DNA from: a virus
Reading direction: 5' to 3' (one strand)
DNA length: 43,820 nt
IMG/VR virus record: IMGVR_UViG_3300042923_000471
Location: 1-43,820 of that record
How positions within the stretch are numbered: the first letter of the stretch is position 1; each line of letters begins with the position of its first letter. Below, in pieces: positions 1 to 43,820 of the stretch. Position numbers and translations under genes: made by a program. The notes below the pieces were generated by a model. It was not told the origin of the DNA. It did not search any database and was given only the letters and a program-made list of their open reading frames with translations.

Positions 1-127
1 AAGTCATCAGTTTGGGATAAAATACTTGCTATCCGCTATATGTCTATGCTACTAAACTCAGGAACGCAGGCAATTAACGCAGCTTCAGGACCTATCATGG
101 CGACTACAGGGTACGCTGCTGACGTGT
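1..127. repeat. Terminal direct repeat, left copy (circular overlap)
   Basis: The first 127 bases are identical to bases 43694-43820. The open frame of the last gene (from 41606) continues in phase from 43693 to base 1, so the two ends are the same locus. 127 is a usual maximum assembler k-mer, which favours a circular-contig overlap over a biological terminal redundancy. The unique genome is then 43,693 bp. Confidence 0.97.
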
Positions 128-1800
128 TAGGCTCGATGATAGACGTAGTGATGAGCAAGGCGTTAAACACTCCTAGAACGACCACATTATATGGGTCAAA
201 TCCACTACAATTCATGTCTAGATACATGAAGAACCTGAAAGTAGGAGCTAAAGCTGGAGCACAAGGAGTTAATCCTGCGGGCATACAAAGTACGAATGAA
301 ATTAGAGGGCTAGCGTTCAAGAGTCCATATAATCCATTTGGAATAGCTGAACGTACATTAGGTGCTGTCGCTAAGGGCGCTGACTATGCGACGTATAAAT
401 CTGTGTTCGATTCTGAAATCGTTAAACAAGGATTCCTAGATGCTAAGAACCAAGGAATTAAAGGTAAGAAAGAAATTCAGAATCACATTGAGAAATTCGT
501 GAACAATCCTACCGAAGAAGCTATTTTACAAGCTGATCGTATCGGTAAAAACACAACTTTCCAACGATCTGACACAACGGGTGGTAAAGTGGCGAATTTC
601 CTTAACTCTTCACCAAATGCAATTAAGCCTGCTGTAAACGCCATATTCCCGTTTGTGAGAACGCCAGTTAACATTGCATCAACAGCAGTCACATTGACGC
701 CTGCAGGTATCGTTAAGGGGTTATATCAGTTGATTAGCCCAACATCAAAGGCGACACAGCGCGAGGCTATCCGCACGCTATCACTAGGACTAACTGGTTC
801 TGCCGGAATCGGTTCCTTGGGCTATTACCTTCAGCAGATTGGCATCATTACTGGTGCTAACGATAGTGGGGATAAAGATGTAGACGCTATTAGAGAACAG
901 GCGGGCAAGGGAAAATATAGGTTTAATACATCAGCGTTAAGAAGATATCTTGAAGCTATGTTTAACGGAGAAGGATCTGAGGCAGCGGAAAAGGCAGCGG
1001 AATATAGAAAAGGTGATTCAGCCTTTGACTACAACAAGCTGCAACCATTGGCATTCCCTGCTGCAATCGGCGCTAGTTTATCTGAGAATAAGGATAAACC
1101 ACTAGGAGAGCGAGTAAGTCAGGCGGGCGCTGATGCGTTCGGTTCACTCTACGGAATGTCTACACTTAAAGGTGTGCAAGATGTGTTCCAGCCGAGTTAC
1201 GGCGGTACCGTAGGGGAGAAAGCGTTGGGTGCTCCAATGCGAATTGCTGAGTCATTCTTCAAGAGTTTCAGCCCGAGCGCACTGGCTCAAGAAGCACGCA
1301 GGCAGGATCCAATACAGCGCAAGACACCATATAACGATGGATTAATTCCAGATGTGAAATCATACTTTCAATCGCGGACACCTGGACTGTCGCAGTCATT
1401 GCCACCAAACAAAACTACACTTGGTATCACGAAACAAAACGCACCAGGTGCACTAGGCCAATACGTTAACCCGTACAAATCGGAAGTTGCACCGTATACA
1501 GAGGCTGCGAAGGTTATTTCTGATTTGATAGACCGCACTGGTGACAAGTCACTAGCGCCTAGCGCTCCTGATAAGAAAGTTACTGGAAAGGACAGAAGGG
1601 GAGTATCGCAAACTATTGCGCTATCTATTGATCGGTACGCTAAACTCCAGGAGGAAGTTGGCGCTGAAATAATCAAGAAGGTATCTGCTTTATCTCCTAC
1701 ATTGTCTGACGCTAAAAAGGCTGAGAAGATTAAAGATATTTTATCCACGGCAAGAGAAAATGGACGCAACAAAGTGAAAAAAGAATTAGGACTACATTAG
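1..1800 (+). CDS. Giant putative ejection/internal virion protein, C-terminal part
   Basis: This is the 3' portion (about 600 codons) of a gene that begins at 41606. Joined across the circular end it makes one protein of about 1295 residues with no interruption; a start at base 40 would be only an internal Met. The part here is helical and Ala/Lys-rich, with a moderately hydrophobic stretch around bases 780-870 (Leu/Gly/Ile-rich, ending in Tyr-Tyr-Leu-Gln-Gln). Being the last structural gene before lysis, and given a short-tail gene set without a tape measure, it is inferred to be an internal protein ejected with the DNA. No enzyme motif was recognised. It ends just before a UUCG-loop terminator. 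Confidence 0.85.
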   Translation, partial: KSSVWDKILAIRYMSMLLNSGTQAINAASGPIMATTGYAADVLGSMIDVVMSKALNTPRTTTLYGSNPLQFMSRYMKNLKVGAKAGAQGVNPAGIQSTNEIRGLAFKSPYNPFGIAERTLGAVAKGADYATYKSVFDSEIVKQGFLDAKNQGIKGKKEIQNHIEKFVNNPTEEAILQADRIGKNTTFQRSDTTGGKVANFLNSSPNAIKPAVNAIFPFVRTPVNIASTAVTLTPAGIVKGLYQLISPTSKATQREAIRTLSLGLTGSAGIGSLGYYLQQIGIITGANDSGDKDVDAIREQAGKGKYRFNTSALRRYLEAMFNGEGSEAAEKAAEYRKGDSAFDYNKLQPLAFPAAIGASLSENKDKPLGERVSQAGADAFGSLYGMSTLKGVQDVFQPSYGGTVGEKALGAPMRIAESFFKSFSPSALAQEARRQDPIQRKTPYNDGLIPDVKSYFQSRTPGLSQSLPPNKTTLGITKQNAPGALGQYVNPYKSEVAPYTEAAKVISDLIDRTGDKSLAPSAPDKKVTGKDRRGVSQTIALSIDRYAKLQEEVGAEIIKKVSALSPTLSDAKKAEKIKDILSTARENGRNKVKKELGLH

Positions 1801-1821
1801 GCACCCTTCGGGGTGTCTTTT
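1800..1821 (+). terminator. Intrinsic terminator after the giant virion gene
   Basis: A 7-bp stem (GGCACCC / GGGTGTC, with one G-U pair) closes a TTCG tetraloop and is followed by TTTT. It starts on the last base of the stop codon. Confidence 0.75.
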
Positions 1822-1843
1822 ACTTTGAAAGGAGCTGATACGA

Positions 1844-2038
1844 TTGATCGAGTTTGACGAATCCGAACATACCTCCGACCAACCAGCTAAGTGGTGGGAG
1901 CTACTCGATGACTCTGCTGCGTATGTCCGCTTCCACTACGAGGATATCCAACAGCATGGCAGCGACGAGCTCAAGCGTGCTGTGGAGATAGTGTTGTCAT
2001 CAGATCCACCTGGAGGCAAGCACAAAAAAATATCTTAA
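1844..2038 (+). CDS. Small acidic protein, unknown function
   Basis: This frame encodes 64 residues from a TTG start preceded by AAAGGAGC at a good distance; no ATG lies near. The product is acidic, has a Trp-Trp pair near residue 17 and a C-terminal Lys-rich tail, and has no membrane segment or known motif. It sits between the giant virion gene and the first RNA-HNH cassette, upstream of holin and amidase, so a late role is likely but its function is unknown. Confidence 0.6.
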   Translation: MIEFDESEHTSDQPAKWWELLDDSAAYVRFHYEDIQQHGSDELKRAVEIVLSSDPPGGKHKKIS

Positions 2039-2040
2039 AT

Positions 2041-2050
2041 ATGGTATAAT
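2041..2050 (+). promoter_or_regulatory. Extended -10 promoter of RNA-HNH cassette 1
   Basis: The sequence ATGGTATAAT carries TG-n-TATAAT. The same ATATGGTATAATAT block stands at 34827-34840 before the second cassette. Transcription would start about 7 bases downstream, at the first G of the structured RNA. Confidence 0.65.
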
Positions 2051-2056
2051 ATTAGT

Positions 2057-2106
2057 GGGGGCTAGGTCGGCCAACTGAAAACGCAGAGCTCTACTGCGCT
2101 GCCCCT
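2057..2106 (+). ncRNA. Structured three-way-junction RNA upstream of HNH gene (copy 1)
   Basis: The RNA folds as P1 (2058-2062 with 2101-2105), joiner UA, P2 (2065-2067 with 2074-2076) with hexaloop CGGCCA, joiner GAAA, P3 (2082-2086 with 2094-2098) with a 7-nt loop ending CUCUA, and a short joiner back to P1. The copy at 34845-34892 has the same loops and joiners, but five stem pairs differ by compensatory changes, which supports a selected RNA structure. It matches no RNA class I can name; the hammerhead core CUGANGA is absent. Confidence 0.7.
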
Positions 2107-2123
2107 TTTAATTAAATTAGAGA

Positions 2124-2138
2124 ACACTGAGAGGGTGT
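2124..2138 (+). promoter_or_regulatory. Hairpin holding the ribosome-binding site of HNH gene 1
   Basis: ACACT (2124-2128) pairs with GGTGT (2134-2138) around the loop GAGAG, so the AGAGGG Shine-Dalgarno lies in and next to the loop, 4 bases before the start codon. The same hairpin precedes the HNH start at 34929, so translation is probably modulated by structure. Confidence 0.55.
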
Positions 2139-2142
2139 TTAT

Positions 2143-2988
2143 ATGGGAATAATTCATGACTTAACTGGAAAGAAATTCGGCTTATTAACTGCAGTATCAA
2201 TCCATGAGACAACTGGTCATATAAAATGGAATTGTGTATGTGAATGTGGAGGCACTCGTGTCGCCAGGCGAGGAGATTTAACAACCGGAAAAACCAAATC
2301 ATGCGGTTGTATAAAGGGCCAAGCTAGGGTGATAGATAGAACTGGACAAAAGTATGGCAAGTTGGTAGTTATCTGCCGTGTGCCCAATAAAGAGGGGATT
2401 AACATGACACGGTGGCTTTGCATATGTGAATGCAAAAAGGAAACCGTCGTTAATGGTAACGACCTCAAAAACGGCCACACACAGTCATGCGGTTGTTTAT
2501 TAAATCATGAAAACAGATCCAAGAGATCGTATAAACATGGTCATTCGCATCGCTCTGCTGAATACAATTGTTGGGCTAATCTAATTAGCAGATGTACAAA
2601 TCATAAGAACATTGGGTTTGAAAATTATGGAGGCAGAGGTATAACTGTTTGCGATCGTTGGTTAAATAGTTTCGAGGATTTTTTGAACGATATGGGAACT
2701 AGACCATCAGATAAGCATTCTATTGATAGGATCGATGTTAATGGAGATTATGAACCGTCAAATTGTACTTGGTCAACCAGAGAAGTTCAAGCTAGAAATA
2801 CTAGAATACCTAAGAATAACAATTCCGGATATAGAGGCGTTAAATGGGATAAAGATAGAGGTAAATGGTTAGCTTCGATCAACGTAAATCGAAAAAGAAT
2901 ATTTCTTGGTTTATTCAAAGACCTTGAAGAAGCTGCAAGAGTTCGTATTCAAGCTGAAGAAGAGTACTGGGGAATGAAGTCGTCATAA
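2143..2988 (+). CDS. HNH homing-type endonuclease (zinc-repeat/AP2 type), copy 1
   Basis: The protein has 281 residues from an ATG after a GAGAGGG ribosome site. Two tandem zinc-type repeats (about residues 5-65 and 66-125) each show W-x-C-x-C-x-C and a closing S-C-G-C. An HNH-type region follows (about 130-225) with YGGRGI-VC-RW, HSIDRIDVNGDY and P-x-N-C-x-W. The C-terminus (about 225-275) is an AP2-like DNA-binding domain (GYRGVKWDKDRGKW). It is a paralogue of the gene at 34929. Such genes act as selfish endonucleases that cut related phage DNA lacking them. The gene forms a closed cassette with its own promoter, structured RNA and terminator, between a small late gene and the holin. Confidence 0.88.
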   Translation: MGIIHDLTGKKFGLLTAVSIHETTGHIKWNCVCECGGTRVARRGDLTTGKTKSCGCIKGQARVIDRTGQKYGKLVVICRVPNKEGINMTRWLCICECKKETVVNGNDLKNGHTQSCGCLLNHENRSKRSYKHGHSHRSAEYNCWANLISRCTNHKNIGFENYGGRGITVCDRWLNSFEDFLNDMGTRPSDKHSIDRIDVNGDYEPSNCTWSTREVQARNTRIPKNNNSGYRGVKWDKDRGKWLASINVNRKRIFLGLFKDLEEAARVRIQAEEEYWGMKSS

Positions 2989-3003
2989 CAGACGACTTTT
3001 TTG
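2977..3003 (+). terminator. Terminator overlapping the HNH gene 1 stop
   Basis: AAGTCGTC (2977-2984) pairs with GACGACTT (2991-2998) around a six-base loop and is followed by a T run. The 5' arm is inside the last codons of the HNH gene, so the cassette ends with its own terminator. Confidence 0.8.
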
Positions 3004-3025
3004 TTTATAAAAAGGAGGAATCAGC

Positions 3026-3253
3026 GTGAAAGAAATTAACTGGCCAACGCTAATTGGCGGTCTTGTGGCCGCAGGAAAGCTCGTATCCAACTCATTTGGA
3101 ATCAACATTCCAGATGAGCTAATCAACGACCTCGTTAACGGTGTCGCGGCTATTATGGCAATCGTGGCTATATTCATGAGTCATAAGAAGAAGGAGGCAG
3201 AAAAACCAAATGAGCCTACGAAGTATACAATTGACAACAGCACTCACATTTAG
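3026..3253 (+). CDS. Holin
   Basis: This is a 75-residue protein starting at GTG after an AAGGAGG site. It has a short N-terminus, a hydrophobic segment near residues 8-22 and a clear transmembrane helix at about 36-52 (VNGVAAIMAIVAIFM), then a Lys/Glu-rich cytoplasmic tail. Size, topology and the overlapping downstream amidase fit a small phage holin that permeabilises the membrane at lysis and lets the endolysin reach the wall. The 3' end overlaps the amidase gene by 44 bases in another frame. The exact holin class is not certain. Confidence 0.75.
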   Translation: MKEINWPTLIGGLVAAGKLVSNSFGINIPDELINDLVNGVAAIMAIVAIFMSHKKKEAEKPNEPTKYTIDNSTHI

Positions 3254-3950
3254 TGCTCCGCAGATCGTAGATATCACTGATAAACTTCCTAAGAAACAGT
3301 CATGGGACACACTTCCTAATAAGCAGAATATCGTTCGCGGCATGTGGGATGGAACATATCACAAGGGTTTGCGAAACCCAGAAGATGTTGATACAATAAT
3401 CATCCATCATTCGGGTCCGCCAGAGGGCACGTTAGTTAGTCACGCCAATTACCACGCCCAGCAATGGGGTGCAGGGATCGCGTACCACGTAGCGATTGAC
3501 GAAGGGTTAATCAAGCAGCTTAATGATTTGTTATCCTTTACCTTTCACGCTGGAGGGCATAACACTTACACAGTGGGCATTGTGGTAAATGCCGATCTAT
3601 CTAAAAGGGAATTAACTGATCGTGAGAGAGAACTCCTGTATGCAGCCATTCTGACAGTTAAAAGCATATTGCCTATCAAGCAGATTCTAGGGCACAATGA
3701 GGTAAATCCAACAGCATGCCCATGTACATCGGTGGATCGCATCAGGAATGATATCGCTAAACTCGAATTGCAGATGAAGTCTCAGGTAGATCCCGAACAA
3801 GCAATGGCTAAAGCATACAAAGCCACTAATCAACACAACTGGATATTTGGAGAATATAAAAAAGATCCAGTGGGGAAAAAGTGGCTTGAACCTTATCTGC
3901 TCAAGATGGACGAGATTACGAAAGAAATGGGAATGTACTTTGATAAATAG
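3210..3950 (+). CDS. Endolysin, N-acetylmuramoyl-L-alanine amidase
   Basis: The protein has 246 residues. An Amidase_2-type zinc fold spans about residues 55-185: IIIHHSG supplies His66/67, FHAGGHN lies at 112-118, and GHNEVNPTACPC (161-172) supplies the later His and Cys ligands. This family cuts the amide bond between N-acetylmuramic acid and L-alanine in peptidoglycan. The C-terminal 60 residues are a separate helical, charged tail, possibly a wall-binding segment. The start has GGAGG about 12 bases upstream and lies within the holin gene, so the two are translationally coupled. No signal peptide is seen, in keeping with holin-dependent release. Confidence 0.9.
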   Translation: MSLRSIQLTTALTFSAPQIVDITDKLPKKQSWDTLPNKQNIVRGMWDGTYHKGLRNPEDVDTIIIHHSGPPEGTLVSHANYHAQQWGAGIAYHVAIDEGLIKQLNDLLSFTFHAGGHNTYTVGIVVNADLSKRELTDRERELLYAAILTVKSILPIKQILGHNEVNPTACPCTSVDRIRNDIAKLELQMKSQVDPEQAMAKAYKATNQHNWIFGEYKKDPVGKKWLEPYLLKMDEITKEMGMYFDK

Positions 3951-3987
3951 TAGACAAACCACCCAATAAATGGTAATATCTATTTAT

Positions 3988-4046
3988 CGGAAAGCATCCG
4001 ATGAAAACGCCTAGTATGGGAAAGCATCCCTGCTAGGCGTTTTTTT
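3988..4046 (+). terminator. Strong late-region terminator with duplicated hairpin loops
   Basis: A first hairpin (CGGA / TCCG, loop AAGCA) is followed by a long stem ACGCCTAG (4007-4014) with CTAGGCGT (4033-4040), which encloses GGGA / TCCC with the same AAGCA loop; a run of seven T follows. It separates the rightward lysis genes from the leftward genes beyond and may work in both directions. The 11-mer GGAAAGCATCC occurs twice, 30 bases apart. Confidence 0.88.
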
Positions 4047-4048
4047 GT

Positions 4049-4354
4049 TCATTTCCAACACTCTGCATTGGCAGAACCTAAATCATTCCACTTCCCATTC
4101 TTATACTGATACCTCTCTAATATATCCTTCGATATGATATACGCGAGTGATCCTTCCTCAGGCTCCGGTACATCATCCCAACTAAAGTAATAGTTTTTCG
4201 TCCCATAGTAAGCATTTGCGTGAAACTTCTGCCACACGATCTTATGCCACGGCTGCTTATTGAATAGTTCATCGGGTGACATTTCCTTACCATATCGATC
4301 CTTGATGTATTTTGCGACATATTCAGTCGTTTCTTTTTGAGTTATACCGTACAT
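4049..4354 (-). CDS. Hypothetical protein, 101 aa
   Basis: This leftward gene starts at ATG 4354 with AAGGAGC about 5 bases upstream. The product is soluble, rich in Tyr/Trp/Lys, and has no recognised motif. It follows the 82-codon gene by 9 bases, so the two form a small leftward operon downstream of the integrase. Such genes between integrase and lysis cassette are often expressed from the prophage; here that is only inferred. Confidence 0.6.
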   Translation of the reverse strand: MYGITQKETTEYVAKYIKDRYGKEMSPDELFNKQPWHKIVWQKFHANAYYGTKNYYFSWDDVPEPEEGSLAYIISKDILERYQYKNGKWNDLGSANAECWK

Positions 4355-4363
4355 ATGTGCTCC

Positions 4364-4612
4364 TTATTCGGGGGTGGACTCTTTTGGCGTTAATACTATC
4401 GTCGGCGGTTGCATAGTGATGCTCTTCAACCTCATCAACTCTTTTAATTGAGCGTGATAATGAAGTTTTTGATCCTCGGGGATAGATCGATCCAGCACGA
4501 CGCTCATTAGGTGTTTAAGCAAAGCGTCAAAGTTTTTGTCCTCAGGATTATTATCCTTAATGCTCACTTCGTATTTACTTGTGTCAATTTTACTGATATC
4601 GAATTCGCTCAT
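4364..4612 (-). CDS. Hypothetical protein, 82 aa
   Basis: This leftward gene starts at ATG 4612 and has AAAGGAGATGG upstream. The product is acidic and helical (a Leu/His-rich stretch around residues 28-60), with no membrane segment and no known family. An extended -10 promoter lies about 45 bases upstream. It is first in a two-gene operon that could be expressed independently of the phage lytic programme. Confidence 0.6.
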   Translation of the reverse strand: MSEFDISKIDTSKYEVSIKDNNPEDKNFDALLKHLMSVVLDRSIPEDQKLHYHAQLKELMRLKSITMQPPTIVLTPKESTPE

Positions 4613-4654
4613 GGGTTATCCATCTCCTTTACCTCGCGTGTAATCGTTATGTAT

Positions 4655-4663
4655 ATTATAACA
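4655..4663 (-). promoter_or_regulatory. Leftward extended -10 promoter
   Basis: On the minus strand the sequence reads TGTTATAAT (TG-n-TATAAT), 42 bases from the start codon at 4612. No good -35 is seen, as is usual for extended -10 promoters. Confidence 0.5.
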
Positions 4664-4701
4664 CGAACATGGTAATAATAGTCTGTATGGAGTCTGAATA
4701 A

Positions 4702-4794
4702 TTACGTACTTTATATATACCCACGCCCCTCACCTCCATTAAAGTACGTAAAATACGTACTTAGGTGGATGAACTAACCAACACTAAGTACGTA
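4702..4794. repeat. Palindromic TACGTACTT array, candidate attP / integrase sites
   Basis: Two inverted repeats lie next to the integrase 3' end. The first spans exactly 50 bp: TTACGTACTTTA (4702-4713) and its complement (4740-4751). The second has 11-bp arms: TACGTACTTAG (4754-4764) and its complement (4784-4794). Serine-integrase attP sites are about 40-55 bp imperfect palindromes, so this is a good attP candidate. A related palindrome lies at 6225-6258. The T-poor loops argue against terminators. Confidence 0.5.
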
Positions 4795-4799
4795 ATGAA

Positions 4800-6209
4800 T
4801 TAAACAGGTAGCAGATCAAGTATCTGCCAGCTGTTTTTTTCTTTGTTTATGACTATTTTACGGAACATAGATTGGACAGCCTGTTTTTGTAAGTCGGCAT
4901 CGATGTACTCCCAGTTCTCCTTTAACTGAAGCATAGTCTGCTTAACTTCCTCTGTAGATTGCTCAGGTTCATATACAGCGTCGTCTTCACGTATCTTGGA
5001 ATAGATGTCATTCATACGTTGTTCTTCCTCTTCAATCATCATGGCATAGTCATCTGGGGATAACTTTCCGTCACCTAATGCCAGCATCCAGTTTTTACGA
5101 CGCTTATTTGATATCTCAACTTCCTTTTGCATATCGCGCTTTTCTTTCTTTTCAATCTTCTTCGGTTGTAGCCCCTCATCCAGCATCAGAACCTTTTCCA
5201 ATACAATTCTGTTTAGCTCACGTTCAGATATAGATTTGGCATCGCACGTCTTATGTGCATACTGGTTGTAGCAGCGATAACCCTTATACGTCTTATCCCC
5301 ATGTACAGATGAGTTACCCACATAGTTAGCCCCACATAAGGAGCAACGCACAATGCCACTGTAGGCGTAATCAAACGACCGCTTAGACATATGCCCTGTA
5401 GATCTCCTCTGGACGTACTGCTGAGCCTTTGCGTAGTCCTCGCGAGATATAATCGGATCATGAGAACCCTCGCGGATAATACGTTGATCCTCAGGCCAAT
5501 GTTCAGGTTTAAAATGGTTATACCCTGCGTAAGTGGGATTCGAAATGATTGTACGTACTCGCTTGCTGTCCCATTTACCACCTTGTTTACCTGTGGAAAA
5601 GTTGTTCATATCTCTAGCGATGTTGGTTACACCGATGCCAGCTAAGTATTTTTTAAATACCGTCCGAATGAGATTAGCTTCTTCTTCCACGATTATGAGG
5701 TTTTGTTCAGGATCAAGGTCATATCCAAGCGGCGCATGAGACATATGGATGCCACCGCCTTTGGCTTTCGTAATAAGACCCTTCAATGTTTCCTCGCGAA
5801 GATTCTCCAAATAGATTTGCGCCCATATCCCCGAGAAGAATAAGAAAGCCTTACCCATAGGTGACCGTGTATCAATCTCTTCCGATCCCTGAGCTGCAAT
5901 AATCAAACGAACATCTAAACGATTAATCATGTCGATGAAGCTGTATAAGTCTCCCAAGTTCCTGCTAAGCCTGTCCAGCTTATGGACGAGTATAGTATCA
6001 AACTTCTTATCTTTCATGTCCTTGAGAAGCGCCTGAACGCCCGGACGTTTGAATGAACCACCGCTGATACCAGGGTCGGAGTAGACACGGTAAAGTTGCA
6101 GTTGCTTACGTTCCAGAACATCCATTAGGATATCCTGCTGCGCTTCTAAGGAAAACCCTTCTTCAACCTGTCTTTCAGTCGAAACCCTCGTATATATGGC
6201 TGCGCGCAT
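4800..6209 (-). CDS. int: Large serine integrase
   Basis: The protein has 469 residues. The N-terminal resolvase domain (about 1-145) shows YTRVST with catalytic Ser10, SLEAQ, and VHKLDRLSRN (about 75-84). A Recombinase domain follows (about 155-265). A zinc ribbon near 285-325 has C-x2-C and two later Cys. A long coiled coil (about 340-440) matches the motif that controls integration versus excision in this family. It joins phage attP with host attB through a Ser-DNA intermediate. The ATG at 6209 has AAAGGAGAG upstream. No excisionase (recombination directionality factor) gene was identified. Length is typical of A118/TP901-1-like integrases. Confidence 0.95.
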   Translation of the reverse strand: MRAAIYTRVSTERQVEEGFSLEAQQDILMDVLERKQLQLYRVYSDPGISGGSFKRPGVQALLKDMKDKKFDTILVHKLDRLSRNLGDLYSFIDMINRLDVRLIIAAQGSEEIDTRSPMGKAFLFFSGIWAQIYLENLREETLKGLITKAKGGGIHMSHAPLGYDLDPEQNLIIVEEEANLIRTVFKKYLAGIGVTNIARDMNNFSTGKQGGKWDSKRVRTIISNPTYAGYNHFKPEHWPEDQRIIREGSHDPIISREDYAKAQQYVQRRSTGHMSKRSFDYAYSGIVRCSLCGANYVGNSSVHGDKTYKGYRCYNQYAHKTCDAKSISERELNRIVLEKVLMLDEGLQPKKIEKKEKRDMQKEVEISNKRRKNWMLALGDGKLSPDDYAMMIEEEEQRMNDIYSKIREDDAVYEPEQSTEEVKQTMLQLKENWEYIDADLQKQAVQSMFRKIVINKEKNSWQILDLLPV

Positions 6210-6224
6210 AGAAACTCTCCTTTA

Positions 6225-6258
6225 CGTACTTGATGTTGGATTTATCATATCAAGTACG
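6225..6258. promoter_or_regulatory. Palindrome overlapping the integrase promoter
   Basis: CGTACTTGAT (6225-6234) and ATCAAGTACG (6249-6258) are perfect inverted arms around 14 bases. The leftward -10 TATGAT (complement of 6244-6249) lies between them. The arms resemble the sites at 4702-4794, so integrase autoregulation or a third recombinase site is possible. Confidence 0.5.
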
Positions 6259-6303
6259 GAAAAATAAAAAAAGCCCATTTTAGGACTAGGACCTTGTATA
6301 CAT

Positions 6304-6352
6304 TGTCAACTCCATAATTTAGGTGGTAAATAAAATAGCTAAATATTATAAT
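6304..6352 (+). promoter_or_regulatory. Probable promoter region of the agr-like operon
   Basis: A TATAAT hexamer stands at 6347-6352, about 33 bases before the first gene; no clear -35 is present, which would fit activator control. Upstream, TGTCAACT (6304-6311) and TCCATAATT (6311-6319) both recur before the TATAAT at 8133-8138, on the other side of the operon. Confidence 0.4.
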
Positions 6353-6384
6353 AAAATACGACAATATTCTACTTTGAAACGAGC

Positions 6385-7059
6385 GTGTATATGGATACAA
6401 TGTATTATTTAGTACTCGGATTCCTTGACATAATTGCTGTTTTTGCTTTGTTTTTTAAAGTTTATAGATGGCCTTTTTGGAACTATGCAAAGGAAATTTT
6501 TATCATTTCAGGGATATTGTCAGTTGTTTCCTGGGTAGATCGAATTATTCTTAATATTCCTGATTATGATGCAGCGATACAGTATTTTTTGATTATCATT
6601 TCGTTGAGGTATGTTTTCTTAGTAAGGTGGAATAACTCGTTTACCGTAGCGACATTTGGGTATTTAACCTTTGTTTGTACTCAAAACATTGTATATTACT
6701 CACTTCTATCAACTGGCGTTGTCGGTATATTCGATGCTCAATTGCCACAAGGATTCGGTATTTATTTAATTCAAGTTTCTAACCATATTGTTGATTTAAT
6801 CATCTGTCTTGTTCTTTTTTATGGAGGATACGGATTTTCATATCTAACCGAACCTCCTCATGAACTTAGATATAAGGAGAGAAATTCTAGATCTGGAAGG
6901 GCGATAAGCTTAATTAATATACTAGCAGCGGTTGCGTTCACAAGCACTATGTACTGGATAACTACCTATCATAACCACATTTACATGATTGTTCTTTCAA
7001 CAGTCCTTGCATTGGTTTTACTAACGGTATTATCAAGCAGGAGGGATATAGAACAATGA
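6385..7059 (+). CDS. Multi-pass membrane protein, AgrC-like sensor without kinase domain
   Basis: The product has 224 residues, starting at GTG 6385 (ATG at 6391 is an alternative; the ribosome site is weak). Six or seven hydrophobic helices are spaced at about 7-24, 36-55, 63-82, 87-110, 124-148, 173-192 and 198-218, with a short charged tail. The layout resembles the N-terminal peptide-sensing part of AgrC-type receptors, but no HisKA or GHKL ATPase region follows; the gene ends by ATGA overlap with agrB. In streptococcal LytTR systems a membrane protein holds a LytTR regulator inactive, and that role is inferred here. Homology to AgrC was not tested. Confidence 0.65.
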   Translation: MYMDTMYYLVLGFLDIIAVFALFFKVYRWPFWNYAKEIFIISGILSVVSWVDRIILNIPDYDAAIQYFLIIISLRYVFLVRWNNSFTVATFGYLTFVCTQNIVYYSLLSTGVVGIFDAQLPQGFGIYLIQVSNHIVDLIICLVLFYGGYGFSYLTEPPHELRYKERNSRSGRAISLINILAAVAFTSTMYWITTYHNHIYMIVLSTVLALVLLTVLSSRRDIEQ

Positions 7060-7571
7060 GAGACCCAATAGATGTTATATCCGAAAAAATATCCACATAT
7101 AAATTTTTCAGGGGACAGAAAAGCAGAGAAGTCACCGAATATATTTACGCAATAGGGATAAATATGGTGGGAGTTATTCTCATAACTGCTTTGTTTGGTA
7201 AATTACTAGGTACTTCTAACCATGCCATAATAGCTATGATGTCTTTTTTTGTACTGCGCAAATTCTCGGGAGGCTTCCATTTTCGCTCTTTAACTCTTTG
7301 TATGGTAGTTACAGTTGGTTTATTTTCAATTATTCCCTTTATTAATATTTCCACAGTGTACATTCAGCTGATAAATGTAATCTCAATAACCATTCTTTTA
7401 CTATTCGCACCGAACAATATGAAGCAAATTCCGATAATATTTCAATCACCTCTAAAGGTAATTAGTGTTATAATAGTAATGACCAATTTTTTCATAATCG
7501 ATAGCAATATTGCGCTTTCATTCTTTGCTCAAGCGATTCTGCTTATTCCAACCAGGGAGGTGAAACAATGA
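7056..7571 (+). CDS. agrB: AgrB-family propeptide-processing membrane protease
   Basis: The protein has 171 residues with several transmembrane helices after about residue 32. The signature RKFSGGFH (68-75) is followed by C82, giving the His75/Cys82 pair with the 7-residue spacing of the catalytic His/Cys in staphylococcal AgrB. AgrB removes the C-terminal tail of AgrD and joins the peptide into a ring. The start ATG overlaps the upstream stop and its own stop overlaps the agrD-like start (both ATGA), so the operon is translationally coupled. Catalytic residues look intact. Length is slightly short of S. aureus AgrB (about 189). Confidence 0.9.
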   Translation: MRDPIDVISEKISTYKFFRGQKSREVTEYIYAIGINMVGVILITALFGKLLGTSNHAIIAMMSFFVLRKFSGGFHFRSLTLCMVVTVGLFSIIPFINISTVYIQLINVISITILLLFAPNNMKQIPIIFQSPLKVISVIIVMTNFFIIDSNIALSFFAQAILLIPTREVKQ

Positions 7572-7696
7572 AAAATTTTATCAGACAAGCTATGAATTTT
7601 GCTACAGTAACTTCTTTGGCATTCGCATTCGTTCTTACTATTGTTCCAGCTAAAGGTTCGATCGGTGACAAGGAAATTCCAGCGGAATTAGAGTAG
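7568..7696 (+). CDS. AgrD-like autoinducer propeptide without ring cysteine
   Basis: This is a 42-residue peptide. The N-terminus is amphipathic/hydrophobic (residues 1-27), followed by a short middle and the charged tail EIPAEL (36-41), which matches the EVPKEL processing tail of S. aureus AgrD. Aligned on that tail, the residue that forms the thiolactone (Cys28 in S. aureus) is Ala28, and no Cys occurs in the peptide. The only nearby hydroxyl is Ser31. The signal may therefore be linear, a small Ser lactone, or cleaved elsewhere. It is linked to agrB by ATGA overlap. Confidence 0.75.
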   Translation: MKNFIRQAMNFATVTSLAFAFVLTIVPAKGSIGDKEIPAELE

Positions 7697-7702
7697 GTCC
7701 AT

Positions 7703-8053
7703 ATGGACTTTAATTGTGTCGATATGAAAACAAACGTTTATTCGGAGATATCCAAAGACAACGTTTTTTTTCTGTATAAAGGTGGTAAGTACCAATTATT
7801 AGTTCATTCCGATCAAGGTACTGGCTTGGAGTGGGAAATGATGGGTTCTGTAAATGCTGCTTCAAATTTTTTAAAGCAGTTTGGTTTTGTTCGCCTGGAT
7901 ACAAATATTATTGCTAACTCCGAAAAGCTTGATGGTAGAAGTAAGGAGAAACTATTCGGTAAATACAAGGCGTATTTCACTGACGGTTCAAGCGTTGGCG
8001 TATCAAGGACTGCATACGATTTATATTTAAAACACCTGCCACTCGTTGAATGA
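7703..8053 (+). CDS. Stand-alone LytTR-type DNA-binding regulator
   Basis: The protein has 116 residues and no receiver domain. The fold of LytTR proteins is visible: a beta-rich start (DNVFFLYKGGKYQLLVH, about 20-36), then GFVRLDTNIIANSEKL (about 61-76), which corresponds to the family's gFlrvHrSyiVNl motif, and AYFTDGSSVGVSR (about 90-102). AgrA-like regulators carry this domain behind a phosphorylated receiver; here it is alone, as in LytTR regulatory systems controlled by a membrane partner. It follows the propeptide by 6 bases. The ribosome site (AGTAGGT) is weak. The stop lies in a terminator stem. Confidence 0.72.
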   Translation: MDFNCVDMKTNVYSEISKDNVFFLYKGGKYQLLVHSDQGTGLEWEMMGSVNAASNFLKQFGFVRLDTNIIANSEKLDGRSKEKLFGKYKAYFTDGSSVGVSRTAYDLYLKHLPLVE

Positions 8054-8066
8054 GTGGTTTTTTTTC
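8039..8066 (+). terminator. Terminator of the agr-like operon
   Basis: CCACTC (8039-8044) pairs with GAGTGG (8052-8057) around seven bases, and eight T follow. The stem includes the stop codon of the LytTR gene. Confidence 0.85.
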
Positions 8067-8086
8067 TTATCACATATAACATGGCG

Positions 8087-8138
8087 TGTCAACTACCGAA
8101 AAGGTATACCTTTCTGTATGTTCCATAATTGGTATAAT
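8087..8138 (+). promoter_or_regulatory. Promoter region with perfect palindrome, after the agr-like operon
   Basis: TATAAT (8133-8138) is preceded by TCCATAATT (8122-8130), a perfect 14-bp palindrome AAAGGTATACCTTT (8100-8113) and TGTCAACT (8087-8094). Two of these words also occur before the agr-like operon. The palindrome sits where an activator or repressor would act. No protein gene on the plus strand follows; a structured region does. Confidence 0.45.
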
Positions 8139-8144
8139 TTATGA

Positions 8145-8317
8145 TAGGGTATGTGTACGGCGATCAATTGCCAGAAAAGATAGAAAATTGTAATACGTTT
8201 ACAACACTTGTCGAACTCGCAACCTAGAATCGGGATTAGGTTGCATAATTTGTAAGTCGTAGTTAGCAATTTGCTAAGGCAATCTTAGGGAGGAAGCGTC
8301 AGCTTCGACCGATTGCC
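8145..8317 (+). ncRNA. Possible structured regulatory RNA in the switch region
   Basis: Downstream of the 8133 TATAAT no gene is seen on this strand, but several perfect hairpins follow: TTGTAA/TTACAA (8188-8204), GCAACCTA/TAGGTTGC (8219-8244), TTAGCAA/TTGCTAA (8263-8277), and GGCAATC (8278-8284) with GATTGCC (8311-8317) enclosing GAAGC/GCTTC (8293-8306). The last lacks a T run. It could be an sRNA, or the stems could be operators and a terminator for the opposing gene. Confidence 0.3.
8263..8277. promoter_or_regulatory. TTAGCAA-type operator-like palindrome, distal copy
   Basis: TTAGCAA-T-TTGCTAA is a perfect inverted repeat. The same half-site builds the palindromes at 9212-9226, 9242-9253 and 9488-9504 in the repressor/early promoter region, about 1 kb away. 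Confidence 0.5.
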
Positions 8318-8318
8318 C

Positions 8319-8531
8319 TTATTCATTGACCCAAACATAAAGATCAGTAGGCGAACACTTTAGAATTAAAGCAGCTCTCATCTCCATAATAAATGTAAAT
8401 TTCCTTACCCCGCTGGCAAGCTGTGATGCGTATGCCTCAGATATATTCAGCTTTCTTGCAAAGTCAGCTTGAGACATATGCCTTGATTCTAATAGTTCAG
8501 ACAATCGGCACCTCCCGAATTGGAGGGCCAT
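8319..8531 (-). CDS. Cro/C1-type helix-turn-helix regulator, 70 aa
   Basis: This leftward gene starts at ATG 8531 with AAAGGTGAT upstream. The HTH lies at about residues 9-65: SELLESRHMSQADFARKLNISEAYASQLASGVRKF, in the style of XRE regulators, with nothing beyond the DNA-binding domain. A compact Cro/repressor role in the lysogeny switch is likely. Its promoter overlaps an inverted repeat (8611-8627) shared with the divergent small gene at 8662. Its 3' end abuts the structured region after the agr-like operon. Confidence 0.82.
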   Translation of the reverse strand: MALQFGRCRLSELLESRHMSQADFARKLNISEAYASQLASGVRKFTFIMEMRAALILKCSPTDLYVWVNE

Positions 8532-8604
8532 AGATCACCTTTAATAATTTATTGGAAATTCGCACCTTGTAATAGAACTGATGTTCGTGTTATTTTATTC
8601 TAAA

Positions 8605-8639
8605 CAAGATGTTTTGTAGTTCAAAACAAAGCTTATACT
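8605..8639. promoter_or_regulatory. Divergent promoters around an inverted repeat
   Basis: GTTTTG-TAGTT-CAAAAC (8611-8627) is a perfect inverted repeat. Rightward, TATACT (8634-8639) is a -10 with TTTTGT about 16 bases upstream, inside the repeat. Leftward, TTGAAC in the repeat lies 16 bases from TAGAAT. A protein bound to the repeat would control both directions. Confidence 0.5.
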
Positions 8640-8661
8640 AAAATGAAATGAGGCGGACTAC

Positions 8662-8808
8662 ATGGATGATGAAGCTCAGAAAGAATTTAAAGATTTGTTA
8701 AGACAATTAAGTCTAAAAGAAATTAATGATTTAACGGAAAACTTTAAACACGTCACCTGTTATGATTCCTTACTTATCTTTCTTCGCCATTCTACGCATA
8801 AAGTCTAA
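8662..8808 (+). CDS. Possible 48-aa protein, convergent with the repressor gene
   Basis: An ATG frame follows the rightward TATACT promoter; the ribosome site (GAGGCGG) is moderate. The product begins acidic and helical (MDDEAQKEFKDLLRQLSLKE). The last 39 bases overlap the 3' end of the opposing repressor gene. It may be a real switch peptide, or the transcript may act as antisense to the repressor message. Confidence 0.45.
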   Translation: MDDEAQKEFKDLLRQLSLKEINDLTENFKHVTCYDSLLIFLRHSTHKV

Positions 8809-9114
8809 TAGATTTTCCTTTTCGTCTTTATTTAAACGCGAGAATATTTCTGCTGCTTCTAATACCTGATCGTCTGCCAGGTATCCTATGAGGCTTTCTT
8901 TCATTTGATCTCCAACTTTTCCAAGTAAGTTATCTGTCGAAATCCCGAAAACATCTGCAAACTTCTTTAATTCTTGTGACTCAACAGGTCTCTTGTTCGA
9001 TTCAATCCTCGATAAAACACTATTATTCATTCCTACTTTTGCGGATAACTCTAGCTGAGTCCACCCCTTGCGCTCTCTGAGTTGTTTTATTTTAGAACCA
9101 GTCTTCCCACTCAC
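8770..9114 (-). CDS. C1-like repressor, HTH type
   Basis: This leftward gene uses GTG at 9114; a GTG at 9120 is also possible, but the AAAGGTGG site is 9 bases from the first and only about 3 from the second. The N-terminal XRE helix-turn-helix (about residues 5-60: IKQLRERKGWTQLELSAKVG, then NNSVLSRIES) is followed by an acidic/helical C-terminus (about 65-114) lacking any peptidase motif, so induction is not by LexA-type self-cleavage. Position opposite the early genes, across a divergent promoter, fits the lysogeny repressor. Length is near 115 residues, like short Gram-positive phage repressors. Confidence 0.85.
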   Translation of the reverse strand: MSGKTGSKIKQLRERKGWTQLELSAKVGMNNSVLSRIESNKRPVESQELKKFADVFGISTDNLLGKVGDQMKESLIGYLADDQVLEAAEIFSRLNKDEKENLLDFMRRMAKKDK

Positions 9115-9158
9115 TAACACAACCCACCTTTCTAAATCGACAATAATAATTTTATCAC

Positions 9159-9175
9159 TTTTCTAAAACAGAAAA
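9159..9175. promoter_or_regulatory. Inverted repeat at the repressor promoter
   Basis: TTTTCT-AAAAC-AGAAAA is a perfect inverted repeat just upstream of the leftward extended -10 (TGATAAAAT on the minus strand). It may be an autoregulatory operator of the repressor gene. Confidence 0.45.
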
Positions 9176-9205
9176 AGTATTTTTGCTAAAGGAGAAAATA
9201 AAAAC

Positions 9206-9253
9206 TTGACTTTGCTATAATAGCAAGTTATATTGTGACTATAGCAATTGCTA
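9206..9253 (+). promoter_or_regulatory. Early rightward promoter with TTGCTA operators
   Basis: TTGACT (9206-9211), a 17-bp spacer and TATATT (9229-9234) form a strong sigma-A promoter. The spacer is filled by the perfect repeat TTGCTA-TAA-TAGCAA (9212-9226), and a 12-bp palindrome TAGCAATTGCTA (9242-9253) covers the start site. Repressor bound here would shut off the early operon. Confidence 0.8.
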
Positions 9254-9280
9254 ATTCAGCAAAAGATAGGAGGTCCACAG

Positions 9281-9508
9281 ATGAAAGAATTAAATTTAGT
9301 ATTAATTAAAAAGAGAAGAAAAGAATTGCGGTTGTCTTTGTTGGAAATGGCTGTATTACTAGGGTTTAAGAATGCATCAACTTATTATAAGTATGAAATT
9401 GGACAATCTAAATTCAAGGCAGAACATATTCCGATTGTTGCATCTAAACTAAAACTTAAAATGTCAGAGATTTTTTTTACCCCCGAATTTGCTAAATTAG
9501 CAAATTAG
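9281..9508 (+). CDS. Cro-like helix-turn-helix protein, first early gene
   Basis: The product has 75 residues from ATG 9281, set by AGGAGG 7 bases upstream; an in-frame ATG at 9248 lies inside the operator and is unlikely. An XRE-type HTH is seen at about residues 6-60 (LIKKRRKELRLSLLEMAVLL, then NASTYYKYEIGQ). As the first gene after the repressed promoter it is the best Cro candidate. Its last codons coincide with another TTGCTAA palindrome (9488-9504), so it may be subject to feedback within its own 3' end. Confidence 0.85.
   Translation: MKELNLVLIKKRRKELRLSLLEMAVLLGFKNASTYYKYEIGQSKFKAEHIPIVASKLKLKMSEIFFTPEFAKLAN
9488..9504. promoter_or_regulatory. Operator-like palindrome in the 3' end of the Cro-like gene
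   Basis: TTTGCTAA-A-TTAGCAAA is perfect over 8-bp arms and shares the half-site of the early operators. It could be an auxiliary repressor site that assists looping. Confidence 0.55.
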
Positions 9509-9525
9509 TGAAGGAGATGAACTAA

Positions 9526-10290
9526 ATGAAACTAATCGAAATCAACGGCGTTCGCGGTTATATAGACGAGAACGGAACAGCTCAGTTAAATCTTGAAGAC
9601 ATATCTAGAGGTTTGGGATTCATTCAAAACAAAAACAACGTTGCTTATGTTCGTTGGGATCGGGTTAACGGTTACTTATCCGATATGGGTTTTCCCCAGT
9701 TGGTGGGGAAAGATTTTATACCTGAAAATGTGTTCTACCGTTTGTCTATGAAAGGAGAAACAGAATCTGCTATCAACTTCCAATCGAAAGTGGCTGATGA
9801 AATTCTTCCTAGCATACGAAAAACAGGGTCTTACAGTGTTCAGCATAGAATGCCGCAATCGTTTGCAGAAGCGCTCGAAGGTTACGCAGCTCAACTAAGA
9901 ATATCTGAAGCACTGGACAATGAACGAAAGCAGTTGGCCGCAAAGGTTGAAACTGATCGACCAATGGTACTGTTTGCTGAATCTGTTCAAGTGTCTGCTG
10001 ATTCCATCTTAATAGGTGAACTGGCAAAGCTTCTTAAACAAAACGACATCAACATTGGTGGAACGAGATTGTTCAAACTTCTACGAGAGGAAGGATACCT
10101 GATGAGCAAAGGTGATCAGTACAACATGCCTACGCAACGTTCAATGGACCTGAAGATCATGGAGATTAAGCCAGGAACACGAGGTGGTTCAAATGGTGCA
10201 GTACATATCACCCGAACGACAAAGATAACTGGTAAAGGTCAAATTTACTTCATTAATAAGTTTAAAAATGCGTTACACCTAGTCAAATAA
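9526..10290 (+). CDS. Phage antirepressor (Bro-N/KilAC type)
   Basis: The protein has 254 residues, ATG after GAAGGAGATG. The N-terminal part (about 1-105) looks Bro-N-like: residues ISRGLGF, RWDRVNGYL, and the closing VADEILPSIRKTGSY, which is typical of Bro-N ends. A helical linker precedes a C-terminal KilAC/ANT domain (about 140-254) with ADSILIGELAKLLKQNDINIG and the TKITGKGQIYF end. Such proteins antagonise the phage repressor and favour lytic growth. The gene follows the Cro-like gene in the early operon, the usual site for an antirepressor. Confidence 0.9.
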   Translation: MKLIEINGVRGYIDENGTAQLNLEDISRGLGFIQNKNNVAYVRWDRVNGYLSDMGFPQLVGKDFIPENVFYRLSMKGETESAINFQSKVADEILPSIRKTGSYSVQHRMPQSFAEALEGYAAQLRISEALDNERKQLAAKVETDRPMVLFAESVQVSADSILIGELAKLLKQNDINIGGTRLFKLLREEGYLMSKGDQYNMPTQRSMDLKIMEIKPGTRGGSNGAVHITRTTKITGKGQIYFINKFKNALHLVK

Positions 10291-10303
10291 AGGAGCTGAT
10301 CCC

Positions 10304-10426
10304 ATGGGAAAAGACGAAAAAGCAGTAATCTCCACCTTAGCATTCTCACGAGAACTTGCTGAGAAAATTACACTGAGCGTGAAAAAGAACAAAGCAGCTA
10401 AAGCAGATAAGAAACAAGGAGCCTAA
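10304..10426 (+). CDS. Small basic protein, 40 aa, unknown
   Basis: The frame starts at ATG 10304 after AAAGGAGCTGA, directly after the antirepressor. The product has a short helical start and a Lys/Ala-rich C-terminal half. No family was recognised. The strong ribosome site supports translation. Confidence 0.6.
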   Translation: MGKDEKAVISTLAFSRELAEKITLSVKKNKAAKADKKQGA

Positions 10427-10443
10427 CACTTTCCTAACACTTT
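10422..10443. repeat. Two tandem 11-bp repeats
   Basis: The unit CCTAACACTTT occurs twice head to tail, starting in the stop codon of the preceding small gene. The 11-bp period is close to one helical turn, so it may be a protein-binding site ahead of the next gene. Confidence 0.6.
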
Positions 10444-10519
10444 CCCACCCAGAGTAATATACCACACTGGAACATTATAGTAATTACATTTGTTTACTAT
10501 CGTTAACAAAGGAGCGCAT

Positions 10520-10717
10520 ATGAACCTGCAACAATACGCCAACCAATCTACCCCCGAGAAGCTTTCCGGCGAAGAGTTAGCCTTCATGCGATCCATAGCA
10601 ATCCACTTCATCAACTGCGGAGACGCACAAAAGGTGAACGTCGGCCGCACGATGAGCATTCTGTTAAACCACATTGATTACATGACATTGGAGGCGATGA
10701 GGAATAGACATTTGTGA
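10520..10717 (+). CDS. Hypothetical protein, 65 aa
   Basis: ATG 10520 is chosen because AAAGGAG lies about 6 bases upstream; an earlier in-frame ATG at 10490 has no such site. The product is helical, without known motif, and lies in the early operon after the tandem repeats and a weak TATAGT (10476-10481). Confidence 0.6.
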   Translation: MNLQQYANQSTPEKLSGEELAFMRSIAIHFINCGDAQKVNVGRTMSILLNHIDYMTLEAMRNRHL

Positions 10718-10745
10718 AGTTTGTGAGGGTACAAAGGTCCTTGGA

Positions 10746-10958
10746 ATGCTGAATAGTCCGTGTTATAGATGTGGCGGTTCAGGACTATGGAGGCCAATAG
10801 AATCGCTACAAACAAGTATATCAAGAAAAATCACAACCTCAGAAAAGATCAGGAATCTGAAGGATTCAGGTAAATCGATAACTGAAATCGCTCAAATTCT
10901 TAACATTCACTATAACTATGCTTGGTTGGTATCTAGACAACATATTTCGAAAAAATAG
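10746..10958 (+). CDS. Small protein with zinc knuckle and helix-turn-helix, 70 aa
   Basis: The N-terminus has C-Y-R-C-G-G-S-G, a DnaJ-type half zinc motif. Residues about 34-65 (KIRNLKDSGKSITEIAQILN, then IHYNYAWLV) read as a simple HTH like that of resolvases. It may bind DNA as a minor regulator. The start has only a weak ribosome site (AAAGGTCC). Confidence 0.55.
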   Translation: MLNSPCYRCGGSGLWRPIESLQTSISRKITTSEKIRNLKDSGKSITEIAQILNIHYNYAWLVSRQHISKK

Positions 10959-10970
10959 GAGGCTAAGAAC

Positions 10971-11096
10971 ATGGGTGAAATAGCAGAAATGATATTGGAT
11001 GGTGTCCTTTGTAAAGTGTGTGGAACATACATTGATGGACACGAGACAGGGTATCCACGAAGTTGTGAAGATTGCGAGGAGGAGGAAGCGTCATGA
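10971..11096 (+). CDS. Small Cys-rich (zinc-ribbon-like) protein, 41 aa
   Basis: ATG 10971 follows AGGAGG. Two C-x2-C pairs (CKVC and CEDC) about 18 residues apart suggest one bound zinc. The stop overlaps the next start (ATGA). Function is unknown; tiny zinc-ribbon proteins are common in Gram-positive phage early regions. Confidence 0.6.
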   Translation: MGEIAEMILDGVLCKVCGTYIDGHETGYPRSCEDCEEEEAS

Positions 11097-11260
11097 ACTG
11101 CTACTGCTGCTCACGTAAAGCCACACACCGCATATACGACGATTTAAAGCCAGTATGTACCTTTCACCGTGACGAAGCTTTAGAAGAGGAAACACAGCCT
11201 ATATTGGTGATGAGAATTGAGGAGGGTGTTAAGCGTGTCGGACAAAGTGAAGTTGCCTAG
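11093..11260 (+). CDS. Small Cys-containing protein, 55 aa
   Basis: ATG 11093 overlaps the upstream stop and has GAGGAGGAGG before it; the in-frame frame extends further 5' but lacks a better start. The N-terminus is C-Y-C-C and continues with C-x2-H (CTFH), which may bind zinc. The last 26 bases overlap the next gene. Confidence 0.55.
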   Translation: MNCYCCSRKATHRIYDDLKPVCTFHRDEALEEETQPILVMRIEEGVKRVGQSEVA

Positions 11261-11609
11261 AAGAGTGGTGGATGCAATTAATTACTTTCTACACAACGAA
11301 AGATTAAGTTATTCAGAAATAGTGTGGCAATCATATCAAGTTAACCAAACCACTGAGCATGGTAGATATCTTCGTGACTATGCTTCAGATAACTTTGTTG
11401 ATATCTTGCAAGCCCTAGTCAACGGCTACGAGGTAGAAGAGACACCTGAAGATAAGGTGAGAGATTACATTGATCATCTTAAATCCACTAGAGACAGAAT
11501 CGACTTAGCTCCAGAACGTTGCCGATCTGCTGAATACTCAGGGCGAATCGACAGTGTATTACAGACACTTAGTCTCCTGAACATCAAAATCGAGGGGGTT
11601 AACGCATGA
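11235..11609 (+). CDS. Hypothetical protein, 124 aa
   Basis: GTG 11235 is chosen over an upstream in-frame start because GGAGGG lies 8 bases before it. The product is helical: residues about 10-60 form a compact acidic domain, and a second helical pair lies at about 72-120. No family was identified with confidence. It overlaps its neighbours by a few bases on both sides, as part of a coupled early operon. Confidence 0.65.
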   Translation: MSDKVKLPRRVVDAINYFLHNERLSYSEIVWQSYQVNQTTEHGRYLRDYASDNFVDILQALVNGYEVEETPEDKVRDYIDHLKSTRDRIDLAPERCRSAEYSGRIDSVLQTLSLLNIKIEGVNA

Positions 11610-11866
11610 AAACAGACATGACCATCGACGTAACCAACGGATGCTTCGAAGCCAAAGTGGATCCCAAGACAACGTACACGCCTGCATTTCTGAAACTGAT
11701 GTCTGGCGGCTCAGAAATCGGCATCCAAGCGACTGATGAGCAGTTGGAAGAGATCGCATACGCCATACAGCAGCACCTTAACCGTGGCAGAGTGCATGAG
11801 TTCCCTGATAGCCAGCTTATTTTGAATTCTGAGTTACATACTGCGGTGGAGGAGCTGAGCGCATGA
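11606..11866 (+). CDS. Hypothetical protein, 86 aa
   Basis: ATG 11606 overlaps the preceding stop. The product starts beta-rich (residues 3-40, an apparent small sandwich), followed by a helix (44-60). There are no catalytic motifs. ATGA overlap also links it to the next gene. Confidence 0.6.
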   Translation: MKTDMTIDVTNGCFEAKVDPKTTYTPAFLKLMSGGSEIGIQATDEQLEEIAYAIQQHLNRGRVHEFPDSQLILNSELHTAVEELSA

Positions 11867-12066
11867 ATAGTATGCCGCCTCAATATTTAGCGAACATGTT
11901 TAAATCATGGACAATGGATGACCTGATTTGGCAAAGGGATGTGCTAGGTGCAACAGAGCGCGAAATCCTCGATGTAACTGACGAGATCAAGCGGAGGGAG
12001 GCGGAGGCTAGTGCGGCAACCAGTGAGTTACTTGGATATAGCCAAGGAAGCCCGGTCACGCGGTGA
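11863..12066 (+). CDS. Hypothetical protein, 67 aa
   Basis: ATG 11863 overlaps the upstream stop (ATGA) and GGAGGAGC lies upstream. The product is short and helical, with a charged middle (about 30-50). No family was recognised. It is the last gene before a 144-bp gap that holds a long hairpin. Confidence 0.55.
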   Translation: MNSMPPQYLANMFKSWTMDDLIWQRDVLGATEREILDVTDEIKRREAEASAATSELLGYSQGSPVTR

Positions 12067-12123
12067 TCGAAAGGGGTTCTGGAGAGCCTTTTACCAACAC
12101 AGACGTGTCATGAGAAAGAAAAA

Positions 12124-12157
12124 GACCCAAAAGCTGTTGGAGCAGCTTAGTAGGGTC
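12124..12157 (+). other. Hairpin in the 12067-12210 gap
   Basis: GACCC (12124-12128) pairs with GGGTC (12153-12157), and AAGCTG (12131-12136) with CAGCTT (12143-12148). No T run follows, so it may pause transcription or protect RNA rather than terminate. The rest of the gap shows no convincing gene. Confidence 0.4.
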
Positions 12158-12210
12158 CGTTAGGTAAATCTTGATGATTACTAATATACCACAAATCGGA
12201 GGTTTTATAC

Positions 12211-13104
12211 ATGGAAGCAGCAATAGATTTCAGTTCATATATGGCACCAGTTAAACAAGAAAAATCCACTACAACCGAAATGATGGTAGGCAGACAGGCG
12301 CAAGAGGTTCAGATGGCAATGTTTGTAGCGAAGCAGTTTCCGCGTGATGTTTTTGCGGCTTTCAACAAGATCATGATATCGTGCGAAAGAAAAATTCTCG
12401 CAGAGCAGGCGGTGTACGAGTTTCCTCGTGGTGGACAAAAGGTGACTGGTCCCTCAATTCGATTAGCTGAGGTAATCGCTCAAAACTGGGGGAATATCGA
12501 CTTCGGAGTTATTGAGTTAGAACAGAAAGCAGGCGTTTCTAAGGCTATGTCATATGCTTGGGATCTTGAAACGAATGTCCGGCAGACAAAAATATTCGAT
12601 GTAAGGCATGAGCGTAAAGCGAAGGGGTCCATCAGTAAATTAGATGATCCGCGTGATATTTATGAACTTGTGGCAAATAATGGTGCCCGAAGATTACGCG
12701 CTTGCATTCTCGGTGTCATCCCTGGTGACGTGATTGACGCAGCTGTAGAAAAGTGCAAGCAGACCATGGCTAACGGAAACAAGGAACCTATCGGCGATCG
12801 TATTAGGGCCATGATCGTAATATTCGAGAAAGATCATCAGGTTAATCAATCAATGATCGAAAAGTTTATTGGCTGTAAAGCTGAGGCTTTCAGTGAGCAG
12901 GATCTTGTGAGGCTCAGAAACGTGTATAAGACGCTTCGAGATGGAATGGGTAAACGAGAGGACTACTTCGAAGTTAAAAGCGCTCAGAAGGCGACTACGG
13001 ATCCTAAAAACGAAGACATAGTGACAGGATTCGATGAATACCTCAAGCAAACGGAGGGCGGTAAAAATGCTGATCCTAACCAGTCAGAATTACCACTCAC
13101 TTGA
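12211..13104 (+). CDS. Putative phage recombination protein (annealase candidate), 297 aa
   Basis: ATG 12211 follows CGGAGG. Notable motifs are GPSIRLAEVIAQNWGNIDFG (about 80-99), AWDLETN (about 116-122), and DPRDIYELVANNGARRLRAC (about 146-165). The C-terminus is low complexity and acidic. The downstream gene is a DUF3799-like PD-(D/E)XK nuclease overlapping it by 38 bases; phages usually pair such nucleases with a single-strand annealing protein, so that role is inferred. I do not see clear RecT, Erf or Sak signatures, so it would be a divergent or separate family. Confidence 0.6.
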   Translation: MEAAIDFSSYMAPVKQEKSTTTEMMVGRQAQEVQMAMFVAKQFPRDVFAAFNKIMISCERKILAEQAVYEFPRGGQKVTGPSIRLAEVIAQNWGNIDFGVIELEQKAGVSKAMSYAWDLETNVRQTKIFDVRHERKAKGSISKLDDPRDIYELVANNGARRLRACILGVIPGDVIDAAVEKCKQTMANGNKEPIGDRIRAMIVIFEKDHQVNQSMIEKFIGCKAEAFSEQDLVRLRNVYKTLRDGMGKREDYFEVKSAQKATTDPKNEDIVTGFDEYLKQTEGGKNADPNQSELPLT

Positions 13105-13855
13105 GGCTAATAGAGAGTACATGAGCAACAGCCAATATAAGGACTTTCTAGCGTGTGAGTCCAAGGCTATGGCTAAGATCAACGGATGGAGTGAGTCGGC
13201 ACCTGGAGCTTTCGGTGTTGGCTCCTACGTCCACGCAGCGTTTGAAGGCACTCTGGATGCGTACAAGCTTGAATACGCCACTGATATCTATAATGCCAAA
13301 GGAAAGCCGTACGCGGATTACGAGAAGGCTGACCAGATGATTCGAACGATTCAGTCGGACCCATTCTGCATGTTCATTCTGCAAGGACAAAAAGAAGTCA
13401 TCATGACGGCCGGATTTGCAGGAGCAGTTTGGAAGATAAAGCAGGACTCATACAATCCAGATAAATCAATTTTCGCAGATATTAAAACAGTTAAAAGCAT
13501 TCGGGACAAGTATTGGGACAATGATCGCGGTTACGTCTCATTCGTCGAAGCTTACAAATATGATACACAGATGGCTATATATGCAGAGATCGAGAAGCGA
13601 TGGGCTAAGCGTCAGAACTGGTTGAAGCCTCTGATCGTGGCCGTTTCTAAGGAAGACATACCAGACAAAGAGGTAATCGGATTCGATGACAATGACATTG
13701 AACGAGAGCTCGAAGTTATCGCTTCAAACATGCCTCGGATCATGTCAGTCAAAACGGGAATGGAAGAGCCGAACAGGTGCGAGAAATGCCGATTTTGTCG
13801 AGAGTCAAAGCAGTTAAAGGGGATCACGCATTATCTGGACTTGTTGGTGGTATGA
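13067..13855 (+). CDS. PD-(D/E)XK exonuclease, DUF3799-like
   Basis: ATG 13067 is chosen because GGAGGGCGG precedes it; the open frame begins earlier, at 13034, inside the upstream gene. The 262-residue product opens with a YHSLEAN-EYMSNSQYKDFLACE-type start (about 7-32), GVGSYVHAAFEG (about 50-61), then FADIKT (about 142-147, Asp and Lys of the nuclease core) and VEAYKYDTQMAIYAE (about 164-178). A C-terminal cluster C-x2-C-x2-C near 240-248 is present. This family degrades DNA ends for phage recombination and would hand single strands to the upstream protein. A TTCG-loop hairpin follows the stop. Confidence 0.82.
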   Translation: MLILTSQNYHSLEANREYMSNSQYKDFLACESKAMAKINGWSESAPGAFGVGSYVHAAFEGTLDAYKLEYATDIYNAKGKPYADYEKADQMIRTIQSDPFCMFILQGQKEVIMTAGFAGAVWKIKQDSYNPDKSIFADIKTVKSIRDKYWDNDRGYVSFVEAYKYDTQMAIYAEIEKRWAKRQNWLKPLIVAVSKEDIPDKEVIGFDDNDIERELEVIASNMPRIMSVKTGMEEPNRCEKCRFCRESKQLKGITHYLDLLVV

Positions 13856-13869
13856 GGCCTTCGGGCCTC
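13854..13869 (+). terminator. TTCG hairpin after the exonuclease gene (weak or no terminator)
   Basis: GAGGCC-TTCG-GGCCTC overlaps the stop codon. It lacks a T run, so it could attenuate or protect the transcript rather than end it. Confidence 0.4.
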
Positions 13870-13905
13870 CTAATGTGAAGTATCAAGAATAGGTGGTGTA
13901 CATGT

Positions 13906-14103
13906 ATGGATGAACGAACTTGGTGTTGGGATGATCCGATACTTGGAGCACTACAGCAAGAGGAACGTGCTAAGCTTTCGCCATTTCCTGATGCGGATGA
14001 TGATTTTATTGCACTAGAAAAAGCATTGGAACGTTACAGAGTCTTACATCCAATCGTACAAGTATCAAAATTAATAGGGGTGTCCGTGTGCAAAAACTTA
14101 TAG
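13906..14103 (+). CDS. Hypothetical protein, 65 aa
   Basis: ATG 13906 has AGGTGGT upstream. The N-terminal half is acidic with two Trp; the C-terminus is hydrophobic and includes a Cys. No family was recognised. It overlaps the start of the next gene by 16 bases. Confidence 0.5.
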   Translation: MDERTWCWDDPILGALQQEERAKLSPFPDADDDFIALEKALERYRVLHPIVQVSKLIGVSVCKNL

Positions 14104-14225
14104 ATCGAATTAAAGAAGATGCCGAAGAGTACGGAAAAGTGAACGGGTGTTATGATTCAGCGGCTATATACACTTATTTAACGGGATTGCTTGAAGAAGT
14201 TAACAACAGCAAAGTATCTGAATGA
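14088..14225 (+). CDS. Hypothetical protein, 45 aa
   Basis: A GTG start with a GGGGTG site supports a short helical product with no known motif. Its stop lies in an AATGAATA motif that recurs before the following small genes. Confidence 0.5.
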   Translation: MQKLIDRIKEDAEEYGKVNGCYDSAAIYTYLTGLLEEVNNSKVSE

Positions 14226-14250
14226 ATAAATTGACCGTGAGGTGAGAGGT

Positions 14251-14430
14251 GTGGGGAAGCAGGTTTATTTATCAGAAAGCGATATTGCAGCTCTGACGTT
14301 GCTTGAATCAGTCTTTAGCGCCTGCGTTTCGATGGAAGAAGGATACGAGGACGAAGAAAGAATGAAAGTTCAGAAACTGTACGACAAAGTATTCGGTGAA
14401 GGTTTTAGTACAGTAGGTTTTAAAGGATAA
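14251..14430 (+). CDS. Hypothetical protein, 59 aa
   Basis: GTG 14251 is preferred over GTG 14242 because AGGTG lies 6 bases before it. The product is acidic and helical, without known family. It lies in a row of small early genes separated by AATGAATA motifs. Confidence 0.5.
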   Translation: MGKQVYLSESDIAALTLLESVFSACVSMEEGYEDEERMKVQKLYDKVFGEGFSTVGFKG

Positions 14431-14468
14431 GCTGGTTTCAAGTCATTCAATGAATAGAGGTGTCCATC

Positions 14469-14603
14469 ATGGGCGATAGAGAGTGTCCAACTTGTTTAGA
14501 GGATACTTTGATCGAACAAAGTTTGCGTAAATGGAAGTGTCTGAAGTGCGAGGAAGTTTTCGATGAAAAATTCTTGGATGACGGATGCGAAGAATCTGAA
14601 TGA
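14469..14603 (+). CDS. Zinc-ribbon-like protein, 44 aa
   Basis: ATG 14469 follows AGAGGTG. Two C-x2-C pairs (CPTC at 6-9 and CLKC at 24-27) give a classic four-Cys ribbon, with an acidic tail. The function is unknown; such peptides may bind nucleic acid or protein partners. Confidence 0.6.
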   Translation: MGDRECPTCLEDTLIEQSLRKWKCLKCEEVFDEKFLDDGCEESE

Positions 14604-14616
14604 ATAGGGTGAGTTC

Positions 14617-14805
14617 ATGGCAAACAAAGAAAAACTTAATGAGAAATTAGACGAAACTTGGCGAGCGTTTAAGCAGAGTGACCATGATTGGTATGCGGGT
14701 GATGTGATTATGGATATTTTGACAATCGCTAAAGAACATATGTCAAACGAGGGTTTAAAGAAGTTGACTAAAGTATTTGACTTAGATGAAATTTGGAATC
14801 CATAA
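14617..14805 (+). CDS. Hypothetical protein, 62 aa
   Basis: ATG 14617 has AGGGTGAG upstream. The product is helical and charged, with two Trp near residues 16 and 26 and one close to the C-terminus. No family was recognised. Confidence 0.55.
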   Translation: MANKEKLNEKLDETWRAFKQSDHDWYAGDVIMDILTIAKEHMSNEGLKKLTKVFDLDEIWNP

Positions 14806-14859
14806 CAGAGTTAAGTTATTCAATGAATATTGAGATACCTAAGGGAAGGAAGATGAACG

Positions 14860-15084
14860 GTGAGTGACGATTTCAAACAAATGATGCAGGACATGAAGAA
14901 CGCAGTAGAAACGCCAAGCGAACAATGCGCGGAAGGCGATATGCATAATTTTCAATTCATGGCTCATGCGGACGGTACTGAATACTTTTCTAACTACTTC
15001 AAATGCCCGAATTGTAGAGAGGTAATCGTGCAGAGGCAGAAACGAACTGGTCTGAACAAACGATTATGGCAGGACAACGTATGA
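14860..15084 (+). CDS. Hypothetical protein with one C-x2-C pair, 74 aa
   Basis: GTG 14860 has GGGAAGGAAG about 8 bases upstream. The C-terminal half has FKCPNCREV followed by basic residues, which may be half of a zinc site completed by upstream Cys/His (CAEGDMH). The stop overlaps the next start. Confidence 0.55.
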   Translation: MSDDFKQMMQDMKNAVETPSEQCAEGDMHNFQFMAHADGTEYFSNYFKCPNCREVIVQRQKRTGLNKRLWQDNV

Positions 15085-15170
15085 TCCGCACCCACCTACA
15101 ATGTCTGTACGCAGTCATATACGGTCAAATTAAATCAGAGTGGAAGAAGTTTAGGAGGATGGGGATATGA
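15081..15170 (+). CDS. Very small basic protein, 29 aa
   Basis: ATG 15081 overlaps the upstream stop, and the stop overlaps the start at 15167, both by ATGA. The product is basic with an amphipathic helix. Tight overlaps on both sides are the only support for translation. Confidence 0.4.
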   Translation: MIRTHLQCLYAVIYGQIKSEWKKFRRMGI

Positions 15171-15313
15171 AAGTTATTGGAGTGAAATACACTTGTGGTG
15201 AGTGCTACACAATGTTTGATTTACCTAAAGATATGAGATGCCCAATCTGCAAAATTCGAGAGATTGTGCCTGTTACTATCATCGAACCTGAGCTACTGGA
15301 GGCGACTGTATGA
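15167..15313 (+). CDS. Zinc-ribbon-like protein, 48 aa
   Basis: ATG 15167 follows TTAGGAGGA. C-x2-C pairs at CGEC (10-13) and CPIC (25-28) form a likely zinc ribbon. ATGA overlaps join it to both neighbours. Confidence 0.6.
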   Translation: MKVIGVKYTCGECYTMFDLPKDMRCPICKIREIVPVTIIEPELLEATV

Positions 15314-15693
15314 CGCGAGAGGAAATATTGGCGATGGAGCCGGGCGATGAGTTAGACAAATTAGTCGCTATGAAAATCATGGGATTCGAACAAAGTAATA
15401 TGAGGGATGGTTGGGTTCGTGTGGGTGCACTTGCAACATATCCGAAACGGTATTCCACCGACATATCAGCAGCAATGGAAGTAGTGGATAAGCTTGATGA
15501 TGGCAGGCATGAGATTGAGATGTTAAAAGCTCCATACTACGACGATGTGTGGATCGTGAAGATAGCAGAGTTTGAAGATGTTTGCGACGAAAATGGCATG
15601 TATCGTACTTTCGAAGTTCAAGCCGAATCAAAGTCATTACCTGAGGCGATTGCGAAAGCAGCTCTCCTCGCCGTACTGGAGGCCACCCCATGA
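15310..15693 (+). CDS. Phage ABA-sandwich domain protein (BC1872-like)
   Basis: The protein has 127 residues. The start MTREEILAMEPGDELDKLVA and the following MKIMGF are characteristic of the Bacillus BC1872-like phage family, whose fold is an alpha-beta-alpha sandwich. The C-terminal part (about 90-125) carries the family's second half, SKSLPEAIAKAALLAVLE. The biochemical role of the family is not known. The gene overlaps its neighbours by ATGA on both sides, within the early operon. Confidence 0.75.
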   Translation: MTREEILAMEPGDELDKLVAMKIMGFEQSNMRDGWVRVGALATYPKRYSTDISAAMEVVDKLDDGRHEIEMLKAPYYDDVWIVKIAEFEDVCDENGMYRTFEVQAESKSLPEAIAKAALLAVLEATP

Positions 15694-16169
15694 CCATAGA
15701 CTTCGGAAATTACGTGAAGATCGAACAGCACAGATTTGGCGTCCCGAATGAAATGTATCTGCATAAAGTTATTGGCCGTTTCGAATCCAATACTTACGTG
15801 GATGTACCAGTTAAGTGGGATAGAACAGAAGTTATTCATGATAAAAGTGTTCCTGTGGTGGCGTGCATATGTTGCGGTATCGATGAAACAGAGGTCCGAA
15901 GATACAGGCTTGAAGATGTTCAGCTAGTAATACTACCAAAAGACTTCGCCCCCATGACCATATCCAAGCAAAAGTTGCTGCAGTGGGTTGAGGATAAAAA
16001 GTATGTGTACAGTGCTCCAGAGTTGGACGATAGCCCAGAGGAAATAGCCAAGTGGAGTGGCTGCATGAAGATGCTGAACATGATCGAGAGAATGGTTGAG
16101 CTAGGGGAGTTTAAGCAGGAAGAGGAGGTAGTTGATTTATGCAATCTCAAACTGTTGGGGAACTCATAG
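15690..16169 (+). CDS. Hypothetical protein, 159 aa
   Basis: ATG 15690 overlaps the upstream stop. The N-terminal half is beta-rich with a C-x-C-C cluster (CICCG, about 54-58); the C-terminal half is helical and acidic (about 90-150). No family was recognised. Its end overlaps the next small gene by 31 bases. Confidence 0.6.
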   Translation: MTIDFGNYVKIEQHRFGVPNEMYLHKVIGRFESNTYVDVPVKWDRTEVIHDKSVPVVACICCGIDETEVRRYRLEDVQLVILPKDFAPMTISKQKLLQWVEDKKYVYSAPELDDSPEEIAKWSGCMKMLNMIERMVELGEFKQEEEVVDLCNLKLLGNS

Positions 16170-16330
16170 AAATGTTATCCAAGTTCCCATTTAACACTGT
16201 TGTGCTGAATAGTTGCGGAGCATGCGCTAAAGGTGAGGTTGGTGGTCACATGCACATATCGGATCAAACAAATCAGACGTTCGGATACATTGAACTGAAC
16301 TTTAATCAGACTTGGAAGAAGCAGGAATAG
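16139..16330 (+). CDS. Hypothetical protein, 63 aa
   Basis: ATG 16139 lies inside the previous gene with GAAGAGGAGG upstream. The start TVGELIEMLSKFPFNTVVL resembles small phage proteins with a helix-then-strand pattern. A C-x2-C pair (CGAC) and one His lie in the middle. Confidence 0.6.
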   Translation: MQSQTVGELIEMLSKFPFNTVVLNSCGACAKGEVGGHMHISDQTNQTFGYIELNFNQTWKKQE

Positions 16331-16343
16331 AGGAGGGATCAAG

Positions 16344-17144
16344 GTGGCGACATATCGTCAGATACACATCAGCTTTTGGCAAGATGGTTTTGTCCTCGGA
16401 CTGACTCCAGAAGAGAAATATTTTTATCTGTACCTAATGAGCAACAGCAAAACAACTCAATGCGGGATATATGAACTGCCGAAGCGAGTTATCGAGATGG
16501 AGACTGGTTACAACCGAGAAACGGTGGACAAGCTCATCGAACGTTTTATGCAATATCGCAAGATTGATTACTACGAGCAAACGCAAGAAATCATCATCTA
16601 CAACTGGATAAAGCATAATTCCCTAAAAAGCCCAAAAGTGAAGGCTTGTATCGCAAAAGAGCTGAAAACCGTGAAATATCAGGCATTCATCCTACTTTTT
16701 AAACACCTATGCATACGGTATGGATACCCTATCGATAGTCTATTCATAGACTTGGGGGAAGAAGAAGAAAAAGAAGAAGAAAAAGAAGAAGAAGAAAAAG
16801 CGCCACCGACTGTTTCAAATGGTCATCAAGACCGAATTACAAAATGGTTCAACGAGTATGAAATTAAAGGTGGCATAGATGGGCTACACGATGTGATTTC
16901 ATACACTGGACAAGCAGATCTAGAAGTGATCGAAAAGGCAATGCGGAAATCACGAGGTAAGCACGTCAACTATTTCTGCAGAGTCATGAACGAATGGATA
17001 GCGGAAGGTAAAACGAAAGTATCCGATTTCCAAGTTGTTGATTTCAAATCAGAATCACAACAACGAACACAACCAAAGGAATTTATACCGGATGAAGATG
17101 ATGAAGTGTATCGAATGATCAAGGTGGTAAACGGCGATGTTTGA
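16344..17144 (+). CDS. Replication initiator / replisome organiser (DnaD-like)
   Basis: The protein has 266 residues from a GTG start with GGAGGG. The N-terminal winged-helix-like domain (about 1-100) begins TYRQIHISFWQDGFVLGLTPEE, typical of phage replisome organisers. A Glu/Lys linker (about 138-152) encoded by a GAAGAA repeat joins a C-terminal helical region (about 165-235), which contains YFCRVMNEWI and resembles DnaD-type DNA-remodelling domains. It probably recognises the phage origin and recruits the helicase encoded 8 bp inside its 3' end. An origin was not located by eye. Confidence 0.75.
   Translation: MATYRQIHISFWQDGFVLGLTPEEKYFYLYLMSNSKTTQCGIYELPKRVIEMETGYNRETVDKLIERFMQYRKIDYYEQTQEIIIYNWIKHNSLKSPKVKACIAKELKTVKYQAFILLFKHLCIRYGYPIDSLFIDLGEEEEKEEEKEEEEKAPPTVSNGHQDRITKWFNEYEIKGGIDGLHDVISYTGQADLEVIEKAMRKSRGKHVNYFCRVMNEWIAEGKTKVSDFQVVDFKSESQQRTQPKEFIPDEDDEVYRMIKVVNGDV
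16757..16799. repeat. GAAGAA/AAAAAG low-complexity tract
   Basis: A purine-rich repeat inside the replication initiator gene encodes its Glu/Lys linker. Such tracts are prone to slippage, so linker length may vary among relatives. Confidence 0.8.
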
Positions 17145-18423
17145 TACCGAAGTCATTGAATCACAAATACTTGGTACGCTGCTACTAGATCCCACACTTG
17201 TAAGAGATACCTTAACCAACATCAACGTGGATATGTTCATGAGCGCAGTCCACAAAAATATATTCGTCATGCTCGAGAAACTTAATGCAAAAGGAGTTGA
17301 AGCCAGCTTAAACAATGTGGCAATCAACTTCAGCAACAGTATTCACAAAGTCGGTGGAATCGGATACCTAACAGAAATGATGGGGTCCGTTCCATCGGTG
17401 AATCAGTTCAGCTACGTTTTAACCAAGTTCATAGAGTTCGATGCGCGCCGCAAATTCAACCACCTACTCGAAACGTACAAAGAAACTGTTAGCGATCCAA
17501 TTGCAACGGACTTCGAAGAAATGTTGAACGAATTCGAACAAAAAGCACTAGCAATCAGGCCAAGATCATTGGAGAAGGAAAGCCGCATCGATGGTTTGGT
17601 TGACTGGTACGAGGAACTAGAGCTTAAGATGTCTGATCCAAACCGAGCATTTGGCATGATGACAGGATACTCGCAACTAGACAAATTAACACTTGGGTTC
17701 CAGCGGTCGGACTTTTTCGCACTCGGAGCTAGGACAAGCATGGGTAAGTCTGCATTTGCTAATGAACTTGCTGCTAACATAGCTAAAAAAGGATTAAAAG
17801 TGGCAATGTTCAGCCTAGAGATGAACAAAGCACAGATTTACAATCGGTTTGTAGCTAGTATGGCCAAAATTTCATTGCAAGATCTGAGGATCGGCAAGGT
17901 TCAACCTGAGAAGCGAGATGATATAGGCGCAGCGATGAACGTCATATCGAAGATCACAATCAAAGACACTCGTGGAATTACTGCTGATTACATAGCTAGC
18001 GAAATGAGGCGCTTAAAAAGGCAAGAGGGACTAGACTTCGTGATTATTGATTACCTCCAGGAGATAGTCGAAGGATCCGAAAAGAACGATAACTCAGGAT
18101 CAGCATTACACCGAGTCTGCCAGAAGATCCGGATTGCAGCTAAAGAATGCGATTGCTTTGTGCTCGGTCTATCCCAACTCAAGCAAGATATCGATGCAAG
18201 GCAGCAAAAACGCCCAATCATCTCAGACTTAACGGGAAGCGCCGCAATAGGTGCTGTAGCAGATGGAATCATTCTTCTATACCGTGATGAATACTACAAC
18301 CCCGATACCGCAGAACCAGGAATACTTGAGGTCAATTTAGCTAAGCAGCGTAACGGACCAACAGGACTGGTGAAGCTCAAATACGACAAAGTGTACCAAA
18401 CGATCACAAACAACTATTTCTAG
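17137..18423 (+). CDS. dnaB: Replicative DNA helicase, DnaB type
   Basis: The protein has 428 residues. An N-terminal helical domain (about 1-100) precedes the RecA-like motor: Walker A ARTSMGKSAF (198-207), FSLEM (about 225-229), Walker B FVIIDYLQ (302-309), then LGLSQLK and the late DEYYNP-AKQRNGPTG region typical of DnaB. It unwinds DNA at the phage replication fork, and the overlapping upstream gene is its likely loader or organiser. The ATG at 17137 has AAGGTGG upstream. Length is close to bacterial DnaB (about 450). Confidence 0.93.
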   Translation: MFDTEVIESQILGTLLLDPTLVRDTLTNINVDMFMSAVHKNIFVMLEKLNAKGVEASLNNVAINFSNSIHKVGGIGYLTEMMGSVPSVNQFSYVLTKFIEFDARRKFNHLLETYKETVSDPIATDFEEMLNEFEQKALAIRPRSLEKESRIDGLVDWYEELELKMSDPNRAFGMMTGYSQLDKLTLGFQRSDFFALGARTSMGKSAFANELAANIAKKGLKVAMFSLEMNKAQIYNRFVASMAKISLQDLRIGKVQPEKRDDIGAAMNVISKITIKDTRGITADYIASEMRRLKRQEGLDFVIIDYLQEIVEGSEKNDNSGSALHRVCQKIRIAAKECDCFVLGLSQLKQDIDARQQKRPIISDLTGSAAIGAVADGIILLYRDEYYNPDTAEPGILEVNLAKQRNGPTGLVKLKYDKVYQTITNNYF

Positions 18424-18433
18424 GAGTGGTGAC

Positions 18434-18589
18434 ATGCATAGCTACCTAATCAGAATTCAGAATATTGAAAATTTTATCGCGACGGAACGTGACCCGACGA
18501 AAAGGATGCTATATAAGCGAGTATTGAGAACGATGGAGCAGGAGTTCATGAGGATGATGGAGGAGCGAAGAGAGGAAGTGTACGGGTGA
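18434..18589 (+). CDS. Small basic helical protein, 51 aa
   Basis: ATG 18434 follows AGGAGTGG. The product is Arg/Glu/Met-rich and almost fully helical, with a shape seen in small regulators or adaptor proteins, but no family was recognised. It ends in a GTGA overlap with the next gene. Confidence 0.55.
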   Translation: MHSYLIRIQNIENFIATERDPTKRMLYKRVLRTMEQEFMRMMEERREEVYG

Positions 18590-19242
18590 AAGTCATGGAA
18601 GATCAAAATCCAGTAGAGTTTCGAGTATCAAAGGATGTATCAGAGGTATACAGGTTACAAATCGGGAGTTATCGTTGTGCGTTTGCCACGATCACGATTA
18701 ACAACGTTGGAGATTTAAATGTCATCAGCGACTGTGGAAATTTTAACTACAGCTGGAGAAGTTTCGGTGAAAGCTTCAAAGAGTTTTTGATCAAGGTATG
18801 CAGTATGGGAGAAAGCGATGGATATCTTTACAGCAAAATACATGACCGCGAACGTGGCAATAGAGTTGATACCGAAAAGACAATAAAAAGACTAAAGCAA
18901 GAATTGATTCAGTACTACCGTGAGAAGCGAAGAGACTGGTGGTACATGGAACAAGATAAAAAGAAAATATATCCCCTGTTGGACACGAGGATGCGTGACG
19001 CTTTTGATGAATTGGATGGAATTGAAAACGAAGGTGAAATGTCGATTGATGCTTTTATGAGTTTACTTTGGAACAGTAGTTACTTGGATGAAGTGTTTGG
19101 CGGAGATTATCTTGCGCATCAACTGGATGTTGAAATAATTGGAGATCGCCAAGCAAAGACTTTTTGTGAAGTAGTAGCTCCTATATTTGCAGAGGTTTTG
19201 AAAGAAGAATTGAACCAAAATGTAGCCCAAGCGGTATCGTAA
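18586..19242 (+). CDS. Hypothetical protein, 218 aa
   Basis: A GTG start at 18586 overlaps the preceding stop; ATG 18595 is an alternative. The N-terminal half is beta-rich and aromatic (about 10-75), and a charged helical part follows (about 95-215). No enzyme motifs were recognised. It lies after the helicase in the early operon, so a role in replication or host takeover is only a guess. Confidence 0.65.
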   Translation: MKVMEDQNPVEFRVSKDVSEVYRLQIGSYRCAFATITINNVGDLNVISDCGNFNYSWRSFGESFKEFLIKVCSMGESDGYLYSKIHDRERGNRVDTEKTIKRLKQELIQYYREKRRDWWYMEQDKKKIYPLLDTRMRDAFDELDGIENEGEMSIDAFMSLLWNSSYLDEVFGGDYLAHQLDVEIIGDRQAKTFCEVVAPIFAEVLKEELNQNVAQAVS

Positions 19243-19352
19243 CTATGAACGGCCGGAGGCCAACGCTCGACAGCAATACATAGGCGTAAGCCGGAAGCCG
19301 AACAGGGCCGTATAGCAGAATAAACAGAACCCATAAAAAGGAGTCGATACCC

Positions 19353-19574
19353 ATGAACAAACTAGAAATTGCTCAAGCAATCGAAGTGCGTAGACGTGAG
19401 TTAGGTATCACCAAACAGGAGTTAGCTTACAGAAGTAAAACGGAGCCGAAGGAGATATCACAGATTACCATTCATCCGGAGACGAAAGGTTACAGAATCC
19501 AAACGTTGCTAAAGATTCTGGACTCACTTGGCCTAGAGCTCACATTCAAAATCAAGGAGAGTGACATAGCATGA
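19353..19574 (+). CDS. HTH transcriptional regulator, 73 aa
   Basis: ATG 19353 follows AAAGGAGT. An XRE-like fold is seen at about 5-58: IAQAIEVRRRELGITKQELA, then SQITIHPETKGYRIQTLLKIL. A longer than usual recognition loop is present. It is a small regulator in the middle of the early operon. ATGA overlap links it to the next frame. Confidence 0.72.
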   Translation: MNKLEIAQAIEVRRRELGITKQELAYRSKTEPKEISQITIHPETKGYRIQTLLKILDSLGLELTFKIKESDIA

Positions 19575-19696
19575 TACAGCTACAACGAATGGATGGCGTG
19601 GTGCAAAGCGTGTTGGAAGTGCGGCAGATTCGCTCCGACCTGACGGAGCAGAGGGTGCTGGGGATATTAAGGGCGGATAAGGAGATGAGCGCGTGA
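19571..19696 (+). CDS. Small helical protein, 41 aa
   Basis: The ATG overlaps the upstream stop, and its stop overlaps the next GTG start. AAGGAGAGTG lies upstream. The product is amphipathic and helical, function unknown. Confidence 0.5.
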   Translation: MIQLQRMDGVVQSVLEVRQIRSDLTEQRVLGILRADKEMSA

Positions 19697-19965
19697 GTGA
19701 GTATGCACAGGTCTTAGCAAACAATGGTTTCCGCAGCGAACGAATGGATTACGATCGTGCAGTAACATACGGACTGATGTTGATCGAGTTAGGCAACGTC
19801 AATGTAAAAGTCGAGGTGACCAGGATTGAGCAAATACAAAGCGAGGAAGACGCTAGTGGATGGAATCTCTTTCGACAGCCGAGCGGAGGCACAGTATTAC
19901 ATGTACCTAAAAAGCGAAAGAGCAAAAGGAAACATAGTGTTGCTAGAACTACAGCCCGTGTATGA
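19693..19965 (+). CDS. Hypothetical protein with long overlap into the DUF1064 gene
   Basis: A GTG start after AAGGAGATGAG gives a 90-residue frame. The first ~45 residues look like a normal alpha-beta protein (SEYAQVLANNGFRSERMDYD). The last ~45 are read from a shifted frame of the well-conserved DUF1064 gene and are Lys/Arg-rich, as shadow frames often are. Either a long natural overlap (140 bases) exists, or an ancestral stop was lost. Confidence 0.5.
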   Translation: MSEYAQVLANNGFRSERMDYDRAVTYGLMLIELGNVNVKVEVTRIEQIQSEEDASGWNLFRQPSGGTVLHVPKKRKSKRKHSVARTTARV

Positions 19966-20161
19966 GCTGCAGGAAGGGTACAAACGCGGGAAGAGGAAGG
20001 TGCAGCCAATCACGTACATAGCTGACTTCCTGGTGACGTACAAGGATGGGCGGCAAGTGGTGATTGACGTCAAGGGTGTAAAGACGGAAGTCTACAGGAT
20101 TAAGAAAAAACTGTTCGAGTATAGATACCCTAATCTTGAAATAGTCGAGGTGAGCGCATGA
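19826..20161 (+). CDS. DUF1064 phage endonuclease-like protein
   Basis: The protein has 111 residues from a TTG start with GAGGTGACC upstream. It opens SKYKARKT and continues FDSRAEAQYYMYL, LQPVYEL, ITYIADFLV, VIDVKG and YRIKKKLFEYRYP, the DUF1064 pattern. The Asp/Glu/Lys layout (E21, D70, D81, K83 approximately) is of the PD-(D/E)XK type seen in endonuclease VII/T7 endonuclease I-like proteins, so processing of branched phage DNA is likely. Confidence 0.85.
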   Translation: MSKYKARKTLVDGISFDSRAEAQYYMYLKSERAKGNIVLLELQPVYELQEGYKRGKRKVQPITYIADFLVTYKDGRQVVIDVKGVKTEVYRIKKKLFEYRYPNLEIVEVSA

Positions 20162-20313
20162 ATCCAAAATATCTCTACTACGCAATCATAGTTTTATTTT
20201 TCAACTTCACAATTTACTTCTGGCTAGACAATCGCTTCGAAGATGCAGTTATTTCAGGGATATTAATGGTCGCAATGCTGCAATGGGCAAATATCATGGA
20301 GAAAGTAAGGTGA
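20158..20313 (+). CDS. Small membrane protein, 51 aa
   Basis: ATG 20158 overlaps the upstream stop (ATGA), after GAGGTGAGC. Two hydrophobic helices at about 6-21 and 31-44 are joined by an acidic turn. No family was recognised; a hairpin membrane peptide of unknown role. Confidence 0.6.
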   Translation: MNPKYLYYAIIVLFFNFTIYFWLDNRFEDAVISGILMVAMLQWANIMEKVR

Positions 20314-20317
20314 TGAG

Positions 20318-20512
20318 TTGGATCCAATAGCGGTAGTGTACTGGATGGACGGTAAGGGTAGGGAGAACATGCGGCCATGCTTCACGCAGAAATCGTTGGA
20401 CAGGGTGACAGGTGAAATAAGGGAGAAAAACTATATGAGCTGGACGTGTATGTGTAGGGGTGATGCGGCAATACCTCTCAGACCGCCTAGAAGGCACGTT
20501 AGAGCGATTTAA
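20318..20512 (+). CDS. Possible protein, 64 aa
   Basis: The only in-frame start is TTG 20318, preceded by AAGGTGATGAG. The product is mixed, with a C-x-C (CMC) and an Arg/Pro-rich C-terminus that looks unlike its neighbours. The support is modest. Confidence 0.35.
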   Translation: MDPIAVVYWMDGKGRENMRPCFTQKSLDRVTGEIREKNYMSWTCMCRGDAAIPLRPPRRHVRAI

Positions 20513-20582
20513 ATGTGATTTGCGACTATTCGGAGGTAAGTAGATTATTAGAGGCTCAGAGAGGCTTGTAGGAGGTGACGGA

Positions 20583-20642
20583 GTGAACAGTCAGGAGCAT
20601 GTTGAGGATGAGGATATCCCGCCGTGGATGTTTGGGGATTAA
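20583..20642 (+). CDS. Possible 19-aa acidic peptide
   Basis: A GTG start follows a strong AGGAGGTGA site. The peptide is acidic and ends PPWMFGD. It is very short, but the ribosome site is one of the best in the region, and the gene is the last before the next promoter. Confidence 0.35.
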   Translation: MNSQEHVEDEDIPPWMFGD

Positions 20643-20691
20643 CACAATATTTAGAGTAAATGCTGTAAAAAGTATCAATATATTGAGGAAT

Positions 20692-20701
20692 ATGCTATAA
20701 T
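20692..20701 (+). promoter_or_regulatory. Extended -10 promoter before the coiled-coil gene
   Basis: ATGCTATAAT carries TG-n-TATAAT; TATCAA stands at a -35 position, which is weak. It starts a transcript about 55 bases before the next gene, so the middle genes may be expressed apart from the early operon. Confidence 0.6.
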
Positions 20702-20762
20702 TGTAGTAATAATTACGATATTTGGACGTATTTGAGGTTATACGAGATCAGGAGGATGAAAG

Positions 20763-21863
20763 ATGGAAACAGCACAACAAAAAGTTGATCGTTTGCAAGC
20801 TGAATTAGACGCACTAAACAGTCAAAGTCCGCGCAATGAAGCTGCGGTAAATCAAACTGCGAATGCGTTGGATGAGGCTAAGAAAGAACTAGAGCAAGAA
20901 CAGGCTACGCAAGTGAAAATCCAAGAAGATCATGTCGCTCGTGTTTCTACTGTTGCATCACAATTTGATGATTTCCTTGCAAACCTTAATCTCGGCGGAC
21001 TAACATTGCGCCAGGTGATCGGTGGCGAAAAAGAGTACCAGTTAGCTAGCATCGATTTAAAAAAGGCTTTTATAGCTCAAGCTGAATCATTCAGCGATGA
21101 GTTGAGCAAGCAACAGGCCGCACACAATGATGCATTGAGAGCTGCGCAGGATCGTGAAAATCAGCTAAAACGGCAAAATGAAAACCTACAAGCGAAAGTA
21201 ACTCAACAAGATGCGCTACTAGAAGAAGCTAATCGTAAAGCAATGCAAGATGCACTGGAACGCGCAAATCTTGAGCAATCTCGTAATAATGCGGTTGCGC
21301 AGCTGGAGGAAGCACGCATCCAAATCGATCAACAAAAAGGACACATCGAAGATTTGCAAACTCAAATCTCAATTGGCGTCCGTGGAGCGATTAACGTTAT
21401 CGATACAGCAGAGGAAGAACTACAGAAGAAAGCGTTGGCTGATCAGATTCGTAAAGAGCGCACCATTTACGATGTTCAATGGGTTGATGAGATCAGACGC
21501 ACACGTAAAAAAGCTAAGTTAGCTTCCACAGGTGAAGAGATTGACTTCCCGTGGACAGAGGAAAGCAAGTTCTTCGTCATCCAAGAAGCTGAGGTAAGCC
21601 AGTTTCGAATCGAGTACCCATCCGATCAAGAAGCTGTTTCAGATAGTCCATTGGGGAATGAAAAAGTTGCTGACGTAACAATGGGGGATACGTTTCCAGA
21701 ATTACCCCGAGCAGAAGCGCCAGAAGTACCAGCCTTATCAATACCAGGGGATATCGGACAACCTGAGGCTGAAACGAATAGTGGAGTCACGAAGGCAGAA
21801 CTCGAAGAAAGACTCTCCAAGTTCGCTCAAGAATTCGGGTTGGTAAAGCAAGCTGTAGCTTAA
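20763..21863 (+). CDS. Long coiled-coil protein, 366 aa
   Basis: ATG 20763 follows AGGAGGATG. Heptad-rich helix covers about residues 1-55 and 105-220, split by a compact segment (about 65-100). The C-terminal third includes a Trp-containing domain (about 225-280), an acidic/Pro linker and a final helix. It resembles phage or plasmid coiled-coil DNA-associated proteins in general shape only; function is unknown. It has its own promoter and precedes the HNH gene and the late regulator. Confidence 0.75.
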   Translation: METAQQKVDRLQAELDALNSQSPRNEAAVNQTANALDEAKKELEQEQATQVKIQEDHVARVSTVASQFDDFLANLNLGGLTLRQVIGGEKEYQLASIDLKKAFIAQAESFSDELSKQQAAHNDALRAAQDRENQLKRQNENLQAKVTQQDALLEEANRKAMQDALERANLEQSRNNAVAQLEEARIQIDQQKGHIEDLQTQISIGVRGAINVIDTAEEELQKKALADQIRKERTIYDVQWVDEIRRTRKKAKLASTGEEIDFPWTEESKFFVIQEAEVSQFRIEYPSDQEAVSDSPLGNEKVADVTMGDTFPELPRAEAPEVPALSIPGDIGQPEAETNSGVTKAELEERLSKFAQEFGLVKQAVA

Positions 21864-21872
21864 TACAACATT

Positions 21873-21900
21873 ATGGCGCTCATGCAGGTTAAGTGGGCGC
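21873..21900. repeat. Hairpin repeat flanking the HNH gene, left copy
   Basis: ATGGCGCTC and GTGGGCGC, separated here by 11 bases, recur at 22468-22487 separated by 3 bases. The two copies flank the HNH gene and each can form a short GC stem. Confidence 0.6.
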
Positions 21901-21922
21901 TCTCTTGGGAGGGATGAATGCA

Positions 21923-22453
21923 GTGAAAAACAACTATGAGATTCGTGGAGATGTAACGGCTATATTTCTTAAAAGTGATAAGTACGGGGATATGGAGACA
22001 ATAATTAGCACGGACAAGTTAGAAGTTGTAAAAAAATTCGAAAATAGTTGGTATCCATGGTACCACAAGCACACAGACTCATTTTACGTTAGAGGAAACA
22101 CACCATGTGTCGACGGGACTAGAAAAACAATTACAATGCATAGATTTATTACAGGTGATCCAAAAGGTATGGTGGTAGACCATTTCAATCATGACACCTT
22201 GGACAATACAGATTTTAATCTACGTATTGCTACCACTTTGCAAAATAACCAAAACACAAAAGGCGCTCGCAGAAATAACATAAGCGGAGTTAGAGGCGTG
22301 ACGTGGGATAAAACAAGGAAAAAGTGGCTAGCGAAAATCGAAGTAAATGGGACACAAAAAAGATTAGGTAGGTTTAAAACAATTGAAGAAGCGCAAGAAA
22401 TTGTTGTTGAGGCTAGAAAATTATTAATGCCTTATTGCAATGAAAGTGCTTAA
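21923..22453 (+). CDS. HNH endonuclease with AP2-like domain (short type), copy 1
   Basis: The GTG at 21923 is chosen by its GGGAGGG spacing and by the matching N-terminus (MKN-YEIRGDVTAI) of the paralogue at 39242; ATG 21914 is possible. The 176-residue protein has an HNH core around 85-120: MVVDHFNHDTLDNTDFNLRI, then an N-rich stretch. A C-terminal AP2-like domain (about 125-170) carries GVRGVTWDKTRKKW. It is a free-standing homing endonuclease that nicks or cuts related genomes. Near-identical short repeats lie on both sides (21873-21900, 22468-22487). Confidence 0.88.
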   Translation: MKNNYEIRGDVTAIFLKSDKYGDMETIISTDKLEVVKKFENSWYPWYHKHTDSFYVRGNTPCVDGTRKTITMHRFITGDPKGMVVDHFNHDTLDNTDFNLRIATTLQNNQNTKGARRNNISGVRGVTWDKTRKKWLAKIEVNGTQKRLGRFKTIEEAQEIVVEARKLLMPYCNESA

Positions 22454-22467
22454 TTGATTAACACATC

Positions 22468-22487
22468 ATGGCGCTCCTAGTGGGCGC
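22468..22487. repeat. Hairpin repeat flanking the HNH gene, right copy
   Basis: ATGGCGCTC-CTA-GTGGGCGC matches the two arms of the left copy. It may be a target duplication, a hairpin carried with the HNH gene, or a conserved hairpin before each gene. Confidence 0.6.
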
Positions 22488-22509
22488 CTTATCTATAAGG
22501 GGTGGCAGT

Positions 22510-22695
22510 ATGATCAAGTTAAAACGAAGAGTGCGAAGAGATGGTTACAATTACGATGTAGATTGGTATGTTCGGAAGGATGCCATTCTTGGAGTATACG
22601 GCAAAGCAGGGTTTACATGCGTCTACATGGCTCCTGGTTGTGAATATGAAGTATTAACTAGTGTTGATGAAATCCTTAAATTACTTTCTGAGTGA
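22510..22695 (+). CDS. Hypothetical protein, 61 aa
   Basis: ATG 22510 has AAGGGGTGG upstream. The product is beta-rich with several Tyr, ending in an acidic helix. No family was recognised. It directly precedes the late regulator gene. Confidence 0.6.
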   Translation: MIKLKRRVRRDGYNYDVDWYVRKDAILGVYGKAGFTCVYMAPGCEYEVLTSVDEILKLLSE

Positions 22696-22705
22696 GGTGA
22701 TATAA

Positions 22706-23176
22706 ATGAGCATAGACAAGAACAAAGTAACGGAACTCTTGTCGAACTACCGAAGTTATAAAGCGGCAATCATTAACTTTGAGAGTTACAAGCCTACTCC
22801 TAGCGCAGGAATCGCCAATTACAGTGGGATGCCAGGAGGATCGGGAGCAACGGAACTATTCTTTGATCGTACAGGCAGAGCAGCTGATATGGGATTCACA
22901 AGCGCATTAGATCACTTTGATCATGATATGTATGTGGCTGTTGTGGCTATCATTGATTTCACTGTATCTCAGGTGCTGACGGATGATGAACGGTATGTCA
23001 TTACTCATAAGTGGCTTGATCGTAACCCGATGGACTTATACAAGATAGCGATGATCAAGGACAAGGATGAGAGCACGATACGCAGATGGCACCGTAAAGC
23101 GCTGAGCAAACTAGCCATCTCATTCTCAGGAATTCCGAACGCGCCGCATATCGAAATGTTCGAAAAAGTGGTGTGA
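22706..23176 (+). CDS. ArpU-like late transcription regulator
   Basis: The protein has 156 residues. A helical N-terminal region (about 1-30) and a Gly-rich loop precede a sigma-region-4-like end: DDERYVITHKWLDRNPMDLYKIAMIKDKDESTIRRWHRKALSKLA (about 95-142), as in ArpU/RinA-type phage activators. Such proteins switch on the late (packaging, structural, lysis) operon. Right after its stop lie two direct repeats and two promoter-like elements before the terminase genes, as expected for its target. Confidence 0.82.
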   Translation: MSIDKNKVTELLSNYRSYKAAIINFESYKPTPSAGIANYSGMPGGSGATELFFDRTGRAADMGFTSALDHFDHDMYVAVVAIIDFTVSQVLTDDERYVITHKWLDRNPMDLYKIAMIKDKDESTIRRWHRKALSKLAISFSGIPNAPHIEMFEKVV

Positions 23177-23211
23177 ATGCACGGTTTATGCACGGTTACC
23201 TGTAGTATAGT
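23177..23211 (+). promoter_or_regulatory. Direct repeats and candidate late promoter
   Basis: ATGCACGGTT occurs at 23177-23186 and again at 23188-23197, one helical turn apart. TATAGT (23206-23211) follows at a -10 distance. The repeats fill the -35 region, which fits activation by the ArpU-like protein encoded just upstream. Confidence 0.55.
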
Positions 23212-23261
23212 AATAGTATCAGGAGAAAGTTGCTAACGTATTGATAGCTATGTGCGCAGTC

Positions 23262-23289
23262 TTGCGTTACAACTCTCTTGTTGTATAAT
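23262..23289 (+). promoter_or_regulatory. Sigma-A-like promoter before the structured leader
   Basis: TTGCGT (23262-23267), a 16-bp spacer and TATAAT (23284-23289) predict a start near 23296, at the 5' edge of the structured RNA region. Confidence 0.6.
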
Positions 23290-23295
23290 ATGATT

Positions 23296-23383
23296 ACGAC
23301 TCTGTAGTTCAATATTTGCTCAAGAACGGTGAGCTAGCCGAAAGGCGAAACCCACAGGGTGCAGTTAAAGTCTGCCAGAGGCG
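23296..23383 (+). ncRNA. Multi-stem leader RNA upstream of the terminase operon
   Basis: An outer stem joins CGACTCTG (23297-23304, one mismatch) to CAGAGGCG (23376-23383). It encloses four consecutive hairpins: GCTCA/TGAGC (23318-23334), GCC-GAAA-GGC (23337-23346), CCC-ACA-GGG (23351-23359) and GCAG/CTGC (23361-23375), with joiners UA, GAAA and U. The regular nesting and the promoter just ahead argue for a folded RNA. The known class, if any, was not recognised. It ends 21 bases before the next start codon. Confidence 0.45.
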
Positions 23384-23404
23384 TTCATAAAGGGAAGTGG
23401 TACC

Positions 23405-23518
23405 ATGCTAGATGCGCTAGACGCACTGTGCTGGATATCAGTTCCTTTTTGCGTTTGGTGGCATTGGTTTTGGAGTGTCTACTACATGGAGAGTGATTCG
23501 ATTGAAAGCGACGATTAA
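23405..23518 (+). CDS. Small Trp-rich membrane peptide, 37 aa
   Basis: ATG 23405 follows AAAGGGAAGTGG. One hydrophobic, Trp-rich helix (about 7-28) is followed by an acidic tail. It is the first frame after the leader RNA and overlaps the next gene. Function unknown. Confidence 0.5.
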   Translation: MLDALDALCWISVPFCVWWHWFWSVYYMESDSIESDD

Positions 23519-23741
23519 TGGGATAGCGGTCGAGGGAACACCACAGGAAATTATGGAGTTCCAGAGGTTGCAGAATGAAAAAAATGGCATAAAATCTATC
23601 GCTCCGATGGATGCAGATAAGATAAAGGACTATCAAGATGTGTTTAAGTACGCTATTACTAGCATTGGTGGAAGTACACTCCCAAACAAAGGTTGCCCGA
23701 ATAACGCATATGGTTGCTACTGCACGGGTGCGTGTAAGTAA
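23502..23741 (+). CDS. Hypothetical protein, 79 aa
   Basis: TTG 23502 with GGAG upstream is chosen because the conserved-looking start KATINGIAVEGTPQEI follows at once; a GTG at 23475 is possible. The middle is helical and a Cys cluster (CPNNAYGCYCTGAC) closes the protein, perhaps binding metal. It lies directly before terminase. Confidence 0.6.
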   Translation: MKATINGIAVEGTPQEIMEFQRLQNEKNGIKSIAPMDADKIKDYQDVFKYAITSIGGSTLPNKGCPNNAYGCYCTGACK

Positions 23742-23770
23742 AATTACATTAGGAAAGAAGGTGGATGATG

Positions 23771-24322
23771 ATGGCATTAAGCGATGAGAAGCGAGAACAG
23801 GTCAAAGCGCTTCTTGCCACAGGAGCAGCTAAAAACGATGTGGCTAAGAAATGCAAAGTCTCATGGGCTACTGTAGATAGTATCTCAAAAGAAAATCCCG
23901 ATGAAATTGAGAGTTTTCGAGAACATAAAAGAATGCAGTTTGTTGATCGACTATGGAACAGCATGGACAAGGCTTTAGGGTTAGCTGATAAACGCATTGA
24001 GTTGGCTTTAGAGGCATCGGATAAGCTGGATAAACTATCTGACATGATAGGCGACTCTGATTTGGATTTTAAGAAAGCTCAAGAGTTACAAAATGCAATC
24101 ACTAATCTTTCAACTGTGCCACTTGGACAAATATCGACGTTCATAGGGACGATGTATGATAAGCACGCATTGATGACTGGTGGTAAAACTGGACAGATAG
24201 GCGTGAGTGGTGGATTAGACAACACCAATACAGATTTGACTAGTATGACTCCAGATGAACGGAGGGCGAGGATAGATGAGCTTAACCGCCGCCGAGGAGC
24301 TGGAGCTAATAGCGCTTCTTGA
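23771..24322 (+). CDS. terS: Terminase small subunit
   Basis: The product has 183 residues. Of three successive ATGs, the one at 23771 has the best spacing to AAGGTGG. The N-terminal HTH (about 12-45: TGAAKNDVAKKCKVSWATVD) would recognise the packaging site. A helical middle (about 60-125) and a Gly-rich region precede an Arg-rich tail. It overlaps the large subunit by 47 bases. It selects phage DNA and regulates the motor. Confidence 0.85.
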   Translation: MALSDEKREQVKALLATGAAKNDVAKKCKVSWATVDSISKENPDEIESFREHKRMQFVDRLWNSMDKALGLADKRIELALEASDKLDKLSDMIGDSDLDFKKAQELQNAITNLSTVPLGQISTFIGTMYDKHALMTGGKTGQIGVSGGLDNTNTDLTSMTPDERRARIDELNRRRGAGANSAS

Positions 24323-25829
24323 AGAAGAAGAGAAGCATCAAGCGCGAACAAACTATTACGCCTATGTGAAATACACACATAAGCTAATTTACAAATATAC
24401 TCGACATGGTGAATTCATCTGTAATGTCCTGAATGATGCGGTCAACAAAAGAAAGCGCATGAGGGCAAAGGAAATCCCTGTTGAAACGCAATATTTTATG
24501 TTTAGCGTACCCGCCCAGCATGGTAAGTCGATGCACATAACGGAAACGTTCCCCAGTTACTTCTTAGGACACTTTCCAAGTGAAGGAGTCATCGAGATCA
24601 GCTATAACTCGGGGTTTGCTGCTAAATTTGGTGGTAGGAATAAAGATAAGGTAAAAGACGTCGGCAAGGAGTTATTCGGTATCGGTGTCGCGAAAGACAA
24701 AGACAGTAGCGATGAGTGGGATGTTGTTAATGAAGAAGGTAAGAAGACGCGCGGTGGCATGATATCACGAGGGGTTTTAGCTGGTATCACAGGCTCATCC
24801 TTGGGCGACTGTGTAATCATTGATGATCCCATTAAAAACGCTGAAGAGGCTAACTCGGAGACAATGAGAGCCAAACAATGGGAAGAATGGAGAGATTCGA
24901 TTCGTCGTCGTATACATCCAGGAGCTATTGTTATTTTAATCAACACTAGATGGCATGAGGATGATTTGTGGGGAAGGTTACTTAATCCTGAATACGCCAA
25001 ACCTTTCCCATGGAAAGTGTATAACCTCCCACTTGAATGTGATCAGACTCATATCGATAAAGAAGGAAATCCTCTTAACAGAAAATTAGGAGAACCGTTG
25101 TGGCCTGAGATGTACGGATATCAACATATCCAAGAAGCTAAGAGCTACCCTAGCTCATTCAACGCAATGGACCAAGGCAGACCAACAGCAGAAGAAGGTA
25201 ATATCATCAAGAAGGCGTGGTGGCGGTGGTATGATACTCTCCCCACTCTGGAAACGAAGATACTTTCCGTGGATGCGAGTTTCAAAGATACGGATGACAG
25301 CGCCAAATGTTCGATTCAAGTATGGGGTAAGTCAGGTGGATATATTTATCTCGTAGATAATGACACACGTCGTATGGACTTTGTGACATCGCTACAGGCC
25401 ATACAGATCATGTTACACAAGCATCCTGATATAAGAGCCAAGTACATCGAAGATAAGGCGAATGGATCGGCAATTATTAATGTCATGAATCGTAAGCTAG
25501 GCGGCTTCATTCCTGTTAAAGCTGATGCTGGCACAGGTGGTAAAGAAGCTAGAGCGAAAGCGGTGACGCCTTGGATCGAATCAGGTAACACATTCCTTCC
25601 ACGCGGAACTGAATGGGCAAATGAATTTGTAGAGGAATGTGCCGCATTCCCAAAAGGAACATATGCCGATCAGGTAGATGCCATGAGTCAAGGGATGCAG
25701 AAAATTATAGATTCGATAGGAAACTTTAAACCTTGGGCAGCTACGCCGGAGAATAATCCTCACAAATCAATAATGGACAGTGATTTCGATGACTTCGCGC
25801 AGGAAAAAGCAAGCAGTGGATGGGGGTGA
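24276..25829 (+). CDS. terL: Terminase large subunit
   Basis: The protein has 517 residues. The ATPase half shows Walker A PAQHGKS (79-85), Walker B CVIIDD (179-184) and a coupling motif LINTRWHED (221-229). The nuclease half shows LSVDASFKDTDD (about 330-341), YIEDKANG (about 390-397) and YADQVDAM near the C-terminus, i.e. the RNase H-like Asp/Glu/Asp set. It packages DNA through the portal and cuts it from the concatemer. The ATG lies inside the small-subunit gene with GGAGGGCGAGG upstream. Confidence 0.95.
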   Translation: MSLTAAEELELIALLEEEEKHQARTNYYAYVKYTHKLIYKYTRHGEFICNVLNDAVNKRKRMRAKEIPVETQYFMFSVPAQHGKSMHITETFPSYFLGHFPSEGVIEISYNSGFAAKFGGRNKDKVKDVGKELFGIGVAKDKDSSDEWDVVNEEGKKTRGGMISRGVLAGITGSSLGDCVIIDDPIKNAEEANSETMRAKQWEEWRDSIRRRIHPGAIVILINTRWHEDDLWGRLLNPEYAKPFPWKVYNLPLECDQTHIDKEGNPLNRKLGEPLWPEMYGYQHIQEAKSYPSSFNAMDQGRPTAEEGNIIKKAWWRWYDTLPTLETKILSVDASFKDTDDSAKCSIQVWGKSGGYIYLVDNDTRRMDFVTSLQAIQIMLHKHPDIRAKYIEDKANGSAIINVMNRKLGGFIPVKADAGTGGKEARAKAVTPWIESGNTFLPRGTEWANEFVEECAAFPKGTYADQVDAMSQGMQKIIDSIGNFKPWAATPENNPHKSIMDSDFDDFAQEKASSGWG

Positions 25830-25833
25830 GATC

Positions 25834-26097
25834 GTGGAACCACAATGGGCAATATCAGCATTCGTTGTCTTGCCGCTACTGATCATGTTAGTCTTCTCGT
25901 GGTTTTTTCAGGCTAAGATTAGTGAAAGTAAGGAAAGGCTCATACAAGCGCAGCAAGACACCATTCACAAGCTTTTAAACCGCGAACCTGTTACCTATGC
26001 AGAAGTGGGAACTAAACCCACCAAGAAGGCGACAGACGTTTACGCGGCTTGGGGGTCTCAGATGGTGAATATAGACGAAGACGAACAGCACTCGTAA
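25834..26097 (+). CDS. Single-pass membrane protein, 87 aa
   Basis: GTG 25834 is chosen because GGGGGTGAG precedes it; the frame is open further upstream inside terminase. A strong transmembrane helix (about 7-26: AISAFVVLPLLIMLVFSWFF) is followed by a coiled-coil-like segment and a polar tail. Location between terminase and portal is odd for a membrane protein; no function is proposed. Confidence 0.65.
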   Translation: MEPQWAISAFVVLPLLIMLVFSWFFQAKISESKERLIQAQQDTIHKLLNREPVTYAEVGTKPTKKATDVYAAWGSQMVNIDEDEQHS

Positions 26098-26128
26098 GAG
26101 TGTTTTTATTTTGTATAGGAGGTGACGA

Positions 26129-28294
26129 ATGAGCAAGCTACTGGATAAAACAGCAGAAGTATACGGTGCCGTGAAGGGTATCTTCAATAGCACTGAACCG
26201 CCACCAAAAGTAACAGATGATGAAATAAACACAGAGGCCGAGGAACAGTTGGTCAAGATGGCTAACGACGATTACATCATCTTCAAGGAGAAACGCTCAG
26301 GAATAGAAGATGTATGGCGTAAAGAGCAACAGATGTGGAAGGGTGACCAGTGGAAGGATCTACGACCTCCTGATAACGGTCCGTATCCAGAACGAATGGA
26401 GTATGTCGGTAACGTTGCTTGGAGTCAAATAGAGTCGATTGTATCTCGCCTAACAGGGTGGATGCCTGATGCTACGTTTGAACCAACAGAAGAAGGCGAC
26501 GAGCAAATAGCAAGCACATTGAACTCGTTCATTCCATATGAGCTTAACCAGATTAAGTTTAAGCCTAAACACCTTCGTGCAGTTCGTAGGATGGTCATAC
26601 ACGGACCGTTGATCTATGAAGTATGTTATGACCCAACTGTAGAGGGTGGGCGAGGTATGAACCGCTGGGAAGGTCAAGCGGATATTATGGCGGTTAACTT
26701 CGGTTCATTTTTCCCTGATCCATCAACAAAAGACTTTATCAATCTTCAAAAGGGTAGAGCTCATATTTTGAATTACCTCATGACACTGGATTACATCAAG
26801 GAGAGATGGCCGAAACAAGGCGTCAAGGTAATGGCTGACAATCGTTCTAGTGAAACGGAGATATTTGACCGTGACAGCGAGACGATCATGGGTACTACGC
26901 TAAAGAGTGAAGATAACAGAACAACAGCCAATGTGCTTCGGTACATGTACAAGGGTAAGCCTAAGTATATGAGTTCTGAGGATATCAAGTTGTTTAAGGA
27001 AAAAGCAGCAGACAACATTGCAGATGGCATTGATCCTCTTGAGAATGAGCAAAAGGCCAAGGGGGAAGCAAAGGGAATCCACTTCCTGTACGTGACCACC
27101 AATGGTGTATTCCTGCAACATGCTTCCTACGTGTATGATCACGGTCAATACCCAATTATTGCGCGTACACTCTTCCCAGAAGAGGATAACCCATGGGGTA
27201 AAGGTTACATGAGAGACATGATAAGCCCACAGACGATGTATAACCGCTTTTGCGAGCTCGCAATTGAGGTTACAAGCAAGATGGGAAACTCAGCAATCGT
27301 GTACGGCACAGCGGCTGGTATGTCGGACGCTATCAAGCAGATATGGCGTAGGATTCGCGGTAAAGCTGGGGCGATGCTCCCTGTTGAAGGTGATGTAAAT
27401 CAAGTCAAAGAGTTACAAGGTGTGCCTCCTAATCCTGGCATATTCCAGTATATTCAGCATTTCCTTGAGATGATGCAAAAGATACCAGGAGTGTTTGACT
27501 CAGCTAATGGAGCTGCTAATCCGAATGTGACGAGCGGAAGACAATCTGAGGCACTTATTGCGGCAGCACAGGGACGATTGTCTAGTGCGGCTGAGTTAAT
27601 CGAGGATGCGGCGCAAGAAACTATGGAGCAATTCATCGAGGTTTGCGCGCAGTACTATACCACGGAGCGCGTGGCTCGAATTACTGGTAAGCAAGTGTCA
27701 TTCAGTCGTGATGCTATGACCAAACAAGTAGAAACTAATCAGCCAATGACAGGCGATGATGGTCAGCCGGTCATGCAAATAGTTAATGGTATGCCAGTTC
27801 CGGTCATGTTGAAGGAAGAGTACATCCCTAAGATGGATGTTAGAGTGACGATTGGTGTAGAGAAGCCTAAGGATCGAGAGTACTGGATACAAACAGCTTA
27901 CACATTGTTTAAGACCATTGATCCATTAACACAACTGCCTATGATTGATGCAGAAGCGGTTCGTTTCACAGTTGAAAATGGACGCATGGAGCCGTTTAGT
28001 GTAATTGAAGAACGTCAGCAAAAAGAACAACAGCTAATGCAGAAAATGCAAGAGCTACAAATACAGAATCGGCAGTTACAGCAACAAAATGAACAGATGC
28101 AGCAAGATATTGGCAAGGCTCAGCAAGATAATATGAGTGGTCAGGCCGACTTGTTAAAAGCCGAGAATGAAAAGAACAAAACCGAACTGCAAGCGCAGCA
28201 ACAATTCCACTCACAAGAGATGGATAAGGCTAAACTTGGTCTTGAAGCAGCCAAGATTGATCAGACGGGACAGAGGCAATTGGTAAATTCATAA
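26129..28294 (+). CDS. Portal protein, P22-like
   Basis: The protein has 721 residues, close to the 725 of P22 gp1. The ATG follows AGGAGGTGA. The body (about 60-560) includes IWRRIRGKAGAML and GVPPNPGIFQYIQHFLEMMQ, in the manner of P22-type portals. The C-terminus (about 630-715) is a long Gln-rich coiled coil, matching the helical barrel that P22-type portals extend into the capsid. It forms the dodecameric DNA gate at one vertex and partners terminase, scaffold and the gp4/gp10-like connectors downstream. Confidence 0.85.
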   Translation: MSKLLDKTAEVYGAVKGIFNSTEPPPKVTDDEINTEAEEQLVKMANDDYIIFKEKRSGIEDVWRKEQQMWKGDQWKDLRPPDNGPYPERMEYVGNVAWSQIESIVSRLTGWMPDATFEPTEEGDEQIASTLNSFIPYELNQIKFKPKHLRAVRRMVIHGPLIYEVCYDPTVEGGRGMNRWEGQADIMAVNFGSFFPDPSTKDFINLQKGRAHILNYLMTLDYIKERWPKQGVKVMADNRSSETEIFDRDSETIMGTTLKSEDNRTTANVLRYMYKGKPKYMSSEDIKLFKEKAADNIADGIDPLENEQKAKGEAKGIHFLYVTTNGVFLQHASYVYDHGQYPIIARTLFPEEDNPWGKGYMRDMISPQTMYNRFCELAIEVTSKMGNSAIVYGTAAGMSDAIKQIWRRIRGKAGAMLPVEGDVNQVKELQGVPPNPGIFQYIQHFLEMMQKIPGVFDSANGAANPNVTSGRQSEALIAAAQGRLSSAAELIEDAAQETMEQFIEVCAQYYTTERVARITGKQVSFSRDAMTKQVETNQPMTGDDGQPVMQIVNGMPVPVMLKEEYIPKMDVRVTIGVEKPKDREYWIQTAYTLFKTIDPLTQLPMIDAEAVRFTVENGRMEPFSVIEERQQKEQQLMQKMQELQIQNRQLQQQNEQMQQDIGKAQQDNMSGQADLLKAENEKNKTELQAQQQFHSQEMDKAKLGLEAAKIDQTGQRQLVNS

Positions 28295-28298
28295 ATCA

Positions 28299-28327
28299 GG
28301 GCATGGGTGAGAATCCTATGCCCTTTT
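28299..28327 (+). terminator. Terminator between portal and scaffold
   Basis: GGGCATGGG (28299-28307) pairs with CCTATGCCC (28315-28323) around seven bases and is followed by TTTT. In the middle of a morphogenesis operon it would lower, rather than end, expression, or mark a promoter-driven unit downstream. Confidence 0.65.
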
Positions 28328-28381
28328 GTATTGCTTAATCCTGCCCCAACCATAGGGCCATTTGATAAAGGAGTGTTATCC

Positions 28382-29365
28382 ATGAGTGAAGAAATCGCCA
28401 ACCAAAGCGAAGAATCACCGATTGAAGTTGAAAAAGATTCCGAAACAGAAGCTTTATTCGATAGTTTCGGACTTGCTGCAAAGACAGAAAAGAAAGATAT
28501 TGAATTCCCGAAAATGGATGAACCGACCGATCCTCTCACCACGGAGGACGACGAAGACGAGCCAACAGAGGAAATTCAAACGCCGGAGAAACGCACCATA
28601 AAGGTGAAGTACAACGGCGAGGATAAGGAAGTAGACGAGTCAGAAGCCCCTTCCTTGATCCAAAAGGGAATGAACTATGACAAGGTTCAGCAGAAGCTAA
28701 ATGAGCAACAGAAAGCGCTTGACGAGGTCGCACGCATGCAAGGATTCAAAGACCATGCAGAGCTAATCGCTGAGCTTCCTAAGTTGCGAGAGCAACAACA
28801 ACAAAAAGAGATTGATCAGTTTGAACAAGCGAAGCAGAAGATCATTGACGACCTTGTGTATAACGGTGTAGATGAACAAGCAGCAAGAGAATATGCCGAG
28901 AATAATCCTTTAGTGAAGCAAGCTAAAGAAAAAATTGAGACTGATAAGTTGCAAGAGCAAGTGAGACAAAACGAAATTGCGGAGCAACGAAGGTTATCCG
29001 GTTGGGCGCAGTTGTACGAAGCTTTCCCTGATGCTGGCGAGTCTGCTAAGGCTTTTGCAGAAGGTGGAAGACCTGATTGGTACACCAATGAGATGGAATC
29101 CATGATTTACCAACAAGGTTATAAGCCACTAGATGCTTACAGGCTGGCTAACATGGATAAGATTCAAACGAACACCAAGAAGTCCACCGAACAAAGGATG
29201 ATCAAGGAACGGCAGTTAGGAGTAAGATCCGCAGCCGCAGGCCAAGCACCATCACTTGATAGCGAAGTTACTGTACTCCCGGCGCAAATGGCGTTAGCGG
29301 AGGAATTTGGCGTTTCCGTAAAAGGGATTCAACGTCAAAGCCAATTAATCAAAAACAGGAGGTAA
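28382..29365 (+). CDS. Scaffolding protein
   Basis: ATG 28382 is set by AAAGGAGTG; the open frame extends back to 28307 without a ribosome site. The 327-residue product is highly charged: an acidic N-terminus (about 1-75), a Gln/Glu coiled coil (about 100-215), and a basic, helical C-terminus. Composition and position just before the capsid genes match a scaffold that templates procapsid assembly and exits before packaging. Confidence 0.8.
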   Translation: MSEEIANQSEESPIEVEKDSETEALFDSFGLAAKTEKKDIEFPKMDEPTDPLTTEDDEDEPTEEIQTPEKRTIKVKYNGEDKEVDESEAPSLIQKGMNYDKVQQKLNEQQKALDEVARMQGFKDHAELIAELPKLREQQQQKEIDQFEQAKQKIIDDLVYNGVDEQAAREYAENNPLVKQAKEKIETDKLQEQVRQNEIAEQRRLSGWAQLYEAFPDAGESAKAFAEGGRPDWYTNEMESMIYQQGYKPLDAYRLANMDKIQTNTKKSTEQRMIKERQLGVRSAAAGQAPSLDSEVTVLPAQMALAEEFGVSVKGIQRQSQLIKNRR

Positions 29366-29370
29366 TATAC

Positions 29371-29787
29371 ATGGCATTTGTATGGAAACGAAATACAGCA
29401 AGAACATTGCCGATTATCATTAGCAACATTAAAGCGAAAGCGTCAACTACATTCACATATGGTCAATCATTGATCCTTGTGTCTGGTCGTTGGGAAACAG
29501 CGGTGGCAGGCGCGAAAGTCGGTGGAGTTTATAACGGTCCGACATACACTTCTGGAGCAGATGACTTCATCGATGTTATTGAGTGCACACCTAATGATGT
29601 ATTCGAAGCTGATTACACGGGTACGCCTGACGGTACGTTCCTTCCAGGTATGGAAACTGCTGATATCGCTTCTGGCGGTGTGGTTCTTAATGCAGCCGAC
29701 GTAACAGGTGGCGCGTGGTCAATTCTTTCAGTGGACACAACAAATGCGAAAGCGACTGTACGGGCTAAACTCCGTCAGTTGAGCTAA
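29371..29787 (+). CDS. Probable head decoration protein
   Basis: The protein has 138 residues from an ATG after AGGAGG. It is beta-rich, with Gly/Thr/Ala throughout and no Cys apart from one in the middle. It sits between scaffold and major capsid, the usual site of small capsid-stabilising (decoration) proteins. Assignment rests on position and composition, not on a recognised motif. Confidence 0.6.
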   Translation: MAFVWKRNTARTLPIIISNIKAKASTTFTYGQSLILVSGRWETAVAGAKVGGVYNGPTYTSGADDFIDVIECTPNDVFEADYTGTPDGTFLPGMETADIASGGVVLNAADVTGGAWSILSVDTTNAKATVRAKLRQLS

Positions 29788-29800
29788 GGGGGCGCTATAT

Positions 29801-30793
29801 ATGACAATTTCAACTAGTACTTATAAATCCATGAAGGAAGTAAACACGATCTATGAGCCGATCGTGCGTGAAGTATACACACAATCCGTTGGAGAACAAA
29901 AGGATTACATTCCATTGCTGTGTAACGTTGGGAAAACAACAAAAGAGCGCGAACACTATGAAGGTGTTGGAGCTCGTGGAATGATGAAGAAGTGGACGGA
30001 CACAAACCGTTCCGTTAACTATGAAGACCGTGAGAAATTATGGCCTACTCAAATTCCACAAGTTAAATATTCGACAGGTACACAGATTGACCGTGACTGG
30101 TTCGACTTTAACAAGCATCAAGAAATCAAGGACGAAGTAACTAACCTCGCTGACTCTGTTTACAACACTCGCCAACTGCAAATCGTGGAACCTTTCAAAA
30201 ACGCATTCACAACTACGGGTACTGACTACGAAGGCGCTACGATCGTAGGAGGAACAACGGTTCCAGACGGTAAAGCACTCTGCGCGAATGACCACCCACG
30301 TAGCCCTAGTAACAGTGCTGTCGGCGTTGATAACCTGACAACACTTTCGCTTGACTATGACGCGTGGCATGAGGTGCAGGTTATGGGTCAAGAATGGGTA
30401 GACTCAAAAGGCAATAAGATGCCTGTTATGTTTGACACTTTGATGGTATCACCGCGACTAATGTCCATCGCATATCAATTGGCTGGTATGAACGCAAAGG
30501 GCGCGGATCAAGCATCAGCTAACTATGTGCCTGATCAAGCTAACTTCTCGCTTAACATCTATCGCGGCACATTTGATGTTATCGTGAATCCTTACTTGCC
30601 GAACGCGTATAACTGGTTTGCTATCAATAAATCCCGTATGCGTCGTTATCACAAATGGAACGAATTCCGTAAGCCAGATTTCAAGAATGAGACGGATTTC
30701 GACTCCGAGGTATTCAAATACGCTGTAATTGGTCTATGGGGTCATGGGATTGTTGATCACTCTTGGATCATTGGCAGCAATGCAACATCCTAA
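29801..30793 (+). CDS. Major capsid protein
   Basis: The protein has 330 residues; ATG with AGGGGGC upstream. The middle has KALCANDHPRSPSN (about 163-176), which recalls the loop of Mu-like/HK97-fold coat proteins. WDxF-type segments, an N-terminal helix and a C-terminal beta region fit the HK97 fold. It would form the icosahedral shell together with the scaffold and decoration proteins upstream. Confidence 0.8.
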   Translation: MTISTSTYKSMKEVNTIYEPIVREVYTQSVGEQKDYIPLLCNVGKTTKEREHYEGVGARGMMKKWTDTNRSVNYEDREKLWPTQIPQVKYSTGTQIDRDWFDFNKHQEIKDEVTNLADSVYNTRQLQIVEPFKNAFTTTGTDYEGATIVGGTTVPDGKALCANDHPRSPSNSAVGVDNLTTLSLDYDAWHEVQVMGQEWVDSKGNKMPVMFDTLMVSPRLMSIAYQLAGMNAKGADQASANYVPDQANFSLNIYRGTFDVIVNPYLPNAYNWFAINKSRMRRYHKWNEFRKPDFKNETDFDSEVFKYAVIGLWGHGIVDHSWIIGSNATS

Positions 30794-30805
30794 GGAGGGG
30801 TTATT

Positions 30806-31132
30806 GTGGGGCAAACAAACTTTACCGCTCTTGGGCTAAAGGCCAAAGGTAAAACAGATCAGACGCTATTTTCAGAAGTAATCAATGCGACTACCACCTT
30901 TGATCCAGCCTCGTTATCAACATATAACGGGGTAACATCAAGCGCAATCACCGTAACAGGTGCTGCGCTTGGTGATTTCGTAATCGTCGCGGCTCCGTAT
31001 GACAGAGCAGGAGTAATTGCTGATGGGTATGTAACAGCCACTAACACAGTTAAAATTACTTTGTTTAACGCAACTGGTGGAACAGTTGACCTCGCTTCAG
31101 GAACTTGGAAAATCAAGGTGCTGAAAGGGTGA
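30806..31132 (+). CDS. Small beta-rich structural protein, 108 aa
   Basis: GTG 30806 follows AAGGAGGGG. The product is Thr/Ala/Gly/Val-rich, all-beta in appearance, with an ALGDFVIVAAPYDRAG motif and the end ASGTWKIKVLKG. This domain also occurs as a single unit in other phages near capsid genes. A capsid surface or head-associated role is likely. Confidence 0.6.
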   Translation: MGQTNFTALGLKAKGKTDQTLFSEVINATTTFDPASLSTYNGVTSSAITVTGAALGDFVIVAAPYDRAGVIADGYVTATNTVKITLFNATGGTVDLASGTWKIKVLKG

Positions 31133-31139
31133 ATAATGC

Positions 31140-31331
31140 ATGCAACAAAAGTCTCAATGGTTAATTAGTGATGGCTCGACGGCAGCGCGAGTTTTAGAAG
31201 TCGAAAAACATTCTTATGTAATGCCTATTAAGGTTCCGAAAGATGTTGATGACAAAACAAAACAATTTTGGGACAACTACAACAGTATGCAGAGGAAACT
31301 AATTGAAAATGGGTTAATGGAGACAAAGTAA
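31140..31331 (+). CDS. Hypothetical late protein, 63 aa
   Basis: ATG 31140 follows the previous stop by a few bases, with GGGTGA upstream. The product is mixed, with a C-terminal helix and no known motif. A terminator closes this sub-block. Confidence 0.55.
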   Translation: MQQKSQWLISDGSTAARVLEVEKHSYVMPIKVPKDVDDKTKQFWDNYNSMQRKLIENGLMETK

Positions 31332-31360
31332 GGGCGGCTTAGGCTGCCCTCTTTATTTTT
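31331..31360 (+). terminator. Intrinsic terminator after the capsid block
   Basis: AGGGCGGC (31331-31338) pairs with GCTGCCCT (31343-31350) around TTAG, followed by a T-rich run. Confidence 0.75.
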
Positions 31361-31371
31361 AGGAGGTATCT

Positions 31372-31566
31372 ATGCAACTCGAATACAAGATTTTGAAAGA
31401 GATTTTAGCAGAACAGAAAAAAACGAACGAATTGATTGCGGAGTTAATCATATCTAAGGGTGGTGTTAATATTGCACACAGTGATCAGAAACAATCGGAA
31501 CCTACGAATTCTGGAGAGTGCATCACGGACAACAACGTTAAGCAGCGCGGATCTAGAAAATCCTAA
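31372..31566 (+). CDS. Hypothetical protein, 64 aa
   Basis: ATG 31372 follows AGGAGGT. A short amphipathic helix (about 4-28) precedes a polar, probably disordered end with one Cys. The last 95 bases overlap the next gene in another frame. Function unknown. Confidence 0.5.
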   Translation: MQLEYKILKEILAEQKKTNELIAELIISKGGVNIAHSDQKQSEPTNSGECITDNNVKQRGSRKS

Positions 31567-31849
31567 TATGCGTGGTCTGCATGTCGTTCTAGATATGACT
31601 ATTGTAGGTACAGGGAGTGTCACTTTATCCGTCGAGGGAAAAGATCAAGTAAGTGGTAAGTATTACACAATACTAACAGGTGCCGCAGTAACCACAAATT
31701 CAACAAACGTATACAGAGTTTATCCTGGACTTACGGCAGCAGCTAATGCGACTGTGTCTGACATACTTCCCGAAACGTTCAGAATAACGGTAACGCACAA
31801 TAACGCTAACGCCGCCACTTACACGGTAGGCGCAAGTTTGGGGTGGTGA
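31472..31849 (+). CDS. Beta-rich structural protein, 125 aa
   Basis: TTG 31472 is chosen because AAGGGTGG lies 8 bases upstream; GTG 31481 is an alternative. After a short basic start, LHVVLDMTIVGTGSVTLSVEG and later Asn/Thr-rich strands indicate an immunoglobulin-like or jelly-roll fold as in head-associated proteins. It overlaps the gene before it by 95 bases and is followed at once by the connector gene. Confidence 0.65.
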   Translation: MHTVIRNNRNLRILESASRTTTLSSADLENPNMRGLHVVLDMTIVGTGSVTLSVEGKDQVSGKYYTILTGAAVTTNSTNVYRVYPGLTAAANATVSDILPETFRITVTHNNANAATYTVGASLGW

Positions 31850-31850
31850 T

Positions 31851-32435
31851 ATGGCTAAATCTTTACTGGATCTAAGGTTTATTATTGAAAATCAAACTAA
31901 ACCATTTTCCCTAGATAATGAGGACGTAATTATTTGGGGAAATGAAGTCAACGCAGATATTGGATTGAGCATTAACGTGCCATCTTCGGAAAATATAGCA
32001 TTGAACACAACGGATTTGCAGTATGCATTGCCTGCTGACCTAAAGATTATCAATAGATTACAGTTACAAAGCGTTATAGATGAGGGAATTGATGCGGAAT
32101 TTGGCATTGACTATCGCATTTACAACGGAAATATTGTATTTCCGCATGTTATATGGATTGCACCAGACGCACTTGTTGTTGATTACTACAAACATTTAAC
32201 TACATTCACATCCATAACGGACGAAATCGAGCTAGATGACCGTTATGTTCCTATATACCAGTTCTATGGTCTCATGAAGTTTTATGAGATACCAGCAGTT
32301 ATCGAAAAAATTGGTGATCAAGCAGCTAATCGAAGAATGTTGTCATACGAAAGGAAGTATGAGGACATGAAGAACAAGCTAACTTCTTACCAAATGTTAT
32401 CAAATGAGCCGGTTGTAATTGACGGGAGGTGGTAA
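31851..32435 (+). CDS. Head-tail adaptor/connector protein, 194 aa
   Basis: The ATG follows GGGGTGGT. The helical N-terminus, a beta-strand middle with WGNEVNADIG, LQYALPADL and IDYRIYNG, and a C-terminal helical part with YERKYEDMKNKL match phage connector proteins that dock on the portal ring (gp6/gp4-like in P22-type phages). The position downstream of portal and capsid and before a gp10-like gene supports it. Sequence homology was not tested. Confidence 0.65.
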   Translation: MAKSLLDLRFIIENQTKPFSLDNEDVIIWGNEVNADIGLSINVPSSENIALNTTDLQYALPADLKIINRLQLQSVIDEGIDAEFGIDYRIYNGNIVFPHVIWIAPDALVVDYYKHLTTFTSITDEIELDDRYVPIYQFYGLMKFYEIPAVIEKIGDQAANRRMLSYERKYEDMKNKLTSYQMLSNEPVVIDGRW

Positions 32436-32437
32436 CC

Positions 32438-32614
32438 ATGAAAACCTACCAATTCAGCGTCTGTGTTCGTATTGACTCTGGTGAATTAGTGAAGGTAAAC
32501 GGACTGGTTACCCCTCCAGTCACAGCGGAAACGAAAACAATGGCTATTTATCACGAAGACACCGCAGCTTATTGCGAAAAATATAAAGTCACTGTCTACG
32601 AGGTGGTGAGATAA
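32438..32614 (+). CDS. Hypothetical protein, 58 aa
   Basis: ATG 32438 follows GGAGGTGG. The product is an alternating beta-type small protein, with a VKVNGLVTPPVTAETKTMAIY region. The next start overlaps its stop (TAATG). Its conserved place among connector genes suggests a structural or regulatory role; no family was recognised. Confidence 0.6.
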   Translation: MKTYQFSVCVRIDSGELVKVNGLVTPPVTAETKTMAIYHEDTAAYCEKYKVTVYEVVR

Positions 32615-33246
32615 TGACCCAAATCTACAATGCCGGACAGCTAGCATCGATCATCGAGAAAATGTCAGAGATGGACGTGTATGACCTTGGCGAAGATCCA
32701 AGCACATACATCTACTATTACCTCAATATCGCTATGATGAAGCTTGCAAGAGTGGCTTATCAAGTGAAATTCAGTGATGCTTTGGCTATCTCGGGTGATG
32801 GTTATAAGACGTTCCAGATTGCAGGAACTGACATTTCTGACGTGTTCGAGCCGATGGTCATTTACGATAGCAACGAAGTGGAAGTGCAGAAGCGCACAGC
32901 TTACTCGGCCCCAAAGGGCTGGTGGCGTGAGTCAGATAACCTACCTATCCATGTACGCGGTTTGGCTGCAGGAAATTACACGTTGAAGTATGTGAAGTAC
33001 CCTGCAAGGGTGAGTATTGCGAGTGATCCGATAGAATTTCCGCCATCTGGTTATGATGTGCTGATCAAAGAGGTTATCGCAAGCATTAAATACAGCAAGA
33101 ATAGCTACGGCGGCGCCGAATTTGCAGATGCCCAAGCAAAGAAATCCATGGGGCTAGCTCTCCAAGGATCGGTAAGCGCAAGAGGAACGGGTACAACTGG
33201 CCAGCCTCCTGGTCCTGTAGATTCGCAAACAGCAAGGGGGCTATGA
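32614..33246 (+). CDS. Tail accessory/connector protein (gp4-like), 210 aa
   Basis: ATG 32614 overlaps the preceding stop, with GAGGTGGTG upstream. The N-terminal helices (about 5-55), a beta-rich centre around WWRESDNLPIHVRG, and a helical C-terminal part (about 148-180) ending in a Gly/Pro-rich tail are as in P22-type tail accessory proteins. It likely seals the DNA in the head together with the next gene. The assignment is by position and shape. Confidence 0.6.
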   Translation: MTQIYNAGQLASIIEKMSEMDVYDLGEDPSTYIYYYLNIAMMKLARVAYQVKFSDALAISGDGYKTFQIAGTDISDVFEPMVIYDSNEVEVQKRTAYSAPKGWWRESDNLPIHVRGLAAGNYTLKYVKYPARVSIASDPIEFPPSGYDVLIKEVIASIKYSKNSYGGAEFADAQAKKSMGLALQGSVSARGTGTTGQPPGPVDSQTARGL

Positions 33247-33247
33247 T

Positions 33248-34825
33248 ATGGCTCAGGATCAAGAACGACCGTTTGAGCTGCCCGTCACTTCCTTGCTCGG
33301 ACTAAACACCGCATCTGTACCAACAACACTTCAAGTTGGCCAGTTTCGCTACCTACTCAACACGTACCAAGCGAAGAATGGGAGCCAAACGAAAAGACCA
33401 GGTACGGTGCCTGTCACAACAACAGCATTAGCGGCTACCATCAAGTATCTGACTGAATTTAAGAGTAGCGCGTCTAACGTATCTCCTGACCTCATAGCGG
33501 CTTCGGGAACAACGCTTTATAAGTACAATGGTACGGACACGTTAACGGCTCAGACGATGACGAACGCGCTTAATACGGACGATATTTACACAGTGGCATT
33601 CACGGATGCAAATAGTGTGTCAATTCTCTTTATCACGGATGGGGCAGCAGTGAAAAAGTACGATGGAACAGCAGTTACACTTATCACACCTGCTGCAGAT
33701 GACACGTTGCCAGCTCCGCCTAACAAATTAGCGGACTTAAATAATGATGATCCTATCTACTGTTGGGTTCATAAATCTCAAATGTTTATTTCAATGGGCA
33801 AGGATGGTATCTATTATTCCAAGCCTTTTTATTTTGACTATTTCCCATCTGTACAGTTTGAGCGGTTCGTTCGGAACAATGATTATATCACTGGTCCGGG
33901 CGTTACTTACTCGGACGTTATGCTCATTCCGATGCGTAGAGGATGGGGGCTGCTGACAGGTTCTGACTTCGACGACTTCCAAGGTAATCAATTCCTTAAT
34001 ACCACGACAGGGTGCATCGCTCCTAGATCAATACAGCGTATAACCTATCCAAATGGCGCTCAGACGATTTTCTTCCTATCAGACGATGGTGTGTATGAAA
34101 TCTTCGATACAGGAGCCATAGACAGCGGTTCTCGTCAGTATGCAACACGGTCAAAAATGAAAGAGCTGATCGACTTTGACATTGTTGGATTCACGGACGC
34201 AGAAAAGAAAGCTGCAACAAGCTACTACGACCAAACAACAAACTTATACATGCTGCTAATTAAGCGTGATACAGCGTCCTACGCGTACTGTCTCGACGTT
34301 CGCAACGGGCAGTGGTACTTATGGGACAACATCAAAGGTGAATCGCTTGTGAGGCACAATAGTGTGCTCTACTATGCAGGAACAACGAAGCATCTGGTTA
34401 AGTTTGATCCAACTCTTGGACAGGATTGGAACGAATCAACCAAGACGACAGGGACACCAGTGGATATGGACATTATCACGGATATGATCGCCTTTGAAAA
34501 CACTGGTTATCAGTCATATTTGGACTGGTTAGTACTATACGGAAAGCAATACCCCGACGCGTCGATCATAGATGTGACGGTGGTGTTTTACCAGACTACA
34601 CAAGAAGTCCAGGATGCTTTGAATAATCAGTATATGATTTGGGGCGAGGTACCTTGGGGCGGAGGCGTTTGGACGAGTATTGACTACACGGATTTCGTAG
34701 GCAGGCCGCCACGCGTAAAATTTAAGAAGAAAAGTTTTTATTTTCAGATACGTTTTCGTAACAACCGCGATGAGTTGGCGGAATTGTATGGATATCGTCT
34801 GGTGGGGAGGACTTCGGGAGGATGA
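33248..34825 (+). CDS. Packaged-DNA stabilisation / tail hub protein (P22 gp10-like)
   Basis: The protein has 525 residues (P22 gp10 is 472). Repeated beta modules with Asp/Thr/Tyr-rich turns are visible (for example YKYNGTD, VKKYDGTAV, GIYYSKPFYFDYFPS, GVYEIFDTG, LDVRNGQWYLWDN), giving a beta-propeller look like P22 gp10. It would plug the portal channel and join head to tail. The ATG follows AAGGGGG. The stop is followed at once by the promoter of the second RNA-HNH cassette. Confidence 0.68.
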   Translation: MAQDQERPFELPVTSLLGLNTASVPTTLQVGQFRYLLNTYQAKNGSQTKRPGTVPVTTTALAATIKYLTEFKSSASNVSPDLIAASGTTLYKYNGTDTLTAQTMTNALNTDDIYTVAFTDANSVSILFITDGAAVKKYDGTAVTLITPAADDTLPAPPNKLADLNNDDPIYCWVHKSQMFISMGKDGIYYSKPFYFDYFPSVQFERFVRNNDYITGPGVTYSDVMLIPMRRGWGLLTGSDFDDFQGNQFLNTTTGCIAPRSIQRITYPNGAQTIFFLSDDGVYEIFDTGAIDSGSRQYATRSKMKELIDFDIVGFTDAEKKAATSYYDQTTNLYMLLIKRDTASYAYCLDVRNGQWYLWDNIKGESLVRHNSVLYYAGTTKHLVKFDPTLGQDWNESTKTTGTPVDMDIITDMIAFENTGYQSYLDWLVLYGKQYPDASIIDVTVVFYQTTQEVQDALNNQYMIWGEVPWGGGVWTSIDYTDFVGRPPRVKFKKKSFYFQIRFRNNRDELAELYGYRLVGRTSGG

Positions 34826-34828
34826 ATA

Positions 34829-34837
34829 TGGTATAAT
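34829..34837 (+). promoter_or_regulatory. Extended -10 promoter of RNA-HNH cassette 2
   Basis: TGGTATAAT (TG-n-TATAAT) starts 4 bases after the upstream stop codon. It is identical to the promoter at 2041-2050, and the structured RNA starts about 7 bases downstream. Confidence 0.65.
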
Positions 34838-34844
34838 ATACATA

Positions 34845-34892
34845 GGGGCTAGTCCGGCCAGACGAAAGCAAGGAACTCTACCTTGTTGCTCC
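34845..34892 (+). ncRNA. Structured three-way-junction RNA upstream of HNH gene (copy 2)
   Basis: P1 pairs 34845-34849 with 34888-34892, P2 pairs GTC (34852-34854) with GAC (34861-34863) around CGGCCA, joiner GAAA (34864-34867), and P3 pairs 34868-34873 with 34881-34886 around a loop AACUCUA. Compared with the copy at 2057-2106, P2 changes two pairs (G-C to U-A, U-A to C-G) and P3 changes three while keeping pairing; loops stay the same. Confidence 0.7.
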
Positions 34893-34909
34893 TGCACTAA
34901 CATTAGAGG

Positions 34910-34924
34910 ACACTTAGAGGGTGT
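34910..34924 (+). promoter_or_regulatory. Hairpin holding the ribosome-binding site of HNH gene 2
   Basis: ACACT (34910-34914) and GGTGT (34920-34924) form the same stem as at 2124-2138, with the loop TAGAG; the AGAGGG ribosome site lies in it, 4 bases before ATG. Confidence 0.55.
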
Positions 34925-34928
34925 TTAT

Positions 34929-35789
34929 ATGTGGAATTTTATAAATTTAGAAGGTAATAAATTTGGAAGATTGCAAGTTTTAAAAGAAGCTGGTAGGAAC
35001 AAACACGGTAAGATATTATGGTTGTGCAAATGTGACTGCGGTAATGAAATTGAAGTTAGCGGAAACAGTTTGCAAAGAAAAAACACAAGATCGTGCGGAT
35101 GTATCAAGAAAGAGATGTATGAGCGACTTCATGATAATCTAGTTGATTTAACTGGAATTAGAGTGGGGCGTTTGAATGTAATTGGTATTTCTGAGAAGAA
35201 GGGAAAACAAACATTTTGGTTGTGTGTTTGTGATTGCGGTTCAGAGAAAAGTATAAATGGTCACAGCCTGCGTAATGGAATTACGAACTCATGCGGTTGT
35301 CTAATAGCTGAATCAGCTTCGAAGCGATTTAGAAAACATGGTCATACAAAATTAAAATCATCAGAATATAGATGTTGGAAAGAAATACATCAAAGGTGTG
35401 AAAACGTTAAAGATCAATCTTATAAAAACTATGGTGGGCGCGGTATCAAAGTTTGTGAAAGATGGAGTAGTTTCGAAAACTTCTTAGAAGATATGGGAAC
35501 CAAACCAAGCCATCAGCACAGTATTGAACGCAATGACGTAAACGGTAACTATTCTCCTGATAATTGCCGCTGGGCCACTGATTTGGAACAAGCTAGGAAC
35601 AGACGGACACTAATTACAAACACATCTGGATTCACTGGTGTTAGTTGGAGAAAAAGAGAACAAATGTGGTCTGCTAGAATCACGGCAAATAATAAACGGA
35701 TCGAACTCGGTTCATTCGTCAACATCGAAGATGCAATAGAAGCCCGACAGCAAGCTGAAATTAAATACTGGAACAAACAACCGTCCTGA
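34929..35789 (+). CDS. HNH homing-type endonuclease (zinc-repeat/AP2 type), copy 2
   Basis: ATG 34929 is chosen because it has the same leader and ribosome-site hairpin as the copy at 2143; the open frame extends back through the RNA to 34770. The 286-residue protein has two zinc-type repeats (W-x-C-x-C-D-C-G and closing S-C-G-C, about residues 5-62 and 67-125), an HNH region with YGGRGIKVCERW, HSIERNDVNGNY and NCRW, and an AP2-like C-terminus (GFTGVSWRKREQMW). It is a homing-type nuclease, paralogous to the 2143 gene, inserted between the gp10-like gene and the tailspike. Confidence 0.88.
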   Translation: MWNFINLEGNKFGRLQVLKEAGRNKHGKILWLCKCDCGNEIEVSGNSLQRKNTRSCGCIKKEMYERLHDNLVDLTGIRVGRLNVIGISEKKGKQTFWLCVCDCGSEKSINGHSLRNGITNSCGCLIAESASKRFRKHGHTKLKSSEYRCWKEIHQRCENVKDQSYKNYGGRGIKVCERWSSFENFLEDMGTKPSHQHSIERNDVNGNYSPDNCRWATDLEQARNRRTLITNTSGFTGVSWRKREQMWSARITANNKRIELGSFVNIEDAIEARQQAEIKYWNKQPS

Positions 35790-35804
35790 TTGGGGCGGTT
35801 TTCT
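35779..35804 (+). terminator. Terminator overlapping the HNH gene 2 stop
   Basis: AACCGTCC (35779-35786) pairs with GGGCGGTT (35793-35800, one G-U pair), followed by a T-rich tract. As in the first cassette, the stem includes the last codons. Confidence 0.75.
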
Positions 35805-35826
35805 ATTTTAATTAGGGAGGTTAGAC

Positions 35827-37413
35827 ATGGGGAGTCCTATTGATCGTACGGCAAAGACCGCAATGGATTTAAACTTAGTGAACGGGGTTACATCGGATGC
35901 TCCTAAGCTAAAGGCAAGTGATAACGTATTGTATGACTATGTAGATGGGTTGAACGCCGCGCAAGATGCACATTCGCAAGCTTCAACGCTGGCACATCCT
36001 GACGGTAGCGTAAAGACACCTAAGATAGCAGATGGAGCAGTTACGACAGCTAAATTAGCTGATAAATCAGTTACTACAGCAAAGATAGCTGATGCTGCCG
36101 TGGGGGTGGCTCAACTATCACCAGGAGCACAAGTTAATGAGTCAGTAAATAATGCTCTTATTGTTGCGCTTAAGGCGGATTTAGCGTTATCTCCTGAAGC
36201 ATACACAGGGACGGACTATCAAAAGTTACAAAGCGCTTTAGATGATGCAATCACTAACAATAGAGCGATTAGGCTTAGTCGAATTTATGATATTACAGGT
36301 AATACCATTTTAATCAATAAAGCACCTGACCCTGACCGCACACCCTTGTATATTTTCGGAGATAATGGCGGCGGGATTAAGAAGACAGATAGCGGTTTTA
36401 TATTTTCTGCACCCAATCCGTTTACAGGCGACATATTCGTCGAGAGTATTCGTTTTATTAGCAATAATAATGCAGCAACAATCGTGTATGATGGCAACAA
36501 ATTGACGAGACTACACTCTTCAAATAACACTTACCGAAATTGTGATGGAGTTGCAAAAAGCACAAATGTATTGCAGTCTTTCAGATTTAATCTAGACAAT
36601 ATTGTGGGTGGAAACGGTATAGTTATTGATGCTGTAAATCCTTATGATATTGTGATTGAAAACTGCTTAATTGAAAAGTGTAAGGATTTCTTTAAATCTA
36701 CAGGAGCTGTGGACGGAGCTAACGGCGTGCGAATAGTAAATAATTGCATTGAAGGGTTATCTGGCGCTGCAATTTATCTTACGAGGACAGTGCACGTAAC
36801 GATTGAAGGTAACTATTTTGAATCTAATGCGGGCGGTCATATTGTTTTTGCTCCAACGGGAGAAGCCAGATATGTAAATATTCTTAATAATGTGAAAGTT
36901 GGGGCTGCGGAATCAGGTATTTCAGCTTTAATTAAATGGCCCGCAACAATTGGAGCATCAATATCGATTGGTAATCGTAGTTTTAATATTCCCGTCCATG
37001 ACTTGTCGGCAATTACAACAGGTTTTGTTGCAGCACTAGATAGTGGTGGGATAGGAGTTACGAATGGTATTGGAACAGATAAATTTATTAATAATTTACT
37101 CTCTACTTTCACGAGCGATGTAACAAATGGGACGGTCACTGACTGGGGATATATGACCAGAATGTATAACACCGCAACAACTTCCTCAATAGCAGCTGGC
37201 GCATCAGTGGATGTGCTTGTTACAATGCAGCGTCCAGTTGCGAATGATGACCATGTATCTGCAAAGGTTTTTGCTGGTACAGCTAACCCGATTATTGTTC
37301 GAAATGTGTACCGCGCTTCTGACGGTGTTCATGTTGTGGTGAAAAATGATCATTCTTCTTCTCAATCCTTAACAATTCAAGTAACAGTCATACAATTAAG
37401 ACATTTTAACTGA
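35827..37413 (+). CDS. Tailspike/receptor-binding protein, beta-helix type
   Basis: The protein has 528 residues from an ATG after GGGAGG. A short N-terminal adaptor is followed by a repeat region (about 60-100) with KIADGAVTTAKLADKSVTTAK repeats typical of trimeric phage fibres. The centre (about 120-390) begins with the pectate-lyase-like lead GTDYQKLQSALDDAI and then shows the Asn/Val/Ile ladder of a right-handed parallel beta-helix. The C-terminal ~100 residues form a separate beta domain. It probably binds, and may degrade, a host surface polysaccharide; no catalytic residues can be assigned by eye. Confidence 0.8.
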   Translation: MGSPIDRTAKTAMDLNLVNGVTSDAPKLKASDNVLYDYVDGLNAAQDAHSQASTLAHPDGSVKTPKIADGAVTTAKLADKSVTTAKIADAAVGVAQLSPGAQVNESVNNALIVALKADLALSPEAYTGTDYQKLQSALDDAITNNRAIRLSRIYDITGNTILINKAPDPDRTPLYIFGDNGGGIKKTDSGFIFSAPNPFTGDIFVESIRFISNNNAATIVYDGNKLTRLHSSNNTYRNCDGVAKSTNVLQSFRFNLDNIVGGNGIVIDAVNPYDIVIENCLIEKCKDFFKSTGAVDGANGVRIVNNCIEGLSGAAIYLTRTVHVTIEGNYFESNAGGHIVFAPTGEARYVNILNNVKVGAAESGISALIKWPATIGASISIGNRSFNIPVHDLSAITTGFVAALDSGGIGVTNGIGTDKFINNLLSTFTSDVTNGTVTDWGYMTRMYNTATTSSIAAGASVDVLVTMQRPVANDDHVSAKVFAGTANPIIVRNVYRASDGVHVVVKNDHSSSQSLTIQVTVIQLRHFN

Positions 37414-37453
37414 AAAAGGTAATAAAAATAGTTTTTTGTCACTTACAAACCAA

Positions 37454-37491
37454 TATAATACCTACTATTAATTCCCAAATTATGATACAAT
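37454..37491 (+). promoter_or_regulatory. Promoter(s) of the SGNH hydrolase gene
   Basis: TATAAT (37454-37459) and an extended -10 TGATACAAT (37483-37491) lie in the 140-bp gap after the tailspike gene. With the terminator at 38420 they make the next gene an independent unit that a prophage could express. Confidence 0.5.
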
Positions 37492-37553
37492 ACAAAACTG
37501 TTGGACGATGGTCAGTTTTATTTGTGATGATTATTTCGGAGGTGTTATCGAGG

Positions 37554-38411
37554 TTGTCCCATAGATTAAAAAGAAGTAAAGTTATTTATAATAAATATAC
37601 ACTTATAATGTTTGTAGTGGTTATAGCAATTGTCGTATTATCGTCACTTGTATATTTCGGAAATGAAAGGATTAATACCATATCTGAAAATGCAAAAAAT
37701 AGTAGTGCTCTAAGCTGGGGAGAAATGAAGAAACTAGCGGAACAAAAAGAAATTGAAAAGTGGAAACCTAATGGTAGTCCACGTTCATACATTGATGATC
37801 TTCAATACTACATCGCTAGAAACGGTAGTGTTAAAATATCAACATTGGGTAGCAGTGTTACTGCTGGAGATGGCGCTACATCAAAAGATAAATCTTGGGC
37901 TGGATTACTAAAATCTTACTTACGAAACACTGATGGGCTTTTTAAAACAGAAGTTATTAGTAATGGATTTCCAGGATACTCCTCACAAACAATACTTTCG
38001 GAAAATAAGGTTGACGTTGTGATAGCAGAAAAACCAGATGTTGTGTTGTTTGAAACCAGTATCCTTAATGATCACGGTCAGTCTGTTCCAATCGATAAAA
38101 CTCTTCAAAACATTAATACTGTTGTAGAAAAATTAAGAACATCATTACCAGAATCAAAAATTATAATTCTTTCGCCAAATCCTAAAGCTAGTGACAAGAA
38201 AAATTCTGTCGGTTTGATGCTTGCGGATTATGCGGTAAAAACAAAAGAATTAGCTTCACAAAAGGGCTGGGACTACATTGACGTCTATAATGGGTTTCTA
38301 TTGAAAAATGCAGATCTAAACCATGTATTGACAGATGGTGTACACCCAAATGATGAAGGCTATAAAATTTGGTTTGAAATCATGAAAAGTGAATTCGAAA
38401 AGAAAAAATAA
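37554..38411 (+). CDS. Membrane-anchored SGNH/GDSL hydrolase
   Basis: TTG 37554 is chosen for its CGGAGGTG site; the open frame extends back to 37482 over a promoter-like element. The 285-residue product has an N-terminal transmembrane anchor (about 17-35). The extracellular part has block I TLGSSVTAGDG (nucleophile Ser near 101), an Asn near 172, and block V DGVHPNDEGY (Asp261, His264). The family includes esterases and O-acetyl transferases/deacetylases acting on wall polymers and polysaccharides. Its own promoter and terminator mark it as a moron, likely altering the lysogen surface, e.g. to exclude other phages. Confidence 0.82.
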   Translation: MSHRLKRSKVIYNKYTLIMFVVVIAIVVLSSLVYFGNERINTISENAKNSSALSWGEMKKLAEQKEIEKWKPNGSPRSYIDDLQYYIARNGSVKISTLGSSVTAGDGATSKDKSWAGLLKSYLRNTDGLFKTEVISNGFPGYSSQTILSENKVDVVIAEKPDVVLFETSILNDHGQSVPIDKTLQNINTVVEKLRTSLPESKIIILSPNPKASDKKNSVGLMLADYAVKTKELASQKGWDYIDVYNGFLLKNADLNHVLTDGVHPNDEGYKIWFEIMKSEFEKKK

Positions 38412-38419
38412 CAATTCTA

Positions 38420-38448
38420 AAAGACACCCATAAGAGGTGTCTTTTATT
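38420..38448 (+). terminator. Terminator of the SGNH hydrolase gene
   Basis: AAAGACACC (38420-38428) pairs with GGTGTCTTT (38436-38444) around seven bases, followed by a T-rich run. Confidence 0.85.
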
Positions 38449-38513
38449 TTCAACTAACGAAACTCGTATGTGTATAAAATGATTATGAAAAGCAAACGAA
38501 AAGGAAGTGAGTC

Positions 38514-39227
38514 ATGGAGATTTTATACTATTATCATCGCTTTATGCGTGCCATCCATAAGCGAAAAGGCAATTGGCAGACGCGTAAATACGAATATCAT
38601 AATCTTAAATTGAAGCACTATGCAGGGTTACTCCTCGTAGTGCTTTTTCTATGCAACGGAACGGTCACAGCCGATACACAGACAGACGAGGAGAAGGCTA
38701 CCGCCTCAGCACAAAAGATAATCAAAGCATCTGTCAGCGTTGACACAGGATTAGTTACAGGCGGATCAGGATTCTATATCTCGCCCAACATCGTTATTAC
38801 AAACGAGCACGTGATCCGAGACACACCAAACGATACGATAACTATACGAAAAAAGTCAGGTTACACATGCACCGGAACAGTCGGGTATCGCGAGGAAAAG
38901 TTAGACCTAGCTATCATCCACTCATCGTGTACTAGCGATACTGTGTTATCCCTTAATACAAACGTTGAAGAAGGACAAACAGTATTGGCTTACGGCAGTC
39001 CACAAGGATTTCCATTCACACTATCCAAGGGTATTGTGAGTTCCTTTAGGTGGGATATGATCCAGTTTGATGCTAAGGTGACATTTGGATCTTCGGGCGG
39101 AGTACTAGCGAATTTAAACGGAGAAGTGATTGGTGTAGTGTCCAAGGGCGCTAAAGATAATAATTACATCGGTTTCGCTATACCTGCAAGCGAGGTTAAA
39201 AAGTTTTACGAGAGAAGTATCGAGTAA
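38514..39227 (+). CDS. HtrA-like trypsin-fold serine protease, membrane-anchored
   Basis: The protein has 237 residues. A basic start and a hydrophobic segment (about 37-53) make a signal anchor or signal peptide. The protease fold follows: TNEHVI (His99), LDLAI (Asp131) and FGSSGG (nucleophile Ser194). There is no PDZ domain. In bacteria such enzymes degrade or process envelope proteins under stress. GGAAGTGAG precedes the ATG, and a TATAAA stands about 35 bases upstream, so it may have its own promoter. A host-envelope or superinfection role is inferred; virion maturation is less likely given the export signal. Confidence 0.82.
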   Translation: MEILYYYHRFMRAIHKRKGNWQTRKYEYHNLKLKHYAGLLLVVLFLCNGTVTADTQTDEEKATASAQKIIKASVSVDTGLVTGGSGFYISPNIVITNEHVIRDTPNDTITIRKKSGYTCTGTVGYREEKLDLAIIHSSCTSDTVLSLNTNVEEGQTVLAYGSPQGFPFTLSKGIVSSFRWDMIQFDAKVTFGSSGGVLANLNGEVIGVVSKGAKDNNYIGFAIPASEVKKFYERSIE

Positions 39228-39241
39228 AGGTGGGATTTTAC

Positions 39242-39775
39242 ATGAAAAACGAGTATGAGATTCGTGGTGATGTAACTGCTATTTATTTAAGAAAAAGGGA
39301 CGGAACTAGAGTAGAGACACTGATAAGTACAGAAAAACTATATAAAGCGCAAGAATATCCTTATGCATGGTGTCTATCTCATAACAAAGAAACAGGTTTT
39401 TCTTATGTGATTGGTAGAAAACACATGTTTAATGGAGAAAAAAAGTTCATCAAACTCCATAGGTGGTTAACGAATACGCCAAACGGCATGGTTACAGATC
39501 ATATCAATCATAACACTCTTGATAACACTGACTCCAATCTAAGGATAGCGACTCTTTCTGAAAATATGCAGAACAGAAAAGGTGCTATGATTAATAGTAA
39601 AAGTCGTGTTCTTGGCGTTTCATGGCATAAGTTTCACGATAAATGGACCGCAAAATTTACAGTCAATAAGATTAGAATACATCTTGGTTACTTTGCTGAA
39701 AAAGAAGATGCAGAGAATGCGGTAAGAGAAGCAAGGAAAATATACATGCCAAATTCAAAAGAAGCATCCGCATAG
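39242..39775 (+). CDS. HNH endonuclease with AP2-like domain (short type), copy 2
   Basis: ATG 39242 follows AAAGGTGGG and gives the same N-terminus (YEIRGDVTAI) as the paralogue at 21923; the open frame reaches back to 39230 without a ribosome site. The 177-residue protein has the HNH core MVTDHINHNTLDNTDSNLRI followed by an Asn-rich tail, and an AP2-like C-terminal domain (VLGVSWHKFHDKW). It is a free-standing homing-type nuclease, inserted between the HtrA-like gene and a virion gene. No structured RNA leader is seen before this one. Confidence 0.88.
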   Translation: MKNEYEIRGDVTAIYLRKRDGTRVETLISTEKLYKAQEYPYAWCLSHNKETGFSYVIGRKHMFNGEKKFIKLHRWLTNTPNGMVTDHINHNTLDNTDSNLRIATLSENMQNRKGAMINSKSRVLGVSWHKFHDKWTAKFTVNKIRIHLGYFAEKEDAENAVREARKIYMPNSKEASA

Positions 39776-39791
39776 AGAGGAGCAAATAGAC

Positions 39792-41594
39792 ATGGCCTCA
39801 ATTAGTCAAAACCAATACGATTACCTAAACAGTCTAGTTCAATCAGGAGGTGGCAATGGGGAGTGGGCGAAGTCTCAGCTTAGTGGGGCTACGGTAGACA
39901 AGCCAGCCGCCCCAACGCCATCATATACGCCGCCTACACCTCAGCAAGCATCACAGGGTTCGAGTTATAGCAGCGCTCCCGTATATGCACCACCTGCACC
40001 TAGCAACTACACTAGCCCGGCACCTAACTACTCGACACCATCAACACCAAGTTACTCAGCTCCTTCATCCAGCTATACAGGTTCAGCCAATGTTATTGGC
40101 AATATCTCAGGTAGTAGCGACCTAGGTAAGAGCTATCAAAGCATTTATGACTCAACTAGAAACCCAACCAATGCCTATAGCCAGTTAAACACTTGGGCGG
40201 ACAATACAGGCAGCGTGTACGATACCACGAAAATGACACCCCAACAAATCAATGCGCTAATGCTCAATAAGAGTGGAAATCCCAATGCATCGGCTATCCT
40301 TAAAGGCATGGGGCTAGACATAAACGGTAATCCCGTTTACGCACCTCCTGCACCTAGTTACACGAAGAATGCTCAGGTAGATGCAATGCCGATCGATCAA
40401 CAGTTAGCTTATTATGCAGCACATCCTTCCGAAGCTCAGCAGGAGATCGCACGTGCTCAAAGTGTCGGCGGATCTGCAGCGCAGACTTGGGCGAATCAAC
40501 TTAGCGGCATGGTTCCACAGTATACAGCTTCACAGGGTGGAAGTCAGCAAGGCGGGGCCACACAGTTACCAGGAGGTGGATATGCTCCTGCTGCAAGCGG
40601 TTATGGTCAGTTATCGCCTGCTCAGATCCAAGCTGAAGCACAGGCTAAAATTGCTCAACAGATCGCCGAGAGGACTCGTATAGCCAATCAGACGAAAGCA
40701 GGATACAACACTTCATTTGATCGTTTGAATCAGCTTACACAGGACAATAGAGCGCTAGAGAACGTAGCTAACCAACGTAACCTGAACCCGTTTAGTGGGA
40801 AGTCTGATTATGCTCAAGGGATGATTGCGAGAGAGCGTGAGATTACGGACAGACAGAACCAACAAGACCTTCAAACTAAGCTAGGTTCGGTTGACAGCCA
40901 GCTCGGTGACTTCCTGAACCAAACTCCTGAGATGCAACAACAGATCATCAATGACCTAACACGTCAGGAGCGTGAATATGGGCTGCAAGTTGGTTCACTG
41001 ACTGGTAACCTAAACGGCACTCAAACACTCGCTAGCAAGGATCAAGAGTTCAATCAAGCGCGTCAAACAAAAGTCGATAACTGGAACGCCTACATGGACA
41101 GCATTGGTTTAACAGGAAACCTAGGAAGTGGAGCGAAAGCAGACTGGTCGTTGCTTGGTAGCACTGGCGGAACTCCTACGTTAGCAGCGAAGTCAACTCT
41201 CCTGCAACAAGAAGGGCAGCGTATTAATAATGAAATCGCCTCGCTGGAATTAGCTAATTTGCCTACTGAACAGAAACTGAAGATTCAACAGTTGCAAAAG
41301 CAGATCGCAGAGATCGGAAGAGCTCCTTATCAATCTGCTGTAGATGCAGAGTATGACAAGATTAAGTTGGATACGGCTAAAGAGCAGTTAAGGCAGTTAA
41401 CTACTGGTGATAAGCCAGGCGATAAATCGAAAATTGACTATAAAAATAGTCCAGACTTCGCGTCAGACGTAGCTTATTTGAAATCTAATCCAGACACCGC
41501 ATCTAATCAATTAGATACGCATGCGCAAGAGTTTATTAGTCAATATGGATATGATGGATATCTAGCATTACGTAAGGCAGCAGGACTTGATTAG
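39792..41594 (+). CDS. Putative internal virion/ejection protein, 600 aa
   Basis: The ATG follows AGAGGAGC. The N-terminal third is Pro/Ser/Tyr-rich low complexity with repeats such as YAPPAPS (about 35-100, again near 180). A helical, Gln-rich region covers about 250-530, and the end is Asp/Asn/Tyr-rich. It lies between the HtrA/HNH insertions and the giant gene, in the place of ejection proteins in P22-type genomes. No enzyme motif was recognised. The 13-mer at 41311-41323 equals a sequencing-adapter start but is in frame. Confidence 0.62.
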   Translation: MASISQNQYDYLNSLVQSGGGNGEWAKSQLSGATVDKPAAPTPSYTPPTPQQASQGSSYSSAPVYAPPAPSNYTSPAPNYSTPSTPSYSAPSSSYTGSANVIGNISGSSDLGKSYQSIYDSTRNPTNAYSQLNTWADNTGSVYDTTKMTPQQINALMLNKSGNPNASAILKGMGLDINGNPVYAPPAPSYTKNAQVDAMPIDQQLAYYAAHPSEAQQEIARAQSVGGSAAQTWANQLSGMVPQYTASQGGSQQGGATQLPGGGYAPAASGYGQLSPAQIQAEAQAKIAQQIAERTRIANQTKAGYNTSFDRLNQLTQDNRALENVANQRNLNPFSGKSDYAQGMIAREREITDRQNQQDLQTKLGSVDSQLGDFLNQTPEMQQQIINDLTRQEREYGLQVGSLTGNLNGTQTLASKDQEFNQARQTKVDNWNAYMDSIGLTGNLGSGAKADWSLLGSTGGTPTLAAKSTLLQQEGQRINNEIASLELANLPTEQKLKIQQLQKQIAEIGRAPYQSAVDAEYDKIKLDTAKEQLRQLTTGDKPGDKSKIDYKNSPDFASDVAYLKSNPDTASNQLDTHAQEFISQYGYDGYLALRKAAGLD

Positions 41595-41605
41595 GAGGCT
41601 GTGCC

Positions 41606-43820
41606 ATGGGTGTATTTGATAAGATAAATTCGGGTACCTCATCATCTAGCGGTGGTGGGGTATTTGGACGTATAAAGCGTACAGATGATTACTATAATGC
41701 CCGTGGTGCAGCCGAAGCAGATGAACAATACCAATATGCTCACCAATGGGATAATGATCCTTCATCACAGGAGATTGTTAAATCTTTCGAAACGCCGGAA
41801 GAAGATATAGAAACGAGAGCTCGCCAACTCCCTGTTATTGGTCCGATATTGAAGGGATTAGATTATGTTGCTGAGAAAACGGATCCTGTAGCTGATGTCT
41901 TACGATCACTTTATATCCCTGGGGCAGGATTATCAGAAGTTGGAGCATTAACGAATGTTGCTAAAGGTGCTGTAGGCGCAGTTGCAGAACGACTAGCTCC
42001 CAAATTGGCTAACACAGTTGGTGGCAAAGCTATACAAACGGGATTAAGTGAACTAGCTGCGGGTGTACCTCTCGGTGCTGCTGGTATGCAGGTTATGAAT
42101 CCTGATGCTAGTAATACGGATTTACTCAAAGGCGCTGCAATAGGCGGCGCTCTTGGTGGTGTAATAGGTGGCGTGGGTAGCGGAGTATTTCAAAAGTTGG
42201 CTCAATTCGGTGATAATACCGCCTCAAAACTTACTAGTAATTCTCTACGTAATACATTGGACAACACGCGTTCATCTGTTGTTTCTCCGTTTTCAGAAGG
42301 CGCTGCGGTAGGTAATCCTATAGCTAGAGGATATACCGAAAATGTTGGTAAATCATTCGGAAACAGCGTGTTCGCACGAATAAACGAATCGTCACCAACA
42401 TCTGCTACACCAAAAGCTAATCCACCGAGAGTGGTACCTAGTGCGGTCCCTGTAGATGATGCCGTTCCAATGGTCAACACAAGCGAACAAACAGTTTTAC
42501 CAATAGCACCAGAAACAATTCCATCAGTACGAACGGCAGGAGTTAGCGCACCTACACAACAAGGGATCCGCGCTAACTACAGAACTCAGCTTGATGACGG
42601 TAGTTTCTCTCCTGAGTTGCAAGGTGCTATTAGAAACACTAATCAAAGATACGATGTTGCTACTAACCGTGCTAGTGTAGACGCAGCGAACGAAGCTATT
42701 AAAGATATTTCCGCAGCAGAAAATAAGTTTATGTTAAATGATGCAGGTGGAGCTGACCATATCGCCACTGGTTACCGCTTGATGCAGGAACTAGACGCAG
42801 TCGGTGAACATGCCCGGGCGTTGAAAATTGCTGATAAACTAGCTGCTGATCTCACCAAGTCAGGACAGACCTCGCAAGCCGCCTCCATCCTTGCTAGATT
42901 GAGTCCTGAAGGAAGATTGTTAGACTTAGTTAGAACGGCCGAGAGGAACGGAAAGACGGTTAGTGTGGAAGATTCAGTTAAGTTTAAACAGTTGGCGGCG
43001 CAGGTCCAGGAGAAGTCGGGAGCTGGAATCAGGGCCAACCAGTTCAACGAGATACTTACTAGGCTGGAGCGCGGCGAGGACGTTGGTTCGGCTGATCTCA
43101 AGAAACTCTCTGACTTCCTGTCGGGCGCTGAGAAAATATCCAAACCGAAGGTAATTAAGATTGTAGACGATATTCCTGCTGAACTGAAAGAGCCGCGTAA
43201 ACGTGATAAGGTTGTTTCCTTCTTAGAAGAAGCTGAACAGGCTGCGTTGGCAAGGATTGCTAGTCGAAAGAACAACCTGAACAGCTTGCCGATCAATGAG
43301 TGGGCAGATCATGCAATCGTAGTTGCTTCACAGATAGCTAAGGGAACAATCAAAGCTGCTACGCATGTCGAAGATATGGTGCGCATGTTTGGCGAGGAAA
43401 TTAGGCCGGCAGCCACGGAAGTATTCCAAAACGCTCAGAAATTGCTGAAACGATCTTCTTCTCATGTTGGTTCAGATGAAATCGAGAAAGCAAATGAAGC
43501 GTTACGCAGAGTGTCTGGTGAGAAGCAGCCTTTGGCGGAAAAGATCGTCGAAAAGTATGTGCGTGAAACCGAAAAAGTTAGTCCAAAGGACATTGAAACT
43601 CTCCGCGAATTAGCAAAGAAAGTAACCAAACTGTCAGGAGACCAACGAATTAATGCTGATATCGAAATGCAGAAGATCCTTAATAGCTATGAGAAGTCAT
43701 CAGTTTGGGATAAAATACTTGCTATCCGCTATATGTCTATGCTACTAAACTCAGGAACGCAGGCAATTAACGCAGCTTCAGGACCTATCATGGCGACTAC
43801 AGGGTACGCTGCTGACGTGT
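41606..43820 (+). CDS. Giant putative ejection/internal virion protein, N-terminal part
   Basis: The ATG follows AGGAGGCTG. The frame runs to the end of the window and continues from base 1 to 1800, giving about 1295 residues in total. The first ~60 residues are Ser/Gly-rich; about 100-205 is rich in Ala/Gly/Val with an apparent membrane-active stretch (AAIGGALGGVIGGVGSG, about 178-194); the rest is long helical segments with many Ala/Lys/Glu. Phage ejection proteins commonly show such Gly-zipper segments and long helices, as they form a channel across the envelope; this role is inferred. Confidence 0.85.
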   Translation, partial: MGVFDKINSGTSSSSGGGVFGRIKRTDDYYNARGAAEADEQYQYAHQWDNDPSSQEIVKSFETPEEDIETRARQLPVIGPILKGLDYVAEKTDPVADVLRSLYIPGAGLSEVGALTNVAKGAVGAVAERLAPKLANTVGGKAIQTGLSELAAGVPLGAAGMQVMNPDASNTDLLKGAAIGGALGGVIGGVGSGVFQKLAQFGDNTASKLTSNSLRNTLDNTRSSVVSPFSEGAAVGNPIARGYTENVGKSFGNSVFARINESSPTSATPKANPPRVVPSAVPVDDAVPMVNTSEQTVLPIAPETIPSVRTAGVSAPTQQGIRANYRTQLDDGSFSPELQGAIRNTNQRYDVATNRASVDAANEAIKDISAAENKFMLNDAGGADHIATGYRLMQELDAVGEHARALKIADKLAADLTKSGQTSQAASILARLSPEGRLLDLVRTAERNGKTVSVEDSVKFKQLAAQVQEKSGAGIRANQFNEILTRLERGEDVGSADLKKLSDFLSGAEKISKPKVIKIVDDIPAELKEPRKRDKVVSFLEEAEQAALARIASRKNNLNSLPINEWADHAIVVASQIAKGTIKAATHVEDMVRMFGEEIRPAATEVFQNAQKLLKRSSSHVGSDEIEKANEALRRVSGEKQPLAEKIVEKYVRETEKVSPKDIETLRELAKKVTKLSGDQRINADIEMQKILNSYEKSSVWDKILAIRYMSMLLNSGTQAINAASGPIMATTGYAADV
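43694..43820. repeat. Terminal direct repeat, right copy (circular overlap)
   Basis: Identical to bases 1-127. See the left copy; the repeat lies inside the giant virion gene, which is continuous across it. Confidence 0.97.

Follow-up and report, generated by a model that had tools for sequence, protein, structure and literature searches.

Can an agr-type signaling system operate when neither its histidine kinase nor the receiver domain of its regulator is present? This question is raised by an operon in the IMG/VR virus record IMGVR_UViG_3300042923_000471, all 43,820 bases of which make up the window analyzed here. At positions 6391–8053, the listing of open reading frames confirms a compact rightward operon of four genes, encoding in order a seven-helix membrane protein, AgrB, a 42-residue AgrD-like peptide, and a bare LytTR protein, with a terminator at its end. 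The features of the operon are the following.

6391..7059, plus strand: putative kinase-less membrane receptor, 222 aa, seven predicted membrane helices (phrog_15604, AlphaFold model, homology with locus L018)
7056..7571, plus strand: AgrB-type membrane cysteine peptidase, 171 aa, His75/Cys82 (PF04647)
7568..7696, plus strand: cysteine-free AgrD-like signal precursor, 42 aa (by its position, the IPAELE tail, and related peptides encoded after AgrB at other module loci)
7652..7663, plus strand: predicted signal core Lys29-Gly30-Ser31-Ile32 (register set by the tail's conserved Pro; cut inferred)
7703..8053, plus strand: predicted LytTR-only DNA-binding protein without a receiver, 116 aa (PF04397 family, profile, AlphaFold model)
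8038..8058, plus strand: intrinsic terminator overlapping the 3' end of the LytTR gene

The genes overlap by 4 bp at the receptor/AgrB (7056/7059) and AgrB/peptide (7568/7571) joints, and 6 bases separate the peptide gene from the LytTR gene (7696 to 7703). For the receptor gene, ATG 6391 is the preferred start over the alternative GTG 6385, because the N-termini of its relatives read M-D-x-L-Y. A preliminary description of this DNA had seen four coupled genes with their own terminator here and no kinase or receiver. The open reading frames, their overlaps, and the terminator at 8038–8058 bear out the former, and the latter agrees with zero matches to Response_reg, HATPase_c, and HATPase_c_5 across the whole 43.8-kb record. 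Searched at the DNA level, neither the module region nor positions 14000–38000 had a relative in a set of 50,697 phage records.

Signal production is the most familiar part of the system. The AgrB protein matches PF04647 at 57 bits (cut-off 23), and its His75 and Cys82, already singled out in the preliminary description, are invariant throughout the alignment. The peptide does have the AgrD-type tail that was reported for it (IPAELE), and a P-x-E-L tail is common to related peptides, but the canonical Cys or Ser is absent and a conserved Lys is found instead, which had been overlooked. The window peptide also matched no curated AgrD model. A set of 40 peptides was aligned on the conserved tail Pro, with the cut placed as in Staphylococcus aureus AgrD (the register of L068 was set by eye). 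By analogy with that register, AgrB is predicted to cut the window precursor before Gly33, which puts Ala28 at −5 and Lys29 at −4, so the residue that would close a thiolactone or lactone is missing.

Across the 40 peptides, Ser or Cys occupies −5, the classical ring position, in 12, while Lys is found at −4 in 29, including every peptide without Ser or Cys at −5. Both occur together in a single peptide (L014), and none has neither. In nearly all Lys-type peptides, position −1 is Ile, Leu, Met, Val, or Phe and position +1 is Gly, and Cys is absent from all six phage peptides checked. The signal cores vary among phages (KGSI, KFGL, KVFL, KVTI, KVSI, KFTI, and KAVV), which is what signaling groups would predict. 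In the AgrB tree the Lys and Ser/Cys classes are intermixed, with four label changes, at least two of which are forced by well-supported branches; because the classes mix in this way, one has probably replaced the other more than once.

The agr thiolactone is a 16-membered ring (PMC4979651). When ring sizes are computed, an ester from Cys or Ser at −5 and an amide from the Lys side chain at −4 both come to 16 members. The chemistry suggests that Lys(−4) may act as an alternative nucleophile and yield a macrolactam; a linear peptide may be the product instead. Taken furthest, this would define a lysine-closed class of agr-type signals, in which the side chain of the conserved Lys(−4) takes over the acyl intermediate from AgrB, a 16-atom macrolactam (with the core Lys-Gly-Ser-Ile here) replaces the 16-atom thiolactone or lactone, and the signal is read free of phosphorylation, both in phages and in their hosts, by a kinase-less AgrC-type receptor controlling a bare LytTR protein. 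We put this full proposal forward tentatively, as a possibility that is more doubtful than probable. The literature searched, where coverage of subscription journals was limited, yielded no natural lactam signal of this type.

The membrane protein belongs to phrog_15604 (3e-52) and has no Pfam match. Its AlphaFold (AF2) model has seven long helices and a pLDDT of 86.8, and structure searches with it found no solved or viral structure alike. Positive residues, as read from the sequence, are found at the C terminus and in the loops that follow helices 1, 3, and 5, so by the positive-inside rule the topology is probably N-out/C-in. In Chengkuizengella axinellae (L018, 4367–5743), the homologous sensor domain (E 4.8e-11 against the receptor family profile) forms the N-terminal part of a 458-aa HATPase histidine kinase, and the fusion gene adjoins AgrB and an AgrD-like gene encoding a Lys-type peptide; no LytTR gene is found within the 1.7 kb read downstream. 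Since this one relative fuses the sensor to a kinase, the most fitting reading of the membrane protein is an AgrC-type receptor lacking the kinase part. Such a kinase occurs in only 1 of 32 aligned receptors, as this fusion.

Receptor genes are also found in other arrangements. Tandem copies stand ahead of AgrB in L004:3541–4942, L005:3538–4942, and L016:4601–6008, perhaps with one receptor for the element's own signal and one for a foreign signal. At L051, L052, L054, and L056 there are receptor genes with no AgrB or LytTR gene within about 1.5 kb, and these loci share a conserved neighborhood, recognized by eye, with CorA-like and SprT-like genes.

The LytTR protein of the window scores 18.8 bits against PF04397 when searched alone, below the cut-off of 22.6. 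PF04397 is matched at E 0.1 or better by every one of the 23 aligned family members, the family profile matches the LytTR domain of AgrA (E 1.5e-9 to 1.7e-9), and the AlphaFold model has a pLDDT of 93.3, with LytTR folds as its only confident structure matches. The LytTR-type domain proposed from the sequence is thus upheld, its predicted identity secured by the family profile and a confident model. In phrog_15081, KT361651 HARRISON_41, and NC_022980 DAVIES_48, members of this LytTR family bear the labels "peptidase" or "dipeptidyl aminopeptidase," which look wrong. One phage contig (L015:3608–5712) has a homologous receptor, AgrB, and a Ser-type peptide, with a 251-aa receiver-LytTR protein as its output; no kinase gene adjoins this module.

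Scans of viral and genome contigs with AgrB alignments found module loci; scans of these contigs with single proteins or a receptor alignment, where run, found no relatives. The preliminary description had called for a search for the same gene order in other phages, and the four genes are found in that order in Brevibacillus phages Abouo, Davies, and Emery, in Paenibacillus larvae phage Harrison, and in further IMG/VR contigs, as well as in Paenibacillaceae genomes and in one species of Bacillaceae. A bare LytTR gene follows the peptide gene at 38 of the 49 non-clostridial AgrB loci examined, near copies included. Within one bacterial family the receptor is present in 58 of 104 genomes, with up to five copies per genome. 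The module nearest to that of the window belongs to Paenibacillus athensensis (LytTR protein 55%, receptor 56%), whose AgrB is the sister of the window AgrB (support 100/99), and the AgrB proteins of Abouo, Davies, and Emery are distant at 37–39% identity. Because many chromosomes carry the module and its closest relative is that of P. athensensis, the sequence comparisons mark it as mainly a bacterial system that is carried by phages too. What had been framed as a phage operon is indeed carried by phages, but it is not specific to them.

The module has a recurrent place in phage genomes. The genes around it in the window are the following.

4800..6209, minus strand: large serine recombinase (integrase; PF00239, PF07508, PF13408)
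8319..8531, minus strand: small HTH protein, convergent with the operon (PF13443, PF01381)
8770..9120, minus strand: cI-like HTH repressor candidate (PF01381; phrog_8)
9248..9508, plus strand: Cro-like HTH protein (PF01381)
9526..10290, plus strand: antirepressor with KilAC domain and weak Bro-N (PF03374; phrog_130)

The phage carrying the operon is probably temperate. With a serine recombinase 5' and HTH genes 3', the operon does lie between integrase and repressor genes, as first described. The order of recombinase, module, HTH repressor-like gene, and cro-like gene is shared by the window phage, Abouo, Davies, L010, L012, and L013; part of it is found on the repressor side in L006, L007, and L009 and on the recombinase side in L015. 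The recombinases beside phage modules are of differing kinds, serine and tyrosine. This placement points to the lysogeny region, where cargo genes often gather too, and the conserved position is what suggests a role in lysogeny.

The DNA flanking the operon has several possible control elements.

6329..6358, plus strand: exact 9-bp direct repeat AATAAAATA, copies at 6329 and 6350 with a 12-bp spacer (LytTR-type spacing; AT-rich)
8087..8113, minus strand: conserved intergenic element, a −35-like TTGACA on the minus strand with the palindrome AAAGGTATACCTTT (8100–8113)
8209..8215, plus strand: single Spo0A-box-like heptamer TGTCGAA, enriched in the module flanks of relatives

The AATAAAATA region has four overlapping repeat pairs, where 0.07 were expected, making the repeat a possible operator. 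Direct repeats of the kind found in LytTR Regulatory Systems (9 bp, 11–13 bp spacing, immediately ahead of the operon −35) were rejected as a family feature, since upstream conservation is absent in most relatives. The palindrome AAAGGTATACCTTT is preserved in P. athensensis; it occurs once in the window, which rules it out as a set of phage repressor operators. Directly behind the operon terminator, many relatives have a strong convergent promoter-like TTGACW-17-TATAAT (10–12 of 12 matches) aimed into the operon, and in the window version TTGACA is intact and the −10 is poor. The heptamer TGTCGAA reaches 1.50 per kb in the flanks of modules versus 0.10 per kb in the rest of those loci (about 15-fold), often standing 91–130 bases past the operon stop codon. 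In the divergent loci L003, L006, L010, L012, L021, and L023, it follows the operon at comparable distances. The single, differently oriented copy in the window is possibly there by chance. The convergent promoters and the enriched heptamer in the flanks of relatives make antisense control and a link to the host starvation regulator plausible for the module family, and no more than a possibility for this phage. Between the operon and the small HTH gene, positions 8138–8330 are non-coding and hairpin-rich (fold z −2.9), with an extended −10 TGGTATAAT upstream, and possibly encode a small RNA. The stretch has no Rfam match; it was considered as an RNAIII- or AimX-like output RNA, and this was dropped for want of conservation.

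Known systems each share part of this design. Like staphylococcal agr (AgrBDCA), the module has an AgrB with His and Cys, a precursor with an acidic PxEL tail, a polytopic receptor, and a LytTR output. It differs in that the window has no AgrC kinase on the receptor, no AgrA receiver on the LytTR protein, and no Cys or Ser at the ring position of the peptide, where Lys stands one residue later. For Abouo, Davies, and Emery, an AgrB, a putative AgrD, and membrane proteins lacking a kinase were already recorded by Hargreaves et al. 2014 (PMC3901668). Their genes are homologous to those of the window and stand in the same order, forming the same kind of module; the accessible text of that paper mentions neither their LytTR gene nor the Lys-type peptide. 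No description of the four-gene kinase-less module was found in the literature searched, again with limited coverage of subscription journals. The agr3 locus of Clostridioides difficile phage phiCDHM1 is likewise phage-borne with AgrB, AgrD, and a receptor gene, but according to the accessible text its AgrC retains the HATPase domain and it has no response regulator gene (PMC3901668).

The LytTR Regulatory Systems of streptococci (LRS; HdrRM, BrsRM) pair a bare LytTR regulator with a polytopic membrane protein, have no phosphorelay genes, and give a precedent for a LytTR regulator held under a membrane inhibitor (PMC6193735). The module differs from them in having the membrane gene first, where LRS operons begin with the regulator, in including AgrB and a peptide, and in lacking a DUF3021-type protein; DUF3021 is absent from the matches of 32 receptor relatives, and the conserved upstream direct repeats of LRS were not found for the module family. 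By sequence and gene order it is not an LRS member, and conserved repeats do not place it there either. Arbitrium (AimR/AimP/AimX) is alike by analogy only, as phage peptide signaling adjoining lysogeny control. The arbitrium receptor is a cytoplasmic RRNPP (TPR) protein with a cognate secreted hexapeptide, and family searches matched no module protein to TPR or RRNPP families. The hybrid of agr and LRS that was first proposed therefore stands in part. What is conserved as a unit, in many phages and genomes, is AgrB/AgrD-like production of the signal, a membrane receptor with no kinase, and a LytTR output protein with no receiver; what does not hold is membership in LRS by sequence. The observation behind it was right, and its interpretation, that the peptide relieves membrane inhibition of the LytTR protein and informs lysogeny, is plausible, conjectural, and too centered on phages.

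We favor, with moderate confidence, a complete kinase-less agr-type circuit in a probably temperate phage. AgrB would process the 42-residue precursor, with the predicted cut before Gly33, and release a short peptide that the seven-helix AgrC-type receptor would bind. Instead of using a phosphorelay, the receptor would act on the bare LytTR protein by direct contact, as suggested by the co-occurrence of the two and by analogy with HdrM/HdrR, most likely retaining it at the membrane until peptide accumulates. The freed LytTR protein would then alter transcription, judging from position only probably that of its own operon and of the neighboring lysogeny control region. Such a circuit would let lysogens gauge the number of surrounding lysogens. 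In its favor are the four-gene order conserved in phages and chromosomes, the absence of a kinase and receiver, the confident receptor and LytTR models, the variation of the signal core among phages, and the recurrence of phage copies between repressor-like genes and recombinases that are unrelated to one another. Counting against it are chromosomes that have receptor genes but no LytTR or AgrB gene nearby, the receiver-LytTR genes (with a kinase gene at L031) beside the module at two loci, the receiver-LytTR partner of the receptor in L015, and the poor conservation of LRS-type repeats upstream.

A host could also supply what the operon lacks. The phage receptor would then work via a histidine kinase and an AgrA-like regulator that both belong to the host, with the LytTR protein as an accessory or competitor of that regulator. 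Such a route has been proposed for the agr genes of phiCDHM1. At L031 (Brevibacillus gelatini), genes for a receiver-LytTR protein and a kinase directly follow the module, and at L032 a receiver-LytTR gene adjoins it, so a host kinase may take part; the receiver-LytTR output of L015, with no kinase gene nearby, fits as well. Most loci, however, have no kinase or receiver gene beside the module, and its regular partner is a bare LytTR gene, which leaves this route unlikely. The cassette might instead serve lysogenic conversion or interference, its peptide or receptor disturbing related agr-like systems of the host or altering host behavior, and would then take no direct part in lysogeny. Host genomes in the same family hold as many as five related receptors each, making cross-talk likely, and with a terminator to itself the cassette looks like a self-contained unit. 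Its recurrent placement between recombinase and repressor in unrelated phages speaks against this, though cargo genes gather there too, and we regard it as possible but improbable. That the operon is the decaying remnant of a bacterial agr operon after kinase loss is very improbable. The sub-cut-off Pfam score of the LytTR protein and the kinase fusion kept by one chromosomal relative would fit decay, but the frames are open, the translational overlaps and terminator are in place, and the same kinase-less architecture is retained across very divergent phages and genomes.

The kinase-less circuit presents the module as a new variant of agr-type signaling, with the lysine-type peptide as its newest element. 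If this reading is right, agr-type quorum sensing can operate without a two-component relay, and phages carry such signaling beside their lysogeny switch. The alternation of lysine and serine leads to a sharp chemical prediction, the same ring size with a different bond. If it is true, AgrB chemistry extends to lactams, which should exceed thiolactones in stability. Many unstudied copies of the module are found in one large bacterial family, and the kinase-less relay together with the lysine peptide suggests a new route for communication between viruses and their hosts.
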